A stretch of 64,000 nt of DNA from Saprospiraceae bacterium (lineage in GTDB: Bacteria; Bacteroidota; Bacteroidia; Chitinophagales; Saprospiraceae), in contig JANQQI010000055.1 of the NCBI GenBank assembly GCA_028285085.1, positions 94,027 through 158,026 on the forward strand, read 5' to 3'. Position 1 is the stretch's first letter; the number at the start of each line of letters is the position of its first letter. Position numbers and translations under genes: made by a program. Positions 1 to 64,000 of the stretch are shown piece by piece. The notes under the pieces were generated by a model that saw only the letters and a program-made list of their open reading frames with translations, had not been told where the DNA came from and searched no databases.

Positions 1-1237
1 CACCGTTGTTCAAAGCAGTGCAATCTGCAACGTCTACTAAGGTATAACGAATGGTTGGTGTAGCGTTGATATTACGTAAAACGTGTGACCCCCATGGCGC
101 AGTGTTATCCCAAATGATGCAGTTGGAAATCAGTGTGCTACAATTTCCGTTGTTGTCACCATTATTGTAAATCGCACCGCCGGTACCACCACCGCCGAAA
201 GTGAAATTGCCTACGAAAGTTGAATTGATGATGCTTGGGCTGGTATTTCCTTCGCTACCACCGTTATTATAAATCGCTCCGGCGGCATACGCGGAATTTT
301 TATAGAATCGGCAGTTGTAAATCAAAGGGTTACAGTAACCAACAACATTAGTATCCGTATTTTTCTTACTAACATTATACATCGCTCCACCGTGCTCATT
401 CAAAGTTTTATTTGAATCGAAATTACACTGGTAGAACTCTGGATTACAATTACCACCATCTCCATTATTGAAAAAGGCACCACCCGATTGGAAGGTCGTA
501 TTATTCGTGAAATCACAATGCAAAAAGGTTGGATTCGCTAAGCCACCAATGATACCATTAGTGTAAACGGCCCCTCCAGATACTTGTGAAGTATTGCTAT
601 CAAATTTGCAGTTAACGAAAGATGGGCGAGCTGCGCCTGAGAAACTTCCGTCGATGTAAACGGCACCACCGCTGTTATTCGCATAGTTGTTGCGGATCGT
701 ACAGTTGTGAATCATAGGGCGTGAAGCCGAGGTAAAAGCATTAACGTAAATTGCTGGTCCACTCGATTCTATTTGAGTACCACCGTTGGCGTAGCCATCT
801 TCGATGATGAATCCATCAAGTAGAGTAGCGGCGCTCACAGAACCGAAGTAAACGACGGTATTTGAGTTATCGGTGCTGAAATTCTGCGTTCCAATATCAC
901 CGCTCAAAATGGTTTCGTTAGCGGTATAATCGCGCTGATTCAAGGTTGTTTCTATACCTGTAAACCCGGCGTAAATTTTTACGCCTTCAGGAATATCAAA
1001 ATAGATGCTTTGATCGATACCATCGGTTGGATGATAGGTACCTTCCGCAACCCAAATTTGGTCACCAGTACTAGCTTGCGTCATCGCGGTGACGAGGCTT
1101 CGATAGGCATTCGCCCAGCTACTGCCATCTCCTCCGGCGGCGGCATCGATATCTACATAAATTTGTGCTGAAGTTGGTGCTGAGAAAGCAGCAAGAGAGA
1201 TACAAAGGAACAACGTCCCAAGGTAATTGTGTGACAT
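1..1237 (-). CDS. Secreted parallel beta-helix repeat protein (3' end outside window)
   Basis: The reading frame is open from an ATG at 1237 to the window edge (at least 412 codons), so the C-terminus is missing. Residues 1-25 form a signal peptide (hydrophobic core FLCISLAAF, cleavage expected after SAQ). After a short region with AAAGGDGSSWANAY, typical of the start of right-handed beta-helix surface proteins, the protein carries many repeats of the form SGGA-x-Y/F-x-NG with N/C-rich turns (for example SGGAVYIDG, SGGAVYTNG, SGGAFFNNG). Such Pmp-like or pectate-lyase-like helices are usually extracellular and in this phylum often end in a T9SS sorting domain; that part cannot be seen. A TACTTTTG box (minus strand, 1381-1374) lies about 135 bases upstream but has no clean -33 element. 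No enzymatic activity can be assigned. Confidence 0.85.
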   Translation of the reverse strand, partial: MSHNYLGTLFLCISLAAFSAPTSAQIYVDIDAAAGGDGSSWANAYRSLVTAMTQASTGDQIWVAEGTYHPTDGIDQSIYFDIPEGVKIYAGFTGIETTLNQRDYTANETILSGDIGTQNFSTDNSNTVVYFGSVSAATLLDGFIIEDGYANGGTQIESSGPAIYVNAFTSASRPMIHNCTIRNNYANNSGGAVYIDGSFSGAARPSFVNCKFDSNTSQVSGGAVYTNGIIGGLANPTFLHCDFTNNTTFQSGGAFFNNGDGGNCNPEFYQCNFDSNKTLNEHGGAMYNVSKKNTDTNVVGYCNPLIYNCRFYKNSAYAAGAIYNNGGSEGNTSPSIINSTFVGNFTFGGGGTGGAIYNNGDNNGNCSTLISNCIIWDNTAPWGSHVLRNINATPTIRYTLVDVADCTALNNG

Positions 1238-1478
1238 GCGTGTAAGATTATAAGTTTTGGTAAAAACGTACTATACGGCTATCATTCGATAGCTTTTATT
1301 AAGCAATTCGAGGGGAAAATTTGGTGTAAGTTATATTCTGGAGGAAATTATAGGATGGCAATGAATTCTATTACAAAAGTACGAATATAACGAATGGGGA
1401 ACATACCCGGAAGATGGTATTTTTAATATATAAAAATAATGTCATTCTTGATGAAGAAGCCTGCTGTCCTATATGTGA

Positions 1479-3035
1479 TTATTTATTTGCAATCATAATT
1501 TTCTGAGAATAAGTTTGTTCGATGCCGTTGACTTGTAAGAGGTAAATGCCATCTGGTAGCTGTGCTGTGGACACATAGATAGAAGAACCATTGAAATTTG
1601 TGGATGTTTTTAAAATTTCTCGCCCATTTAACTGGTAAATTATAGTCGTGAGCGGTTGATTGGTACAGCTGGCATTGATTTCTAATTGCTGAGTACTGGA
1701 ATGCTGAATGACTTGAAATTGACATTGACCGAGATCCATAGTATTGGTCAGCATCGCATTTACTTCTGCAAAGGTACTATTTTGAATACCAGCTTCTTCG
1801 GCGATTGCAGCGACTGTGGCTTGCACCACTTGGCGAATGAAGGTGAAATTGAGATTACCTAAGGTATCGCCTTCCATATGGTACTCCTCGTTGCGGAAAT
1901 TAGCACCATCGGTCAGCATAATAGCGGGCAATCCAGCTAACCAAAAACTAGCATGGTCGCTACGCCCCAAGTCTGGGGTTAGCACCAGCCACCCAGCGGG
2001 CGCATCCAAAGAAACGACGCGCAGTTCTGGAACATAGGCTGCCGCCGCTACATCGAAGGCTTGTCGAAATGCACTGAATTCAGCTTGTCCAACATTAGTG
2101 ATGAAATTACCTCGAAATTCGGCATCTTCTACGGCCGCATAAGCCTCAGGGAAAAGTAGTTCGAATCCATCTGGCAGGGTTTGTGAATTTGGCTCATCGG
2201 AGTAATAACCGATCATTTCAAAATCAAACATGCCTAGGAGTTCATCGAAGGGTTCCATGCCATTGTCCACATATTCGAGGCTACCCACCAGACCTTCTTC
2301 TTCCAGGTCAAAGCCAATAAAGCGCAAACTACGTTTGAAGTTATAGGGAGCGAGTACGCGTAACGCCTCAAGAATACCGACTATGGCAGAACCATTGTCG
2401 TCAGCCCCAGGAGAATCCAGCACTGTGTCGAAGTGTCCCCCCAGGATGTATAATTCTGCCTCATTGGTTAGACCGGCTTTGTTTCCGATTACGTTACGAG
2501 CAGCGTAGCCATCAAAATCAAAACTTTGTGAAGTTGTGACTAGGCCAGCATTTTCGAAACGATTCAACATGAGGTCAATGGTTTCATCAAGATGCTGAGC
2601 ACCAGTCGTACGATGTCGTATGCCTTCCACAAATTCCAAATCAGTACGCAGTAAATTACTGTCAACTGCTGCAACAATCGCAGGAATATCCACTTGTCGG
2701 TCATCTGCCACCAAGCGAAAACGATAATTACCGTCTAAAGTAATCTGATTCGTGTAGTTCCACTCGATGCTTTTGCCATTTCCCGGTGTGGTTGGAAACC
2801 CAATATCGCCACTAGCCCCATTTGCAGGAATCAGAAAATGCTGACCATTATTATCCGAAGCGACCAAAGAAATCTCTACATCATCTCCCTCCATATCACT
2901 TAAATCATAAGTGAAAGTCAATGAATTACTGCCGTTATCGATCACCGTAAGATTGGTAATCTGAGGGGGCTCATTTTGAGCAATCGCTTGAGTGGTGATT
3001 AGGCTGAATAGGCAAAGAATAATCAGATGGCGCAT
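1479..3035 (-). CDS. Secreted M28-family zinc peptidase with T9SS sorting domain
   Basis: About 518 residues from the ATG at 3035. This start is preferred over an upstream in-frame one because it opens directly with a signal peptide (MRHLIILCLFSLITTQAIAQ). Residues 22-110 look like a beta-sandwich domain. The M28 aminopeptidase domain follows, with the expected metal and catalytic residues: His in GGHFDTV (about 201), Asp in GADDNG (about 212), the Glu cluster DLEEEG (about 245-247), an Asp in MFDFEM (about 271) and His in RSDHASFW. The last 80 residues form a type A T9SS sorting domain (YQLNGREI, LPDGIYLLQVNG). Expected role: extracellular or surface removal of amino acids from peptides. It is a monocistronic minus-strand gene between two other minus-strand genes. 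Substrate is unknown. Confidence 0.9.
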   Translation of the reverse strand: MRHLIILCLFSLITTQAIAQNEPPQITNLTVIDNGSNSLTFTYDLSDMEGDDVEISLVASDNNGQHFLIPANGASGDIGFPTTPGNGKSIEWNYTNQITLDGNYRFRLVADDRQVDIPAIVAAVDSNLLRTDLEFVEGIRHRTTGAQHLDETIDLMLNRFENAGLVTTSQSFDFDGYAARNVIGNKAGLTNEAELYILGGHFDTVLDSPGADDNGSAIVGILEALRVLAPYNFKRSLRFIGFDLEEEGLVGSLEYVDNGMEPFDELLGMFDFEMIGYYSDEPNSQTLPDGFELLFPEAYAAVEDAEFRGNFITNVGQAEFSAFRQAFDVAAAAYVPELRVVSLDAPAGWLVLTPDLGRSDHASFWLAGLPAIMLTDGANFRNEEYHMEGDTLGNLNFTFIRQVVQATVAAIAEEAGIQNSTFAEVNAMLTNTMDLGQCQFQVIQHSSTQQLEINASCTNQPLTTIIYQLNGREILKTSTNFNGSSIYVSTAQLPDGIYLLQVNGIEQTYSQKIMIANK

Positions 3036-3103
3036 GTTGGGGGAATTTGATTGTAATAAAAATAGGGGATGCCCTGCAGTATTCAAAGCAGTAATCGGGT
3101 TTA

Positions 3104-3141
3104 AAAACAAAAGAGCCACCAATTAAGCATTGATGGCTCTT
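3104..3141 (-). terminator. Intrinsic terminator of the alanine symporter gene
   Basis: An 8-bp perfect stem (3111-3118 with 3134-3141) is extended by an inner CAAT/ATTG pairing and followed on the minus strand by TTGTTTTT. It lies 20 bases after the stop codon of the symporter gene. Confidence 0.85.
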
Positions 3142-3160
3142 CGATTGTATATTCAGTTTT

Positions 3161-4816
3161 TTATGTTTTCGAATCGTGTGCTCTGACCGCTTTTAGATAT
3201 TTGGCAACTTCTTCCCTGACTTTAGGCGCTAATATGATTAGACCAATCATATTTGGAAAGATCATCGCAAAGACCATTGCATCGGAAAAATCAACAACGG
3301 CTCCCAAACTCACTGCCGCACCAACTACTACAAAGGCCAGGAAGAGAACTTTGTAAGACATATCTGCCATTTTACTACGTCCGAACAAGAATTTCCACGC
3401 TTGCAAACCATAGTAGGACCAAGACAACATGGTAGAAAAGGCAAATAAAATGACTGCGATAGTAAGTACATAGCGGAAACCAGGAATGGCTGAATCGAAG
3501 GCACGCGCTGTCAAGTTAACCCCTCCAAGACTTTCACCTGTAGTGGCAAGCGTTACAGCACTACTACTAGGATCAACACCGTAAGCAAATTCACCGTTGA
3601 TATTGAAAATAACAATAACTAAGGCCGTCATCGTACAAACCACTACCGTATCAATGAATGGTTCAAGTAAAGCGACAATACCTTCACTAGCCGGATAACG
3701 CGTGCGTACCGCAGAGTGAGCAACGGAAGCAGAACCCACACCAGCCTCATTAGAGAAAGCTGCTCGACGGAACCCTTGAATTAATACCCCAAGGAATCCA
3801 CCAACGATACCAGTACCAGTAAATGCACCACTGAAGATTTGACCAAATGCTTTCGGTATCAAACCCGCATTCATAATCAAGATAATGACTGCGGCGGAGA
3901 CATAGATACCAACCATAACTGGAACGATACGCTCAGCTACTTTACCGATACGCTTGATTCCACCAATAATTACAATACCTACAAAGATCATTACGACGAC
4001 CCCAAAAGCGGTACCCGCAAAGGTAGATTCTGTACCAATCATTTCCTTGAACTGAGCCGCAGCTTGATTGGCTTGGAACATATTACCACCACCAAAAGAA
4101 CCACCGACCAGCATAATGGCGTAAAAAATGGCGAATATTTTTCCAAGTCCAGCGAGACCTTTTTCGGCCAGTCCCTTTTTCAAATAGTACATTGGACCAC
4201 CGTAGACCGTACCATCAGGACCAATTTCTCGATATTTTACCCCAAGTGTACATTCCGTGAATTTAGAAGCCATACCCAGCAAACCGGCCAGAATCATCCA
4301 AAAGGTAGCTCCCGGGCCACCTACCGCAATGGCGATGGCCACCCCGGCAATATTTCCTAGACCTACCGTTGCGGAGAGTGCTGCTGTCAGTGCCTGAAAA
4401 GCGGATACTTCTCCAGTATGTCCTTCCGTACGTGCTGTTTTAAGGATATCTCCGTCGGCCGTAGGCATATCAGGATCGCCAACTTCTGCTTCTGGATTAT
4501 TAACATCCTCGCTAGGATCTCCGGCGAGATCATCATACTTACCGCGTACCACGTTGATTGCTAGTCCAAAACGAGTGAAATTAGGAAAACCAAAATAAAT
4601 CGTGAAGTAGGTAGCAGCCAGAACGAGAACGATTAAGACGATAGGAATAGAAATCTCACCAAGTGGAATAGAATAAAAAACAATTCCTGCGACCCAGGCC
4701 GCGGCTGGAGAAATTATTTCATTGATTTTATCATCAATTCCCTTCGGCGTCTCCTGACAAAAAGCGATCAGTGGGAGTAAAAAAGTGGTTAGTAATAAGA
4801 GTAATCTCTTCTTCAT
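3161..4816 (-). CDS. Sodium:alanine symporter, AGCS family
   Basis: 551 residues with around eleven hydrophobic segments; imports alanine or glycine with sodium or protons across the inner membrane. Family signatures are clear: FQALTAALSATVGLGNIAGV (about 140-160), KYREIGPDGTVYGGPMYYL (about 195-213) and RAAFSNEAGVGSASVAHSA (about 351-369). Two features are unusual for the family. The protein starts with a signal-peptide-like segment (MKKRLLLLLTTFLLPLIAFCQ) before the first core helix. An acidic insertion of about 30 residues (DPSEDVNNPEAEVGDPD and following) lies between KYDD and the conserved GEVSAFQAL motif. Monocistronic, with its own terminator. Function assignment is secure; substrate preference is inferred from the family. 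Confidence 0.93.
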   Translation of the reverse strand: MKKRLLLLLTTFLLPLIAFCQETPKGIDDKINEIISPAAAWVAGIVFYSIPLGEISIPIVLIVLVLAATYFTIYFGFPNFTRFGLAINVVRGKYDDLAGDPSEDVNNPEAEVGDPDMPTADGDILKTARTEGHTGEVSAFQALTAALSATVGLGNIAGVAIAIAVGGPGATFWMILAGLLGMASKFTECTLGVKYREIGPDGTVYGGPMYYLKKGLAEKGLAGLGKIFAIFYAIMLVGGSFGGGNMFQANQAAAQFKEMIGTESTFAGTAFGVVVMIFVGIVIIGGIKRIGKVAERIVPVMVGIYVSAAVIILIMNAGLIPKAFGQIFSGAFTGTGIVGGFLGVLIQGFRRAAFSNEAGVGSASVAHSAVRTRYPASEGIVALLEPFIDTVVVCTMTALVIVIFNINGEFAYGVDPSSSAVTLATTGESLGGVNLTARAFDSAIPGFRYVLTIAVILFAFSTMLSWSYYGLQAWKFLFGRSKMADMSYKVLFLAFVVVGAAVSLGAVVDFSDAMVFAMIFPNMIGLIILAPKVREEVAKYLKAVRAHDSKT

Positions 4817-4917
4817 TCTGGTCTGTTTTCGTTTTGAATTAGTTTTATCAGCTCGTTAAGGTATCCACTTATTTTTATTTATTCAAAACTTGCCCGTAAA
4901 ATTTGAGATGGTAGAAT

Positions 4918-6276
4918 CTAGCGGCTCGGAATATCCATACGGATGCGCCACATCTTGGGTAGGTAGTTGTTAATCCGCCGGGGCAGCACCTTGAGCCACC
5001 CCAAAGTATGCCCCTCGTAGCTGGCCAATTGCCATCCCGGATGAGCGGTGGGCCATTGAATATTTTCTCGCTTGAGGTATTGTAACGCAGTGGTGTGATC
5101 AAGTGCCAGGCGTTCAATTTGCGGAGAGAGAAGTGTACTTAAGGCTAGCTCGTGCCGAGGAATAAAATCCTGTCTTTTGAATTCACCGAGTGGTTTTCCC
5201 CAATGCATACGAGGTAAAGTTGTAGTCAGAATGGCTAAATCTTCCAGCTGGTGCTCAAGAACAGCGATGATATGGCCACGATCATTTTGAAAGCATTGTA
5301 GAGGAAGATCTGCTCGGATCCAAGCTTGCAATTGCTCTTTTTGCTTGCGTGGAACGCGCTGTCCCAAGTTGGCTGGCTTGGTTTTTCTTGAGAAGCTGGC
5401 TGATTCTGAGCTTTCCTTACGCAGGCAAGCCAAAAAAAAGCCTTCTCCACGTAATCGATGAGGATAAAACTGATAGCCCCAGCCGGTATCCACAATGCCC
5501 CAGTCCTTGGGAACAGAAAGAGGAGTTAATGTAAAAGCATCATCTTGCGTGAGCGATTTTACATTATCTCTGTTTTCGGCGGTATTGTAAGTACAGGTCG
5601 AATACATGAGGACGCCTCCGGGCCGAACTAAGGGTGCGGCCGTTTTGAGAATCCGTTGTTGACGTCGATGACAAAGTTGTACATTTGACCTTGACCATTC
5701 GGACATCGCTTGTGGATCTTTGCGGAAAAGGCCTTCCCCCGAGCAGGGTGCATCGACTAGCACCAGATCAAACCAGCCTTCCAGTGCCGCAAAATCTGCC
5801 GGATCATGCTGACTGGTGTATACCTCGGCTTGTCCCCACTTAATGACGTTTTGCCGCAGAATCGGATAGCGGGTTTTGATCACCTCATTAGCCAACAGTA
5901 AACTTTTCGGAGGTAGAAGCGAAGCCAGCAAAGTGGTTTTACCACCCGGAGCGGCACAGAGGTCTAATACGCGCAGCGGCCGCTCCTCGGGAAAACACTG
6001 CCGGAAAGCTTCGGCGATAAACATCGAGGATGCCTCCTGCACATAGTAACAGCCCGCGTGGAAGAGCGGATCAAGGGTGAAAATAGGCCGCTTGGGCAGA
6101 TAGTAAGCATTGCGATGCCAGGGAATAGCTTCTCCATCTGCCGGCGGATGAATAGGCTTGGCGGTATTCAGCCGAATACTGACCGGGGCGGGGCTATCCA
6201 GCGCAGCCTGAAAGGCTGGCCACTCGGCCCCGAGTTGGGCTTCCATTTGTTGGGCAAAATCCGCGGGTATTGTCAT
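4918..6276 (-). CDS. RNA m5C methyltransferase, NOL1/NOP2/Sun family (RsmF-like)
   Basis: 452 residues; SAM-dependent cytosine-C5 methylation of rRNA or tRNA in the cytoplasm. The SAM-binding loop DLCAAPGGKTT is at 105-115. The two catalytic cysteines are in DAPCSGEGLF (C178) and YSTCTYNTAENRD (C228). The C-terminal 170 residues resemble the RsmF/YebU C-terminal RNA-binding region (DLPLQCF, LPRMHWGKPLGEFKRQDFIP). The gene starts 21 bases after the stop codon of the UbiD-type decarboxylase and is probably co-transcribed with it. Whether the target is 16S C1407 as in E. coli RsmF cannot be decided from sequence alone, so no gene symbol is given. Confidence 0.9.
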   Translation of the reverse strand: MTIPADFAQQMEAQLGAEWPAFQAALDSPAPVSIRLNTAKPIHPPADGEAIPWHRNAYYLPKRPIFTLDPLFHAGCYYVQEASSMFIAEAFRQCFPEERPLRVLDLCAAPGGKTTLLASLLPPKSLLLANEVIKTRYPILRQNVIKWGQAEVYTSQHDPADFAALEGWFDLVLVDAPCSGEGLFRKDPQAMSEWSRSNVQLCHRRQQRILKTAAPLVRPGGVLMYSTCTYNTAENRDNVKSLTQDDAFTLTPLSVPKDWGIVDTGWGYQFYPHRLRGEGFFLACLRKESSESASFSRKTKPANLGQRVPRKQKEQLQAWIRADLPLQCFQNDRGHIIAVLEHQLEDLAILTTTLPRMHWGKPLGEFKRQDFIPRHELALSTLLSPQIERLALDHTTALQYLKRENIQWPTAHPGWQLASYEGHTLGWLKVLPRRINNYLPKMWRIRMDIPSR

Positions 6277-6297
6277 TCCGCAAAGATAATGATCGCT

Positions 6298-8133
6298 CTA
6301 GATTTTCAAACTGGCCAGCGCCGGGTCATCCACAAAGAGTTGATCCACTCGCTTGGACACCTTGGTATCCGGGATCAAAGGAGGCGCGTGATGCGGTTTA
6401 ATTCGTGCGTCAATCACCAGCGGTCCACGACAGCCCCAATGTTTGTATTCCACAAAACTATTGACACCATAAATATCATGCGACGGATTGGTACGGGTAA
6501 AGGCTACCCATAGAAAATTATTGAGCGTAGCGGCGGTGAAATCACTATCATCGACCAACAAGATCAATGGAATTTGATCGAGTGGGAGAGTGGCCAATTG
6601 ATCACAGAGCTTGGCAATGCTTTCGGCACTTTCCGCTTGACTTTGGAATGCCGGAGCTTGAATGGCCAAAATACCTTTTTGTACAAACTTTGGTTTAGAG
6701 AAACCATCCGGTAAATTGAAATTACCAGGAAGTTCTGCGCTGAGCTGCTGCAGTGGATCGCCACAGCAAGCGATTACAACCTTTGATCCAGCATTCCAGC
6801 CAGTACCACTGTAATCGAGCGTATCGATCGTGGTTTTGGTTTGAAAATGCAGATCACGAGTCCAGTCTACGCGTTGCAAGACGTGATCGAAGAAGGCTGG
6901 GATATCGTGCGTACTTAGTTTAGGGACATCGCCCTCAGCAGCGATGATCAGAAATTTGGCTAAGGAGGTTTGGCCGCTACCTAGAATTCGATTGGCTTGA
7001 GTAAGAATTTCTTCGGGGCGTCGCTCGCGGAAGGGCATATACCGTTCGCTACCGATGGCTAGCAGCAAGGGGTGAACGCCGGCAGCATCGACTGCGTTTA
7101 TTTCTACAATCCCCGGAAATTCTTGCGGGGTAAGCAATTTGACGAGTTGATGAATCAAATAGCCAAAGCTGGAATCTTCTTGTGGCGGTCGCCCGACGAC
7201 GGTAAAGTGCCAAATAGCATCCTTGCGGTGATAGACTTTGTCGACTTCCATCACCGGAAAATCATGTTGTAAACTATAATAACCGAGATGGTCACCAAAT
7301 GGCCCCTCTGGCATTTTTTTATTCTTAACAATCTTTCCGGTAATGACAAAGTCTGCATCCGAAGAAAGGACATGTCCGTCACGCCGGGTGTAGCGAAAAC
7401 GACGTCCACCGAGCATACCTGCGAAAGTGAGTTCAGACAAGCCTTCCGGCATCGGCATAATGGCGGAAAAAGCATGGGAGGGTGGCCCACCCACGAAAAT
7501 TGATGCTCGAAACGGCTCATCACCTTTATTATATAAGGTGTGATGTACACCAATACCGCGATGCAATTGATAGTGCATCCCGATTTCTTTATCCATTTGA
7601 TAGTTATTGCCTGATAGCTGGATGCGATACATGCCCAAATTGGACTGCATAACGTTTTGGACCTTGGGAGGTAAAGTGAAGACTTGTGGTAGCGTAACGA
7701 AGGCTCCACCGTCCATTGGCCAACTTTTAACTTGTGGTAGCTGGCTAATCGATGTCTCGCCGTAGGTAATCGGACTACTAAATCGGCTTTTCATCGGTAG
7801 CGCCGTCAGAGCAGTGAAAGGAGCCGATAGATATCGAGTCGGTTTTTTAAAAAAATTGGCTGGATCGGCTTTGAGCTCGATGACTTTTTGTACTTTTTCA
7901 ATAGTACTCCGAAATAAGAATTCTGTCCGTGCGTAGGTACCATATATATTAGTAACCGCTCGGAAAGGGCTACCCTTGACATTTTCAAAAAGAATGGCTG
8001 GTCCGCCAGCATCAAATACCCGGCGGTGGATTTCGGCCATTTCCAAATCGGGATCCACTTCCGTTTTTACACTAATCAGATGTCCGTGTTTTTGTAGATC
8101 ACGAACACACTCTTGCATACTTTTATAAACCAT
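6298..8133 (-). CDS. UbiD-family decarboxylase, probably menaquinone biosynthesis
   Basis: 611 residues; prenyl-FMN-dependent aromatic acid decarboxylase family. Recognisable UbiD blocks include QLPQVKSWPMDGGAFVTLPQ (about 151-170), SNLGMYRIQLSGNNYQMDKE (near 185-204), IGMHYQLHRG and EGPFGDHLGYYS (about 277-288). The length of about 610 rather than 490 matches the long UbiD homologues that accompany the futalosine menaquinone route in Bacteroidota. mqnE and mqnA are also in this window (53.8-56.4 kb), which supports a role in decarboxylating a naphthoate intermediate; this is inference from context. No UbiX-type flavin prenyltransferase gene is visible here. It is transcribed divergently from thyA and followed closely by the methyltransferase gene. 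Confidence 0.85.
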   Translation of the reverse strand: MVYKSMQECVRDLQKHGHLISVKTEVDPDLEMAEIHRRVFDAGGPAILFENVKGSPFRAVTNIYGTYARTEFLFRSTIEKVQKVIELKADPANFFKKPTRYLSAPFTALTALPMKSRFSSPITYGETSISQLPQVKSWPMDGGAFVTLPQVFTLPPKVQNVMQSNLGMYRIQLSGNNYQMDKEIGMHYQLHRGIGVHHTLYNKGDEPFRASIFVGGPPSHAFSAIMPMPEGLSELTFAGMLGGRRFRYTRRDGHVLSSDADFVITGKIVKNKKMPEGPFGDHLGYYSLQHDFPVMEVDKVYHRKDAIWHFTVVGRPPQEDSSFGYLIHQLVKLLTPQEFPGIVEINAVDAAGVHPLLLAIGSERYMPFRERRPEEILTQANRILGSGQTSLAKFLIIAAEGDVPKLSTHDIPAFFDHVLQRVDWTRDLHFQTKTTIDTLDYSGTGWNAGSKVVIACCGDPLQQLSAELPGNFNLPDGFSKPKFVQKGILAIQAPAFQSQAESAESIAKLCDQLATLPLDQIPLILLVDDSDFTAATLNNFLWVAFTRTNPSHDIYGVNSFVEYKHWGCRGPLVIDARIKPHHAPPLIPDTKVSKRVDQLFVDDPALASLKI

Positions 8134-8186
8134 ATTGTATCTCCAGTTTCAAACAGAATTGCTAAGCCGCTTTGCTTAGCCATGAC

Positions 8187-8217
8187 TTGGTAACAAAGAT
8201 AAATGTTAGTAGTTTTG
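8187..8217 (+). promoter_or_regulatory. Promoter of thyA (Bacteroidota consensus)
   Basis: TTG at 8187-8189, a 20-base spacer, then TAGTTTTG at 8210-8217. This fits the Bacteroidota primary-sigma consensus. The predicted start lies about 45 bases before the ATG. An oppositely oriented TATCTTTG (8201-8194), lacking a good -33 box, may serve the divergent decarboxylase gene. Confidence 0.65.
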
Positions 8218-8265
8218 TGAAAGTGATAAAAGTCGGACTTTACAATTTAAATTCATTTTAGATTC

Positions 8266-9060
8266 ATGCAGCAATACCACGAACTTCTTCAGCATATCCT
8301 CGATAATGGTTCTCAAAAAGGAGATCGTACCGGTACAGGTACATTAAGTGTATTTGGTTATCAAATGCGCTTTGATTTGGCGGATGGCTTTCCCTTGGTT
8401 ACCACGAAGAAGTTGCATCTGCGATCCATTATTCATGAATTACTGTGGTTTCTGGCTGGTGATACTAACGTGAAATACCTGCAAGATAACGGTGTACGTA
8501 TCTGGAATGAGTGGGCCGATGAGCAAGGCGACCTTGGGCCGGTTTATGGTAAGCAGTGGAGAAGCTGGACTGGTGCAGATGGCCCTACGATCGATCAAAT
8601 TACTCAGGCCGTAGAGATGATTAAGCACAATCCCAACTCACGGCGGATTATCGTCAATGCTTGGAACGTCGGTGAAATCGATGCTATGGCCTTGGCTCCC
8701 TGCCACTGTCTATTTCAATTTTATGTAGCCGATGGTAAATTATCCTGTCAGCTTTATCAGCGCTCGGCGGACGTTTTCCTTGGTGTGCCATTCAATATCG
8801 CTTCTTATGCTTTATTGACCATGATGATGGCTCAAGTCTGTGGTCTGGAAGCCGGCACTTTTGTTCATACCTTTGGTGACGCACATTTATATTCTAATCA
8901 TCTCGAGCAAGCACGCTTGCAACTCACCCGTGATCCACGTCCATTACCTCAAATGCGTCTTAATTCCAATGTGAATTCAATTTTTGATTTTACTTTCGAA
9001 GACTTTACTTTAGAAAATTACGACCCACATCCTCATATTAAAGCTGCGGTATCAGTATAA
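8266..9060 (+). CDS. thyA: Thymidylate synthase
   Basis: 264 residues, the same length as the E. coli enzyme. Makes dTMP from dUMP using methylene-tetrahydrofolate. The N-terminal phosphate-binding Arg is in GDRTGTGT (19-26). The nucleophile is C146 in the conserved [12 protein letters not shown], and the dUMP-binding block [19 protein letters not shown] follows. The C-terminal [11 protein letters not shown] is intact. No dihydrofolate reductase gene follows, although in many bacteria folA is adjacent. Confidence 0.98.
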
Positions 9061-9427
9061 ACTACAAGATTTAGGGTAATTTTTATAAAAAGTTGGCGAA
9101 TTTGTTTTATTCAAATCAATTATTTGTTAAATTAACGTAAAGCCAAATTATTATCCCCCACGCTATCTGATCCCATACATCGATTTCAAATATTTTTTAA
9201 CCTACAAAACTACACTGTCATGATTGAAGTCGTATTGGTAATCTTTGTAGCTTGGGTCCTAGCCGATGTAAAAGAAGAACTATCTGTCAATTAAACCCAT
9301 TTCACAAAAAAATTATATTGGTCTGGTTTTAGGTGCCTTCCCTCCCCTTAATGGCGGCTATTAGTAGAAATTTAATTTTCTCTTCAATATGTAGTGGACG
9401 AATTGCGTTTTTGCATCGTTATGTTGA
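9061..9427 (+). other. AT-rich intergenic region after thyA
   Basis: This stretch contains only one short candidate ORF (9220-9294, listed separately). I see no hairpin with a U-tract and no structured RNA. A TTTTTG stretch near 9410 could belong to a promoter for the acyl-carrier-like gene, but it lacks the TA of the -7 box. Confidence 0.5.
9220..9294 (+). CDS. Possible 24-residue hydrophobic peptide
   Basis: An ATG ORF encoding MIEVVLVIFVAWVLADVKEE followed by LSVN. The first half is a single hydrophobic segment and the second half is charged, the form of a small membrane peptide. There is no recognisable family and no obvious ribosome-binding site. It could be a chance ORF. Confidence 0.25.
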   Translation: MIEVVLVIFVAWVLADVKEELSVN

Positions 9428-9442
9428 GTGAAAATTATTTTA

Positions 9443-9712
9443 ATGATCTACAATAAAAGTCAAAGCATGGAAGTGCAGCAAAGAATTATGAGCATGGTGA
9501 GCTGGGTGGCACAAGTACCACCAACTCAAATTTGCCTGACCACTAATTTTAAGTCTGACCTGGATCTGGATGAAATTGATGTCATGAGCCTGATTCTACA
9601 GCTTGAAAGATGGTTTAACGTAGTTTTGACCAAAGAAGAGGTAGAGCGAATCGAAACGGTGAAAGACGTCAGTGACTGCATCGCACGTTACGCTACCAAG
9701 TTTGCAGCTTAA
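9443..9712 (+). CDS. Acyl-carrier-protein-like protein lacking the phosphopantetheine serine
   Basis: About 89 residues from the ATG at 9443. A GTG at 9428 and an ATG at 9467 are alternative starts; the last would give MEVQQRIMSMVSWVAQV, which aligns best with the first helix of acyl carrier proteins. The region DLDLDEIDVMSLILQLERWF corresponds to the ACP block with the DSL motif before helix II, followed by the usual second half (LTKEEVERIETVKDVSDCI). The expected serine is replaced by glutamate (DEID instead of DSLD), so the protein should not carry a 4'-phosphopantetheine arm. It stands alone between thyA and the respiratory operon, with its own terminator. Function unknown. Confidence 0.75.
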   Translation: MIYNKSQSMEVQQRIMSMVSWVAQVPPTQICLTTNFKSDLDLDEIDVMSLILQLERWFNVVLTKEEVERIETVKDVSDCIARYATKFAA

Positions 9713-9739
9713 TACCTATCCGTCAACTACTTGCTCAGG

Positions 9740-9783
9740 GATAGTTCAATCTGATGATGAGGATTGAACTATCTTTCGTTTTA
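9740..9783 (+). terminator. Intrinsic terminator of the ACP-like gene
   Basis: A perfect 12-bp stem (9740-9751 with 9762-9773) with a 10-base loop, followed by TTTCGTTTT. Confidence 0.9.
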
Positions 9784-10025
9784 CTCGTTCTCTGAGAGTA
9801 AAATGTCAAACTTGGCCTAATGACTCAGAAAAGTCGAAGATAAAAGGCCATTCTAATTTTTTTGCGGAATTATTTTTTTGGCGTTTACCAAAATATTCCA
9901 ATCTATATTCCGTTTTATTAGCCTGTTCTACCACCTTTTTTGCTTTTCCAAGCACTTTCCCAAAGGTGTTCTCAATCCACTTCTATTTAGAAAAAATCTA
10001 AATAGTATTACCCCTAAGATTAATA

Positions 10026-10056
10026 TTGGTAATAATAGGAACGAATTGTATTTTTG
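10026..10056 (+). promoter_or_regulatory. Promoter of the alternative complex III operon
   Basis: TTG at 10026-10028, a 20-base spacer and TATTTTTG at 10049-10056. The predicted transcript start is near 10062, about 65 bases before actA. The rest of 9784-10129 is AT-rich with no convincing gene; a 68-codon ORF there overlaps the promoter and is probably spurious. Confidence 0.7.
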
Positions 10057-10129
10057 CGCTGACATAAAAATGACAATTGGATAGTCATCATTTTATTCGT
10101 TCTATTATATCATTCAAAGTCAATTAAAT

Positions 10130-11545
10130 ATGATGCTTAGATCATCGTTTCTAAGACTTTCTCTCCTCTTCTGTATCACCTTATTTTCTTTCAATTCGGC
10201 TATTGCTGACGAACAATCTGACCTTGGTAAAACGCTTTTCAAGGCCAACTGTGCGCAGTGTCACAACCGAAACATGAAAGATGATTTGACGGGGCCCGCT
10301 CTGGGAGGCGTTCGCGAACGCTGGGAAAGTGAGGAATTGCTGTACGCTTGGATTCGTAATTCATCGGCAGTTATTGCCGGGGGTGACGCTTACGCGGTCG
10401 AATTGTACAACAAGTGGAACAAGGTTGTCATGAATCCATTTCCAAATCTGAGTGATGAGGAAATCGAGGCGATCTTGGTATATGTAGATTGTATGTACGA
10501 TGGTAGCTGTATCCCGGGAGGAGGCGCTTCGGTTGCTGGTAATGAAGGTGCCGTAGTGGTAGAAGAAAGTGACAACACCTTACTGTTTGTTACGCTCTTC
10601 ATTATTCTTGGTATCCTCGCATTGGTATTGGCACGCATCATTTCTAACCTGAACCATATGGCTCGGGTAAAACAAGGAGAGACCGATATTGAGCGTCGCA
10701 CCTTGACGGATTTGCTGACCAGCAAAGGCGTTATTGGCTTTGTTTTATTCGCTTTGATTGTATTAGCGGGTTATACGACTGTTAACAATGCGATCAACCT
10801 AGGGCGTCAGCAAGGGTATAAACCTGACCAGCCTATTAAATTTTCTCACGTTACTCACGCCGGTCTGCACAAGATTGATTGTCAGTATTGTCACGACGGT
10901 GCTCGCCGCAGTAAGCACTCGATTATTCCTGCTACGAATACTTGTATGAATTGCCACAAAGCAATCGTGAAAGGATCGACATACGGTACTGCGGAGATTT
11001 CTAAGATTTTTGCTTCTATCGGTTGGGATCCGAATGAGAAAAAATACATCGATAATTATGATGCGATGTCTGAAGAGGAGATCGAAGCCATTTTTACGAA
11101 ATGGATCACGGATCAATATGTTGCCGATAATAATCTGAGCGCTTTAGATCGTGAAGGTGAGCGTGTGGTAAAAACACAGTGGGAAGGCATCAAGAATTCA
11201 TTGACAAATGATGCTAAGACGAAGATTCAAGGGCCAATCGAATGGACGCGTATCCATAACTTACCTGATCACGCTTATTTTAATCATGCTCAACACGTCG
11301 GAGTTGGTAAAATTGAATGTCAAGAATGCCACGGTAAGGTAGAGAAAATGGAGATCGTGGAGCAACAAGCGCCGCTTTCAATGGGATGGTGTATCAATTG
11401 TCACCGTCAAACTGAAGTGAAGTTTTCTGATAATCCATACTACGAGTCTTACGAAAAATACCACGAGGAAATGAAGGAAGGAAAACGTGAGAAAGTGACG
11501 GTAGAAGATATCGGAGGTCTGGAGTGTCAAAAATGTCACTATTAA
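10130..11545 (+). CDS. actA: Alternative complex III subunit A, multiheme cytochrome c with fused N-terminal cytochrome domain
   Basis: 471 residues with a signal peptide. It begins with a monoheme domain (CAQCH at 41-45, with TGPALGG downstream), then two membrane segments (about 150-170 and 195-215), then a periplasmic part with five more heme motifs: CQYCH, CMNCH, CQECH, CINCH and CQKCH. ActA moves electrons from the quinol-oxidising core of alternative complex III to its acceptor. The five C-terminal motifs match the pentaheme ActA core; the N-terminal single-heme domain plus first helix is an addition to the minimal ActA. First gene of the act-cox block, behind a consensus promoter. Confidence 0.9.
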   Translation: MMLRSSFLRLSLLFCITLFSFNSAIADEQSDLGKTLFKANCAQCHNRNMKDDLTGPALGGVRERWESEELLYAWIRNSSAVIAGGDAYAVELYNKWNKVVMNPFPNLSDEEIEAILVYVDCMYDGSCIPGGGASVAGNEGAVVVEESDNTLLFVTLFIILGILALVLARIISNLNHMARVKQGETDIERRTLTDLLTSKGVIGFVLFALIVLAGYTTVNNAINLGRQQGYKPDQPIKFSHVTHAGLHKIDCQYCHDGARRSKHSIIPATNTCMNCHKAIVKGSTYGTAEISKIFASIGWDPNEKKYIDNYDAMSEEEIEAIFTKWITDQYVADNNLSALDREGERVVKTQWEGIKNSLTNDAKTKIQGPIEWTRIHNLPDHAYFNHAQHVGVGKIECQECHGKVEKMEIVEQQAPLSMGWCINCHRQTEVKFSDNPYYESYEKYHEEMKEGKREKVTVEDIGGLECQKCHY

Positions 11546-11675
11546 TCAGCGTCGAGTTGCCCGCTATGAGTTAACAAAGGGAATAAATTTTACACCATAA
11601 TATATTAAGGTGTAAGAACAACTCAAACGCTCAATAAATAAAACGCAAATTTAAATTATCACACCATAGATAGAC

Positions 11676-14600
11676 ATGAAGAATAACAAGCAAGAAATCT
11701 GGGTTGGCGTAGAAGATCGCACAAACGACCCATCATTTCTGGAAAATGTAGGCCAAGAGTTTCGCGAGTTGCCAATCGTTGACACCCTGGCTGAAGAAGA
11801 AACCCTGAATGTCGGTAGTTCACGTCGTGATTTCCTGAAATATTTAGGCTTTGGCCTGGGAGCTGCAACACTTGCTGCTAGCTGCGATATTCCGGTCAAA
11901 CGCGCTGTACCTTACGTAGTCAAACCAGATGCAATCGTGCCTGGAGTCGCTACCTATTACGCCTCTAGTTTCGTAAAAGGTGGTGATTACTGCTCAGTTT
12001 TGGTTAAAACCCGTGAAGGGCGCCCTATCAAAATTGAAGGAAACAGCCTTTCGAAAGTCACTATGGGTGGTACCAATGCTCGTGCGCAGGCTAGTGTTTT
12101 GGATATTTATGATCGTAAACGCTATCAGGCACCGGGTAAACCAGATCAAAGCGAGACCATGAGTTGGGCTGATCTGGATAAAACGGTAAAAGGTCAGCTA
12201 AATGCTGGTTCTAATATTGTCATCATTACTAATACTATTCTAAGTCCTACGACTAAGAAAGCCATTGATGATTTTAAAGCAAAATTTGGCAATACAAGTG
12301 TCTTTACTTACGATCCAGTGTCAAGTTCTGCGATGCTGGAAGCGAATGCGGATTGCTTTGGCCAACAAGTAGTGCCAAACTATCACTTCGATAAAGCAGA
12401 TGTTATTGTAAGTGTGGGAGCAGATTTCCTCGGTACTTGGATTTCTCCAATCGAGTATGCTGCTCAGTATGTGAAGAATCGTAAGATCGAGAAGGTGAGT
12501 GGTGCCAAAATGAGTCGCCACATTCAAGTAGAAAGTGGAATGTCAATGACGGGGTCTAATGCAGACAACCGTATTTTGATCAAACCTTCCGAGCAAGGCG
12601 CGGCAATCGCTACGCTTTATAACGAGGTAGCTGCTCTGACCGGTGGCACACGAATCAACGCTCCTTCTGTCAATAGCCGAGCTGCTAAGCAGTTGGCCGC
12701 AGTAGCTAAGGAATTGACCGCTAAGCGCGGCCAATCTTTGGTTGTTTCTGGTTCGAACAACGTGGGTGAGCAAACCCTAGTTAACAAAATTAATGACCTG
12801 CTCGGTAATTATGGTCGTACCATCGATTTTGCCGAAGCTTCTATGCAACGTCAAGGTATAGATGGCGACATCAAAGCTGCTTTGGCCGCAGTAAGCCGCG
12901 CCGATGCTGTATTTGTGATGGATGGAGCTAATCCAGTTTTCGACTTGCCAAACGGGGCTCAGTTTGCCGAAGCGATGGCCAGTGCAAAACTGAAAGTATC
13001 ATTCGCGAGCATCAAGAATGAAACGGCAGCTATCTGTGACTATGTAGCACCTACCAACAATTTTCTTGAGTCTTGGGGAGACGCCATGCCTAAGCGTGGT
13101 CACTATAGCTTGATTCAACCGACTATCTCTCCTTTATTTAAAACTCGTGAAACTGGTGAAAGCCTGTTGGTTTGGGCGGATAGTCCTGCACTGCAAGCAG
13201 ATGCTGAGCAACCTTACTACGAATACCTGAAAGCACACTGGGAAGCTGCTATTTTCCCACAGCAATCAGATTTTCAATACTTCCAGACTTTCTGGGATAT
13301 GGCACTGCACGACGGCGTCGTATCTATTCCACAAGCTGGCGTAGAAACCATTTTTAATGGTGATGTCAGTGCTGCTGCTGGTAAAATCAATAAGCCAGAA
13401 AATAGTGAGTTGGAGATCGTTATGTACGAAACGATTAATGCAGGTGCCGGTCAATATGCCAACAACCCTTGGTTGCAGGAACTGCCTGATCCAGTAATGC
13501 GTACGGTTTGGGGCAACTACATCAGTGTACCTGTTGAATATAATAACGGTGATGTCAAAGGCTTTATGGGCATTGGTAAGAATGCAGCTAAAGGCAAAGC
13601 TGAATTGGTAAATATTGATGTCAACGGGATCTCTGCTAAGATGACTGCAGTCGCTCAGTTTGGACAAGCTCCTGGAACAGTGGCGGTAGGTCTTGGCTAC
13701 GGCCGGACAATTGTGGGAGAGACCGGACTGAATATCGGAACGCATGTTTCTCCATGGTGCAGTTACGATAGTAATGGTAACCTGAAATATTACGCTGGCG
13801 TTTCTTCAATCGAACTTGCTGGTACAGATCGTGAATTTGCTTGCGTACAGTATCACCATACTTACGGTGTAACGGCACGTGATGAGAGCGGTAAAGCATT
13901 GATGAACCCGGATAATCCAGAGGAGAAGCTCAATGTCGATGAAGAAGCATTGGCTTATCAAGGTGCTTTGACCGATCGTTCTGTGATGTTCACCACCAAC
14001 ATGAATAAGTTGGCGGATGATGTCGCTACCTTGAAAGCTAAGCGTGAAACTTACCAGAAATTGAATTCTCACTCGCTATATGGCGGGCACGAGTATAAAT
14101 ATGATAATGGTCACCACTGGGCGATGAACGTTGATCTCAACGCTTGTATCGGTTGTGGTGCCTGTGCAGTAGCCTGTATGGCTGAGAATAATGTACCAGT
14201 TGTTGGTAAAACAGAGGTACACCGCCATCATGAAATGGCTTGGATTCGTATCGATCGCTACTTCTACGGGGATGTCGAGAATCCAAACGTAGTATATCAG
14301 CCGCTGATGTGTCAGCACTGCGATAACGCACCTTGTGAAAACGTATGTCCGGTAGCTGCTACGAACCACAGCGCGGAAGGTCTGAACCAAATGACCTACA
14401 ACCGCTGTATTGGTACGCGTTACTGTGCTAACAACTGTCCTTACAAAGTACGTCGTTACAACTGGCTGGATTATACTACAGCAGACGTCTTCCCAGGCAA
14501 CCAACCTTTGGTTAATGGCGAAGAGCTGCCTTACGGTGCAGATAACCTGACGCGTATGGTCTTGAACCCAGACGTTACGGTTCGTTCTCGTGGTGTGATC

Positions 14601-14885
14601 GAGAAATGTAGCTTCTGTGTACAGCGAATTCAGGAAGGTAAACTGACGGCTAAGCGTGAAAATCGTAGATTGACTGACAGTGATGTGAAAACCGCTTGCC
14701 AAACGGCTTGTCCTACCGGTGCGATTGTCTTTGGTGATATCAACAACAAAGAAGCACTGATTTCTCAGAAAATTGAAAGCGACATGGCTTATCGTGTATT
14801 GGAAGAGGTGAACACCGAATCTTCTGTACACTATTTCATGAAAGTGAACAACCGTGACGAGCAGCTGGACGAAATCGTCAGCTAA
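11676..14885 (+). CDS. actB: Alternative complex III subunit B, Tat-exported molybdopterin-oxidoreductase-like iron-sulfur protein
   Basis: 1069 residues. The export signal is internal: SSRRDFLKYLGFGLGAATLA (about 49-68) contains the twin-arginine motif and ends in ASC, a possible lipobox. A large molybdopterin-oxidoreductase-like domain follows (to about residue 780); in this family it does not bind a molybdenum cofactor. The C-terminal ferredoxin domain has four cysteine groups: CIGCGACAVAC, CQHCDNAPCENVC, CIGTRYCANNC and CSFCVQRIQEGK with CQTACPTGAI. It relays electrons from quinol within the complex. Preceded by actA (130-base gap) and followed by actC. Confidence 0.95.
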   Translation: MKNNKQEIWVGVEDRTNDPSFLENVGQEFRELPIVDTLAEEETLNVGSSRRDFLKYLGFGLGAATLAASCDIPVKRAVPYVVKPDAIVPGVATYYASSFVKGGDYCSVLVKTREGRPIKIEGNSLSKVTMGGTNARAQASVLDIYDRKRYQAPGKPDQSETMSWADLDKTVKGQLNAGSNIVIITNTILSPTTKKAIDDFKAKFGNTSVFTYDPVSSSAMLEANADCFGQQVVPNYHFDKADVIVSVGADFLGTWISPIEYAAQYVKNRKIEKVSGAKMSRHIQVESGMSMTGSNADNRILIKPSEQGAAIATLYNEVAALTGGTRINAPSVNSRAAKQLAAVAKELTAKRGQSLVVSGSNNVGEQTLVNKINDLLGNYGRTIDFAEASMQRQGIDGDIKAALAAVSRADAVFVMDGANPVFDLPNGAQFAEAMASAKLKVSFASIKNETAAICDYVAPTNNFLESWGDAMPKRGHYSLIQPTISPLFKTRETGESLLVWADSPALQADAEQPYYEYLKAHWEAAIFPQQSDFQYFQTFWDMALHDGVVSIPQAGVETIFNGDVSAAAGKINKPENSELEIVMYETINAGAGQYANNPWLQELPDPVMRTVWGNYISVPVEYNNGDVKGFMGIGKNAAKGKAELVNIDVNGISAKMTAVAQFGQAPGTVAVGLGYGRTIVGETGLNIGTHVSPWCSYDSNGNLKYYAGVSSIELAGTDREFACVQYHHTYGVTARDESGKALMNPDNPEEKLNVDEEALAYQGALTDRSVMFTTNMNKLADDVATLKAKRETYQKLNSHSLYGGHEYKYDNGHHWAMNVDLNACIGCGACAVACMAENNVPVVGKTEVHRHHEMAWIRIDRYFYGDVENPNVVYQPLMCQHCDNAPCENVCPVAATNHSAEGLNQMTYNRCIGTRYCANNCPYKVRRYNWLDYTTADVFPGNQPLVNGEELPYGADNLTRMVLNPDVTVRSRGVIEKCSFCVQRIQEGKLTAKRENRRLTDSDVKTACQTACPTGAIVFGDINNKEALISQKIESDMAYRVLEEVNTESSVHYFMKVNNRDEQLDEIVS

Positions 14886-14946
14886 GACTTAAAAATTGAT
14901 AGCAACAAACTCTGTCTTTTGACAGGCAAATTATTAATAGAAACTT

Positions 14947-16377
14947 ATGAGTGCTGTTATTTCTCCAATTCGGGAACCTTTAATTGAAGGAAACAAATCG
15001 TACCACGATATTACCGAAGACATTGCTTCACCAACGGAGAAGGTGCCTAACCAGACGTGGATTTTAGCCTTTATCGTTTCGGTTGGTTTTCTCACCTTTG
15101 GTGTTGTCTGTATCTTCTGGACCGTTTGGTTCGGTATTGGTTCCTGGGATTTGAACCGAACAGTCGGTTGGGGTTGGGATATTACCAACTTCGTATGGTG
15201 GGTCGGTATCGGTCACGCGGGAACGCTGATCTCAGCGATTCTTCTGCTTTTCCGTCAGAAATGGCGTACGGGTGTAAACCGGGCAGCGGAAGCGATGACC
15301 ATTTTTGCCGTAATCTGTGCAGGGATGTTCCCAGCCATTCACGCCGGGCGTCAATGGATGCTGTTTTTCATCTTCCCTTATCCGAATACACGCGGGCCAT
15401 TGTGGGTGAACTTCAACTCACCACTGCTTTGGGACGTATTCGCGATTAGTACCTATCTGACGGTATCACTCTTATTCTGGTATACAGGTTTGGTACCGGA
15501 TTTTGCTACGGTTCGTGACCGTGCCAAAGGATTGCGTAAGCGTTTGTATAACTTCCTTTCTTTCGGTTGGACGGGATCTGCTAAGCACTGGCAACGTTGG
15601 GAGTCTTTAGCTCTGATTTTGGCCGGTTTAGCAACACCACTGGTACTTTCCGTACACACCATCGTAAGTTTCGACTTCGCCACTTCGGTTATTCCTGGTT
15701 GGCACACGACGATCTTCCCGCCCTACTTCGTTGCGGGAGCAATCTTCTCAGGGTTTGCCATGGTACAAACGCTGATGATCATCACACGTAAAGTATTGAA
15801 TCTGCAAGAATATATTACACTGGCTCATATCGAGTCGATGAACAAGGTTATCCTATTGACGGGATCGATTGTAGGTACAGCCTATTTGACAGAGTTGTTC
15901 ATTGCTTGGTACTCCGGTTATGTTTATGAGCAGTTTGCTTTCTATAATCGTGCACTTGGGGTATATGCTTGGTCTTACTTCGGTATGATGTTCTGTAATG
16001 TGATCTCGCCACAGTTCTTCTGGTTCAAGCGCTTCCGCCGTAGTTTGTGGTGGACATTCTTCCTATCGATTGTGGTAAATATCGGGATGTGGTTTGAGCG
16101 TTTCGTAATTATCGCCACTACATTGGCGCGTGATTATTTGCCATCAAGCTGGAGCTACTATGTACCAACTTGGGTAGAGATTGGTCTCTTCCTCGGTACC
16201 TTAGGTATTTTCTTCACCTTGTACTTGTTGTTTACACGTGTTGCACCGGTAGTAGCGATTGCAGAGGTGAAAAGTATTCTTAAATCCTCTGGTGATCAAT
16301 ACACTGGAAAGAATGCTGAGCATCACTATAAAGAAGTGGTTGAAAAATCAGATACAGCACACGCTCACAGCCACTAA
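14947..16377 (+). CDS. actC: Alternative complex III subunit C, NrfD-type quinol-binding membrane protein
   Basis: 476 residues with about ten hydrophobic helices; NrfD/PsrC fold. Blocks such as WWVGIGHAGTLISAILLL (about 90-107), GMFPAIHAGRQWML and GWHTTIFPPYFVAGAIFSG (about 250-268) are characteristic. It forms one of the two related membrane subunits that hold the menaquinol site. The C-terminus is histidine-rich (HAHSH). Forms an operon with actB (61-base gap) and actD (36-base gap). Confidence 0.95.
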   Translation: MSAVISPIREPLIEGNKSYHDITEDIASPTEKVPNQTWILAFIVSVGFLTFGVVCIFWTVWFGIGSWDLNRTVGWGWDITNFVWWVGIGHAGTLISAILLLFRQKWRTGVNRAAEAMTIFAVICAGMFPAIHAGRQWMLFFIFPYPNTRGPLWVNFNSPLLWDVFAISTYLTVSLLFWYTGLVPDFATVRDRAKGLRKRLYNFLSFGWTGSAKHWQRWESLALILAGLATPLVLSVHTIVSFDFATSVIPGWHTTIFPPYFVAGAIFSGFAMVQTLMIITRKVLNLQEYITLAHIESMNKVILLTGSIVGTAYLTELFIAWYSGYVYEQFAFYNRALGVYAWSYFGMMFCNVISPQFFWFKRFRRSLWWTFFLSIVVNIGMWFERFVIIATTLARDYLPSSWSYYVPTWVEIGLFLGTLGIFFTLYLLFTRVAPVVAIAEVKSILKSSGDQYTGKNAEHHYKEVVEKSDTAHAHSH

Positions 16378-16413
16378 TCAATTTTTGCAAAGTCTATTTC
16401 AAGCTATATAAAA

Positions 16414-16941
16414 ATGAAAGAACATAAAGAAGTTTTATACGGACTTTACGATGACGAAGAGGACTTGCTACGTGCCGTAAAACAAGCCGGTGCGGATCAC
16501 CTCGACATCATGGATGTTTTTACACCATTCCCGGTACACGGTCTGGATCCACTATTAGGATTATCCGAATCTCGTTTGCACATCGCTGGTTTTTTCTACG
16601 GTGCGCTCGGTACTTTGACCGCATTCGGTTTTATGACTTGGGTTTTTACCCGCGATTGGCCGATCATTTTTGGTGGTAAGCCTTACTTCTCTGCACCGTC
16701 TTTTATTCCAATTACTTTTGAGTTGACGGTACTTTTCGCAGCAGTAGGTATGGTGGTTACTTTCTACACGATTTGTGGTCTTGGTCCTGGTGTTGTCAAT
16801 CCAGTATTGGATGATCGTATTACCGACGATAAGTTTTGTATCGCTTTTAAAACCAATGGTTATTCTGATACGGAGATTGGAAAATTGCGCAGTTTCTTTT
16901 CCAATACAGGCGCTTCAGAAGTGAGCACAAAAACCATTTAA
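16414..16941 (+). CDS. actD: Alternative complex III subunit D (DUF3341)
   Basis: 175 residues with two membrane helices (about 60-80 and 105-125). The N-terminal soluble part has the family block FTPFPVHGLDPLLGLSESRL (about 36-55). Structural membrane subunit of the complex; position between actC and actE and length fit the family. Confidence 0.95.
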   Translation: MKEHKEVLYGLYDDEEDLLRAVKQAGADHLDIMDVFTPFPVHGLDPLLGLSESRLHIAGFFYGALGTLTAFGFMTWVFTRDWPIIFGGKPYFSAPSFIPITFELTVLFAAVGMVVTFYTICGLGPGVVNPVLDDRITDDKFCIAFKTNGYSDTEIGKLRSFFSNTGASEVSTKTI

Positions 16942-16960
16942 TACAAAAGAAATTTTCAAA

Positions 16961-17869
16961 ATGAATAATATGCGCAATACGATTTTCGCAATTAGTTTTT
17001 TGGCAGTGATGTTCTTCATGACCTCTTGCCAACAGCCCAGTAACAATAGTACAGGGAGCGAGTATATGCCAGATATGGCACACTCCATTGCGATGGAAGC
17101 GAATACTTATAATTACTATTATAACAATACTTGGGATAGTGCGAGTGTCGTGAAATTGAAGGTTTTGACCATGCCTCGCCAACCTGTTGAGGGAACGATT
17201 GCACGTGGTTATACCGGAGTACATTACTCTGCGACTACTACTGCACGCAATGCAGCAATGAGTTCTTTGCGCGGTGAAGACGGTGTACAATCTATCGCCG
17301 TACCAGTCAACGGTAATGTGCCTTATTACTATGAGGATACCGAAGAAGAGCGTACCCGAGCTACACAAGAAATTATTTACAATCCTTTTGTCATTACTGA
17401 AGAGGGGCTAGACCGCGGTAAGGAATTGTACGATATCTTTTGTGCGACTTGCCACGGTGAAAAAGGTGACGGTAACGGTTATTTGGTACGTGAAGATGGC
17501 GGTGTTTACCCAGCAGCTCCAGCAAACTTCCTAACCGATGAGTTTGTCGCTGCTTCCAACGGTCGCTATTATCATGCATTGATCTACGGTAAAAACGTGA
17601 TGGGCGGCTACTCTGATAAGATTTCTTACGAAGAACGCTGGCAAGTGATCCACTACATCCGAAACTTGCAAGCTAAAGATCGCAAGTTGGTTTACAACGA
17701 AGATGCCAATACCCTAAATACAATCGATGTGCCCGGTGCATCATCTCGCATGGTTGCGAATAATATGCCTGCAGTGACTGATGAAGCTGCACACGATGAA
17801 GAAGGTGATCACAGTCACGATGGCGGAGAACATCACAGTGATGATAATAGCCACGGCGAAGATCACTAA
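16961..17869 (+). CDS. actE: Alternative complex III subunit E, monoheme cytochrome c lipoprotein
   Basis: 302 residues. The N-terminus is a lipoprotein signal with lipobox MTSC at about residue 25. One heme motif, CATCH (about 164-168), is followed by GEKGDGNGYLV and YHALIYGKNVMGGYSDK, which supplies the distal methionine. The last 35 residues are rich in His, Asp and Glu (HDEEGDHSHDGGEHHSDD) and could bind metal. Carries electrons out of the complex to the oxidase. The intergenic space before actF contains a small GTCGG/CCGAC hairpin near 17907-17922. Confidence 0.93.
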   Translation: MNNMRNTIFAISFLAVMFFMTSCQQPSNNSTGSEYMPDMAHSIAMEANTYNYYYNNTWDSASVVKLKVLTMPRQPVEGTIARGYTGVHYSATTTARNAAMSSLRGEDGVQSIAVPVNGNVPYYYEDTEEERTRATQEIIYNPFVITEEGLDRGKELYDIFCATCHGEKGDGNGYLVREDGGVYPAAPANFLTDEFVAASNGRYYHALIYGKNVMGGYSDKISYEERWQVIHYIRNLQAKDRKLVYNEDANTLNTIDVPGASSRMVANNMPAVTDEAAHDEEGDHSHDGGEHHSDDNSHGEDH

Positions 17870-17942
17870 GTAGTATAAACAAGCAAATTGTATTAATCAT
17901 TTATAGTCGGCACTGTCCGACCTTGAAAAACAAAAAGATACG

Positions 17943-19196
17943 ATGAATCAGTTTACCTTCGAAGGGAAACAAAAGCGTGTACTTTACGGATTTATGCTTC
18001 TCGGGCTGCTTTGCCTGATCGGTTCATTCTTCATGGATTCGACCGAGCATCATTCCCGTTTCTGGACTAACTTCTTGCATAATACAGTCTTTTTCACGGG
18101 GATTGCCTTTATTTCTCTGTTTGCTATTGCGGCAAGCGTCAGCGCTTACGCCGGTTGGTACACGGTATTTAAACGAATTTGGGAAGCTTATGCAGAGTTT
18201 CTGCTCATTGGCCTCGTTTTGTTAATTGTGCTCATTGCTGGTTTGTGGGGACATTTACACCATATCTATCACTGGAATACAGAGGGGATCGCCGATGTGG
18301 GATCAGACACTTACGACGAATTGATTGCAGGTAAAGCGGGTTTTTTGAATAAGACTTGGTATACCATTGGTACGATTGGTATTGTCGGTATCTGGTACTT
18401 CTTATTTGCACGTCCATTGCGCAAGCTCTCCATTCAGGAAGATAACACCAGTACACTTGATTTCAGTGTACATAAAAAAGTGAAATGGTACTCCGCAGCG
18501 TTCTTGCCAATTGCGGCTTTCTCAAGTGCAGCAATGATTTGGTTATGGACGATGTCAATTGACCCACACTGGTACAGTACGATGTATGCTTGGTACACGA
18601 CTGCAAGTTGGTTTGTATCTGCCATTGCGCTGACTATCCTGAGCTTGATTTATCTGAAAGGTCGCGGCTATTTCCAACACGTTTCGGATGAGCATATGCA
18701 CGATTTGGGTAAGCTGTTGTTCGCCTTTAGTATCTTCTGGACTTACTTGTGGTTCTCACAGTTCATGTTGATCTGGTACGGTAACGTAGGGGAGGAGACA
18801 GTATATTTCCAATTGCGTCGTGATCAGTTCCCTGTACTGTTTTACGGTAACTTGATTCTCAACTTTGTATTGCCATTCCTGATCCTGCTACGTAATGACA
18901 CTAAGCGCAAATTTGGTACGCTTGGTTTCGTGGCATTGCTTTGCTTGTTCGGTCACTGGTGGGATTTCTTCCAAATGATTAAGCCCGGTGTTTTGAATGA
19001 GTTGGCGCATGCAAGTGGTAGTCATGGTCCATTGCCTTTTGCGGCTGGATTTACCATTCCTGGTTTGTTGGAGATCGGTACATTCCTTGGCTTCTTGGCA
19101 TTGTTTGTATTTGTATTTTTCAATCAGCTGACAAAAGCGTCTCTCAATCCACAGAGCGATCCTTACTTCGGAGAGAGTGTACATCACCACGTTTAG
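17943..19196 (+). CDS. actF: Alternative complex III subunit F, integral membrane subunit
   Basis: 417 residues with about ten helices, distantly related to ActC. Family blocks include FSIFWTYLWFSQFMLIWYGN (about 259-278), followed by a conserved ETVYFQLRR, and LFGHWWDFFQMIKPG (about 336-350). It packs against the other membrane subunits. Last of the six act genes; a gap of 166 bases separates it from the oxidase genes, with a TATTTTTG box at 19319-19326 that may give a second promoter (its -33 spacing is poor). Confidence 0.93.
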   Translation: MNQFTFEGKQKRVLYGFMLLGLLCLIGSFFMDSTEHHSRFWTNFLHNTVFFTGIAFISLFAIAASVSAYAGWYTVFKRIWEAYAEFLLIGLVLLIVLIAGLWGHLHHIYHWNTEGIADVGSDTYDELIAGKAGFLNKTWYTIGTIGIVGIWYFLFARPLRKLSIQEDNTSTLDFSVHKKVKWYSAAFLPIAAFSSAAMIWLWTMSIDPHWYSTMYAWYTTASWFVSAIALTILSLIYLKGRGYFQHVSDEHMHDLGKLLFAFSIFWTYLWFSQFMLIWYGNVGEETVYFQLRRDQFPVLFYGNLILNFVLPFLILLRNDTKRKFGTLGFVALLCLFGHWWDFFQMIKPGVLNELAHASGSHGPLPFAAGFTIPGLLEIGTFLGFLALFVFVFFNQLTKASLNPQSDPYFGESVHHHV

Positions 19197-19362
19197 TGAA
19201 TTGAGACAGCGTTTGAAATTAAAATTGTTCAATTAAAAACAGATTTTTTCATAATTCAGAATCAATCTAAACATCCTTCGATCGTGATCGAAAAACAGTA
19301 TTGAACGTTTTAAACCTATATTTTTGTAGAAGAAAGTCAATAAACGATAAATTAAATCTATA

Positions 19363-20907
19363 ATGACGGCACTTATTTCGGTTCTATGTATTATTCTGAT
19401 TGCTCTGGTGATCGTGCAGATTGGCCGGGTGACAGAACTTGCGGCTAAGATTAGAGGCGAAGAAGCTGCGCAGCAGGATGCCAACGATCGTAATGCCTGG
19501 ATTTCTTTGGTCTTTATGGTTGTGTTCCTGATCAGCTGTGTAGCATCAGCTTATTATTACAAAAATGATATCCTTTGGTACGGACCGCACGAGTCTGCAT
19601 CTGTCCATGGAGGACAACTAGATTCCTTATTTGACATCACTCTGTTATTTACAGGTATCGTTTTCTTCATTACTCAGATTTTGTTATTCTGGTTTGCTTA
19701 TCGCTATAAGAATGAGCCAGGCCGTAAGGCACTTTATATGCCACACGATAACAAATTGGAGATCATTTGGACCGTTATTCCTGCTGTTGTGATGACCTTC
19801 TTGGTTGTTGGTGGTTTGGATGCATGGAATGAAGTGATGGCGGATGTTCCTGAAGATGCAGTTGCAGGTGAGGATTACATTGAGATCGAGGCTACCGGAA
19901 TGCAGTTCTTGTGGTCGATGCGTTATCCTGGTAAAGACAATCTACTCGGAACCAAGGATTTCCGTAAGATCACTGCTAATAACTCTTTGGGAATTGATTT
20001 TTCTGATCCAAAGAGCTGGGATGATGTCGTTTCATCTGCAGCGGGTGAAGTCATCAAATTACCAATCGGAAAGCAAGTTCGCGTACGTATCACGGCCCGT
20101 GATGTATTGCACAACTTTGATTTACCTCACTTCCGTGTAAAAATGGATGCGATCCCGGGACTACCGACCTATTTCACTTTTACACCATCTATTACTACTG
20201 AAGATTATAGAGCTAAATTGGGTGCTCTGAACAAAGATGGATCACCTAAATATCCTGAATGGCATGAACTGTCGGATCCAACCGATCCTGAAAGTGAACC
20301 ACGTTGGAAAGCTTTCCAATTCGAATTGGCTTGTGCAGAATTGTGCGGTCGTGGTCACTATAGTATGCGTCGTATTGTAGAGGTCGTTTCGGAGGAAGAA
20401 TGGAGAGAGTGGGCGAACAGTCAAACTTCTTTCTACTTTTCTTCAATTCGTGGCTCAGAGGAAGATCCTAACCTAGGTAAATTACTGCCTATCGAAATTC
20501 GCGAGCGTAAAGAAGCGTTCACCACTGCTGTGAAGCGCGCCATCGAATCAACCGAAGAGACGGATAAAGTGCTACGTCTTGAGCACGTTAACTTCGAAAC
20601 GGGGTCTGCTCGATTGACTGCAAATTCACGCTACGAACTTGATAACCTGGTGAGTGTGCTAGACGATTATGAAAATATGACGATTGAGGTAGCCGGTCAT
20701 ACCGATGCGACGGGAGATCCTGAAATGAATATGGAGCTGTCTGACTCGCGCGCGCAGGCTGTATATAACTACTTGACTGGAAAAGGCATTAGTGGTGAGC
20801 GTCTGGTTGCTGTTGGTTATGGCCAAACTCAGCCAATTGACTCCAATGAAACCGAAGAAGGACGTCAGAAGAATCGTAGAACAGAGTTCAAAATTCTTAC
20901 TCAATAA
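19363..20907 (+). CDS. coxB: Cytochrome c oxidase subunit II with C-terminal OmpA-like domain
   Basis: 514 residues. An N-terminal extension has two extra hydrophobic segments (3-20 and 46-66). The usual two subunit II helices follow (about 90-112 and 133-153), then the periplasmic cupredoxin domain with CuA ligands H250 (DVLHNFDLPHF), C324, C328, H332 and M335 (CAELCGRGHYSM). The CuA site is complete, so the protein should accept electrons. After a helical linker (365-400), residues 404-514 form an OmpA/MotB-type peptidoglycan-binding domain (FETGSARLT, AGHTDATGDPEMNMELSDSR, QKNRRTEFKI). Such a fusion would tether the oxidase to the cell wall. It is co-directional with actA-F and coxA. Confidence 0.93.
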   Translation: MTALISVLCIILIALVIVQIGRVTELAAKIRGEEAAQQDANDRNAWISLVFMVVFLISCVASAYYYKNDILWYGPHESASVHGGQLDSLFDITLLFTGIVFFITQILLFWFAYRYKNEPGRKALYMPHDNKLEIIWTVIPAVVMTFLVVGGLDAWNEVMADVPEDAVAGEDYIEIEATGMQFLWSMRYPGKDNLLGTKDFRKITANNSLGIDFSDPKSWDDVVSSAAGEVIKLPIGKQVRVRITARDVLHNFDLPHFRVKMDAIPGLPTYFTFTPSITTEDYRAKLGALNKDGSPKYPEWHELSDPTDPESEPRWKAFQFELACAELCGRGHYSMRRIVEVVSEEEWREWANSQTSFYFSSIRGSEEDPNLGKLLPIEIRERKEAFTTAVKRAIESTEETDKVLRLEHVNFETGSARLTANSRYELDNLVSVLDDYENMTIEVAGHTDATGDPEMNMELSDSRAQAVYNYLTGKGISGERLVAVGYGQTQPIDSNETEEGRQKNRRTEFKILTQ

Positions 20908-20961
20908 ATATAACGTAACGTAGACCTATATTGGCGGAAGCAAATTTAAATTTATCCAATC

Positions 20962-22809
20962 ATGGCAAACATCGCAATTACTTACGACGAAGATATTTTG
21001 ATTAAAGAGCAGGGGTACGATGATCATTTCCATGACCATCACCATGGCGATAAGTATCAATCTAATTTTATCACTCACTATATTTTTACGCAGGATCATA
21101 AGATGATCGCCAAGCAGTTCCTGATTACAGGTATGATCTGGGCAATTATTGGTGCTGCGATGTCTATCGTTTTCCGCTTACAACTTGGTTTTCCTGAGGA
21201 GAGCTTGGCTTGGATCAAGCCATTACTTGGTAAGTGGATCACTGTGAACGAGGCAGGAATCGGTACGTTAGATCCTCAGTTCTATTATGCCTTGGTGACG
21301 ATGCACGGGACCATACTCGTCTTCTTTGTACTGACGGCCGGACTGAGTGGAACATTCAGTAATTTATTGATTCCGTTACAGCTCGGTGCCCGCGATATGG
21401 CTTCTCCATTATTGAATATGATGTCTTACTGGTTCTTCTTCTTAGCTGGTGTCATCATGTTTGCTTCACTGTTTTTGAACACCGGACCCTTTTCGGGGGG
21501 ATGGACCGCCTATCCGCCGCTTAGTGCCTTGCCGCAGGCCTCCTCGGGCTCGGCCGCAGGTATGACCTTATGGGTAGTAAGTTTGGTGATGTTTGTGGTT
21601 TCTGTACTGCTAGGTGGTATCAACTATATTACTACCGTATTGAACTTACGTACCAAAGGAATGAGCATGTGGCGTATGCCATTGACCATCTGGGCCTTCT
21701 TCGTCACAGCAATTATTGGTCTGTTGTCTTTCCCGGTACTAGCTTCTGCGTTCTTCTTAGTGATGTTTGACCGTAGTTTAGGAACAAGCTTCTTCTTAAG
21801 TGATATTTATATTGGTGGTCAAGCACTTGACCACGTTGGTGGTAGCCCGGTATTGTACCAGCACTTGTTCTGGTTCTTGGGACACCCTGAGGTATACATT
21901 ATTATTCTGCCTGCGATGGGACTGGTTTCTGAGGTCATGTCTGTCCATGCGCGTAAGCCTATCTTTGGTTACAAGGCGATGGTTTACTCGATCTTGGCGA
22001 TTGCCTTCTTATCCTTTATCGTTTGGGCACACCACATGTTTATGTCTGGGGTGAATCCATTTATTTCTAACTTCTTCGTAATCTTTACGCTGATTATTGC
22101 GGTACCATCTGCGGTGAAAGTATTTAACTGGATTGCGACTTTATACGGTGGTAATATTCGATTTACCTCCGCGATGTTGTTTGCTATCGGATTCGTATCT
22201 ATGTTTATCTCGGGTGGTTTGACCGGTATTTTCCTCGGTAACTCTGCCATCGATATTCAAATGCACGACACTTATTTCGTAGTAGCTCACTTCCACATCG
22301 TAATGGGTATTGCGGCCTTCTTCGGAATGTTCGCGGGGATATACAACTGGTTCCCGAAAATGTACGGCCGCTTCATGAATGAAACGCTTGGTAAAATCCA
22401 CTTCTGGGGAACATTGATCGGTGCCTACGCGATCTTCTGGCCTATGCACTACCTTGGATTAGCGGGTGTACCTCGCCGTTACTACAGTTTCGAGACTTTC
22501 GATGCCTTTGCGCACTTCGATGCCATGAATAAGTTTATTACCATTGCTGCGATTGTGGTTTTTGCCCTTCAGCTGTTATTTGTGATTAATTTCTTCTACA
22601 GCATCTGGTACGGTAAGCGTCAGACGACCAAAAATCCATGGAAAGCAACTACGCTTGAATGGACAACACCAATCGATGCAGGTCACGGCAACTGGCCAGG
22701 TAATTTACCTGTGGTTCACCGTTGGGCATATGATTATGGTAAGGATGGGAATGATTTCATTCCGCAATATGTGCCTATTGACGAGAATGAATCTAAAGAC
22801 GAACATTAG
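20962..22809 (+). CDS. coxA: Cytochrome c oxidase subunit I
   Basis: 615 residues, at least 12 helices; catalytic heme-copper subunit that reduces oxygen and pumps protons. Visible signatures: the low-spin heme His in MHGTILVFFVLTAG (about 114-127), the cross-linked CuB His-Tyr in HPEVYIIILPAMG (about 309-321), the CuB pair WAHHMFMSG and the heme ligands HDTYFVVAHFHIVMG (about 434-448). The His/Asp-rich cytoplasmic N-terminus (DDHFHDHHHGDKYQ) is unusual and may bind metal. Follows coxB by 54 bases. Confidence 0.97.
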   Translation: MANIAITYDEDILIKEQGYDDHFHDHHHGDKYQSNFITHYIFTQDHKMIAKQFLITGMIWAIIGAAMSIVFRLQLGFPEESLAWIKPLLGKWITVNEAGIGTLDPQFYYALVTMHGTILVFFVLTAGLSGTFSNLLIPLQLGARDMASPLLNMMSYWFFFLAGVIMFASLFLNTGPFSGGWTAYPPLSALPQASSGSAAGMTLWVVSLVMFVVSVLLGGINYITTVLNLRTKGMSMWRMPLTIWAFFVTAIIGLLSFPVLASAFFLVMFDRSLGTSFFLSDIYIGGQALDHVGGSPVLYQHLFWFLGHPEVYIIILPAMGLVSEVMSVHARKPIFGYKAMVYSILAIAFLSFIVWAHHMFMSGVNPFISNFFVIFTLIIAVPSAVKVFNWIATLYGGNIRFTSAMLFAIGFVSMFISGGLTGIFLGNSAIDIQMHDTYFVVAHFHIVMGIAAFFGMFAGIYNWFPKMYGRFMNETLGKIHFWGTLIGAYAIFWPMHYLGLAGVPRRYYSFETFDAFAHFDAMNKFITIAAIVVFALQLLFVINFFYSIWYGKRQTTKNPWKATTLEWTTPIDAGHGNWPGNLPVVHRWAYDYGKDGNDFIPQYVPIDENESKDEH

Positions 22810-22850
22810 ACGCTTTTATAGCTTCGAAAATATTTAAAGAACAGTAATTA

Positions 22851-23747
22851 GTGTACACAAAAGTAGCAGCACGCGATCAAGTTAGTCCTTCAATTCGGCA
22901 AAAGTTAGCTGATTATGGGACGCTCGTTAAGTTCCGACTTAATGTTCTGGTGGTCTTTTCCGCGGTCATGGCTTATATGATTGCTGGTGACCGTATCAAC
23001 TGGATAGGCGCTTTGGTCTTGGGACTTGGAGGCTTCTTGGTAACCGGTGCTGCAAATGCTTTAAATCAAGTTTTGGAGCGCGATACCGATAGCCTGATGA
23101 AGCGCACCGAAAATCGACCAATCGCAACTGGTCGGATGTCGGTTTCAGAAGGGGTAATGGCTGCTGGATTCATGAGCTTATTTGGCATCTTACTGCTGAG
23201 TATGTTTAACCCGTGGGCAGCGCTGCTCGGTACGATCTCTTTGATTATTTATGCCTTTGTGTACACGCCGATGAAAAAAGTCAGCTCATTAGCAGTGCTG
23301 GTCGGGGCTATCCCCGGAGCATTGCCGATGATGATTGGCTGTGTGGCAATTGAAGGAGAACTGACGATGCTGGCCATCGCGCTATTTGCTATCCAGTTCT
23401 TCTGGCAGTTTCCCCACTTTTGGGCGATTGCTTGGTTAGCTTTTGAAGATTACTCTAAAGCGGGTTTTCACTTGCTGCCATCTGAACGCGGTGTACGCAA
23501 TAATAATGCTGGTTTGCAATCCTTTTATTATACTTTGCTATTGCTTCCGGCAAGTCTATTGCCGATGTTTTTAGGACAAACCGGGATTATTTCTACTATC
23601 GTTGTAATAATGGCGGGTGCCTACTATGGTTGGTGCGCTTGGCGCTTTTACAGAGAGGAGACGCGGGCTACGGCACGTCGCTTAATGTTCTGTTCTTTTA
23701 TTTATTTGCCAGTGGTTTTATTTGCCTTATTTTTTGATAAAATATAA
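22851..23747 (+). CDS. ctaB: Heme O synthase (protoheme IX farnesyltransferase)
   Basis: 298 residues with about nine helices, starting at a GTG. UbiA-family motif NALNQVLERDTDSLMKRT followed by ENRPIATGR (about 63-90) gives the first aspartate-rich site; the second is in AFEDYSKAG. Makes heme O for the oxidase encoded around it. It ends only 5 bases before the next gene, so translation is likely coupled. Confidence 0.95.
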   Translation: MYTKVAARDQVSPSIRQKLADYGTLVKFRLNVLVVFSAVMAYMIAGDRINWIGALVLGLGGFLVTGAANALNQVLERDTDSLMKRTENRPIATGRMSVSEGVMAAGFMSLFGILLLSMFNPWAALLGTISLIIYAFVYTPMKKVSSLAVLVGAIPGALPMMIGCVAIEGELTMLAIALFAIQFFWQFPHFWAIAWLAFEDYSKAGFHLLPSERGVRNNNAGLQSFYYTLLLLPASLLPMFLGQTGIISTIVVIMAGAYYGWCAWRFYREETRATARRLMFCSFIYLPVVLFALFFDKI

Positions 23748-23752
23748 GTGAG

Positions 23753-24337
23753 ATGAATGTGGCATTGACGACGAATAATACTAGAAGAAATAAGATTCAT
23801 CCTCAGAAGTTTGCCCTTTGGGTAGGATGTGCGAGTATGACCATGATGTTTATGGCTTTCACCAGTGCCTACATTGTTCGTCAGGCAGGAGGGGATTGGC
23901 TAGAATTCATCATGCCGAATATTTTTCTAGTGAGCACCGGAGTATTACTTTTAAGTAGCATCAGTTTACATGCCTCTTTTATTTCTTTCAAAAAAGGAAA
24001 TGAGCAGCTGTATAAAGGCCTGATGATTACCACTTTTATTCTGGGAGCGACATTTTTGGTATTACAATATCAGGGCTGGTCGGCCCTTTATGACATTGGG
24101 GTAGTGTTTGATGGTAATCCATCCGGCTCCTTTGTTTATGTTATTTCAGGTTTTCACGCAGCGCATTTGCTGGCGGGATTGGCGGTTTTAACCGTTGCTT
24201 TGATTCATGCATTTGCCTTGCCGTTTAAACTGACGCCAAAACGAAAGCTACGTTTTGAATTGACGTTGACTTTTTGGCATTTTTTGGATTTTCTGTGGAT
24301 CTATTTGATCACGTTTATATTACTACAACAATCATAG
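23753..24337 (+). CDS. coxC: Cytochrome c oxidase subunit III (short form)
   Basis: 194 residues with five helices, the short heme-copper subunit III. Conserved blocks are GFHAAHLLAGLAVL (about 131-144) and LTFWHFLDFLWIYLITFILL (173-192). One of three subunit III paralogues in the window; it is very similar in plan to the gene at 46544. Tightly spaced behind ctaB. Confidence 0.92.
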   Translation: MNVALTTNNTRRNKIHPQKFALWVGCASMTMMFMAFTSAYIVRQAGGDWLEFIMPNIFLVSTGVLLLSSISLHASFISFKKGNEQLYKGLMITTFILGATFLVLQYQGWSALYDIGVVFDGNPSGSFVYVISGFHAAHLLAGLAVLTVALIHAFALPFKLTPKRKLRFELTLTFWHFLDFLWIYLITFILLQQS

Positions 24338-24395
24338 AGTAGTTATTATTTCAATTACAAACAAAGACATTAGATAGTCTTAAACTAAATCAAGA

Positions 24396-25442
24396 ATGGC
24401 TACAGACACCGTTTTACACGATGAAACTTTAGAGCAAAAAGGCGCTTGGGACGGCGGGAAAAAGCCTTTTAAGGCGAGTTATGGGAAATTGATGATGTGG
24501 TATTTCCTGCTTTCGGATGCTTTTACCTTTGCAGGATTTCTAATTGCCTATGGTGCCCTACGTTTCAGTATGCCAACTTGGCCCGTACCGGATTTCGTAT
24601 TTGCGAAAGCACCTTTCTTACACGGCGAGTGGCCCCTCATTTTCGTAACCTTTATGACGTTCGTCCTGATCATCAGTTCGGTGACTATGGTAAGAGCGGT
24701 GCAGGAAGGGCATCGGGAAAATAAAAATGGCGTTGTTTTTTGGATGCTATTGACAGTAGTTGGTGGTGCGGGGTTCTTGGGCTGTCAGGCTTGGGAGTGG
24801 AATACCCTGATTGCTGCGGAAGGCATGACCGTTACAACTAATCCTTTTTCTAATCATACCGAAGGCGGTATCTATGTTACCGGTGAAGAAATGGAAAGCA
24901 AGGGCTTCAAAAAAGTAGTCGTTGGCGGTGATGACCATCATGGGGACGACCACGGTGGAGGACACAGTGAAGGCCATGGAGATGAGGCGCACGGACACGG
25001 TGGAGATCACCATAGTATTACCTACTATCTTGCCCCAGATACTGAGGACATTCCCGAAAATCGTTATTTCGTTAAGAGTGATCACGAAGGTGTGGTGAAA
25101 GCTGGCGAGGAATTCTCTGAAGGTAGCCCTTATCTGATCACTTTTGGACATGGCTCACACATGTACGAATATGGTGCTTATACTACGCCAGAAGATGGTC
25201 AAATTAAAAAGGAAGAATTTGGTCCTAAGGCCTTTGGTGCCTTGTTTTTCTTTATCACAGGCTTCCACGGCTTCCACGTATTATCCGGGGTAGCGTTCTT
25301 ACTCGTGATTCTGATTAATGTGGCTAGTGGCTTGTACGTCAAGCGTAAAAATGGCTACGAAATGGTGGAGAAAATTGGATTGTACTGGCACTTTGTAGAT
25401 TTGGTGTGGGTATTCGTATTCCTTGTATTCTACCTATTGTAA
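24396..25442 (+). CDS. Cytochrome c oxidase subunit III with histidine-rich insertion
   Basis: 348 residues. The N-terminal three helices (to about residue 135) and C-terminal helices (GALFFFITGFHGFHVLSG and GLYWHFVDLVWVFVFLVFYL) are those of subunit III. Between them lies a soluble insertion of about 120 residues whose centre is very rich in His, Gly and Asp (DDHHGDDHGGGHSEGHGDE), suggestive of a copper- or zinc-binding loop. Follows the short subunit III by 58 bases and precedes subunit IV. Which of the two is in the mature oxidase is not known. Confidence 0.9.
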   Translation: MATDTVLHDETLEQKGAWDGGKKPFKASYGKLMMWYFLLSDAFTFAGFLIAYGALRFSMPTWPVPDFVFAKAPFLHGEWPLIFVTFMTFVLIISSVTMVRAVQEGHRENKNGVVFWMLLTVVGGAGFLGCQAWEWNTLIAAEGMTVTTNPFSNHTEGGIYVTGEEMESKGFKKVVVGGDDHHGDDHGGGHSEGHGDEAHGHGGDHHSITYYLAPDTEDIPENRYFVKSDHEGVVKAGEEFSEGSPYLITFGHGSHMYEYGAYTTPEDGQIKKEEFGPKAFGALFFFITGFHGFHVLSGVAFLLVILINVASGLYVKRKNGYEMVEKIGLYWHFVDLVWVFVFLVFYLL

Positions 25443-25477
25443 AAAATCAATTAGACCATTCTTAAATTACTTATATC

Positions 25478-25879
25478 ATGGGATTATCCTACGAAGAATC
25501 AAAAAAAGTTGTTTTTAAAGGACTCATTCTGTTGGGTGTAGTGACGATTGTGGAAGTATTGATCGCACTGGTTGGAAACGGCCACGTTATTGAAGGATTC
25601 ACTTTACCGCGCATCATCATGTATCCACTCATGATTGGTTTGAGTCTTTATAAAGCCTATTTCATCGTCTACGAATTCATGCACATGCGCTATGAAGTGA
25701 AAGGTTTGGCGATGAGTGTTTTGCTACCTACTTTGCTTTTGGTTTGGGCTATCGTTGCCTTTTTCCAGGAAGGAAGTTCTTGGAACCAGCGCCGTGAGCA
25801 AATTAAGGAAAAAGATAAGATAGAGCTAGAGGGGCAGACTGGCATGTTGTTGCCACCTGCAACTAAAGATATGCAGTAA
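25478..25879 (+). CDS. Cytochrome c oxidase subunit IV
   Basis: 133 residues with three helices (about 13-33, 44-65 and 77-97) and a short polar C-terminus; prokaryotic subunit IV family (CyoD/CtaF-like). FIVYEFMHMRYEVKGL is the family block. Last gene of the respiratory block before the terminator at 25964. Confidence 0.88.
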   Translation: MGLSYEESKKVVFKGLILLGVVTIVEVLIALVGNGHVIEGFTLPRIIMYPLMIGLSLYKAYFIVYEFMHMRYEVKGLAMSVLLPTLLLVWAIVAFFQEGSSWNQRREQIKEKDKIELEGQTGMLLPPATKDMQ

Positions 25880-25963
25880 TCACAGTAAATATTCTATACC
25901 GACTTTTGAGAGAATAAGGTAAAAGAAATTTACGGGCTGCAACGAAAAATATACTGAATGATG

Positions 25964-25990
25964 AGGCGAGACGTAACAATCTCGCCTTTT
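25964..25990 (+). terminator. Intrinsic terminator of the act-cox operon
   Basis: Perfect 8-bp stem AGGCGAGA / TCTCGCCT (25964-25971 with 25980-25987), 8-base loop, then TTTT. Confidence 0.88.
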
Positions 25991-26139
25991 CTATAGCTAG
26001 AACTAAGGTTAGATTGTAACGGCATTGTCAACTTTCTAAATGGCCCTCAACTACTTTAGTGCTGTGCCGTTTTAGTAGTAATTTAGCGATACAAAGCAGA
26101 AGGAGAAGACAAAACCCTCCATATGTTAAATTGGCATCA

Positions 26140-26823
26140 ATGAGCAAGAATAAAAATTCATATTGGAAAGCAGCGGCCCTACTCCTTTTCTTGATTGGGC
26201 TTCCTTTGGGGTCTTGGTATTACCTTCGAGCTGGTTACAATTACCAAAAGCAATTAATGGAAGATTTACGCGATTACGGTCAGATCAATAACGTAAATCT
26301 TAAAGTAGAAAACCAGTCTCGGGATACCATGGCCTACCAAGATTTCCACGGTAAATTTTTGGTAGCCACTTTCACCAGCCCACAAGCCGCTAGTTATAGC
26401 AAGATTCGTGATTACCAGCGTAAAATCTGGGATCAGTTTCACGACCACGATAGCTTGGTTATCCTGAGCCATAGCTTGCATTCCAAGCCATTGGAAATCA
26501 TTGATCTGGGAAAAGAACATACTAAGGACCAAGCCCAGTTACAGTACGTCAACAGCAGTCCCTCCGGCATGAAGCAGTTGCTAAAGCATTATGGTGTGCC
26601 ACAAATTGAAGCGGATAGTCGGGATTCTATTATTGTCCAAACCGTTCAATCGGTCCCCGTTGACTATCCCTACTTTGTGCTGGTTGATAGTAAGGGAAGT
26701 ATTAAAAATTATTATGATGTGAATAACCACCAATCGGTGAGTCGATTAGTGGAACATTTGGCTTTGGTACTACCACGTAAGAAGCGAGAAAAAGCGGTAG
26801 TAAAACGCAAAAAAGAGAAATAG
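26140..26823 (+). CDS. SCO1/SenC-like protein without the copper-binding cysteines
   Basis: 227 residues from the ATG at 26140, chosen because the N-terminal anchor (SYWKAAALLLFLIGLPLG) follows it directly. The rest resembles the thioredoxin fold of SCO proteins, including the final YFVLVDSKGSIKNYYDVN block. SCO proteins normally have a CxxxC pair and a later His for CuA assembly. Here the corresponding loop reads TFTSPQAASYS (about 78-88) with no cysteine, and the His before the last strand is also missing. Its place directly after the oxidase operon and before a DUF420 gene argues for an oxidase-assembly role, but not by direct copper transfer. The C-terminus is very basic. Confidence 0.75.
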   Translation: MSKNKNSYWKAAALLLFLIGLPLGSWYYLRAGYNYQKQLMEDLRDYGQINNVNLKVENQSRDTMAYQDFHGKFLVATFTSPQAASYSKIRDYQRKIWDQFHDHDSLVILSHSLHSKPLEIIDLGKEHTKDQAQLQYVNSSPSGMKQLLKHYGVPQIEADSRDSIIVQTVQSVPVDYPYFVLVDSKGSIKNYYDVNNHQSVSRLVEHLALVLPRKKREKAVVKRKKEK

Positions 26824-26825
26824 AT

Positions 26826-27362
26826 ATGGACGCCAATCTTCAACTGGCCAAAAAGTTAAATCGATTAGCCTGGGTTGTAACGATAGTTGTGCTATTGCTG
26901 GTAGGACTCATGCGTCGCGTTAAGATTCCACTGCCCGACGGTTGGGACTTTGGATTCTTACCACCGGTTCATGCTACACTTAATGCGTTGACGGCGGTGG
27001 TATTGATCATCGCGTATTACTTCATCCGCCGTAAGCAAGTTGAGAATCACCGTCGTGCAATTTATGTAGCGATGGGATTATCAGTTCTTTTTCTACTATC
27101 CTACGTCACCTATCACTTCACCACGCCAGAAACGCTGTATTGCGGTGAAGGCAATATTCGTATTCTGTATTTCATCTTATTGATTACGCATATCGTTTTG
27201 GCGGCCCTCATTTTGCCTTTTATCCTGTTCACTTTTATCCGAGCGTATACAGGACAAATTGAGCGGCATCGGAAAATGGCACGTTGGGTTTTTCCATTGT
27301 GGCTTTATGTAGCGATTACGGGGCCGATCTGCTATCTGATGCTCATGCCTTGCTATAACTAG
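26826..27362 (+). CDS. DUF420 membrane protein, probable oxidase assembly factor (CtaM-like)
   Basis: 178 residues with five hydrophobic segments. DUF420 hallmarks include FLPPVHATLNALTAVVLIIA (about 44-63), SYVTYHFTTPETLYCG and THIVLAALILPFILFT. Members of this family (CtaM of Firmicutes) are needed for heme-A-type oxidases. It starts 2 bases after the stop of the SCO-like gene, so the two are co-translated. Confidence 0.88.
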   Translation: MDANLQLAKKLNRLAWVVTIVVLLLVGLMRRVKIPLPDGWDFGFLPPVHATLNALTAVVLIIAYYFIRRKQVENHRRAIYVAMGLSVLFLLSYVTYHFTTPETLYCGEGNIRILYFILLITHIVLAALILPFILFTFIRAYTGQIERHRKMARWVFPLWLYVAITGPICYLMLMPCYN

Positions 27363-27393
27363 GTCAAGGCATCGTCAAAGAATAGCTACAAGC

Positions 27394-27424
27394 TTGAATT
27401 GCACTTGATTTGATTGTATTTTTG
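27394..27424 (+). promoter_or_regulatory. Promoter of the small CxxC membrane protein gene
   Basis: TTG at 27394-27396, a 20-base spacer and TATTTTTG at 27417-27424. The predicted start is 8-12 bases before the ATG at 27440, giving a very short 5' leader. Confidence 0.65.
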
Positions 27425-27439
27425 TAAAAAAGTAACACG

Positions 27440-27673
27440 ATGAAAAAAGTCTGGATAAAATGGAGTTTGGTCGTATTACTGTTCGTTACTGCGGCGAGCA
27501 TACAACCCGAGCCAGTAGCGGCACAATGTTCTATGTGTCGGATGGCTACTGAAAAGGGAGGAGAGGAGACCAAAGGCATCAATAACGGCATCCTCTATAT
27601 GCTGGGTATGCCTTATTTCATCGTGGGGGCCATTGGCTATGTCTGGTGGCGTAATCGACGCAAAGAGGAGTAA
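27440..27673 (+). CDS. Small membrane protein with CSMCR motif
   Basis: 77 residues. The N-terminal hydrophobic segment (about 8-20) looks like a signal peptide and is followed by AAQCSMCRMATEKG, then a second helix (about 52-71) and a basic end (WWRNRRKEE). The CxxC just outside the membrane suggests a redox or copper role. Position next to the oxidase-assembly genes supports that, but it is inference. It has its own consensus promoter. Confidence 0.8.
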   Translation: MKKVWIKWSLVVLLFVTAASIQPEPVAAQCSMCRMATEKGGEETKGINNGILYMLGMPYFIVGAIGYVWWRNRRKEE

Positions 27674-27694
27674 TCATTCTTAAATACTCTTTTC

Positions 27695-28393
27695 CTACAC
27701 AAAATCTGAGATTAGTTTTTTTACTACCATCGGTAAGCCTACTGTTGCAGGCTCTTCAACGACGTGTAAATTGCCGCTTCGCGATAACTCGTAGTTAATA
27801 GAGGGCCTTGGATCAACGTAGTAAACTGGAATGTTGGCTGGGGCGTAATCGACTAAACCCGCCGCGGGGTATACCTGCATCGAGGTGCCAACGATGATTA
27901 CTGCATCTGCTTGTGTAGTGATCTCGGCAGCTCGACTCAATTCCGGTACCATTTCTCCAAACCAAACGATGTGGGGCCGTAATTGAGCACCTTTATCACA
28001 TTTGTCACCTAATAAGATATCACCATTGATGGGATAGACAAGTGATTCGTCGATTGTACTTCGGGCTTTGCGTAGCTCACCGTGGAGATGAATAATATTC
28101 GAGCTACCCGCCCGCTCGTGCAGATCATCTACATTTTGAGTAATCACCCAAACATCGAAGTTTTGCTCTAATTCGACCAAGCTCAAATGACCAAGATTGG
28201 GCGCAACTTCGTTAAGCTGTCTACGGCGTTGGTTATAAAAATCAAGGACTAATTCCCGATTTCGGCGCCAACCCTCCGGGGAGGCCACTTCCATTACATC
28301 GTGCCCTTCCCAAAGCCCATTGGCATCCCGGAAAGTCTTTATGCCACTTTCGGCACTGATTCCAGCACCGCTCATCACGACTATCTTTTTCAT
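27695..28393 (-). CDS. cobB: NAD-dependent protein deacylase, sirtuin family
   Basis: About 232 residues from the ATG at 28393 (a TTG nine bases upstream is less likely). NAD-binding motif MSGAGISAESGIKTFRD (7-23), catalytic QNVDDLHERAG with HLHGEL, then VWFGEMVPE and VGTSMQVYPAAGL. The zinc-binding cysteines of class II/III sirtuins are not present: the region after the HGEL motif has only one Cys (LGDKCDKG). This is common for the short CobB type in this phylum. Last in a minus-strand cluster with a cupin and an NAD(P)HX-repair enzyme. Confidence 0.9.
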   Translation of the reverse strand: MKKIVVMSGAGISAESGIKTFRDANGLWEGHDVMEVASPEGWRRNRELVLDFYNQRRRQLNEVAPNLGHLSLVELEQNFDVWVITQNVDDLHERAGSSNIIHLHGELRKARSTIDESLVYPINGDILLGDKCDKGAQLRPHIVWFGEMVPELSRAAEITTQADAVIIVGTSMQVYPAAGLVDYAPANIPVYYVDPRPSINYELSRSGNLHVVEEPATVGLPMVVKKLISDFV

Positions 28394-28408
28394 GGTATTC
28401 AATTTGGA

Positions 28409-28780
28409 TTATTTGTTTTCTAGATCCTGATATTTGTCTACTTGGAACCCTGGTTGACAGATACATAAAAAAATCAAATCCTCTGTACCTGTATTTCGGA
28501 TACGTTGGGCACTTCCTGCGGGAATGAAAACGCTATCGCCAGCTTGTATTTCGCCTAGTGAGCGGTTATCGATTTCCATCAAACCGGTGCCCGTCAATAT
28601 ATAATACAATTCATCCGTTTCTACTAAAGCATGCCAAGCCGTTATTTCTCCGACGCTTACTCGGGCTTGTGCTACTGAAAAACCAGGGTGTCGACTTTCG
28701 TTGAATAATTCTCGAATATAACAGCGTTCATCGGTATAAAATTCAGGCCGTTCGCCCTTTCGAATAATTTGAGCTGACAT
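28409..28780 (-). CDS. Cupin-domain protein
   Basis: 123 residues. The two cupin motifs are visible: AWHALVETDELYYILTGTGL (about 48-67) and GDSVFIPAGSAQRIRNTG (about 81-98). This is a single small beta-barrel, probably metal-binding (His and Glu in the first motif). Starts 9 bases after the end of the NAD(P)HX repair gene and ends 15 bases before the sirtuin start, so it is in the same transcript. Ligand unknown. Confidence 0.85.
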   Translation of the reverse strand: MSAQIIRKGERPEFYTDERCYIRELFNESRHPGFSVAQARVSVGEITAWHALVETDELYYILTGTGLMEIDNRSLGEIQAGDSVFIPAGSAQRIRNTGTEDLIFLCICQPGFQVDKYQDLENK

Positions 28781-28789
28781 GATATTACG

Positions 28790-30304
28790 TTAAGTTTTCA
28801 AAAAACGAAAAGCTGCTCCCAAATGATCGATCAAATCACTGGCAATCAAGGCTTCTTGGCTAAGTTGGGTTTCTACCGCTAAATCTCCCGCTAAGCCATG
28901 CAAATATACGCCTAGAATGACCGCCGCTTTAGGAGAGTAGCCTTGTGCGAGTAAACCTGTGATCATACCCGTCAAAACATCACCACTACCTCCTGTGGCC
29001 ATCCCCGGATTGCCCGTAGAATTGAAATAGCATTGGCCATCTGGTGTAGCAATACAAGAGTGAGCTCCTTTGAGCAAGAGATAGATATTTAACCTTTGGG
29101 CTTTTTCGCGCTGCAATTGGTTGCGTTCGAAATCATTAGCACAATCTCCGAATAAGCGACTAAATTCTTTGGGGTGAGGGGTTAGAATGCTGCCTGTCGG
29201 CAATTGCTCTAAAAGCTCAGGCTGCTGAGCAATGATGTTCAAAGCATCGGCATCTAAAACTAATGGGACCTCACTTTCGTGGATTAAGCTTTCCAACGCT
29301 GACTTGCTCTCAGTGTGGGTATCCATCCCACAACCGACCCCAATGGCACGATAACGACTCAAATCTTCCGGGATTTGTGAAATCAAATATTCGTGCCGAT
29401 CGATGCTGACCATCGCTTCCGGGATACTGTTTTGTAAAATTGCGTAAGCACATTTGGGCGCGTGCAGCGTGACTAGGCCCGTACCACTTCGTAAAGCGGC
29501 GCGTGTGGCCAATATGGCGGCACCTACCTTACCATAGCTTCCCGCTACCAGAAGCGCGTGACCAAATGTTCCCTTGTGATCGTATTTGTGCCGCGGCCGA
29601 AGCAATTGCTGAGCAAAGGATCGATCAACGTAGTGATATGGACTTTCTGCTTGTTCAATAAAGTCGGTATTTAACCCAATTGAACGAGTTGCCCATGCAC
29701 CTACCGCACGGTAATTCTCAGGAAAAAAGAAAGCCAGTTTTGGCAATTCAAAACTCAAGCTGTGATTAGCTTGAAGAGTAACGCCTGTACTCGGTTGATC
29801 ACAAAACAAACCGGAAGGAACATCAATTGCGATGCGAAGAAGATGCTGCTCGTTGAGATGCTCAATTAAACTCGCCCAATATCCTTTAAGAGGGCGACTA
29901 AGTCCCGAACCAAAGATGGCGTCGATGATCAGCCCGTGTTGTTGATCCAGCTCGGGTAGGGGATCTTCGGCCTGAATTCGGTAAACGGCAATATTTGAAC
30001 GCGGAGGCAATCGCTTGAGATTGGCCGTATAATCTGCTGACCTGGAGGTACCAATCTCGCATAGATAAAGTGATACTTCATAAAAGCGTTGATACAGCAG
30101 TCGGGCTACCACCAAGCCATCACCACCATTATTGCCGGGGCCGCAGAAAATGGCGACTTTTCCCAAGGCTGTGGGAAAGCGGTCGGTTAACCAGTCGGTA
30201 AAAACCGAAGCGGCCCGCTCCATCAAATCGAGGGAGCTAATGGGCTCGTGTTCGATAGTATAAGCGTCGAGCGCGCGAATTTGCTCAGCGCTAAGGATTT
30301 TCAT
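28790..30304 (-). CDS. nnrD: Bifunctional NAD(P)HX epimerase / ADP-dependent dehydratase
   Basis: 504 residues; repairs hydrated NADH and NADPH. The N-terminal YjeF_N epimerase half has FCGPGNNGGDGLVVARLLY (about 53-71) and AIDVPSGL. The C-terminal ribokinase-like dehydratase half has RSGTGLVTLHAP, LTPHPKEFSRLFG and GNPGMATGGSGDVLTGM (about 432-448). Its start codon overlaps the stop of the upstream serine hydrolase gene (TAATG arrangement), so translation is coupled. Confidence 0.95.
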   Translation of the reverse strand: MKILSAEQIRALDAYTIEHEPISSLDLMERAASVFTDWLTDRFPTALGKVAIFCGPGNNGGDGLVVARLLYQRFYEVSLYLCEIGTSRSADYTANLKRLPPRSNIAVYRIQAEDPLPELDQQHGLIIDAIFGSGLSRPLKGYWASLIEHLNEQHLLRIAIDVPSGLFCDQPSTGVTLQANHSLSFELPKLAFFFPENYRAVGAWATRSIGLNTDFIEQAESPYHYVDRSFAQQLLRPRHKYDHKGTFGHALLVAGSYGKVGAAILATRAALRSGTGLVTLHAPKCAYAILQNSIPEAMVSIDRHEYLISQIPEDLSRYRAIGVGCGMDTHTESKSALESLIHESEVPLVLDADALNIIAQQPELLEQLPTGSILTPHPKEFSRLFGDCANDFERNQLQREKAQRLNIYLLLKGAHSCIATPDGQCYFNSTGNPGMATGGSGDVLTGMITGLLAQGYSPKAAVILGVYLHGLAGDLAVETQLSQEALIASDLIDHLGAAFRFLKT

Positions 30305-31818
30305 TAGTGTTGAACCAATTTTTGGTGATAAATCTGGTCGTCGATTTGTAGACTGATGATGTAGATACCGGCACTATGATCACTAAACCAATCAAATTGC
30401 TGGGTACCGGCAGGGTAGACCGCGTTAACAGGCTGCGCAACGAGTTGTCCCAATTCATTGTAAATCCGTAATTGGACCTGCTCACTTTGTGGTAAGGTCC
30501 AACTAATGGTCGTATGGCCATTTACCGCAGGATTAGGTGCGAGACTAAATTGTAATTCTCGATCCAGAGGATTTTCTGTGCTTACCGGAACAAAGTTGAT
30601 GAAGGCACAATGTAAGTCGTTGACCAGTTCGGTCAAATCATCAGAATCTTGGGTGCCATCATTGCTATGGACCGCAATACTGATATCATCTTCGTCATTG
30701 TAGAATACCTGAGAAGAGTAAATGATATCTCCGCCGTGTCCCCAACCATCAACATCATCACATTCAAAAGCTTGATTGAACGTACCGAGGCCAGCACCTA
30801 GCAGAGGATAAGCTGCCGCAGGAAAAGGAATTGAATTGCGCATTTCAGCTAAAGAAGCAGCCTCTAAGACCTCGCCTGATTGCAGGGCTCGCATCCAAAT
30901 GGAAATATCTGTAGGGCGGGCAAGATAACCACCAGCAGACCAAGCCGCACTGAAAAGTCCATTGGTTGAAAGATTTAAACCCTGGAAATCCAGTGGGTTA
31001 CCCGTGTTGAAGAGATCGAACCAGAGGTGGGCGATGTCATAAGTCGAATTGGTTTCGTAAGCACCCAAAGTGATATTTTCCAAACCAAGGGGCACCAAAA
31101 AGCGCTGGCGAATTTCGGTATGATAGGTATTGTTGGATGCGGATTCAATGACTAGGCCAAGCAAAAGGAAATTTGTATTAGAGTAGCCCCAATCCGTTCC
31201 TTGCTCAAAGATTGGCGCCAAGACAAAACCTTCGATAATTTCTTGAGGCGTCCAAATACGGCTTAAGTCCGCATTAATTGAATCTCCCAGAGCAAGATTA
31301 TTCGTATAGTCGTAAATACCACTTGTGTGAGACATTAATTGTCGAATGGTAATCGTTGGATCGACATTATCATAATCGTCTATATAATCGCCGATTGGAT
31401 CATCGATATTTAACAGATTATCTTCCGCCATGTCCAGAATACAAGCGGCAGTTAGCGTTTTGGTAACCGAACCGATAGCAAACAGCATATCTGGGTTTAC
31501 AGAAATAGATACGGTACTGTTACCTGCTGATCCAGCCCAGATTTCACCACCGATATTTACCGCTGCGGAGAGACCAATGTAATCATTGTCTTCAAGATAA
31601 GTGTCCACTATCTCTTGGAAGGCTGCGGCTAGTTGGGGATCAATTTCATCTCGTTGACTAGCAGATGTATGGGGAGGAATAGACGATTCGACGACGGGCG
31701 CAGGCATCTCTTTCGGAGGATAAATCAGCAGATTCCAATGATCGCGCGGTGTGACTTGCGCTTGTAGGCTAAGCCCGAAAAAAAGACTACACAAAATTAC
31801 AACTACACGTTTTTTCAT
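30304..31818 (-). CDS. Secreted class C beta-lactamase-like serine hydrolase with T9SS sorting domain
   Basis: About 504 residues from the ATG at 31818, which begins a signal peptide (MKKRVVVILCSLFFGLSLQA). The penicillin-binding fold has the SxxK nucleophile in AIGSVTKTLTAA, the YxN-type motif YSNTNF and the terminal HGG in GHGGDIIYSS. The C-terminal 85 residues are a type A T9SS domain (LAPNPAVNGHTTISW, YNELGQLV, SAGIYIISLQ). Probably an exported or surface peptidase or esterase, not necessarily a resistance enzyme. First gene of the minus-strand cluster with nnrD. Confidence 0.9.
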   Translation of the reverse strand: MKKRVVVILCSLFFGLSLQAQVTPRDHWNLLIYPPKEMPAPVVESSIPPHTSASQRDEIDPQLAAAFQEIVDTYLEDNDYIGLSAAVNIGGEIWAGSAGNSTVSISVNPDMLFAIGSVTKTLTAACILDMAEDNLLNIDDPIGDYIDDYDNVDPTITIRQLMSHTSGIYDYTNNLALGDSINADLSRIWTPQEIIEGFVLAPIFEQGTDWGYSNTNFLLLGLVIESASNNTYHTEIRQRFLVPLGLENITLGAYETNSTYDIAHLWFDLFNTGNPLDFQGLNLSTNGLFSAAWSAGGYLARPTDISIWMRALQSGEVLEAASLAEMRNSIPFPAAAYPLLGAGLGTFNQAFECDDVDGWGHGGDIIYSSQVFYNDEDDISIAVHSNDGTQDSDDLTELVNDLHCAFINFVPVSTENPLDRELQFSLAPNPAVNGHTTISWTLPQSEQVQLRIYNELGQLVAQPVNAVYPAGTQQFDWFSDHSAGIYIISLQIDDQIYHQKLVQH

Positions 31819-31845
31819 ATTATAAGATTTTGGTATTTTTCTAAA

Positions 31846-32946
31846 ATGAAGATAGCAGATTTTTTTCATGATTTAAAGGTAATTGAGCTGGCGAGTGTTC
31901 TGGCCGGACCGGCTGTTGGGATGTTTTTTTCGGAATTAGGCGCACAGGTGACGAAAGTGGAAAATAAACGCGCCGGAGGAGATGTGACGCGACAGTGGAA
32001 ATTGCCCTCAGAATCGAAAGAAGACCCGGTATCCGCTTATTATTGCAGTGTGAATTGGCGAAAAAAAGTCCTACAATTGGATCTGTCGCAGTTAGAGGAT
32101 CGCGAGCAAATTTATGAGTTGGTCAAGGATGCGGATATCGTTATCAGTAATTTCAAGCCAGGCTCGGCCGCCCGTATTGGTATGGACGCCGCTCGCTTAC
32201 GCTCGCTGAATCCACGCTTGATTTATGCTGAACTGAGTGCATTTGGTGAAGCATCGAAGCGGCCGGCTTTTGATATCGTATTGCAAGCGGAGGCCGGCTT
32301 TTTGTATATGACCGGAGAGCCCGGCCGACCTCCGGTGCGTATGCCCGTCGCTTTGATTGACTTGCTAGCGGCGCACCAACTCAAAGAAGCTATCTTATTA
32401 GCATTGCTGCAGCGCGAGAGAACGGGGGAGGGGAGCGTGGTGCGCACCTCCTTACTGGCCGCAGCTATTGCTTCGCTCGCCAATCAAGCGACCAATTGGT
32501 TGATGGCCGGCCATATTCCTCAACCAATGGGAACGCAGCATCCGAATATTGCGCCTTACGGAGATGTTTTCTATACCAAAGATGAAAAGCCTTTGACTCT
32601 AGCGGTGGGGAATGATAAGCAGTTTGCTGCATTATGCCATTGTCTGGAGGCCGATAAACTTCAAGAGGATGAGCAATTTAAAACCAACATTCTACGCGTG
32701 CGACATCGGGTAGCCCTTGAGGCGGCATTAACACCCTTGATCCGACAATTTGAGCGTGAGGTCTTACAACAGCGTTTTCAGGCCAATGGTGTGCCAGCCG
32801 GCAGTATTTTTGACATGTCGGAGGTATTCTCGTCACCCTTGGCACAAAGTATGATTCTTGAAGAAGAGATAGAAGGCGTGGCGACCCGCCGGGTAAGCAC
32901 TGTTGCCTTCGATATGATTATGCAAGCTAACGGGCATGATGAATGA
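31846..32946 (+). CDS. CoA transferase family III (CaiB/BaiF-like)
   Basis: 366 residues. N-terminal LASVLAGPAVGMFFSELGAQ (about 16-35) and the block with the catalytic Asp, RPAFDIVLQAEAGFLYMTG (about 138-156), identify the family. Transfers CoA between carboxylic acids; the substrate is unknown. Divergent from the serine hydrolase with only 27 bases between their start codons, so their promoters must overlap or lie within the neighbouring coding sequence. Confidence 0.92.
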   Translation: MKIADFFHDLKVIELASVLAGPAVGMFFSELGAQVTKVENKRAGGDVTRQWKLPSESKEDPVSAYYCSVNWRKKVLQLDLSQLEDREQIYELVKDADIVISNFKPGSAARIGMDAARLRSLNPRLIYAELSAFGEASKRPAFDIVLQAEAGFLYMTGEPGRPPVRMPVALIDLLAAHQLKEAILLALLQRERTGEGSVVRTSLLAAAIASLANQATNWLMAGHIPQPMGTQHPNIAPYGDVFYTKDEKPLTLAVGNDKQFAALCHCLEADKLQEDEQFKTNILRVRHRVALEAALTPLIRQFEREVLQQRFQANGVPAGSIFDMSEVFSSPLAQSMILEEEIEGVATRRVSTVAFDMIMQANGHDE

Positions 32947-32993
32947 AAAAGTGACTAATTCGTTGCGATTTGAAATGGGATTGCCTATTTTTA

Positions 32994-35927
32994 GTGAACT
33001 TAAACGCTAAAATTTTGCTAAAAAAGAGCCTTAGACCGTTATTATTGGGCTTAATTCTATGTAGCGTTTTCACTCCCCAATTGCTAGCAACGCACATTGT
33101 AGGGGGTGAAATGACGTATCGTTGCCTAGGTAATGACAATTACGAAATTCGACTCACCATTTTCCGTGATTGCTTCAATGGAAGCCCCAATGCTTATTTT
33201 GATGATCCTGCCAAAATAGGTATCTACGACTTTGAAGGGACCTTACTCGATAGTTTATTTATTCCATTTATTGAGACACAAGATGATACGCTTAACCCCA
33301 TCTTGTCCGACCCTTGCCTGGTAGTGCCTCCAAATGTGTGTGTACACACCACTTTTTATCTAGATACGGTGCAGTTGCCGGTAATTCCCGGCGGCTACGA
33401 GCTCCGTTACCAACGTTGCTGTCGTAATGTAACGATTGTTAATATAATTGATCCTCTCGGGACCGGAGCGACCTTTGGGGTGACTTTATCCGAGACCGCC
33501 TTACAAGAATGTAATAGTAGTGCGACCTTTTTACAATGGCCGCCGATCTATATATGCGTCAATGAACCGATTAATTTTGATCAATCCGCGATAGATATTG
33601 ATGGGGATTCGATAGTTTATAGGCTTTGTACGCCTCTCGATGGTGCAACGCCTGAAGAACCTGAGCCCATTCCTTCTCTGCATACTACTCCTGAAGAGGT
33701 GGTCTGGATAGATCCGCCTTACAATCTTGACAATGTACTCGGGGGAATTCCCTTGGCTATCAATGAACAGACTGGTTTACTGACCGGTACTCCCAGTACT
33801 GTAGGCCAATTTGTAGTCGGTATCTGCTTGGAGGAATACCGAGATGGTAATTTGATTTCGACTACGCGGCGTGATTTCCAATACAATGTCGGCGTGTGTG
33901 GTGTCGCTTTATCTTCTTTCTTTGCACCCGAAATTTACTGTGAAGGTTTGGAGGTGAACTTCATCAATCAAAGTAGCAATGCCGATGATTTCGAATGGTA
34001 CTTCAATGATCCCGGTAACCCTGGTGCATTTTCGGATGAATTTAGCCCAACCTACACTTTTTCGGATACTGGGGCTTATACGGTATTACTCGTAGCTGAA
34101 CCCGGTGGAGAATGTGTCGATTCCTTTGAACAAGAGATTTATTTGCAATACCCTTCCTTATTTGCGGATTTTGATTTTAACTATGTCAACTGTACCGATA
34201 GTCTGATCATTCAAGTGAATGATTTGACTATTGATACCATTTCGGAGCCGGAGATTTGGGTTTGGACCTTACGAGATGCAGATGGTATTGTAATTGGTAC
34301 TTCGAATGAGCAAAATCCTTCCTTTGCTATTACGACCAGCACAGAAGTAACGCTTGAGTTAGTGGTCACAGCCGCAAATGGTTGTCAACAAACGCTAGTT
34401 GAAGTCTTTCCAGCTAATGTTTTTAACGAAGACTCATTTCCGGATGTGATTACGAGTTGTTTTGATACAGCCGTTCCTTTGAATCCTGATCCTTTACCGG
34501 GAGTATCTTACACTTGGACCCCTTCGACGGGTTTAGATAATCCCACTTCCCCAACGCCAATTGCTTCACCGGATGAAACGACCACTTATGTGGTGTTTAT
34601 TCAGAGTTTTGGCAATTGTCAGTTGTTCGATACGGTGACGGTGGTCGTCGATTCACTGGCTGCTGATTTTACTTATGAAGCACCCTGTGATCAGGAAGTA
34701 TCTTTTTTCAACGATAGTTACAATGCCGAGAGCTTTGCATGGTATTTCAATGATCCGGCAAATCCGACTTCATTTTCATTTTTAGAAAATCCAACCTATA
34801 CGTATGCTGATAGTGGTTCCTATTCTGTTCTATTAGTTGCGGATAATGGTCCGTATTGTTTAGACAGTATTATACAAGATATTGATGTAGGGGCCACGGC
34901 ACTGATGCCTGATTTTACCTTCGAATTTGAAGGTTGTAGTGATAGTATTCTGATTGAAGTTACTGACTTCTCGAGTCACGCGGATTCACTAGATTTTACT
35001 TGGGATTGGACTTTGAGTGATATGGATGGTGAGGTATTAGGAACGTCGAATGCACAAAATCCAGATTTCACAGTCTACAGTAGTAATATCTTAGATTTGA
35101 GTTTGACCATTACGGATACCGAAGGCTGTGATTGGACTTATGTAGAAACATTCCCGATCAATATATTCTCAACGGATTTGATTCCGGATGCAAGCCTACT
35201 CTGTCCTAATGATACAACCCAACTCAATCCAAATCCACTTCCGGGCGTAACCTATAGTTGGTCTCCGGCAACCGATTTGAGCGATGCATCTGCAACTAGT
35301 CCACTGGCTTTTCCCGACCAAGCAATGACTTATTTTGTGGTACTCGAGGATGCTTTTGGCTGTTCTTACAACGATACGGTTCAAGTCACAGTTGGTGATT
35401 ATATACCCTTCGTGGATGCATTTGCCGATCCAGATACCATCTTTCAGGGAGATACCACACAATTATTTGGAACCATTGAACCTGGCTATCAATATTTTTG
35501 GGACCCCACTGAAAGTTTGAACGATCCTAATATCGCCGAGCCATTTGCTTTCCCGGATGAAACGACGGCCTATACCTTGGAGATCATCGATAGTGAAGGT
35601 TGTAATAACGAAGTCCAATTATCCGTCGTGGTGGTTGAGCCCATTTGTGAAGAGCCATTCGTGTTTTTTCCGAATGCTTTCACACCCAATAACGACGGCG
35701 AAAATGATATCATCCAGGTTTTCGGTAACCACATCGAAGTGATGGAACTGGTGATTTACAATCGCTGGGGGCAAAAAGTCTTCGAAAGTACAGATCCTCA
35801 AGTCGGTTGGGATGGGACTTTTGAAGGAGAGACCTTGGAGCCAGATGCTTACGGTTTCTACTTATACGTCTTATGCGTAGGAGGAGAGGAGTACTATAAG
35901 CAGGGCAATATCATGTTGCTGAAGTAA
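32994..35927 (+). CDS. Giant secreted PKD-repeat protein with gliding-type C-terminal domain
   Basis: About 977 residues from the GTG at 32994, which starts a signal peptide (NLNAKILLKKSLRPLLLG). The in-frame TTG at 32970 adds eight residues and is less likely. The mature N-terminus (ATHIVGGEMTYRCLGNDNY) and the block TGLLTGTPSTVGQFVVGICL are a Bacteroidota surface-protein module. Two PKD-like domains follow (FEWYFNDPGNPGAFSDEFSP and FAWYFNDPANPTSFSFLENP) with repeated LNPDPLPGVSYTW-type units. The last 90 residues (FVFFPNAFTPNNDGENDI, VIYNRWGQKVFES) are a type B T9SS/gliding C-terminal domain. Cell-surface adhesin or structural role is inferred. The N-terminal module recurs in the gene at 60725. 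Confidence 0.9.
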   Translation: MNLNAKILLKKSLRPLLLGLILCSVFTPQLLATHIVGGEMTYRCLGNDNYEIRLTIFRDCFNGSPNAYFDDPAKIGIYDFEGTLLDSLFIPFIETQDDTLNPILSDPCLVVPPNVCVHTTFYLDTVQLPVIPGGYELRYQRCCRNVTIVNIIDPLGTGATFGVTLSETALQECNSSATFLQWPPIYICVNEPINFDQSAIDIDGDSIVYRLCTPLDGATPEEPEPIPSLHTTPEEVVWIDPPYNLDNVLGGIPLAINEQTGLLTGTPSTVGQFVVGICLEEYRDGNLISTTRRDFQYNVGVCGVALSSFFAPEIYCEGLEVNFINQSSNADDFEWYFNDPGNPGAFSDEFSPTYTFSDTGAYTVLLVAEPGGECVDSFEQEIYLQYPSLFADFDFNYVNCTDSLIIQVNDLTIDTISEPEIWVWTLRDADGIVIGTSNEQNPSFAITTSTEVTLELVVTAANGCQQTLVEVFPANVFNEDSFPDVITSCFDTAVPLNPDPLPGVSYTWTPSTGLDNPTSPTPIASPDETTTYVVFIQSFGNCQLFDTVTVVVDSLAADFTYEAPCDQEVSFFNDSYNAESFAWYFNDPANPTSFSFLENPTYTYADSGSYSVLLVADNGPYCLDSIIQDIDVGATALMPDFTFEFEGCSDSILIEVTDFSSHADSLDFTWDWTLSDMDGEVLGTSNAQNPDFTVYSSNILDLSLTITDTEGCDWTYVETFPINIFSTDLIPDASLLCPNDTTQLNPNPLPGVTYSWSPATDLSDASATSPLAFPDQAMTYFVVLEDAFGCSYNDTVQVTVGDYIPFVDAFADPDTIFQGDTTQLFGTIEPGYQYFWDPTESLNDPNIAEPFAFPDETTAYTLEIIDSEGCNNEVQLSVVVVEPICEEPFVFFPNAFTPNNDGENDIIQVFGNHIEVMELVIYNRWGQKVFESTDPQVGWDGTFEGETLEPDAYGFYLYVLCVGGEEYYKQGNIMLLK

Positions 35928-35933
35928 ATAAAA

Positions 35934-35958
35934 CCCAAAGGCCAGAACGACCTTTGGG
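35934..35958 (-). terminator. Terminator of the SPFH gene
   Basis: Stem CCCAAAGG / CCTTTGGG (35934-35941 with 35951-35958), followed on the minus strand by TTTTATTTA. It lies between convergent genes and may work for both, but only the minus side has a U-tract. Confidence 0.75.
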
Positions 35959-35975
35959 CAACTTATCGAAACGTT

Positions 35976-36911
35976 TTACTTTTTCAATTTTGGTGGGGTA
36001 TTCTTACCCTTCATGGATTCTCCTATTTGCTGCGAAGCGGAAAAGGAGGTGACCATTTGGCTCAGCATATCGGAAGCCGAAGAAGGGGCATTGGGTAAGA
36101 GAATCAAATTACTATTGGTATTCTCACCGAGCGCTTGCAAGGTATCATAATGCTGAGTGATCACGATCAAGGCCGAAGCTTCCTGTGAGTTGATACCTAC
36201 TTGGTTCAAGACTTCAACGGACTCTTCCAGACCACGTGCGATTTCACGACGCTGATCAGCGATACCCTGTCCTTGCAGTTTCTTACTCTCCGCCTCAGCC
36301 TGTGCTCGAGCAACGATGCGAATACGCTCTGATTCTGCTTCGTACTCAGCCGCCAGCTTTTCACGCTCCGCTGCATTAATACGGTTCATAGCCTGCTTTA
36401 CCGCATTATCAGGATCAATGTCCGTCACCAGTGCTTTCACAATACCGTAGCCATATTCATTCATCGCCTCTTGCAACTCTCGCAGGATGGCTACTGCAAT
36501 ATCATCCTTGCGTACAAAGACATCATCCAATTTGAGCTTAGGCACTTCTGCACGCACCACATCAAATACATAGGACGTGATCTGCTCGTGTGGGTTTTCC
36601 AGTTTATAGAATGCATCGTAAATAGCATCTTTCAACACCTTGAACTGAACCGAGACTTTGAGTTTTACAAAAACATCATCTTTGGTTTTGGTTTCCACCA
36701 AAACATCAAGTTGATCAATTTTCAAACTCAAACGACCCGCGACGGTGTCGACAAATGGAATTTTGAACTGAAGTCCAGGTTGTTTGATGCTATGGAACTT
36801 ACCGAGTCGTTGTACGACTGCCGCTGTCTGCTGCTTAACGGTAAACAAACCACTGAAAATAATAACCATAGCCAAAAACAGAAAGGGGATTAACACTTGT
36901 ACGTTCTCCAT
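35976..36911 (-). CDS. SPFH/band 7 membrane protein (stomatin/prohibitin-like)
   Basis: 311 residues with one N-terminal helix (about 6-24). The SPFH domain begins at TAAVVQRLGKFHSIKQPGLQ (about 29-48) and continues with YDAFYKLENPHEQITSYVFD. A charged helical coiled region follows (INAAEREKLAAEYEAESERI), then LIVITQHYDTLQALGENTNS. Forms membrane-bound oligomers at membrane microdomains. No NfeD partner gene is adjacent. Confidence 0.93.
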   Translation of the reverse strand: MENVQVLIPFLFLAMVIIFSGLFTVKQQTAAVVQRLGKFHSIKQPGLQFKIPFVDTVAGRLSLKIDQLDVLVETKTKDDVFVKLKVSVQFKVLKDAIYDAFYKLENPHEQITSYVFDVVRAEVPKLKLDDVFVRKDDIAVAILRELQEAMNEYGYGIVKALVTDIDPDNAVKQAMNRINAAEREKLAAEYEAESERIRIVARAQAEAESKKLQGQGIADQRREIARGLEESVEVLNQVGINSQEASALIVITQHYDTLQALGENTNSNLILLPNAPSSASDMLSQMVTSFSASQQIGESMKGKNTPPKLKK

Positions 36912-37096
36912 AATATTCGTATTAGTTTAAATAGGATTTTTTGAATAAAAGACATCGATGATAAGAGACGAAGACTTCAGCTTTTTACCGTCGACGTGTC
37001 TGAATATTCTACGGAAAAAGGGATGAATAGGCTACAATATACGACGGAACGAAGGAAAAAATTCGATGTACCTAGGAAAGAAGAGGGATTATTGAT

Positions 37097-39529
37097 CTAA
37101 AAAGGATAGCCAATGGCGAGGTTATAATTGAAGTCGTTGAACTGTAATTTGGACCAAGTGTCGATCAACCAGTAATTCCCCTCTTCGTCGGGGAAGGGGT
37201 TACGCATCTTAAGCCCGAGGTCAAAACGAATGATAAAATAGCTAAAATCTCCCCTCAAACCGAAGCCTGTACCCACCGCAAGTTGTTTTAGGAAATTATT
37301 ACCAATCATTTCTCCTGTATTGGGATCAGGGCGAGACCGCCAAAGCAGCTGAGATCCTGGTCGCAATTCATCGTATTTCAAGGTCCAGATATTACCGATA
37401 TCGAGGAAAAAGGCGCCTTTGAAATAAGAGAGGATATCAAAGCGATACTCGGCATTCATCTCCAGCAAGAAATCACCACTCTGATAAAATGGAACATTGT
37501 TGGGGTTATCGATGGTCAATGGATCGACAAACTCACCGGGGCCTAGCTCACGGTAACGCCAACCCCGCATCGTATTTTGATTACCACCAATGAACTGCTT
37601 GACGTAGGGCACTTCAATTGTATCTTGCAAGGATACCGCAACGCTGGAGGCTACCCGAAAGGCCATCGATTGCTTTTCGTTGATATTGAAATAAGCTCGG
37701 AAATTAGCTTCCAAGCGCAAGTAACGTGAAAAATCTACCGAGTTGAAGAGCCGGAAGTTGTAATCTTCAAAGCCGAGATTATATAGGCTATTCAACGCCA
37801 TGATCTCCAGCCCGGAAGCTTCAAAGTTCACGCCGGCCGCCCATGAGTGTCCACGGATATTGGTCCGGCTGGAGTAGTCAAAGCTTAAATCCCGGAAGAA
37901 TAAACCCGTAAAGAGCTGATCCGTAAAACTACTACGCAAGAAAGGATTGCTATCCAGAATGACTTCGAAATCCGGCTCAAATTCCGGCGCTAAGTAATTA
38001 ACTCCGGCTTGATTGAGGCGTAATCGTTTACGTGGGCTGAGCTGCAAGTCATAACCAAAGCTCCCGTTGAATGAATTAAAACTATAAAAGTTGAATAGTA
38101 GCAGACGATTGTAACTGGCCGATACCCGGGTTTGCGAAAGCTGGGAGAGGTTAGGATATAAGCTTTGAAGCCCGGGCAAACGACTGACGCCACGATAAAA
38201 ATTAGTAAACGGAACGTAGCGTGGAATATCCCAATTACCTTGTGCCAGCAGATCCAGTGAGTAAATGAGATTATCGGGATCTTCGAAGTTGAACTCAATT
38301 CCCCCCTGTACCGAAGCGGAAAAAACCGAAGCGTTATTCAGGAAGTTACGATTTCGAAAGTTCAGGTTCACCGAGGTACCAAAAATCGAACTACTGGTGT
38401 TTGAAATATCATAATTAGAGTTATTGATCTCTAAATCCGCCCCAATGACCAATTTCTTACGCGGGGTCATCCGTATTAGAAAATTCAATACTTGAGGATC
38501 GTTCGGATCTTCTTTACGATCGATTGTAATGTATTTATAGTAATCAAGCTTCCTGAGCTGACTGTTAGTCCGATTAAGTGCTTCATCCGAATATAATACA
38601 CCTTCTCGTAGTGAAATGGCCTGCAGGATATTTTGCGGATTGACGGAGAGCTCGTCATTATTACTCACAAAGTGAATGCCTTTGATGAGCGTATCTATTT
38701 TAAAGCTTCCATCGAGAGCGGGCTTATAATCGGTGTCCACCTGGACTTTTCCGATGTGGAAAATTTGGTGGGCTTCGAGATCCTTGGGGGTGAAGATGGT
38801 AAAAGTCAAATTGACTTTGTGGTTCGTGCTATCTCCTGTGAGCGCGTCGATATAGCTGGGATCGAAATTGGCGTAGCCCAGGTTTCGCAAGGTTGTACTG
38901 ATGCGATCCACCTCTTTGTTGTATAAATCGACACTTACCGGATCGCCCGACTTCAAAAAACTCTCTTCCTCGGTATCTTTCAGAATACGTTGAATCTGAA
39001 AGTCTTTACAAATGTAGCTGACACTATCAATTAGGTAACGCTGATGCGGATCGACGGTGTAATTAACAATGACCTTTTTGTTATTGCGTTTTTCTTTGAT
39101 CTTAAAGTCCACCTCTGCATCGAAGTAGCCTCGATTTTGTAGGTAATACTTCATTGAGCGTGCAGTACGCTCGGTAATATCCACATCGTAGATAGTAGGC
39201 GGCTCGGCAATTTTGCGTTGAATCCAGCGATCTATCTTAGTGGTATCTCCCGGATCATCGGTGCGAAAATAGAACCAGAGGCGGGTGCGGAATAACCCCA
39301 AGAATTTCTCATTGGGGAGTTGTTTGACAATCGTTTCTAATTCGTATTCTAAAGCTCGCCGGTCGGTGATCTTTTCTTTGGATTTGATTTTGACCTTATT
39401 TTTGGTCACCAACTGTTGCCCTTCGTTCAGATGTTTAGTGATCTGGCAGCTTCCCAAGAGAAAAAGGACGGGAATGCTGAATATTAAGTACCTTAAAACT
39501 ATCTTGCGAACAGGGTAGAGTTTAATCAT
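37097..39529 (-). CDS. tamL: TamA-like outer-membrane assembly lipoprotein (TamL)
   Basis: 810 residues; Omp85 family. The signal peptide ends in a lipobox (FLLGSC, about 24-29), a Bacteroidota feature that separates TamL from proteobacterial TamA. Residues 30-340 contain POTRA-type modules (ARSMKYYLQNRGYFDAEVDF, RISTTLRNLGYANFDPSYID, REGVLYSDEALNRTNSQLRK). The rest is a 16-strand barrel that includes KQFIGGNQNTMRGWRYRELG (near 650) and ends in aromatic F. No tamB gene is in the window. It diverges from the RNA methyltransferase gene. Confidence 0.9.
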   Translation of the reverse strand: MIKLYPVRKIVLRYLIFSIPVLFLLGSCQITKHLNEGQQLVTKNKVKIKSKEKITDRRALEYELETIVKQLPNEKFLGLFRTRLWFYFRTDDPGDTTKIDRWIQRKIAEPPTIYDVDITERTARSMKYYLQNRGYFDAEVDFKIKEKRNNKKVIVNYTVDPHQRYLIDSVSYICKDFQIQRILKDTEEESFLKSGDPVSVDLYNKEVDRISTTLRNLGYANFDPSYIDALTGDSTNHKVNLTFTIFTPKDLEAHQIFHIGKVQVDTDYKPALDGSFKIDTLIKGIHFVSNNDELSVNPQNILQAISLREGVLYSDEALNRTNSQLRKLDYYKYITIDRKEDPNDPQVLNFLIRMTPRKKLVIGADLEINNSNYDISNTSSSIFGTSVNLNFRNRNFLNNASVFSASVQGGIEFNFEDPDNLIYSLDLLAQGNWDIPRYVPFTNFYRGVSRLPGLQSLYPNLSQLSQTRVSASYNRLLLFNFYSFNSFNGSFGYDLQLSPRKRLRLNQAGVNYLAPEFEPDFEVILDSNPFLRSSFTDQLFTGLFFRDLSFDYSSRTNIRGHSWAAGVNFEASGLEIMALNSLYNLGFEDYNFRLFNSVDFSRYLRLEANFRAYFNINEKQSMAFRVASSVAVSLQDTIEVPYVKQFIGGNQNTMRGWRYRELGPGEFVDPLTIDNPNNVPFYQSGDFLLEMNAEYRFDILSYFKGAFFLDIGNIWTLKYDELRPGSQLLWRSRPDPNTGEMIGNNFLKQLAVGTGFGLRGDFSYFIIRFDLGLKMRNPFPDEEGNYWLIDTWSKLQFNDFNYNLAIGYPF

Positions 39530-39612
39530 ACCTGATGGGCTCTATTATTTTCAATTTAGTACGCCGAAAGATACTGTTTCCTTGCCTTCGGGCGGGTTAA
39601 TGTTCTCTTAAA

Positions 39613-40371
39613 ATGCTATCAAAAAACAAGCTCAAATATCTCAGATCGCTGAAATTAAAGAAGTTTCGGCAAATGTATAATAATTTCGTTGTAGAGGGCG
39701 AGAAGATGGTACTTGAATTGCTCCAATCTTCTGATTTTGAAGTCGAAACCTTGTTAGCCTTACCGGATTGGCTGCAGGCACATCGTGCAGATATCTCTGT
39801 TAGTATTGAGTCTGAAGCGGCATCTGCACGTGAATTGGAACAAATTTCGGCACTCAAAACACCGAATCAAGTGCTCGCTGTGGTGAAACAACGACGAGCG
39901 GAGATCAATACCGAAGTGGTGACCCAAGACTTGTCATTGTATCTGGACGGCATTCAAGACCCCGGCAACTTTGGAACGATTCTTCGCACTGCCGATTGGT
40001 TTGGCATCAAAACGGTATTCAGTGGGCCGGGGACGGTTGATTTGTATAACCCCAAGGTCTTGCAAGCAACTATGGGCGCATTTTTGCGCGTGCAAGTGAT
40101 CGAAGCTCCGCTGGATGAACTACATCATCGCTTTCCGAGCATACCGATCTGTGGAACAGTTTTAGCGGGCAAAAATATTTTTACCACGGTTTTACCAAGT
40201 GCTGCCATGATTGTAATTGGTAGCGAAGGAAAAGGCATTCGTCCCGATACCGAGGCATTACTTGACCAACGTCTAAGTATTCCGATGGCCAAGGGTGGGG
40301 GAGCAGAGTCTTTGAATGCCGCCATTGCAACGGGGATTGTATGTGCCTGTTTTCGAAATCTAAAGTCTTAA
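39613..40371 (+). CDS. TrmH/SpoU-family RNA 2'-O-methyltransferase
   Basis: 252 residues. The N-terminal substrate-binding domain starts LKYLRSLKLKKFRQMYNNFV. The SPOUT knot has all three motifs: DGIQDPGNFGTILRTADWFG (about 112-131), MIVIGSEGKGIRPD (about 198-211) and LSIPMAKGGGAESLNAAIAT (about 222-241). Methylates a ribose in rRNA or tRNA; whether it is the RlmB-type G2251 enzyme cannot be told. Followed after 19 bases by a small membrane protein gene. Confidence 0.93.
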   Translation: MLSKNKLKYLRSLKLKKFRQMYNNFVVEGEKMVLELLQSSDFEVETLLALPDWLQAHRADISVSIESEAASARELEQISALKTPNQVLAVVKQRRAEINTEVVTQDLSLYLDGIQDPGNFGTILRTADWFGIKTVFSGPGTVDLYNPKVLQATMGAFLRVQVIEAPLDELHHRFPSIPICGTVLAGKNIFTTVLPSAAMIVIGSEGKGIRPDTEALLDQRLSIPMAKGGGAESLNAAIATGIVCACFRNLKS

Positions 40372-40390
40372 TTCAAACAACTCGCGTGAT

Positions 40391-40891
40391 ATGACTCAGA
40401 AAAAACCACTGGATGCAGAAGAGCCGTTTGATGAGGAACTGGTGGAAGATCCCCGAGCGTGGCGACGATCTTTACTGGAGTTGATTCCCTTATCGTTGAT
40501 CGTGATCGCCGTGCTATTGCACAAGTACGATTTACCGTACAGCTCTGAGTTTTTTATCCTTGGCGGCAGTCTGGCTGCTTTGCTTTATTTGATGTTTTCG
40601 TGGTATATGTTCAAGGTGAAGCGATACGAGAAGCTTGAGGTGGTATTATCAATTCTATGTGGCTTGATCTTTCCAGTCGGTATTTTGGGATTAGTGTTTA
40701 AAATTGAAAGTTGGACAAATGCTTCCACAATTATGTGGTCAGCTATTTATGCCGGAGGTGCCCTGCTTGCAGTTAGTTTAGTACTTTTCGTTTTTCATAT
40801 CCGCGATGAACGTGCGGCTACTTTTTATCGCAATCTCTTAGCCAGGCTACTGGTATTTTGCGCACTATTGATTCGATTAGTGTTTTCTTAG
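40391..40891 (+). CDS. Membrane protein of unknown function
   Basis: 166 residues: an acidic cytoplasmic N-terminus (KPLDAEEPFDEELVEDP) followed by four or five helices (about 29-44, 54-74, 82-102, 114-135 and 148-164). I do not recognise the family. The layout loosely resembles the membrane part of GldL, but without its motifs or partner genes. Probably co-transcribed with the upstream methyltransferase gene. Confidence 0.8.
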   Translation: MTQKKPLDAEEPFDEELVEDPRAWRRSLLELIPLSLIVIAVLLHKYDLPYSSEFFILGGSLAALLYLMFSWYMFKVKRYEKLEVVLSILCGLIFPVGILGLVFKIESWTNASTIMWSAIYAGGALLAVSLVLFVFHIRDERAATFYRNLLARLLVFCALLIRLVFS

Positions 40892-40967
40892 AAAGGGCTC
40901 AAGCATTCAAAAGGAGTTGTGAAATGGGGTAATAGATAAGAAAACATTAAACCATTCCATAAAACAA

Positions 40968-41000
40968 AATCGCGAAGCCATCTGATGTGACTTCGCGATT
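40968..41000 (-). terminator. Bidirectional terminator between convergent genes
   Basis: Perfect 10-bp stem (40968-40977 with 40991-41000). The minus-strand side is followed by TTGTTTTA, serving the thioredoxin-like gene; the plus side by CTTGTTT. Confidence 0.8.
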
Positions 41001-41023
41001 CTTGTTTAGAAAGTGAGGTAGGG

Positions 41024-42151
41024 TTATAATAACTTCTTCAACTCTTCTTCCAGATTGTGTCTTGGATTCAAGGCCGCGATATTACCATCCCGGTCAATCA
41101 AAAAGGTCTGTGGAATACTTCGCACGCCGTAAGTTTTAGCCGCGATAGAATTCCAGTGTTTCAAATCGCTGACGTGGGAATCCCAGATCAGATTATCTTT
41201 GGCAATTGCATCAACCCATTTCTTCTTCGCCTGATCTTGCTGACGGTTGACGTCTTCCTCGGTTTTGAATTTATTACGCATTCGAGGATTAACACCATCT
41301 AATGATACGCTAAATACCGTAAATCCTTGTTCTTTATATTTCTTGTAGGTTTCTACCACCTTTGGATTCTCACGACGACATGGCCCACACCAGCTCGCCC
41401 AAAAGTCGAGTAAGACAATTTTGCCTTTCAAATCCGACAACGCACGTTCCTGACCATCGGGACCCGAAAGGCGAATCTCTGGAGCGGGTTTCCCCACTTG
41501 AACCAATTCAGTAGCGCGTTGGGCCGCAATTTTTGCTTCCATATTCTGCACTAATTGTCCGAAGATGGTCGCGTAGGTGGAATTCGAAGCTTCAGAATTC
41601 AAGCGGTCGTTCAAAGATTTGAATAATGGCAATTGCTTAGAATTGTTTTGGTACAAATCCGAAGCAATAAAGGCCGCTGGAATGGCCTTACCTTCCTTAA
41701 GATAGGTCTCCAGACTGGCAAAATCACGGTTAGCGATCAATTGCATTGCTTTTTGGAAATCCTGACTAGCCTCGGACGCATCTAGCTTGAAATCATATTT
41801 GTCGAATGAATTCAATGAGCCATTCAGTTTGACGAGGTTGGTATTACCATCGAAATAGAAAAATGCTTTTCGTGCACCAATGCGCAAACGGTAGATGCCT
41901 TCGGTAAGCATTTCGTCGAGGTGGAACTCAAACTTGCCACTTCCATCAATCTCTGCTTTTGCCATTGAAGTATTGGACTTGTCGAAGCTGATTTGATCGA
42001 AATAAGCAGTAATGTTTTGTGCATTTTCAAGTTTACCTTGCAGGGTGAAACCGTTGCTCTGCAAAGAGGCCGCGGTATTATCGCAACTACTAAAAGTCGC
42101 TACACCAAGTGCAATCAAAAACAGACTGAGTAGAAATGTTTTGCTTTTCAT
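41024..42151 (-). CDS. TlpA-like thioredoxin lipoprotein with DUF4369-type N-terminal domain
   Basis: About 375 residues from the ATG at 42151 (MKSKTFLLSLFLIALG), with a lipobox ending in SSC near residue 23. Residues 30-230 are a DUF4369-like beta domain with a helical linker. The C-terminal thioredoxin domain has the redox motif FWASWCGPCRRENP and the cis-Pro block YGVRSIPQTFLIDRDG. Likely a periplasm-facing disulfide reductase. It starts 20 bases after the purL stop codon, so it probably shares the purL transcript. Confidence 0.92.
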   Translation of the reverse strand: MKSKTFLLSLFLIALGVATFSSCDNTAASLQSNGFTLQGKLENAQNITAYFDQISFDKSNTSMAKAEIDGSGKFEFHLDEMLTEGIYRLRIGARKAFFYFDGNTNLVKLNGSLNSFDKYDFKLDASEASQDFQKAMQLIANRDFASLETYLKEGKAIPAAFIASDLYQNNSKQLPLFKSLNDRLNSEASNSTYATIFGQLVQNMEAKIAAQRATELVQVGKPAPEIRLSGPDGQERALSDLKGKIVLLDFWASWCGPCRRENPKVVETYKKYKEQGFTVFSVSLDGVNPRMRNKFKTEEDVNRQQDQAKKKWVDAIAKDNLIWDSHVSDLKHWNSIAAKTYGVRSIPQTFLIDRDGNIAALNPRHNLEEELKKLL

Positions 42152-42171
42152 ATCGCTTGTGTTTGATTTTA

Positions 42172-44430
42172 TCAATTAGAATTGCCATTCAGTTTCTCAC
42201 CTAATTGATGATTATAGGTGTGTTTCCAATCCTGAACAGCGCCATAATCTGTGCCATCTATTACAATTTGTGCGCCGGAAACCTGTCCGAGCTTTTGTAC
42301 CGGTACTTTGGCTTCGGCCAGTGCAGACAAGAAACTTTCTTCTTGCTCAGCCCGCACACTCACTACAACTCGACTCTGTGCCTCACCAAATAAGAACGCA
42401 TCTTTGCGTATTTCAGTTTTACAATCTACCTCAAATCCCAAATCATTAACCATCGCACTCTCTACTAGAGTCACAAATAATCCCCCCTCGGAGACATCAT
42501 GTGCCGAGGCAATCAGATCGTTATGAATGAGTTGACGGACGGCTTGTTGTAGTTCAAACTCAACATCTAAATCGAAGTGAGGAACGGGAGATTTATGAAT
42601 GTTGTGTAGTACTCGGAGGTATTCAGAGCTTCCTAGATCTTCTGGCGAATGGCCTAGCAAATAGATGGCATCTCCTTCCGCTTTGAAATCCAGCGTCATA
42701 TATCGATCCGCATTATCTAAGACCCCAAGCATTCCAATCGTTGGGGTAGGGTAGACCGGCTCGGTATAAGTGCTACCATCTTCACGTTTGTAAACGGACT
42801 GATTGTAGAAACTGACGTTTCCACCGGTGACTGGTGTATCGAATTTCCGACAAGCCTCACCCATACCTTTAATCGCATGGACAAACTGCCAGTACACTTC
42901 CTCATCGTAAGGATTACCGAAATTGAGACAGTTCGTAATAGCTACCGGCAGACCTCCAGAGCAAGTGATATTTCGCGCTGCTTCCGAAACGGCGATCATG
43001 GCACCGACATAAGGATCAGCATAAACGTAGGCTGAATTGCAGTCTGTAGTCACCACTAGGGCTTTTTCTGTGCCTTTGACACGCACGATGGCTGCATCTG
43101 AAGGACGATTGGTGCCCATGCTATTGGTGCGTACCATAGAATCGTATTGTTCGTAGACCCAACGTTTTGATACAATGTTGGGTGAAGCAAAAAGTTGCTT
43201 GGCCGTAGCGACGTAGTCGGTGGGCTGTGGTACTTGATTCAGGTCAAACTGAGCGATGTCATCAAAGTAAGCCGGGCGGCGATAATTACGCTGATAGACC
43301 GGGGCGCCGCCACCGAGTACGAGTGGCTCGGCTGGAACGTCCGCTACACAAACACCGTTTTCGAAAAACTCTAATCGACCCGTATCTGTAACAATTCCAA
43401 TTTCTTCACATTCTAAGTCCCATTTGTCGAATACTTCAAAAAGCAGATGCTCCTGACCTTTTACGGCTACGATCAGCATCCGTTCCTGACTTTCGGAAAG
43501 TAATATTTCGAATGGGCTCATATTCGCTTGTCGGGTAGGCACTTTATCCAAGTGGATTTGCATCCCGGTTTTACTCTTGGCGCTCATCTCCGAAGTGGAG
43601 CAAGTAATACCCGCCGCACCCATATCTTGCATGCCGACGATAGCGCCCGTTTTAATCGCTTCCAATGACGCTTCGAGCAGCAGTTTTTCTTGGAAAGGGT
43701 CACCGACTTGTACTGCTGGTAAGTCTTCTGCCGATTCCTCGGTCAAGTCCGCGGATGCGAAGGTGGCACCGTGGATTCCATCCTTACCCGTTGCAGAGCC
43801 AACAATGAAAACGGGATTACCCGGGCCATCGGCAACTGCAGAAACGGTCTCACCGACTTTTACAATGCCCACAGACATGGCATTAACCAAGATGTTTTGA
43901 TTATAGCAATCATTGAAGTAGACTTCACCGCCTACCGTTGGGACACCAAAACAGTTACCGTAATCACCAATCCCGCGGACCACACCGTCAACTAAGTGAT
44001 GAGTATGACGCGAATCAATATTTCCGAAGCGCAGAGAATTCAGTGCTGCAATTGGACGGGCTCCCATCGTGAAAATATCGCGGTGAATACCACCAACACC
44101 AGTAGCAGCTCCTTGGTAAGGTTCGATGGCTGAAGGGTGGTTATGAGATTCGATTTTGAAAGCACAGGCCAATCCATCACCGATATCCACTAGTCCGGCA
44201 TTTTCTTCGCCGGCTCCAACTAAAAGTCGCTGGCCATCTCGTGGCAACGTTTTTAGATAGGTAATGGAGTTTTTGTACGAGCAATGCTCCGACCACATCA
44301 CTGAGAAAATACTCAGCTCGGTAAAGTTGGGCATTCGACCCAGAATATCCTGGATTTTCTCAAATTCTTCGGGGGTAAGTCCCAGATTTTGTGCGGTTTC
44401 GACGGTAATCTTTGGCTCCGTTAATTGCAT
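42172..44430 (-). CDS. purL: Phosphoribosylformylglycinamidine synthase subunit II
   Basis: 752 residues, the length of the small PurL that works with separate PurS and PurQ. ATP-dependent amidation of FGAR in purine synthesis. Family blocks: [20 protein letters not shown] (about 43-62), [20 protein letters not shown] (about 111-130), [20 protein letters not shown] and the late [17 protein letters not shown]. purS and purQ are not in the window. The start is at the ATG at 44430; a TTG three bases upstream is ignored. Confidence 0.96.
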
Positions 44431-44458
44431 CAATGGAAGGATTAAATGAAAGAAAGTG

Positions 44459-44489
44459 CAAAGATAATACCTCCATTGTAACTACCCAA
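44459..44489 (-). promoter_or_regulatory. Promoter of purL
   Basis: On the minus strand: TTG (44489-44487), a 20-base spacer and TATCTTTG (44466-44459). The predicted start is about 20 bases before the ATG. Confidence 0.65.
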
Positions 44490-44513
44490 TTTTTTCAATC
44501 TACCGCTAGTCCT

Positions 44514-46457
44514 CTAGTCCGTTTTTTTTCGAAAGACCAGCGTTTCTTCTCGTTTCTGTAGCATGATATCGTACAATTCGCGGAGATGTAAATATTCTGA
44601 GGGATTGAAAAATGGGTCGAGAATATTAAAATCCATACGCAATTGAAGACTAGGACCATTGTGGCTGACAAAATATTTTAAATAGCCTTTCTCGTTGGGG
44701 AGTTTCAAAGTGACGGTCTCTGGTAATTCTACAAGTTCGAATTGTTCGGGAATCATCAAATTCAGGACATACATTTCCTGAAAGGGGAAATAGAAATCAA
44801 TAGGCAGATAACGTATTGGATTGCTGAATGGATTGCTTTCCGGGGATAGATCAACGAAGGGACTGAAGTAAACCAAATCGCCATTATCAAAACGCAAGTT
44901 ATTATCAGTGATTTGTGCTTCGATTTTGAATTCATCTGCACGGGTTGATTTTTCGGAAACTAGAGCGCTTTCGACCCGTATTTCTGCTCCAACCCGCATA
45001 ATTTCATCAATAACAAATTTCTCTGCGTTATCATCTGCTTTTCGGAGATCATAACGAGCGTTCACCGCGTGGTAATCCCGATAATTGCGATTCAACTGGT
45101 ATTGAACCATGGGATCATCACCTAATTCAGCTTGCACCATAGTCACTGTTCTGGTACGTTTACTAGGCAAAAGATCAATCCAGCGATAATTCTTTTTGTG
45201 GACGACGAAAGCAACCCCATTGAGGGTCTCCGGTGGAAGTATTTTAGGATCACGGGACTGCCAACTCACATCGATCGGGTAGTCTTTGCCTTCGATTTGG
45301 ACGTTTATCGCCACATGATTAAAAAACTCGAGGAGAGAATAATTTGGACTAGGTTTTCCGTAAGACTTTGTGGTCATTAGCAAGGGATCCGCTTTGAGAC
45401 CAGCGGCGCGGTACAGGGCTAGCAAGAAATGGTTCATATCAGCACTTGTCCCTTTCTTCGTCTCTTGTATCTCCTTGAAGGATTGCGATGGAGAGATGCG
45501 ATATCGTCCATTCCAGATGTAATCATCCATTACATACCAATAGAGTTTCTCCATTTTAGTTTGATCATCTTCACTTCCATTCAGCAAGGTATTAACTAAC
45601 TTCTTAGCGGCTTTACGTTTGCTGATCATCTTCGAAAAGTGGTCATTGCTGAGCAGATCTTTCGACAATTCCTCCCAACTCGTCATTAATTGTTCTTCAA
45701 CACCATTGGCTTTGATGTACGAAGCGAGTTGGAATCTTACCTTCTCGGTGTAGATATTTGAATTAGGGCAAAAAGCCTCTTCTTTTATAGCGGGCAGGTC
45801 CTTAAGTATCCAATGTTCGTAATTGTCAGAATTGCCGTACTTATTCATTAATCTGGGGCCCTGGAGGAGCACCAAGTATTTTCGTCCCCGATATACTTTG
45901 AATTCCATTTCGCTGTGAAGGACCGGTAATTCTTCCTGAAATTCCCAGGGATCGGGTGAGAACACCGCATCTGATTCAAGTGTATAGGAATATTCGAGAA
46001 TGGACCCCACTTCAATCGCAGGCATGGAGAATCGAATCTCAGACCAATTTTCATTTATTTTTTCAGTATAAAATTCCTTTTTGTCTAATTTAGAAAAGGA
46101 TGTTTGCCCATTCTTGAAATTAAAAGTTTGCGCTTTAAGGTATTTAATTCTTTCAGTCCCATCTCTATGGTAGAAGGGAATGACAATATTCGCGTGCTCT
46201 TCACCGCCTTGCTTTAGAACTTTAATTCTACGATGTATAAAGTAGCTAGCAGGCTCTCCCGCGATCATTTTTAACTTACCGTAGGCCGTCAATACGACGG
46301 CAGTGGCCGCCGAATCATAGGTGCAAACCGTAAGCGCTTTATCAGCCTCGCTGATTTCACCCCATTTTATAGGTGGCTTACGTTTCTGCGCAAAGGAGGA
46401 AGAGTAAAAAAAGAAAGTAACAATAAAGAGAATGGAAAAATTAAGTATACGTTTCAT
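44514..46457 (-). CDS. DUF3857 and transglutaminase-like secreted protein
   Basis: About 647 residues from the ATG at 46457, opening with a signal peptide (MKRILNFSILFIVTFFFYSS). The DUF3857 domain covers roughly residues 50-220 (PAIEVGSILEYSYTLESDA). A transglutaminase-like domain covers about 280-410. In the latter the usual catalytic Cys position reads KKGTSADMNHFLLALYRAAG, so it is Ser or Ala, while His (FFNHVAINV) and Asp (YPIDVSW) remain. This loss is usual in the Bacteroidota version of the family, so a non-catalytic or altered activity is expected. Exported; role unknown. Confidence 0.88.
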   Translation of the reverse strand: MKRILNFSILFIVTFFFYSSSFAQKRKPPIKWGEISEADKALTVCTYDSAATAVVLTAYGKLKMIAGEPASYFIHRRIKVLKQGGEEHANIVIPFYHRDGTERIKYLKAQTFNFKNGQTSFSKLDKKEFYTEKINENWSEIRFSMPAIEVGSILEYSYTLESDAVFSPDPWEFQEELPVLHSEMEFKVYRGRKYLVLLQGPRLMNKYGNSDNYEHWILKDLPAIKEEAFCPNSNIYTEKVRFQLASYIKANGVEEQLMTSWEELSKDLLSNDHFSKMISKRKAAKKLVNTLLNGSEDDQTKMEKLYWYVMDDYIWNGRYRISPSQSFKEIQETKKGTSADMNHFLLALYRAAGLKADPLLMTTKSYGKPSPNYSLLEFFNHVAINVQIEGKDYPIDVSWQSRDPKILPPETLNGVAFVVHKKNYRWIDLLPSKRTRTVTMVQAELGDDPMVQYQLNRNYRDYHAVNARYDLRKADDNAEKFVIDEIMRVGAEIRVESALVSEKSTRADEFKIEAQITDNNLRFDNGDLVYFSPFVDLSPESNPFSNPIRYLPIDFYFPFQEMYVLNLMIPEQFELVELPETVTLKLPNEKGYLKYFVSHNGPSLQLRMDFNILDPFFNPSEYLHLRELYDIMLQKREETLVFRKKTD

Positions 46458-46484
46458 AACCTTAGGAACAAGATGTGATAATAG

Positions 46485-46514
46485 CAAATCTAATCATCTT
46501 GTTCCGTTTTACAA
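46485..46514 (-). promoter_or_regulatory. Promoter of the DUF3857 gene
   Basis: On the minus strand: TTTG ending at 46512, a 19-base spacer and TAGATTTG (46492-46485). The predicted start is about 20 bases before the ATG at 46457. Confidence 0.55.
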
Positions 46515-46543
46515 AAAAACGTAACCGGCTTACTGTCTTTGAT

Positions 46544-47164
46544 TTATGCCTTGATCAGGTAATTGATGTAAAAAAATAAGACGAGGTAAATCCACAAGCC
46601 ATCCAGAAAATGCCAATAGAGCCCTAACAGACGTAGTTTAAGCCGTTTTTCGGGGTCGGAAAAATAGACCAGTACACTTACCGGCTCCTTCATGCGGCGG
46701 CGAGCTGTGATGAGGAAGAGAATTAGGAAAGGCAAACCCGCTACGACGTGTGCGAAGTGTAAGCCGGAGATGACGTAGAGATAGGAAGCAGAATTATCAC
46801 TGTTGATGAAAATTTGTTGACTGAACAACTGCACCCAACCCACGTATTGCATAATCATAAACACAACCGTAATGATGATGGTCCAAAGGAGTGCCCTTTG
46901 ATAGTTTTGGGTATTATCCTGGAGATAACTCTTTTTAGCCCAGTGCATGGTTAAGCTACTGCCCAGCAACAATAAGGTATTGAACAGGAAAATCCAAGGC
47001 AGCTTAATGGGAGGCATATTGGACTCTACTCTGGAATAGATAAAAGCCGCCGAGAAAGCCAGAAAAAGCATGGTAATGCTTGCCAAAGTCAGGACGAGCA
47101 AGACATTATAAGGATGGAAAATGAGAGAGGCTTCGCTATGCTGTTGTTCGGGCTCCTGATTCAT
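46544..47164 (-). CDS. Third cytochrome c oxidase subunit III-like protein
   Basis: 206 residues with five helices. The C-terminal LRLLGLYWHFLDGLWIYLVL (about 181-200) and ISGLHFAHVVAGLPFLILF (about 131-149) are subunit III signatures. It matches the short subunit III at 23753 in size and motif order, but lies alone, 21 kb from the oxidase operon, with no subunit I or II nearby. It may replace one of the operon copies under some condition or belong to another oxidase elsewhere. Confidence 0.85.
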   Translation of the reverse strand: MNQEPEQQHSEASLIFHPYNVLLVLTLASITMLFLAFSAAFIYSRVESNMPPIKLPWIFLFNTLLLLGSSLTMHWAKKSYLQDNTQNYQRALLWTIIITVVFMIMQYVGWVQLFSQQIFINSDNSASYLYVISGLHFAHVVAGLPFLILFLITARRRMKEPVSVLVYFSDPEKRLKLRLLGLYWHFLDGLWIYLVLFFYINYLIKA

Positions 47165-47233
47165 TAGACTCTGTTTAAATGCTATTGGCTAAACAATATT
47201 TTGGACCGATAGTTTTTGATTTTTTGCTCAAAA

Positions 47234-47274
47234 ACAAGAAAGAGTTGCCCCCGATTGGAGACAACCCTTCTTGT
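47234..47274 (-). terminator. Terminator of the esterase-like T9SS gene
   Basis: Stem ACAAGAA / TTCTTGT (47234-47240 with 47268-47274) continued by GTTG/CAAC after a small internal loop. Followed on the minus strand by TTTTTGAGC. Confidence 0.7.
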
Positions 47275-47295
47275 CATTCTCAGTGAAAAGTTTTT

Positions 47296-48909
47296 TTATT
47301 CAAACACGACCTTACGAGAGATCACTCCGGCTTCTACCGTCACCTTCGCGATATAAATACCGGAAGACAAGTTTTGACGATAAAGCGTAAAGTCATTAGC
47401 GTTGATATTCATGTGTGAGCTCACCAAGCGACCATTGATATCGAACAAACGAATGTTTTCCATAGGTTGATCGCTAGCGGTGTTGAAAATCACTTGCTGG
47501 CTAGCTGGATTTGGTGTCAAGGTCAATTTCACCTCAGAAGCTGGCGCCAAATCTTCAGTAGATACGATAGAAGCGTCACCCAACTCTAATGCCAAATAAG
47601 CACGTGGGGCAAAGTAGCCAATGATCGTATCAATGTAAGCCATACCTTGATCTTCAGTCATCAAAGGATTACCGGCCAAACCGACTTGGTGCATGTTTAC
47701 TGTAGGCTGTAAATCACAGAATACATTTTCAAAATCTGCTGCATCCCAGAATTCCCAAGGCGCGGTTACCGTCAGCTCTTCAAAGCATTGTGTAGGTTGA
47801 TCGAAAGATGGATAGACAAATGGGAACAAACCATCATAGCCATCATTGACCATATCAGCACGATCAGTGTAAGTACGGAAGTCTTGACGGAAGTTTTCGA
47901 CGTCAAACACATCGTTCAAACCAAGATCATTCGCTTTTTGCTGTACCAAGTAGCTACCTTGTACTTCTACAATCAAATCACAAGTAGTAGGTACAGTCAG
48001 CGTGAACTCTTCGTAAGGAGCTAATGAATCATTAGGTACGTGGAAGGAGATGAAAGGTGGATCAGATTCGTCCAACCAAGAAATATCTCCCATCGCACCA
48101 CCCAAATTAACGGCCAACTGAACATCAGAATCATAGCCGACGTGGTTTGGATAGCAAAGCGTATCACCCAATGGGAAAGGCAAAGCTGCATCAAACGGCG
48201 CTGTTACAACACCATAAGACGTACCGAAAATATCACCATTGATGCTTTCGATAACCATTGGAACGGGCTGTCCCATGAAGTCGACGGTAAATTTAGGCAA
48301 AACGATATCCAAGTAATTATCGATCGTTGCAGCAGCTAAAGAAATGTAACCACCGGTACCTTGACCAAAGTAAGTGATCTTATCAGTATCTACCTTAAAT
48401 GGGTTTGAATTTTCAGCAGCTTCTTTTTTGAAATAGCGAACGGCTGTACGTGCATCCTGAACACCACGGTAGGCCGCATTGATCAGTCCGAAAGTACGAT
48501 CCTGTTGAGAAGATGCGGCTGGGTTCCATCCGAGTCGATAGTCGACTACAGCTACGACATAACCGCGTTTAGCTAGGCGCTCAGCAATTTCCACTACAGT
48601 GTCATCATCTCGGTTACCACCAATGCTGCAAAACTGAGGCTGAGGCAAAAAGTTACCAGTATGTAAATAAATCACCAATGGACGGGCATCGTTATCATCG
48701 CCTACTGGTTCGTAGACATCCATCTTTAACTCTTCGGGAACGGCTTCTCCTACTACAGACAAGAAAAGAGCAGTAGCATTTACACCATAAGTAATATCGT
48801 TGGTTACAGTAATATCATACATCTCATCCAGAAAAGGGTCTTGTGCGTCAACCTGCTGGAAAGAAAGCAGCGCCAAAACCAATAAAACCAGTGTATTTAA
48901 TTTTTTCAT
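47296..48909 (-). CDS. Secreted alpha/beta-hydrolase (esterase-like) with T9SS sorting domain
   Basis: 537 residues with a signal peptide (to VDAQ at about 23). The esterase fold is recognised from PLVIYLHTGNFLPQPQ (oxyanion-loop region, about 77-92), RGYVVAVVDYRLGWNP and VRYFKKEAAENSNPFKVD. The nucleophile elbow reads YFGQGTGGYISL where GxSxG is expected, so the serine is replaced by glycine. The final 85 residues are a type A T9SS domain (TLTPNPASQQVIFNT, LFDINGRLVS, LSSGIYIAKVTVE). It follows the TonB receptor gene by 45 bases and is probably in the same transcript, suggesting a joint role in binding or taking up a substrate. Confidence 0.87.
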   Translation of the reverse strand: MKKLNTLVLLVLALLSFQQVDAQDPFLDEMYDITVTNDITYGVNATALFLSVVGEAVPEELKMDVYEPVGDDNDARPLVIYLHTGNFLPQPQFCSIGGNRDDDTVVEIAERLAKRGYVVAVVDYRLGWNPAASSQQDRTFGLINAAYRGVQDARTAVRYFKKEAAENSNPFKVDTDKITYFGQGTGGYISLAAATIDNYLDIVLPKFTVDFMGQPVPMVIESINGDIFGTSYGVVTAPFDAALPFPLGDTLCYPNHVGYDSDVQLAVNLGGAMGDISWLDESDPPFISFHVPNDSLAPYEEFTLTVPTTCDLIVEVQGSYLVQQKANDLGLNDVFDVENFRQDFRTYTDRADMVNDGYDGLFPFVYPSFDQPTQCFEELTVTAPWEFWDAADFENVFCDLQPTVNMHQVGLAGNPLMTEDQGMAYIDTIIGYFAPRAYLALELGDASIVSTEDLAPASEVKLTLTPNPASQQVIFNTASDQPMENIRLFDINGRLVSSHMNINANDFTLYRQNLSSGIYIAKVTVEAGVISRKVVFE

Positions 48910-48954
48910 GTAATGTGTTTTAATTAATAATTTGATGGTTATTTAATTGCTGTG

Positions 48955-51810
48955 TTACTGTTTTTTGAACTCGTATAGTAGAGAGACATAAGCTAAGCGG
49001 CCAATGACTGGCCCCCCGTAAGTTTGGAATTGTTGATTGTCTAACAAATTTGAAGCACCGATTTTCAGAGTCGTATTGATCTTGTCAAATGGGAAACTAA
49101 TCTGAGCATCCAACAAATCGTAGGTTGGGATCAGACCGGTAAATTGCGGTGACCCCTCAAATAAGAACCCCTCTATCCATTTATAGTTGATGTTAAATCC
49201 AAATTTTTTGATAAATCCTAGGTCGATATCCCGACCGGAGACACCAATGTTGAATTTGTGCTCAGGCGTATTAAAGGCCGGAATAATCGGATCATCGTCA
49301 AATTCTTTATTGAGCTTATTCCAAGAGTAATTACCCGAGAATTTGAAATAATCGAAGAAGTAGTAACTCAGGCCAATGGCGAATCCCTGAGTGGTTACGC
49401 GATTTTCGGAGTTAGCCGAAAATCGGTAAGCTTGTGGAGCAATTACAGCACCATTCTCAGGGTTGAATTCACTTTGAACACCCAATCGGAAACCTAGGAA
49501 ATCGTCGTAGAAGTTGAAATAGTATCCCGCATCTACGTACACCTTATTGAATAGGGTAGAGCGATACCCCACTTCAATTGTTCTAACTTTCTCTGGTTGG
49601 ATTGGATCAATTTCAAAAACCCGTTCTTGGAGCTCCGGAAGGGAAATATCCTGATCAATGAAATCCAGAAAATCATCAATCTCATACAATGGGCCGGAAC
49701 CATTAATATTACCAGAGAGAATCGCTCGTCCTACATTGAGGTTCAGGAATTGATCTGAGAGCGTTGGATTACGTATGGCCGAAGAAAATGAGACCCGAAG
49801 ATAATTATTGGCCTTAGGTTTCCATACCAAAGAAGCCGCAGGAGAGACCAACCAATCGAAATTCTCATTTTTGTCTACCCGCACGGTCGCATTCGCCGTG
49901 AGTTTATCTTTGAGGAATTTCTTTTGTACGCCGGTATAGACACCAAATTCTCTATTGGTAATTCGGATGTCCAATGAATCGTAGAAAATCGTACCATCGG
50001 AACGTGGACGATACACCCGGGCATTGGCCCCAACGACCCATTCATCTACCCAAGTGGGCTCGAATTTGTATTCGCCGTGAACGTGATATAAGGCCGATTT
50101 GTCAAAAAAGCGTGTACCATTCTCCTCACTATTAGATTTTGCGCTACGAATACGCTCAAATTCTTGCTGAAAGCGATCCGTTCCAGGCTCATAAAAGGCA
50201 GTATTAGCGTCTCCACCATTGGCATGGGCCTCGGCAGCGGCGTGCCAGGCAAAGAGGCTATCCTGAAAAGCAGGATTTGCATACCAAGCCGCTTCAGCCT
50301 CACGATCAAAGGTTTGAATGGGAATTCCAAACTCATCAAACTTGATATTCCCATCCTCGTCTAAGCATGGTACAAGGTCTGGAAATCCAAGCGCCTGCAT
50401 GCGTCCGTTGTAATCATTATCTTTCCAAAAATTAGTATAGCGAAGCGACCAATTTCCATTGGTACGTGCAGACTCTTGTAACCGTAAAGCTGTAAAGTAA
50501 GGATCGTAGGAGTCACCGGCATCATCTTGCGTGGCGTAAGCACGAATAAAATACTTCCCCTTTTTACGGAATTCTAAACGGTTCTGAAAAAACAGGATAT
50601 TACGTAAGCTAAAGCGATTGTCTCCTTGGTAAACGGTGGTGCCGTTACTGAAACTTGAAGCAACAATGAATTCGGGAGACTCTGTTTCTAACTTTGGATT
50701 CGTACGAAAGTGGACGGCCAGGTTCGCTTTTAAATTACGAGTGCTATAATCTACAAGATCAATCTCGCGGTATCCTGTTCTGTGGTATTGCCCAACCCCT
50801 GCCAAATCTCCCCAAGGGGAAGCAGAAGACTCATCAAAGGTTCGTACGTATTCATCACCGTAGATATTGACGGCATCAAAGCGGCCGGCATTATCTTTAC
50901 CCGTCTCTGTATCAAAGACCGGATCATAGTTCTCGGCTTCCCAATCGTCGGCCTGTAAATAGGAAAAATTCAATTTATAGCCCAACCATTCAAAACCTTC
51001 CTCGTTTTTGAAAGCATCCGCCCAACGGATCGCTGATTCGAGCATGTTGCGTTCACCGGCTTTCACAGATGCACTGAGTCCCTTTTGTAGAAAAGGGCTC
51101 TTCGTTTCCATACTGATCACACCATTGAAGGCATTCGGACCATAGAAAGCCGAGGCGGCCCCTTGTATGATTTCTACTTTGAGTACATCCAGCTCAGAAC
51201 TTCCTAAGAAGTTCCCCAAGGAGAAGTTCAGACCCGGTGCCTGATTGTCTACACCATCAATGATCTGTAGGGAGCGTACCGGGCTAGTGCTGTTGAATCC
51301 CCGGGTGTTAATCACCTTGAAACCCAGACTGGCGGCAGTAAGGTCGACACCTTTTAAACTACCGAGACCATCGTAGAAGTTATCGGAAGGTGTGGCCTTG
51401 ATCGCCAACAAATCCATCGACTCGACAGTTAGGGGAGCTGCTTTTTGTTTTTCGGAAATACGTTGACCTTTGACCTCTACCACCTGAGTGGTGATCGCAT
51501 TTTCAGATAATTCAACCTTAACATTTGAAGTACTGGCATCGAAGGTCATTTCACTTGCCGTGTAGCCAATGTAGGAAAATACTAAAGTGATAGGGGCGGG
51601 CACGTCGGTCTTAATTTCAAAAGCACCGTCAAAGTCCGTCGTTACACCGGTTGTACCATCTTTCACAATTACGTTTGCTCCGATGAGCGGATCACCGTTG
51701 TCTGCGTCGATGACCTCACCACTGATTGTAATCTGTGCGTGGAGTGCACTACAGAAAAACAAAGCTAATAGCAAGAATAAAGTGGTCTTATTGTAAAATG
51801 TTCTCATCAT
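48955..51810 (-). CDS. TonB-dependent outer-membrane receptor
   Basis: 951 residues from the ATG at 51810 (a second ATG follows at once). Signal peptide, then a carboxypeptidase-regulatory-like domain (ITISGEVIDADNGDPLIGAN, about 26-110), a plug domain (VINTRGFNSTSPVRSLQIID, IIQGAASAFYGPNAFNGVIS) and a C-terminal beta barrel to the end (LAYVSLLYEFKKQ). No SusD gene follows, so it is not a classical SusCD pair. The next gene encodes the esterase-like T9SS protein. A TAATTTTG box (51958-51951) may be the promoter, but its -33 spacing is off. Confidence 0.93.
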   Translation of the reverse strand: MMRTFYNKTTLFLLLALFFCSALHAQITISGEVIDADNGDPLIGANVIVKDGTTGVTTDFDGAFEIKTDVPAPITLVFSYIGYTASEMTFDASTSNVKVELSENAITTQVVEVKGQRISEKQKAAPLTVESMDLLAIKATPSDNFYDGLGSLKGVDLTAASLGFKVINTRGFNSTSPVRSLQIIDGVDNQAPGLNFSLGNFLGSSELDVLKVEIIQGAASAFYGPNAFNGVISMETKSPFLQKGLSASVKAGERNMLESAIRWADAFKNEEGFEWLGYKLNFSYLQADDWEAENYDPVFDTETGKDNAGRFDAVNIYGDEYVRTFDESSASPWGDLAGVGQYHRTGYREIDLVDYSTRNLKANLAVHFRTNPKLETESPEFIVASSFSNGTTVYQGDNRFSLRNILFFQNRLEFRKKGKYFIRAYATQDDAGDSYDPYFTALRLQESARTNGNWSLRYTNFWKDNDYNGRMQALGFPDLVPCLDEDGNIKFDEFGIPIQTFDREAEAAWYANPAFQDSLFAWHAAAEAHANGGDANTAFYEPGTDRFQQEFERIRSAKSNSEENGTRFFDKSALYHVHGEYKFEPTWVDEWVVGANARVYRPRSDGTIFYDSLDIRITNREFGVYTGVQKKFLKDKLTANATVRVDKNENFDWLVSPAASLVWKPKANNYLRVSFSSAIRNPTLSDQFLNLNVGRAILSGNINGSGPLYEIDDFLDFIDQDISLPELQERVFEIDPIQPEKVRTIEVGYRSTLFNKVYVDAGYYFNFYDDFLGFRLGVQSEFNPENGAVIAPQAYRFSANSENRVTTQGFAIGLSYYFFDYFKFSGNYSWNKLNKEFDDDPIIPAFNTPEHKFNIGVSGRDIDLGFIKKFGFNINYKWIEGFLFEGSPQFTGLIPTYDLLDAQISFPFDKINTTLKIGASNLLDNQQFQTYGGPVIGRLAYVSLLYEFKKQ

Positions 51811-52206
51811 GCCCACCTGAGTTTTGGGTTTTTCACGTTTAGGTTATAACTATCTTTGTTGTTGATTGGGAGCGGTAAATATTTGGCCTAAAGCTAATTA
51901 AAAATTATATGATTTAATGAATATTTTAAGTATTGAAATTCTAGGTGCTACAAAATTAAATTTTGAAAGAAGCTTATTAAACCACACAAGTAGTGGTTCG
52001 GGGGATAGACGAGGTTCAATTGATATTGGTTTAACCAAAATAACAAATTTTGATAAATTTTAATTTAAAAAGGATCACCTTTTGCCGGTGTAGTAGCAAA
52101 TAGGTGATAAAAATTGCAATTCTCTCAATAATTACGAAAGAACATCGTTCACTGGGAGCTTCGCCCATGAGCACTTATCTTTGGCCCCGAATTAATCCTA
52201 CAACGC
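51811..52206. other. AT-rich intergenic region between divergent genes
   Basis: About 400 bases between the TonB receptor and glycosyltransferase genes. It contains the TAATTTTG box noted above and a small AAAAGG/CCTTTT hairpin near 52067-52083. An ATG ORF starting at 52167 ends after 15 codons at 52214, overlapping the glycosyltransferase start in another frame. I see no structured RNA. Confidence 0.5.
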
Positions 52207-53343
52207 TTGCATAGCCTTCATCTAGTTAGCTTTGATATTCCTTATCCCGCCAATTACGGTGGTGTAATCGATGTCTACTATAAGCTCAAAGCTTTGTATG
52301 AGAGTGGCGTTTCAGTGATTTTACACTGTTTTCAGTATGGTGACCGTCACCCCCAGCCTGATTTAGAATCCTTGGCCCAGCATGTCTATTATTATCCTCG
52401 TTCGACGGGCTGGTCCTCTCAATGTTCCCTGATACCTTATATCGTGAAAAGTCGGGCAACAGTTGCGTTGTTATCGAATCTTTTGCAAGATGAGCAGCCA
52501 ATTCTTTTTGAAGGTTTGCATTGTACTGCATTTTTACACTATCCTCAACTAGTAAACAGGCGCAAAATCATACGCATGCATAATATTGAGTGGCAGTATT
52601 ATGGCGCCCTGGCTAAAATGGAGAAAAGCTGGCTGCGGAAACTGTTTTTTGAGATCGAACAATGGCGGCTACGGCGTTGGGAAAAGACATGTCTCGAAAA
52701 AGCAACTCTTACTGATACTAAAGTATTGGCCATCTCGCCCAATGACCAACACTATTTAGAACAGCAATATCCTCAGCTAGATGTAAAATTGGTGCTGCCT
52801 TTTCACGCTGAAAAAGAGGTGCGAAGTTTAGTTGGTCAGGGTGAGTACATCTTATTTCACGGTAAGCTAAGCGTAGCGGATAATGCGCGGATGGCCATAC
52901 GATTAATCGAATGTCTCGGGCCGCATTTGACCGTCCCCTTTATCGTCGCGGGTTTGGAACCGGGCGAAGCCCTGCGACGAATTGCTGCAAAGTATCCCCA
53001 GGTGAGTCTACTAGCCAATGTACCCAAGGCAGAAATGACTGATCTGATCCGGCACGCTCATATTAATCTATTGTTCACCGGACAGCCTGAAGGGATGAAG
53101 TTGAAGCTATTGCACAGCTTATTTTTAGGCCGTTTTTGTTTGGCAAATGCCTTTATGATTAGGGGGACTGGACTGGAAGCGCTATGTGAGCAGGCAGAGT
53201 TAGATAAGGAACTACCACAGCGCGTCCTCGATTTATTATCGCGTTCTTTTGATGAGCAATCGATTCAGAAAAGAAGCGTAACTTTGGCGCAGCAATTTTC
53301 GAATGCAAAGAATGCCGAACAAATTGTCGGATTATGGGATTGA
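52207..53343 (+). CDS. Glycosyltransferase of GT4 type
   Basis: About 378 residues, apparently from a TTG at 52207: the in-frame stop at 52168-52170 leaves no ATG or GTG before the conserved start HLVSFDIPYPANYGGVIDVY. The N-terminal Rossmann half has IIRMHNIEWQYYGALAKMEK (about 119-138). The C-terminal half has YILFHGKLSVADNARMAIRL (about 213-232) and LLFTGQPEGMKLKLLHSL, the donor-binding region of GT-B enzymes. Likely adds a sugar to a cell-surface glycan. The unusual start could also mean an upstream frameshift or a sequencing error. Ends at a terminator. Confidence 0.82.
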   Translation: MHSLHLVSFDIPYPANYGGVIDVYYKLKALYESGVSVILHCFQYGDRHPQPDLESLAQHVYYYPRSTGWSSQCSLIPYIVKSRATVALLSNLLQDEQPILFEGLHCTAFLHYPQLVNRRKIIRMHNIEWQYYGALAKMEKSWLRKLFFEIEQWRLRRWEKTCLEKATLTDTKVLAISPNDQHYLEQQYPQLDVKLVLPFHAEKEVRSLVGQGEYILFHGKLSVADNARMAIRLIECLGPHLTVPFIVAGLEPGEALRRIAAKYPQVSLLANVPKAEMTDLIRHAHINLLFTGQPEGMKLKLLHSLFLGRFCLANAFMIRGTGLEALCEQAELDKELPQRVLDLLSRSFDEQSIQKRSVTLAQQFSNAKNAEQIVGLWD

Positions 53344-53366
53344 GAAAGGGACGATTGTCATTTTTT

Positions 53367-53389
53367 TTGCTTGCCAAGCAACTTTTTTT
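53367..53389 (+). terminator. Intrinsic terminator of the glycosyltransferase gene
   Basis: TTGCTT / AAGCAA stem with a 3-base loop (53367-53381), followed by CTTTTTTT. Confidence 0.75.
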
Positions 53390-53782
53390 AAATTTTTTCT
53401 TGTTGAAAATCAGGTAGTTAGCTCTTTAGTTTAAAGATAATTTAATATGATTTTATGGAATTTTGGAAAAATGGAATCTATAGATAATGTAGAATATTCT
53501 AAAATCAATATTTTTTTAATTCTTTTGTCATAAAAGGTTCCTGGCAAAGGCTGGGAGCGATATGCCCTAAAATTATTGCGGTCAAAACTGGCCGGCGGTG
53601 GTGGCTGAGGGAGGGACCCACCCTCAAAGCCCAAAACTCTGTCCAGTACATAGTATGCTTTTCGTCCGATACAAGTCGCCAAAGGGCAGAAACCATGAAT
53701 TTTTACAAAAAAGCACTTTCAATAAAAACTGAAAGTATTGAAATCTTGTTATCATTGTAATTCAAACTAAAAATATCTGGAG
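53390..53782. other. Intergenic region with a GC-rich, possibly structured block
   Basis: The flanks are strongly AT-rich, but 53530-53690 is GC-rich and contains an imperfect palindrome GAGGGAGGGACCCACCCTC near 53606-53624. Short ORFs on the minus strand cross it but match nothing I know. It does not look like tmRNA, SRP RNA or a known riboswitch. It may be a dispersed repeat or a small RNA. Confidence 0.4.
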
Positions 53783-54982
53783 ATGGAACAACCACCAGGC
53801 ATCAATATCATTCTAAACGACCCCAAGCTTTCGGATACTTTGCGGAAAATCGCGGAGAAGGTTATTGCACAAGAGCGCATCACCGAAGAGGAAGGTCTTC
53901 ACCTTTTCGAACATGCACCACTAGGCTATCTAGGAAGTCTGGCAAACTATATTCGAGAACGTAAACATGGTAATCGGACCTATTTCAACCGAAATTTTCA
54001 CCTCGAACCTACCAATGTCTGTTTGTACACCTGCACTTTCTGTTCTTACAGTCGCTTGATCAAAAAGCGTGAAGAAGGTTGGGAGTATACGATGGAGGAT
54101 ATGATGGATATCATCAAAAAGTATGATGATGAGCCCGTCACGGAAGTACACATCGTAGGTGGGGTTTTGCCGCAATACGACTTGAAATTCTACACCGAGC
54201 TATTCCAGAATATTAAGGCCCACCGTCCTGAATTGCACGTTAAAGCGCTCACGCCGGTAGAGTATCATTATATTTTTAAGAAAGGCAAGGTAAGTTACGC
54301 CAAGGGGATGCGTCTGATGAAAGAAGCTGGTCTGGACTCAATGCCAGGAGGTGGAGCCGAGATTTTCCATCCCGAAATTCGTGATCAGATTGCCGGAGGG
54401 AAATGTAGTGGCGAGCAGTGGCTGCAAATCCACGAAGAATGGCACAAACTCGGTCGTCGATCCAATGCGACAATGCTTTACGGACATATCGAAAAATATC
54501 ATCATCGCATTCATCACTTAGAAGAATTACGGAAATTACAAGATCGAACCGGTGGTTTTCAGACCTTCATTCCATTGAAATTCCGCAATAAAGACAACCA
54601 AATGTCGCATGTGCCTGAATCGACGATGGTGGAAGATGTACGCAATTATGCTATTAGTCGTATCTATCTCGATAATTTTGATCACGTGAAAGCTTATTGG
54701 CCGATGATTGGCCGTAATGCGGCGCAAATGCTGCTAGCTTTTGGAGTCGATGATATAGATGGTACCATCGATGATACGACCAAGATTTATACGATGGCCG
54801 GTTCGGAAGAACAAACCCCAGTGATGAGTACCCGCGAATTAGTGAATTTGATCCGAGCTGTAGGGCGGCAACCTATTGAAAGGGATACACTTTACAACGT
54901 CGTACAAGATTATACGGATCACGTTTTCGAAGACGATGTGCAGTATAAAGGATACGTTTCTCTACCTGTGGTTAATAATTAA
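53783..54982 (+). CDS. mqnE: Aminodeoxyfutalosine synthase (radical SAM)
   Basis: 399 residues. Joins SAM-derived adenosyl to an enolpyruvyl-benzoate in the futalosine route to menaquinone. The radical-SAM cluster motif is C80-x3-C84-x2-C87 (NVCLYTCTFC). MqnE rather than MqnC is indicated by GGGAEIFHPEIRDQIAGGKC, RRSNATMLYGHIE, TGGFQTFIPLKF and GVDDIDGTIDDT. Forms a compact operon with the phosphatase and mqnA downstream. Confidence 0.95.
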   Translation: MEQPPGINIILNDPKLSDTLRKIAEKVIAQERITEEEGLHLFEHAPLGYLGSLANYIRERKHGNRTYFNRNFHLEPTNVCLYTCTFCSYSRLIKKREEGWEYTMEDMMDIIKKYDDEPVTEVHIVGGVLPQYDLKFYTELFQNIKAHRPELHVKALTPVEYHYIFKKGKVSYAKGMRLMKEAGLDSMPGGGAEIFHPEIRDQIAGGKCSGEQWLQIHEEWHKLGRRSNATMLYGHIEKYHHRIHHLEELRKLQDRTGGFQTFIPLKFRNKDNQMSHVPESTMVEDVRNYAISRIYLDNFDHVKAYWPMIGRNAAQMLLAFGVDDIDGTIDDTTKIYTMAGSEEQTPVMSTRELVNLIRAVGRQPIERDTLYNVVQDYTDHVFEDDVQYKGYVSLPVVNN

Positions 54983-54987
54983 AGACT

Positions 54988-55617
54988 GTGAGCAAAAAGA
55001 CCATATACTTTGTTCGTCACGGCGAAACAGATTTCAACCGAATGGGTATTGTCCAGGGTAGTGGCGTAGACAGTGATTTGAATGAGACGGGCCGTCAGCA
55101 AGCTAATGCCTTTTATCAATCTTATCAGGATTTGCCACTCGATTTGATTATCACTTCTTCTCTAAAACGAACCTATCAAACAATCCAACCTTTCTTAGCG
55201 AGTCGAATCCCAATGCTCAAAGATGCTCGCATCAATGAGATTAATTGGGGAGACCACGAAGGGAAGAAAAGTGAACCTTGGATGATCAAAGCTTACCAAG
55301 AGATGATTGCAGAGTGGGGGCGTGATAACTTTTCGGCCAGACTCAGTAATGGCGAAAGTGCTGCGGAACTAGCAGATCGATTACAAAGATTCCTGGATGA
55401 TTTGGTGCAACGCTCCGAAAATCACATTTTGGTTTGTACTCACGGTCGAACTTTGCGTTGTATGATGTGTCTGGTGAAAGGCCAGCATCTTCGAGAGATG
55501 GAAAGCTATCGACATTCTAACACCGGATTGTTTAAAGTGCAATGGGCGGCTGGACAATTTGAAGTAGAACTCGAAAACGATACCCGTCATTTGGCATTAA
55601 TTCAACCCGAGAAATGA
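54988..55617 (+). CDS. Histidine phosphatase family protein
   Basis: 209 residues, GTG start 5 bases after mqnE. The catalytic His is H11 in YFVRHGETDFN; further motifs are SSLKRTYQTIQP, INEINWGDHEG and the second His in ILVCTHGRTLRCMM. The family includes phosphoglycerate mutases and small-molecule phosphatases. Its stop overlaps the ATG of mqnA (ATGA), so it is firmly in the menaquinone operon, although no phosphatase step is known in this pathway. Substrate unknown. Confidence 0.9.
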   Translation: MSKKTIYFVRHGETDFNRMGIVQGSGVDSDLNETGRQQANAFYQSYQDLPLDLIITSSLKRTYQTIQPFLASRIPMLKDARINEINWGDHEGKKSEPWMIKAYQEMIAEWGRDNFSARLSNGESAAELADRLQRFLDDLVQRSENHILVCTHGRTLRCMMCLVKGQHLREMESYRHSNTGLFKVQWAAGQFEVELENDTRHLALIQPEK

Positions 55618-56384
55618 AGCAACTGAAAGTTACTGCGGTGAGTTATTTGAATACGAAGCCTTTGCTCTACGGCTTGCTACACAGTGATTTGCAAGCTGAA
55701 TTGGACTTGGAACTCAATATCCCTTCGGTTTGTGCGCAAAAGTTGAAAGATGGCGAGGTGGATTTGGGCTTGGTCCCGGTCGCAATTATCCCGGAGCTAG
55801 CCAATCCACATATCATTTCAGATTATTGCATTGGAACTGTCGGGGCGGTACAAACTGTATGTATTTTTAGTGAAGTGCCCATAGAAGAAGTCAAAACCTT
55901 ATATCTCGATTATCATTCACGAACATCCGTAGAGTTGACCAAAATTCTCGTTCGCGAGCATTGGAAAACGCATCCCCGCTTTGTTCCGGCGGAGCCGGGC
56001 TTTGAAGCAAAGATAGAAGGCACCACCGCAGCCTTAGTGATTGGTGATCGAGCCATCGACCTTTTGCCTCAGTATCCATTTTGCTATGATCTTGGCGCGG
56101 AGTGGGAAAATTATACGGGCCTGCCCTTTGTCTTCGCTGCCTGGATTAGCAACCGGCCCTTACCGACTGAGTTTATCCAACGATTTAATGCAGCTCTGGC
56201 GGAAGGATTACGACACATTCCGCAATTAATGCTGCTTTTACCACCACCTCGACCTGACTTTGATCTAGAAGACTACTTTACTAATGCCATTAGTTACGAA
56301 TTGGATCAACTCAAGCGCCAGGCATTATCGCGTTTTCTGCGCGAAATGAATGTCCCACTGCCGCAGATGCAAGGCGGGATTTAG
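55614..56384 (+). CDS. mqnA: Chorismate dehydratase
   Basis: 256 residues. First futalosine-pathway step: chorismate to 3-enolpyruvyl-benzoate. MqnA family features are KVTAVSYLNTKPLLYGL (5-21), LKDGEVDLGLVPVAIIPEL (about 45-63), LYLDYHSRTSVELTKIL (about 97-113) and AALVIGDRAIDLL. The periplasmic-binding-protein-like fold is complete. Converges on the methyltransferase gene with stop codons overlapping by 4 bases, so there is no room for a terminator between them. Confidence 0.94.
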   Translation: MKQLKVTAVSYLNTKPLLYGLLHSDLQAELDLELNIPSVCAQKLKDGEVDLGLVPVAIIPELANPHIISDYCIGTVGAVQTVCIFSEVPIEEVKTLYLDYHSRTSVELTKILVREHWKTHPRFVPAEPGFEAKIEGTTAALVIGDRAIDLLPQYPFCYDLGAEWENYTGLPFVFAAWISNRPLPTEFIQRFNAALAEGLRHIPQLMLLLPPPRPDFDLEDYFTNAISYELDQLKRQALSRFLREMNVPLPQMQGGI

Positions 56385-57148
56385 ATTGGCGTGAAATACA
56401 CAATGTAGTTTTGATAAACCAAGGGTAACACCTGATCTTTGCTTAGAAAAGATTGGAGTTGTTGGTGTAAATTCGCTTCAACCTCTTCGATAGATTGCTC
56501 GCCCATTTCTACTCTGGCGATGACATTACTTTGCGTACAGAGGTAGGTGACAAACTCTGCCTGACTGTAGATAACGGTATTCTCAAATTTATCCATCGCA
56601 CTGACCTCAAATCCCATCTCACGCAAAGCGGCTTTGTCATTGAAGTCAAATCGATTGCGGGGCGGAGAGGGAAAAGCGTTTTGGTAATCTTCTGTATACC
56701 AGCGCTTTAATTTTTGATTATCATTGGCGGTATCACCTCGGTATGCATTTTCATAAACGATTAAGGGGGCTTCTGGCTTGAGAACGCGTCGTGCCTCCGC
56801 AAAGAAATCAGTATGCTTGAACCAATGTAAGCCGGAAGCAACCGTAATGAGGTCAACACTGTGATCGGGTAAATCTAATTGTTCTGCATTGCCTAGCCGG
56901 TAGTCAATGTTTAAGCCCGGTTTGGCCAACGACAGCATATCGGGCGAGGGATCGATACCAATGACCCGTTGTACACGTTCGGCCAGAGCTATTGTCGATA
57001 AACCAGTACCACACGCAATATCTACCGCAAGCTCAATGGGCCGATTGAGCCACTGAAAAATGCGATCAATGCTGTTTGGATGATGATAGGGCCGGCCGGC
57101 ATCATAACGTTGGGCGGCTGATTTTGAGCTGAAGTAGGCTTTTGGCAT
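56381..57148 (-). CDS. Class I SAM-dependent methyltransferase
   Basis: 255 residues from the ATG at 57148. SAM-binding motif I is VDIACGTGLSTIALAERV (about 41-58), with IGIDPSPDMLSLAK, LGNAEQLDLPDHSVDLITVA and EARRVLKPEAPLIVYE downstream. Small-molecule methyltransferase of the UbiE/biotin-type superfamily; the substrate is unknown. A menaquinone role is tempting because of mqnA next door, but the opposite orientation and lack of MenG-specific motifs argue against assuming it. A TATCTTTG box (57189-57182) is a possible promoter. Confidence 0.87.
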   Translation of the reverse strand: MPKAYFSSKSAAQRYDAGRPYHHPNSIDRIFQWLNRPIELAVDIACGTGLSTIALAERVQRVIGIDPSPDMLSLAKPGLNIDYRLGNAEQLDLPDHSVDLITVASGLHWFKHTDFFAEARRVLKPEAPLIVYENAYRGDTANDNQKLKRWYTEDYQNAFPSPPRNRFDFNDKAALREMGFEVSAMDKFENTVIYSQAEFVTYLCTQSNVIARVEMGEQSIEEVEANLHQQLQSFLSKDQVLPLVYQNYIVYFTPI

Positions 57149-57274
57149 TTGCAAAGTAATTTTGAAGGTCTAAACGTCGTGCAAAGATATCAGGACGACT
57201 GCGTCGGCCGTCGAATTTGATCTACCCGAATCAAGGTATTTTAGTAAAAAAATCACGAATGTTCAAACTAGCTA

Positions 57275-57305
57275 TTGCATCTTTAGTCGATAGCCCCTAG
57301 TTTTG
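57275..57305 (+). promoter_or_regulatory. Promoter of the cysteine biosynthesis operon
   Basis: TTG at 57275-57277, exactly 20 bases, then TAGTTTTG at 57298-57305. Starts usually fall 5-9 bases after this box, which would be 57310-57314. The first leader ATG is at 57313, so the transcript may start at or within a few bases of the start codon. Confidence 0.75.
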
Positions 57306-57312
57306 TAAGCAA

Positions 57313-57366
57313 ATGAAAATGAATTATTCAAATATCGCATGTTGCTGTTGTCCAATCCATTCCTGA
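57313..57366 (+). CDS. Poly-cysteine leader peptide 1
   Basis: Seventeen codons, MKMNYSNIACCCCPIHS, with four consecutive Cys codons (TGT TGC TGT TGT, 57340-57351) and a TGA at 57364-57366. A second in-frame ATG is at 57319. It lies directly after a consensus promoter and just ahead of an intrinsic terminator, upstream of a cysteine synthase operon. The expected role is as a sensor of Cys-tRNA: the ribosome stalls at the Cys run when cysteine is scarce. The peptide itself probably has no function. Conservation cannot be tested here. Confidence 0.85.
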   Translation: MKMNYSNIACCCCPIHS

Positions 57367-57435
57367 TGGAAAGACAAGCGCATGACTATTTGTAAAAATA
57401 AAAATGAGCCTTTCCATCACGGGAAGGCTTTTTTT
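57364..57435 (+). promoter_or_regulatory. Transcription attenuator 1 (antiterminator/terminator)
   Basis: Terminator: 9-bp stem 57407-57415 with 57421-57429 (one G-U pair), loop ATCAC, then seven T. Antiterminator: TGATGGAAAG at 57364-57373, beginning with the leader stop codon, is a perfect 10-base complement of CTTTCCATCA at 57410-57419, which includes most of the terminator 5' arm. A ribosome at the stop codon would cover the upstream element and allow termination. A ribosome stalled on the Cys codons (57340-57351) would leave it free and permit read-through. Confidence 0.82.
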
Positions 57436-57473
57436 GTAAACTTAATTCAAGAATGCTTGTTTAAACATTTATC

Positions 57474-57560
57474 ATGAAAACATTTTCTCACTACACTGTC
57501 GCTTGTTGTTGCTGTTGTTGTCTAATTCCGCTGGGAAGATACCCTGCTGGTGTAGTATGA
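57474..57560 (+). CDS. Poly-cysteine leader peptide 2
   Basis: Twenty-eight codons starting MKTFSHYTVACCCCCC and ending with LIPLGRYPAGVV. It has six consecutive Cys codons (57504-57521) and a TGA at 57558-57560. It begins 38 bases after terminator 1, with no new promoter box, so it is read only in transcripts that pass the first attenuator. A second terminator follows before cysM. It duplicates the logic of leader 1 with a longer Cys run. Confidence 0.83.
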   Translation: MKTFSHYTVACCCCCCLIPLGRYPAGVV

Positions 57561-57592
57561 GTATTCATATCATTGAAATCAAGATACCGCAG

Positions 57593-57635
57593 AAACCCTT
57601 CCTCCCGGCCCGGATGGAAGGGTTTTTGTTTTTTT
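57593..57635 (+). terminator. Terminator 2 in the cysteine operon leader
   Basis: Perfect 10-bp stem AAACCCTTCC / GGAAGGGTTT (57593-57602 with 57616-57625), a 13-base loop, then TTGTTTTTTT. It lies 22 bases before cysM, so it must be bypassed for expression. A weaker alternative pairing, 57528-57538 with 57598-57608 (nine pairs, a 2x2 internal loop and one G-U), would compete with the 5' arm. The ribosome positions for this second switch are less clear than for the first. Confidence 0.8.
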
Positions 57636-57657
57636 AACCATTTTAATTCAACGATTC

Positions 57658-58599
57658 ATGACACAATATATCGGCCGACAATATCTAGATTTAGACAGCA
57701 AGCTTGAAAAAGTAGCCGGGCTGGTTGGCAACACACCTTTATACCGAATTACCAGTGTTTTTAACAAACCAGGCGTTGAAATCTACGCTAAGCTAGAGTG
57801 GCAACAATTAGGGGGCAGCGTTAAATCCCGCCCCGCCTTCAACATCATCAAGCAAGCGATTCGCTCCGGCCAGCTTTCCGAAAACAAAGTTTTGCTAGAT
57901 GCTACGAGTGGTAACACCGGCATCGCTTACGCCGCGGTTGGGGCGGCCTTAGGTATTCCAGTAGCGCTGTGCTTACCCGAAAACGCCTCCGATGAGCGTA
58001 AAAAAATTCTAAATGCGTTAGGTGTAGATATTATTTACACATCTCCCTTTGAAGGCACCGATGGTGCGCAACTGAAGGCTAAAGAACTCTTTCGAGCATT
58101 TCCTGAGAAATATTTTTACGCCGATCAATATGCCAACGATGCCAATTGGCGGGCGCATTATGAAACAACGGCTCCTGAAATCTGGGCACAAACCCAAGAG
58201 CGAATCACCCACTTCGTGGCTGGACTGGGCACTACGGGAACCTTTACCGGAACGGGACGACGCCTACGAGAACTACAACCTGATATCGAATTGGTAGGAC
58301 TCCAGCCCAATAATCCGATGCACGGCCTCGAAGGTTGGAAGCATTTGGAAACGGCTATTGTCCCTAAAATTTACGATGACCAAGTCGCTGATCGTATCCT
58401 CGAAGTAGATACACTGGATGCCTACGACCTCATTCGTCAGATTGCGCGGGAGGAAGGTCTACTCGTTTCGCCTTCGGCGGCCGCGAATTTGCTGGGTGCT
58501 ATCCAAGTTGCGGAGCAAATCGAGCAAGGGGTAATTGTCACCACCTTCGCGGACGATGCCAGCAAGTATAATGAAGTCATTCAACAAGTTTTTGCTTAA
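57658..58599 (+). CDS. cysM: Cysteine synthase, CysM-type (PLP-dependent)
   Basis: 313 residues. Beta-replacement enzyme that makes cysteine from an activated serine. The PLP lysine is K56 in GGSVKSRPAFN; the phosphate and substrate loops are TSGNTGIAYA (about 83-92) and GLGTTGTFTGTGR. Because mec, cysO and an E1-rhodanese gene follow directly, the sulfur donor is probably a protein thiocarboxylate rather than free sulfide, as in mycobacterial CysM. The O-phosphoserine-specific Arg region of M. tuberculosis CysM reads GLQPNNPMHG here, so the acceptor (O-acetyl- or O-phosphoserine) is open. First structural gene behind the tandem poly-Cys attenuators. Confidence 0.9.
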   Translation: MTQYIGRQYLDLDSKLEKVAGLVGNTPLYRITSVFNKPGVEIYAKLEWQQLGGSVKSRPAFNIIKQAIRSGQLSENKVLLDATSGNTGIAYAAVGAALGIPVALCLPENASDERKKILNALGVDIIYTSPFEGTDGAQLKAKELFRAFPEKYFYADQYANDANWRAHYETTAPEIWAQTQERITHFVAGLGTTGTFTGTGRRLRELQPDIELVGLQPNNPMHGLEGWKHLETAIVPKIYDDQVADRILEVDTLDAYDLIRQIAREEGLLVSPSAAANLLGAIQVAEQIEQGVIVTTFADDASKYNEVIQQVFA

Positions 58600-58616
58600 C
58601 CTTTAATTTGAAACTG

Positions 58617-59063
58617 ATGTCAAGCAAAGTTTATATCGAACCACAAGTTGAGCAAGCAATGCAGCAACACGGTGAGGCGACCTTCCCCAACGAATGCTGT
58701 GGCTTTTTGTATGGCTATGAGGCAGATGGTCGTCGGGTGATCACGCTCAGCCAAGTCGTGGATAACAGCAAAGAAGGCGATCAGCGTCGCCGTTTTGAAA
58801 TTTCTCCGCTAGACTACATGCGTGCCGAACAATACGCTTTATCCAACGATACGCAGCTCTTGGGGATTTATCATTCGCATCCTAATCATCCGGCCATTGC
58901 TTCCGAGCATGATTTGGCTAAGGCAATGCCTTTTTTCTCTTATGTAATTATTTCCGTAATGGAAGGTCAGTATGCAGATATTAAATCCTGGAAGCTTCGC
59001 GACGAAGAGCGACAGTTCGCCGAAGAAGAGGTGATCATTCAACAATCTGTTACACAATCTTAA
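58617..59063 (+). CDS. mec: JAMM/MPN+ metallopeptidase, Mec-like
   Basis: 148 residues from the ATG at 58617 (a TTG at 58608 is less likely). The zinc site is complete: E26 (NECCGF), H86 and H88 (YHSHPNHP), S96 and D99 (ASEHD), matching E...HxH-x7-S-x2-D. In the mycobacterial system Mec releases cysteine from the CysO-cysteine adduct. Here it may also remove the two residues after the GG of the carrier. Starts 17 bases after cysM and 43 before cysO. Confidence 0.92.
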   Translation: MSSKVYIEPQVEQAMQQHGEATFPNECCGFLYGYEADGRRVITLSQVVDNSKEGDQRRRFEISPLDYMRAEQYALSNDTQLLGIYHSHPNHPAIASEHDLAKAMPFFSYVIISVMEGQYADIKSWKLRDEERQFAEEEVIIQQSVTQS

Positions 59064-59106
59064 ATACTAAATACATTCCTTTTAATTTATAAAAACAAAT
59101 CATATC

Positions 59107-59388
59107 ATGGCAAAGATTATTATTCCAACCCCACTACGAAAATTTACCGAAAATGAATCCACCTATCAAACGAAAAACGGTGCGACGGTAAAAGAGGCCA
59201 TCCTCGAATTAACCGATACTTACGCTGGTTTGAGCAAGCACTTGCTCGATACCAACCAAAACATTCGCTCGTTTATCCGTATTTATGTGGGTGAGGCGGA
59301 TATCAACAGCCTGGAAAAAGAGGCGACACCGGTGAAGTCGGATACCGTCATTAGTATTATTCCGGCCATCGCTGGAGGTATTGCTTAA
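59107..59388 (+). CDS. cysO: Sulfur carrier protein, MoaD/ThiS/CysO-like
   Basis: 93 residues, ubiquitin-like fold (KIIIPTPLRKFTENE at the start; RSFIRIYVGEADIN; TVISIIPAIAGG at the end). Family members end in Gly-Gly, whose carboxylate is adenylated and sulfurated. This one ends AGGIA, two residues beyond the di-glycine, so C-terminal processing is needed before activation. Similar tails are trimmed by JAMM proteases in QbsE and in HcyS systems (established knowledge). The processing enzyme here is probably the adjacent Mec. Confidence 0.93.
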   Translation: MAKIIIPTPLRKFTENESTYQTKNGATVKEAILELTDTYAGLSKHLLDTNQNIRSFIRIYVGEADINSLEKEATPVKSDTVISIIPAIAGGIA

Positions 59389-59420
59389 TCATAACATTAA
59401 TCACAACCTAATCTATAGCC

Positions 59421-60566
59421 ATGCATAATAATGGTATATCCTTAAGCCCGGAGGAGATGGCGCGTTACAGTCGCCACATTGCGATCCCCGAGTTTAATAT
59501 CGAAGGACAAAAGAAATTGAAAGCGGCCAAGGTGCTTGTCATTGGGTCGGGGGGACTCGGCAGTCCTGTATTGCTTTATCTGGCTGCTGCCGGCATCGGT
59601 CATATCGGCATCGTTGATTTTGACGTGGTGGATGACTCCAACCTGCAGCGTCAAGTGCTTTTCACCGTTGATGACGTTGGAAAGTCTAAAGCTGAGACGG
59701 CCAAAAAACGTCTATTGGCTCTGAATCCATATATCAACATCACCGTCCACAATACGGCCTTTACCAAAGATAATGCCCTTGATATTATCAAGGACTACGA
59801 TGTGGTGGCCGACGGGACGGATAATTTCCCGACGCGATATCTGGTCAATGACGCTTGTGTATTAGCAGGGAAAGTTAATGTTTATGCGTCGATTTTCCGT
59901 TTTGAGGGGCAAGTCTCAGTATTCAACTATCCCGGCGAAAATGGCGAGCGTGGTCCGAATTACCGTGACCTCTTTCCTGAACCACCGCCCCCCGGCTTGG
60001 TCCCCAACTGTGCGGAAGGTGGTGTGATCGGCGTATTGCCGGGCATCATTGGTAGTCTGCAGGCCAGTGAGGTGATTAAGGTGGTGAGCGGAGTAGGGGA
60101 GCCCTTGAGTGGCCGTTTGTTCCTCTTTGATGCGTCGAGCTTTACGACGCGTACCTTGCAGGTGATTAAAAATCCCGAAACGAAGATCACGGAATTGATC
60201 AATTACGAGCAATTCTGCGGGATCGTACCGGCCGAAAACCTGGAAGCTGTGAAAGAAATTAGCGTGCAGGACTTCAAAGCCCTACAAGATAGTGGTGCGG
60301 ACTTCCAACTGATTGATGTGCGCGAGGCTTACGAGTACGAGATTTCGAACTTAAACGGTGAGCTTATCCCGCTCAATCGCATCGCCGAAGCCGGCAATAA
60401 GATTGCGAAGGATAAACAAGTGATTATCCATTGCCGTACCGGTAAGCGCAGCGCTGATGCTATTCGGGAGCTCCAGCAGTTGTATCAATTTGAGAATTTA
60501 TACAACCTGACCGGCGGGATCAATGCCTTTGCCAAGGAAATCGATACGTCGCTCCCGGTATACTAG
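59421..60566 (+). CDS. moeZ: E1-like adenylyltransferase/sulfurtransferase with rhodanese domain (MoeZ/MoeBR-like)
   Basis: 381 residues. The E1 domain has the ATP loop GSGGLGSPV (42-50), DFDVVDDSNLQRQVLF (about 66-81) and the active Cys C197 in VPNCAEGGVIG. The structural zinc CxxC pairs of E. coli MoeB are not visible. The C-terminal rhodanese domain (about 281-381) has its catalytic C338 in IIHCRTGKRSADA and would carry the persulfide. It activates CysO by adenylation and then sulfur transfer. Last gene of the operon, followed by a strong terminator. Confidence 0.94.
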   Translation: MHNNGISLSPEEMARYSRHIAIPEFNIEGQKKLKAAKVLVIGSGGLGSPVLLYLAAAGIGHIGIVDFDVVDDSNLQRQVLFTVDDVGKSKAETAKKRLLALNPYINITVHNTAFTKDNALDIIKDYDVVADGTDNFPTRYLVNDACVLAGKVNVYASIFRFEGQVSVFNYPGENGERGPNYRDLFPEPPPPGLVPNCAEGGVIGVLPGIIGSLQASEVIKVVSGVGEPLSGRLFLFDASSFTTRTLQVIKNPETKITELINYEQFCGIVPAENLEAVKEISVQDFKALQDSGADFQLIDVREAYEYEISNLNGELIPLNRIAEAGNKIAKDKQVIIHCRTGKRSADAIRELQQLYQFENLYNLTGGINAFAKEIDTSLPVY

Positions 60567-60597
60567 ACTAAAAACCTAAATTTTCGTAATGAATAAA

Positions 60598-60630
60598 GGC
60601 CAGCAGCGATAAAACTGCTGGCCATTTTTT
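60598..60630 (+). terminator. Terminator of the cysteine operon
   Basis: Perfect 9-bp stem GGCCAGCAG / CTGCTGGCC (60598-60606 with 60615-60623), then ATTTTTT. The minus-strand side is followed by TTTATT and may also end the convergent T9SS gene. Confidence 0.9.
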
Positions 60631-60724
60631 GTGAGAAAAGCATTTTGGCTTTCTCGTTTTGTAGTTGGAGTGAAACGGTCTCCATAGCTTCATCATCCAT
60701 CGGATGTGGTCTGGATGAAAGGAC

Positions 60725-62131
60725 CTATCGATTAAGGACGAATGTATGATTCGTATTGCCGACTTGTAAAATATACAGGCCGGAGGTAAGTTGAGAGACA
60801 TCAAATGATTGTTGGCTAGCGCGGAGGATCGTTTGTTTTACCAATTGTCCTGAGCTATTAAAGATGTTGACCACTTCGCCGTTCAGAGAAGGCGTTAGGT
60901 GCTCTATAAATAGATGGTTATTGACCACCGGATTAGGAAAAATGCGCACCCTGGGCGCAGCAATCGGCAGATCCGTACTTACCAACGTTGTGACCCGGTA
61001 GCGCACAATGCCGAAGCTCGTTTGTGATCCAAACATATAATTGTCATCGGCTTTTATGACGACCTGATAAGGTTGTTGCCGGATGTGTTCTTCTCGCACG
61101 ATCCATTCAAAACTACCGGTCGCGGTATTACCGTTTATAAACACCGTAAAAATGGCTGGCTCATCAAAATAATCGTACAAACCCGAACTAGAATTCACGC
61201 CCACCTCTTGGTCCGTATCCATATCTTCCACTATTATTTCAAAGCGGACCGTATCCCCAACTTCAACGTTAAAAATCTCATTATTAGACGGAATATCCAC
61301 CAGCTCAATGCTCGGTGTACTCTGTGCACCGTCTTGAATCGTAATGAGCATATCCCGCAGAATGCGCTCGAAGAGTTCTCCGTTGCGGTAGGTACTGATT
61401 TCAATGGCAATGACATAATCGCCCACTTGCTGCGGAGCATCCCAGTAGAAAAGTCCAGTCTCTGGATTGAGGATGTGATCATTAGGCTGGCCGCTGGGAT
61501 TGATATCTCTCGGAAAGACATAATTAGGAACGGGTACTCCTAAATCTTGTAAGGGGACAATGAGTTTGTAACTGATGCTGTCCCCATCTTGATCGTAGCC
61601 GTTGGGCGTATGCATGAAAACTGCGCCAAGATAGCCCAGATCAATGGGAGCTTCGAGCAATATGGGACTCCGGTTATTGGCGTAATCACTACCGGGCAGC
61701 ACCGTAGCGAGTGCTTCCAGATGAAACGGGACATTATCCGAATTGGGAAAGTTTACATTGATGATCCCCCCGCTACGATTCGGATCGGTCATGTATAAAA
61801 TATATTGCCCCGCTTCAGTGTAAGTATGGGCCCAAGTGTAAATATTTTTCTTGATCGTTGTTGAAATCACCTCTCCGTCGCCGATGCCATTGTTGTCTTG
61901 ATCCGGGCCGTTGACGCGTTGCACCCAGTCACAAAGGCCGTCGCCCCAGCAAAGGTAGAGACTATCTCGGTCGGCGGCCGTAGATTGTAAATTGGTGTAA
62001 GTAATCACGCTGGCGGTAAGGGTGTTTTCATCTGTTTGCTCAAATTCAATCTCGCCGGCAAAGTTGTGGGTTGCATGGACCATACTAGTCATGCTGCAAA
62101 AGATTAGGAGTAAAAGTAAAGTTCTCATCAT
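60725..62131 (-). CDS. Secreted T9SS protein with the surface module shared with the 33-kb adhesin
   Basis: 468 residues with a signal peptide ending VHA. The mature start THNFAGEIEFEQTDENTLTA and the block ETGLFYWDAPQQVGDYVIAI match the N-terminal module of the adhesin at 32994 (THIVGGEMTYRC and TGLLTGTPSTVGQFVVGI). The middle has a cadherin/PKD-like stretch (VEVGDTVRFEIIVEDMDTDQ). The end is a type A sorting domain (IFPNPVVNNHLFIEH, IFNSSGQLVKQ, LTSGLYILQVGN). Surface or extracellular protein, function unknown. Confidence 0.88.
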   Translation of the reverse strand: MMRTLLLLLIFCSMTSMVHATHNFAGEIEFEQTDENTLTASVITYTNLQSTAADRDSLYLCWGDGLCDWVQRVNGPDQDNNGIGDGEVISTTIKKNIYTWAHTYTEAGQYILYMTDPNRSGGIINVNFPNSDNVPFHLEALATVLPGSDYANNRSPILLEAPIDLGYLGAVFMHTPNGYDQDGDSISYKLIVPLQDLGVPVPNYVFPRDINPSGQPNDHILNPETGLFYWDAPQQVGDYVIAIEISTYRNGELFERILRDMLITIQDGAQSTPSIELVDIPSNNEIFNVEVGDTVRFEIIVEDMDTDQEVGVNSSSGLYDYFDEPAIFTVFINGNTATGSFEWIVREEHIRQQPYQVVIKADDNYMFGSQTSFGIVRYRVTTLVSTDLPIAAPRVRIFPNPVVNNHLFIEHLTPSLNGEVVNIFNSSGQLVKQTILRASQQSFDVSQLTSGLYILQVGNTNHTFVLNR

Positions 62132-62694
62132 GCTTTTAGTTAGTTGTTGTTTGAATAAAAGAGACGGAAAAATAGCTTATCAATAATTCCGTCAAAAGAA
62201 TTAAATGCATCCTCGGATGATACGTACTATATGAAAATAGTTACCCTAAGGATTAAAATAGGCCTACAAAGGTGAATTGAAACGTTTGGTGGTCGATAAA
62301 AGACTGACCTTTAGCTCTGAAAACAATGGATATGGTTAAACTAGGTATGTTATCAGGTAAGAAGGGAGAATAAGGTCAAAAGGTTGGGTAGGATGGAAAA
62401 TATTTTTTGCTGGTATTATGTTCTGCAGGTAGTTAGTAGGGTTTTATTACAATGCTTTTTTAACCACATTGGCACATTGTGTACATCATTTTGCGAGAAG
62501 TGAAAAGGACGCAGGCTCCATAGCTTTAACATTTGCCACGCAATAAATTTTCCGGGCAAACAGTTTTTCTTATCGCATTTCAAAACGATTCCAACCCTTT
62601 TTTACTGATCAAATTGACGTTTCCGGCGAAGTAATTCTACTTGTATTTACAACTCATTTCTTGATGCCCGAGAGGGAGAAGAACGCCGCGTCCA
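62132..62694. other. Long AT-rich intergenic region
   Basis: About 560 bases between divergently transcribed genes. I see no convincing ORF, hairpin or structured RNA. A near-match promoter box (TATTTTTTG near 62401) has one T too many. GC content rises sharply after about 62640, where the amidase gene begins. Confidence 0.5.
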
Positions 62695-64000
62695 ATGAAA
62701 AATATCTTGCTTAGCTTGCTGCTGCTCGGAGGGAGTAGCCACCTGTGGAGCCAGTCACCACTGGAAGAACAGTTACGCCAACAATTACAACATCTGCAAC
62801 ATTCCGATTCGGTCCACCACCATCCGATTCCCCCGGAGGTAGGCCTGGAGAGAGTGGAAGTCGAAGCGGACCGCCTGATGGTGCATCTGGATTGTCCCGC
62901 CGACTTTTTGACCGAAGCTCTCGACGAAGAGATGCTGGAAACTTTGATCGAGCATTTTGCCGGGCTGGCCGCCGACCAACAATTGGCCGAGGTCCACCTG
63001 CTGGCGGCTACTGAAGATGGCGTATCCCGACCTCTATCGGCTTTTCTGGAAGACTTACCGGTCATCGAAGCGCCGATTCATCCGAACACAGAGCACTCTC
63101 CAGCTATCAAGGGGAAGCGGGGCTCTGATCATTATTCCGATGTACAAGCCCGGGGGAGCCTTTCTGGTAAAACCGTCTGGCTCAGTGCCGGACACGGTTG
63201 GATTTATGACCGCCGTCGGGGGCATTATCGGACTCAGCGGGGGAATACGCACGGTCTGGTCGAAGATTTTTCGAACAGCGAAATGATCAATTACCATCTA
63301 CTGCCTTATTTGTACCGAGCCGGAGCGAATCTCTGGACCGTGCGCGAGCGGGACATGAATAGTCAAGAGGTGATTGTCGATAACGATCAGGGCCGCCCGG
63401 CTTATCGTGAGATCGGGGATTGGGAAACCAGCGCCAGTCGAGGTTATCAGGACCAGACGTATCGCTACGCCATTTCGCAGAACCGAACGACCTCCCAGGC
63501 TATCTTTCAGCCTAATATTCCTAAGAGTGGATTGTATTGGGTTTCGGTGCGCTACCGCAGCGGGACCAATCGCAGCGTCGATGTGCGCTACGCCATTGAG
63601 CACGCCGGTGGCACCTCTCACGTAAGCATTAATCAAGAAATTCACGGCGATACCTGGGTTTACCTCGGCCAGTTTTACTTCGAAGCGGGGCGAAACTCTC
63701 GGGTACGACTCTTGAATGCGTCCAGCGAGAAGGGGCAAGCGGTCATTGCCGATGCCGTCCGCTTTGGTGGTGGGATGGGGCAGGGGATAGCCTGTCAAAA
63801 CCACAAGCACAGCCACGAGCCGCGCTACGAAGAGGGGGCGAAGTACTACGCACAATTTCAGGGCTACCCACGCTGCGAAGGTGACGTGGTCGTTCGACCA
63901 CGGTACGCGGAATGGGAACTGGCCAAAGGAGCTGCCGAAGAACGCCGTAATGCCATCTATTTGTCCTGGCATTCCAACGCTCGGGGCGGGCGCGGTACAG
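62695..64000 (+). CDS. N-acetylmuramoyl-L-alanine amidase-like protein with golvesin-type insertion (3' end outside window)
   Basis: The frame is open from the ATG at 62695 to the window edge (435 codons so far). Signal peptide (KNILLSLLLLGGSSHLWSQ), then an alpha/beta region and the start of an amidase_3 domain with H167 in WLSAGHGWIYD. A domain of about 110 residues is inserted (about 245-360; SRGYQDQTYRYAIS, YWVSVRYRSGTNRSVDVRYA, GDTWVYLGQFYFEAG, IADAVRFGGG), a golvesin C-terminal-like beta domain. The amidase fold then resumes with AIYLSWHSNARGG (H426). Expected to cleave peptidoglycan side chains outside the inner membrane. The gene is visibly more GC-rich than its neighbours. Confidence 0.88.
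   Translation, partial: MKNILLSLLLLGGSSHLWSQSPLEEQLRQQLQHLQHSDSVHHHPIPPEVGLERVEVEADRLMVHLDCPADFLTEALDEEMLETLIEHFAGLAADQQLAEVHLLAATEDGVSRPLSAFLEDLPVIEAPIHPNTEHSPAIKGKRGSDHYSDVQARGSLSGKTVWLSAGHGWIYDRRRGHYRTQRGNTHGLVEDFSNSEMINYHLLPYLYRAGANLWTVRERDMNSQEVIVDNDQGRPAYREIGDWETSASRGYQDQTYRYAISQNRTTSQAIFQPNIPKSGLYWVSVRYRSGTNRSVDVRYAIEHAGGTSHVSINQEIHGDTWVYLGQFYFEAGRNSRVRLLNASSEKGQAVIADAVRFGGGMGQGIACQNHKHSHEPRYEEGAKYYAQFQGYPRCEGDVVVRPRYAEWELAKGAAEERRNAIYLSWHSNARGGRGT

Follow-up and report, generated by a model that had tools for sequence, protein, structure and literature searches.

In the classical trp, his and leu attenuators, a short leader open reading frame (ORF) rich in codons for the pathway product is combined with mutually exclusive antiterminator and terminator structures, the terminator lying before the operon. 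In tandem riboswitches and T-boxes, the RNA itself recognises metabolites or tRNA and no leader peptide is involved. The mycobacterial poly-Cys leader ORFs of Canestrari 2020 (cited in PMC9094748 and PMC13236596) are reportedly leaderless and respond to cysteine. A sequence-only reading of the DNA studied here had mentioned poly-Cys leaders in Actinobacteria, and passages of PMC1262725 do report that actinobacterial cys operons are preceded by short ORFs containing Cys runs; the same passages describe no conserved terminator hairpins there and suggest a role of Rho. A conserved uORF precedes mycobacterial nirA, its Cys content being unstated in the excerpt (PMC4974804). The uORFC-8-2 motif found before cysS in Rhodobacterales has a Cys uORF and a terminator-like stem with a U-run, for which tRNA-Cys attenuation has been proposed (excerpt of PMC8632094). 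Two leader ORFs in series on one mRNA are described for Salmonella mgtCBR, where they sense ATP and proline and the stem-loops are unlike intrinsic terminators; the excerpt also mentions the metE tandem riboswitch pair (PMC3641672). Within Bacteroidota, an excerpt of PMC9723704 gives clues for leader-peptide attenuators before amino-acid operons of F. psychrophilum, the amino acids being unnamed in it, and B. thetaiotaomicron has 5′ UTRs with sORFs, with no cysteine link mentioned in the excerpt (PMC7366714). The open-licence literature searched, including parts of PMC8092293 and PMC2258182, yielded neither a Cys attenuator in Bacteroidota nor a same-signal tandem of leader-peptide attenuators, in agreement with the earlier reader, who named no such description for Bacteroidota and especially none of two in series.

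The window, a stretch of 64,000 nucleotides from a Saprospiraceae genome, contains leader 1, predicted terminator 1, leader 2, predicted terminator 2 and a cluster of cysM-mec-cysO-moeZ-like genes, in this order (Table 1). Leader 1 has four Cys codons (TGT TGC TGT TGT, 57340-57351) and leader 2 has six (57504-57521). Both predicted terminators are GC-rich hairpins with a U-rich tract behind them. The gap between the end of leader 2 and the ATG of cysM measures 97 nt and is occupied by a strong predicted terminator. The layout proposed earlier, with leaders of four and six Cys codons each followed by a terminator ahead of the operon, is borne out in both the sequence and the folds. By sequence and fold models, the region very probably comprises two ribosome-mediated attenuators in series ahead of the cysM-mec-cysO-moeZ-like operon, predicted to open when charged tRNA-Cys is scarce. 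No Rfam family matched 57100-57800 at its gathering score (five matches up to E 1); the best match, rnk_pseudo, scored 36.9 bits (gathering 55), and known Rfam families (riboswitch, T-box or leader) were rejected for this stretch on these scores.

Table 1. Positions of the leaders, predicted RNA elements and genes (window coordinates unless a locus is named).
Feature	Location	Strand	Details
Putative Bacteroidota-type promoter	57275..57305	+	TTG 57275-57277, 20 nt, TAGTTTTG (TAnnTTTG) 57298-57305
Leader peptide 1, 17 aa, MKMNYSNIACCCCPIHS	57313..57366	+	ATG 57313, stop TGA 57364-57366
Protector (1:2) hairpin, switch 1	57338..57384	+	Cys-codon stretch paired with antiterminator arm in MFE fold
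Antiterminator 5′ arm, switch 1, TGATGGAAAG	57364..57373	+	overlaps leader 1 stop codon
Predicted intrinsic terminator 1	57406..57431 (hairpin 57406-57430)	+	10 bp, 5-nt loop, then U-tract
Leader peptide 2, 28 aa, MKTFSHYTVACCCCCCLIPLGRYPAGVV	57474..57560	+	ATG 57474, stop 57558-57560
Antiterminator 5′ region, switch 2	57530..57553	+	pairs with 57584-57592 and 57600-57609 in truncated-transcript fold
Predicted intrinsic terminator 2	57589..57635 (hairpin 57589-57629)	+	14-bp stem, small inner helix, then U-rich tract
CysM-like cysteine synthase, 313 aa	57658..58599	+	PF00291, E 1.5e-64
Mec-like JAB/JAMM peptidase, 151 aa	58608..59063	+	PF14464; PDB sequence matches 2kcq, 2kks
CysO-like (ThiS) sulfur carrier, 93 aa	59107..59388	+	ending ...AIAGGIA; PF02597; PDB 4n6e_B, 3dwg_C
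MoeZ-like ThiF-rhodanese adenylyltransferase/sulfurtransferase, 381 aa	59421..60566	+	PF00899, PF00581
Second tandem poly-Cys pair	L061 (G000:C95:103000-107500), 3225-2919	minus	7 Cys; CCCCLCCC

The trp-type features seen here are a leader with a run of Cys codons, a predicted intrinsic terminator, and a predicted, mutually exclusive antiterminator located after the run. The units thus resemble the trp, his and leu attenuators in their leader codons, in the exclusive antiterminator/terminator pair and in the intrinsic terminator ahead of the operon, but differ in using Cys as the signal, in occurring in Bacteroidota and in placing two same-signal units in series at many loci. The actinobacterial leaders share the Cys-run short ORFs before cys operons, whereas the intrinsic terminators and antiterminators conserved here are reported missing there in the passages available (PMC1262725); the mycobacterial nirA uORF may correspond to the reductase leaders described below (excerpt of PMC4974804). 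The uORFC-8-2 motif, as excerpted, differs in having two tandem Cys codons, a single unit, cysS as target and a host in another phylum (PMC8632094). Serial leader ORFs are shared with mgtCBR, but its two signals differ, whereas both units here carry Cys runs and intrinsic terminators (excerpt of PMC3641672), which argues against a tandem of the mgtCBR type for two different signals. Tandem riboswitches and T-boxes share the serial duplication of sensor and terminator; a leader peptide is present only in the window system. What appears new against the literature searched is predicted classical Cys-codon attenuation with a predicted terminator and antiterminator, serially doubled, at two sulfur operons of one genome.

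A promoter ahead of leader 1 had been called earlier from the letters. A scan of 56700-58200 for E. coli-type promoters gave none on the + strand, and the putative promoter in Table 1 was called by a −33/−7 consensus (TTG, TAnnTTTG) that we take to be of the Bacteroidota type. Because TAGTTTTG ends 7 nt 5′ of the leader 1 ATG, a nearly leaderless leader 1 mRNA is predicted; by the position of this putative promoter, leader 1 may be like the mycobacterial poly-Cys leaders of Canestrari 2020. Of 68 first leaders, 26 have TAnnTTTG within 150 nt, and 18 of these within 40 nt; for the 24 second leaders the numbers are 5 and 2. Shuffles give 9.7%.

According to the proposed mechanism, a ribosome supplied with enough Cys-tRNA would run to the stop codon and mask the antiterminator arm, so that the terminator forms. 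With Cys-tRNA in short supply, it would stall on the Cys codons, leaving the arm free to pair with the terminator 5′ arm, and RNA polymerase would pass. In switch 1, the protector hairpin would restore termination when there is no translation. Transcription from the promoter would reach cysM only past both switches; such an AND gate is proposed to lower leakage and steepen the response. From the sequence and the models we infer sensing of Cys-tRNA charging, tight shut-off and a graded response. In the fold model the anatomy of switch 1 is that of a textbook attenuator, with TGATGGAAAG perfectly complementary to 57410-57419 over 10 bp.

The terminators and antiterminators were assessed over the leaders collected from all loci. 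Two of 95 leaders were left out of the terminator test for a spacer below 50 nt, and L174, a sulfite-reductase locus with no full ORF, was left out of the terminator, antiterminator and ribosome-state tests. A predicted terminator with dG ≤ −10 follows 88/93 leaders versus 11.5% of shuffles, and one with dG ≤ −15 follows 71/93 versus 1.6%. The antiterminator and ribosome-state tests used 86 units, the seven leaders lacking a terminator of −10 or better that starts 30–100 nt past the run being excluded. The mean energy of the duplex between the spacer and the terminator 5′ arm plus loop was −15.2 kcal/mol for own partners, −9.4 for shuffled and −10.6 for swapped ones, and none of 20,000 permutations matched the own-partner pairing. 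Individually, 57 of the 86 duplexes are stronger than 48 or more of their own 50 shuffles, and 29 fail to beat 95% of them. The antiterminator starts 7–30 nt past the Cys run in most units.

The pairing is specific in two further ways. Spacers of the CUCCAC type reach −12.9 with other CUCCAC arms and −11.8 with CCUUUCC arms, whereas those of the CCUUUCC type favour CCUUUCC arms (−12.3) over CUCCAC arms (−8.6), which suggests that spacer and terminator have changed together. Within tandems, the own terminator is preferred over that of the sibling unit in 38/42 units; cross-pairing between the two units of a tandem was rejected on this basis, and shared genome GC content is unlikely as the cause of the pairing. 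The earlier proposal of a ribosome-mediated attenuation layout is strengthened, since the runs and terminators are conserved and the units have a predicted antiterminator that goes with their own terminator, an element that had not been identified before. This specificity, together with the conservation at two operons, points to selection on the switch as a whole.

In folding with a modelled ribosome, mean sequestration of the terminator 5′ arm was 0.61 for a ribosome stalled on the first Cys codon, 0.13 for one on the stop codon and 0.49 with none, and it was higher in the stalled than in the stop state in 84/86 units. Some of this contrast comes from the model itself, in which a ribosome on the stop codon hides a portion of the arm; the fairer control is the stalled state with a shuffled spacer, which gave 0.40. 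In the model, the terminator of switch 1 has a probability of 0.926 with the ribosome at the stop, 0.002 with it at the first Cys codon and 0.971 without a ribosome. The antiterminator of switch 2 is weaker and wins in the fold model only before the terminator is fully made, with 5′ arm sequestration of 0.586 when stalled and 0.084 at the stop. Terminator probability averages 0.88 stalled and 0.95 at the stop over all units (0.89 and 0.92 for switch 2 of the window). The terminator is thus favoured at equilibrium in most units, switch 2 included, even with a stalled ribosome, and antitermination must mostly be kinetic. A protector hairpin, present in switch 1, is weakly supported by the models as a general feature, the effect being modest (arm sequestration of 0.49 without a ribosome versus 0.61 stalled).

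The sequence-only reading had pointed to related genomes as the place where the Cys runs and terminators should recur. Both are conserved, at cysM loci and at a sulfite-reductase-like operon. An alignment of the window CysM with nine orthologs from a first search of relatives (A1) was used to scan named genomes, and the best 80 of at least 568 confirmed relatives were examined, a set that leans to close cysM orthologs; the best matches, among those listed, come mostly from metagenome-assembled genomes of Saprospiraceae and other Bacteroidota. In these best 80 of at least 568, short ORFs with three or more consecutive Cys codons lie within 900 nt upstream at 58 loci, with two or more such ORFs at 16, and amount to 74 in the 68,487 bases upstream of cysM versus 52 in 1,398,186 other bases. 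A terminator 30–100 nt past the Cys run was found for 71/74 of the cysM-near ORFs versus 15/51 of the others, one of the 52 having too little sequence for this count; 12 of those 15 are leaders too, lying at a greater distance ahead of cysM or in front of a locus of the OAH-sulfhydrylase type. Cys also accounts for 90 of the 153 homopolymer runs (three or more residues) in 326 upstream ATG short ORFs, followed by Leu with 25, and the Leu runs are probably a frame shadow. The mixed use of TGT (347) and TGC (120) in the runs indicates that the Cys run is not a simple DNA repeat. Chance origin of the poly-Cys ORFs is ruled out by the enrichment, the terminator control and the homopolymer comparison.

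A unit was defined as a leader up to 4.2 kb upstream with a terminator starting 30–100 nt after the Cys run. Again within the best 80 of at least 568, and with the window included, at least one unit is present in 63 of 70 assessable Bacteroidota cysM loci, two are present in 19/70 and none by the rule in 7/70. Four named loci with less than 480 nt upstream (L114, L115, L116, L132) were left out of this count, and L139, with two far leaders failing the terminator rule, was scored as none. Culturable environmental carriers of a single unit include Reichenbachiella agariperforans DSM 26134 (L122) and Pseudoflavitalea rhizosphaerae KACC 18655 (L135). The outgroup loci, from Acidobacteria, an Armatimonadetes-type lineage and one unplaced bacterium, have units in 0/7. 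An even sample of the class (295 genomes) gave 12 cysM orthologs above 400 bits, of which six, our own included, have a leader within 1.5 kb; a 3-Cys ORF at −1305 in L296 was taken as chance and left uncounted. In two of the six orthologs without such a leader (G070, G082), the same contig carries, about 1.4–1.5 kb upstream of cysM, an ortholog of the sulfite reductase that has a poly-Cys ORF of its own. The CysK-like paralogues of 36–40% identity (20 loci, L011-L030) show no Cys run in an ATG short ORF, with Cys runs somewhere in the examined stretch at L015, L021 and L027, and of the 12 CysM matches with lower scores in the class (L306-L317), L313 alone has a 4-Cys short ORF, without a terminator. 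A borderline site at L015:2590 (minus strand) is a TTG-started 3-Cys ORF upstream of the CysK-like gene on the same strand, its hairpin of −9.9 kcal/mol narrowly missing the rule.

On a quick cysM tree with many open forks, unit presence requires at least seven changes and the tandem state at least 11; the latter number indicates that the doubling was probably gained or lost repeatedly. The distance between the two Cys runs of a cysM tandem is 143–208 nt at 17 of the 19 loci and 858–867 nt at the remaining two (L119 and L137), where it implies that the second unit would act inside the cluster. The gene-proximal run is the longer one in 14/19 cysM tandems, shorter in one and equal in four, and this longer downstream run may set two thresholds. 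It is not a general rule, being contradicted by the sulfite-reductase tandems, whose downstream run is longer in two, shorter in four and equal in two (n = 8, by first run). Some units head a longer cluster; at L007/L127, for example, the cysM cluster is preceded by a peroxiredoxin-like ORF, assigned by eye, with a 6-Cys leader in front of it.

All 70 matches to four consecutive TGY codons in our own genome were inspected. Filtering for a run of at least four Cys, an ORF of at most 60 aa, freedom from large ORFs and a terminator behind left two sites, both tandem: the window pair and the pair on contig C95. The C95 pair precedes two ORFs, one for a 712-aa nitrite/sulfite reductase-like protein, whose top NCBIfam matches (NirA family first) lie under cut-off, and one for a tetrapyrrole methylase. 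Given the Cys leaders and the siroheme-type neighbour, we infer sulfite rather than nitrite as the substrate of the reductase-like protein. Fourteen strong orthologs (E ≤ 3.2e-180, own included) were found in 59 genomes, 12 of them with poly-Cys ORFs upstream and eight with two. By the terminator rule, 10/13 have a unit and 8/13 have two, and the fourteenth also passes. The class sample has the reductase in 68/295 genomes; scoring runs alone, 10 of 29 further loci from it have a Cys run within 600 nt upstream, and four have two.

Other target genes came from 80 further TGY-run sites in relatives, most of which lie inside large ORFs or lack an ATG. At six, a free short ORF starting with ATG is followed by a gene; three of these (L223, L236, L271) pass the terminator rule, L276 just fails with its hairpin at 28 nt, and L263 and L291 were rejected as leaders because they resemble chance or repeat occurrences. 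L223 (309-1805) has a full unit, and L276 (319-1783) a poly-Cys leader, directly before an OAH/OAS sulfhydrylase gene (TIGR01326, above cut-off in both). At L271 (319-1613), a 5-Cys leader and a very stable terminator (−33.9 kcal/mol) stand before a thioredoxin-reductase-like flavoprotein gene. At L236 (300-1476), a 7-Cys leader and terminator precede a RimK-like ATP-grasp ligase (a weak match of 55.6 bits, under cut-off), possibly part of a Cys-containing peptide or thiol pathway.

The same RNA switch could be set by the poly-Cys nascent peptide itself, by becoming oxidized, by binding a metal or persulfide, or by stalling intrinsically, instead of by Cys-tRNA charging. Trp-type leaders have few regulatory codons, fewer than the runs of up to 10 Cys seen here, and leaders do head one peroxiredoxin-cysM cluster and one thioredoxin-reductase-like gene, as a peptide sensor might. 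Arrest peptides, however, usually conserve specific side chains, and the residues flanking the runs differ between loci while the Cys codons are constant. The antiterminator position 7–30 nt past the run in most units suits stalling at any Cys codon, and the main targets found are cysteine-supply genes; we therefore hold a peptide sensor to be improbable.

That the terminators are constitutive or serve other transcripts, the leaders being relics with no regulatory effect, agrees with equilibrium folds that favour the terminators in most states. It leaves unaccounted for the antiterminators specific to their own terminators and the conservation at two separate operons, and appears very improbable. 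Least credible of all, with hardly a chance of being right, is an action through translational coupling or reinitiation that would raise or gate translation of cysM without transcription termination: such a role has been proposed for leader ORFs near a gene (excerpt of PMC4833913), but the strong predicted terminator between leader 2 and cysM and the predicted intrinsic terminators after nearly all leaders argue against it.

Attenuation by Cys-tRNA charging therefore remains the preferred reading. We give an even chance to its extension into a ribosome-read cysteine-starvation regulon of Bacteroidota, in which poly-Cys attenuators form duplicated same-signal modules at cysM-mec-cysO-moeZ and sulfite reductase-siroheme operons, have been repeatedly gained and lost, act in tandem as an AND gate with different thresholds, and represent the first same-signal tandem of leader-peptide attenuators. 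If true, this would explain the control of cysteine supply in part of a large phylum, and the repeated duplication in series would offer a natural case for the benefit of two same-signal switches, be it less leakage, greater steepness of the response or two thresholds. Each unit is compact and modular, and the poly-Cys mark with its terminator can help to find sulfur genes in uncultured Bacteroidota.

The operon genes are named by resemblance because most NCBIfam matches fall under curated cut-offs. The top match of the CysM-like ORF is TIGR01138 cysM with 325.2 bits (cut-off 394.2), and the MoeZ-like ORF matches PRK07411 and PRK07878, both under cut-off. Just upstream of the locus, at 53783-56384, are MqnC-like radical SAM and MqnA-like genes (PF19288, PF02621) of the futalosine menaquinone pathway. 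CysO-like ORFs, chosen by a GG near the C-terminus from the window and 44 related loci, have one to four variable extra residues after the GG in 40/45 cases. A comparable tail of HcyS is trimmed before activation, and the neighbouring JAMM peptidase may have to trim the CysO-like tails in the same way.
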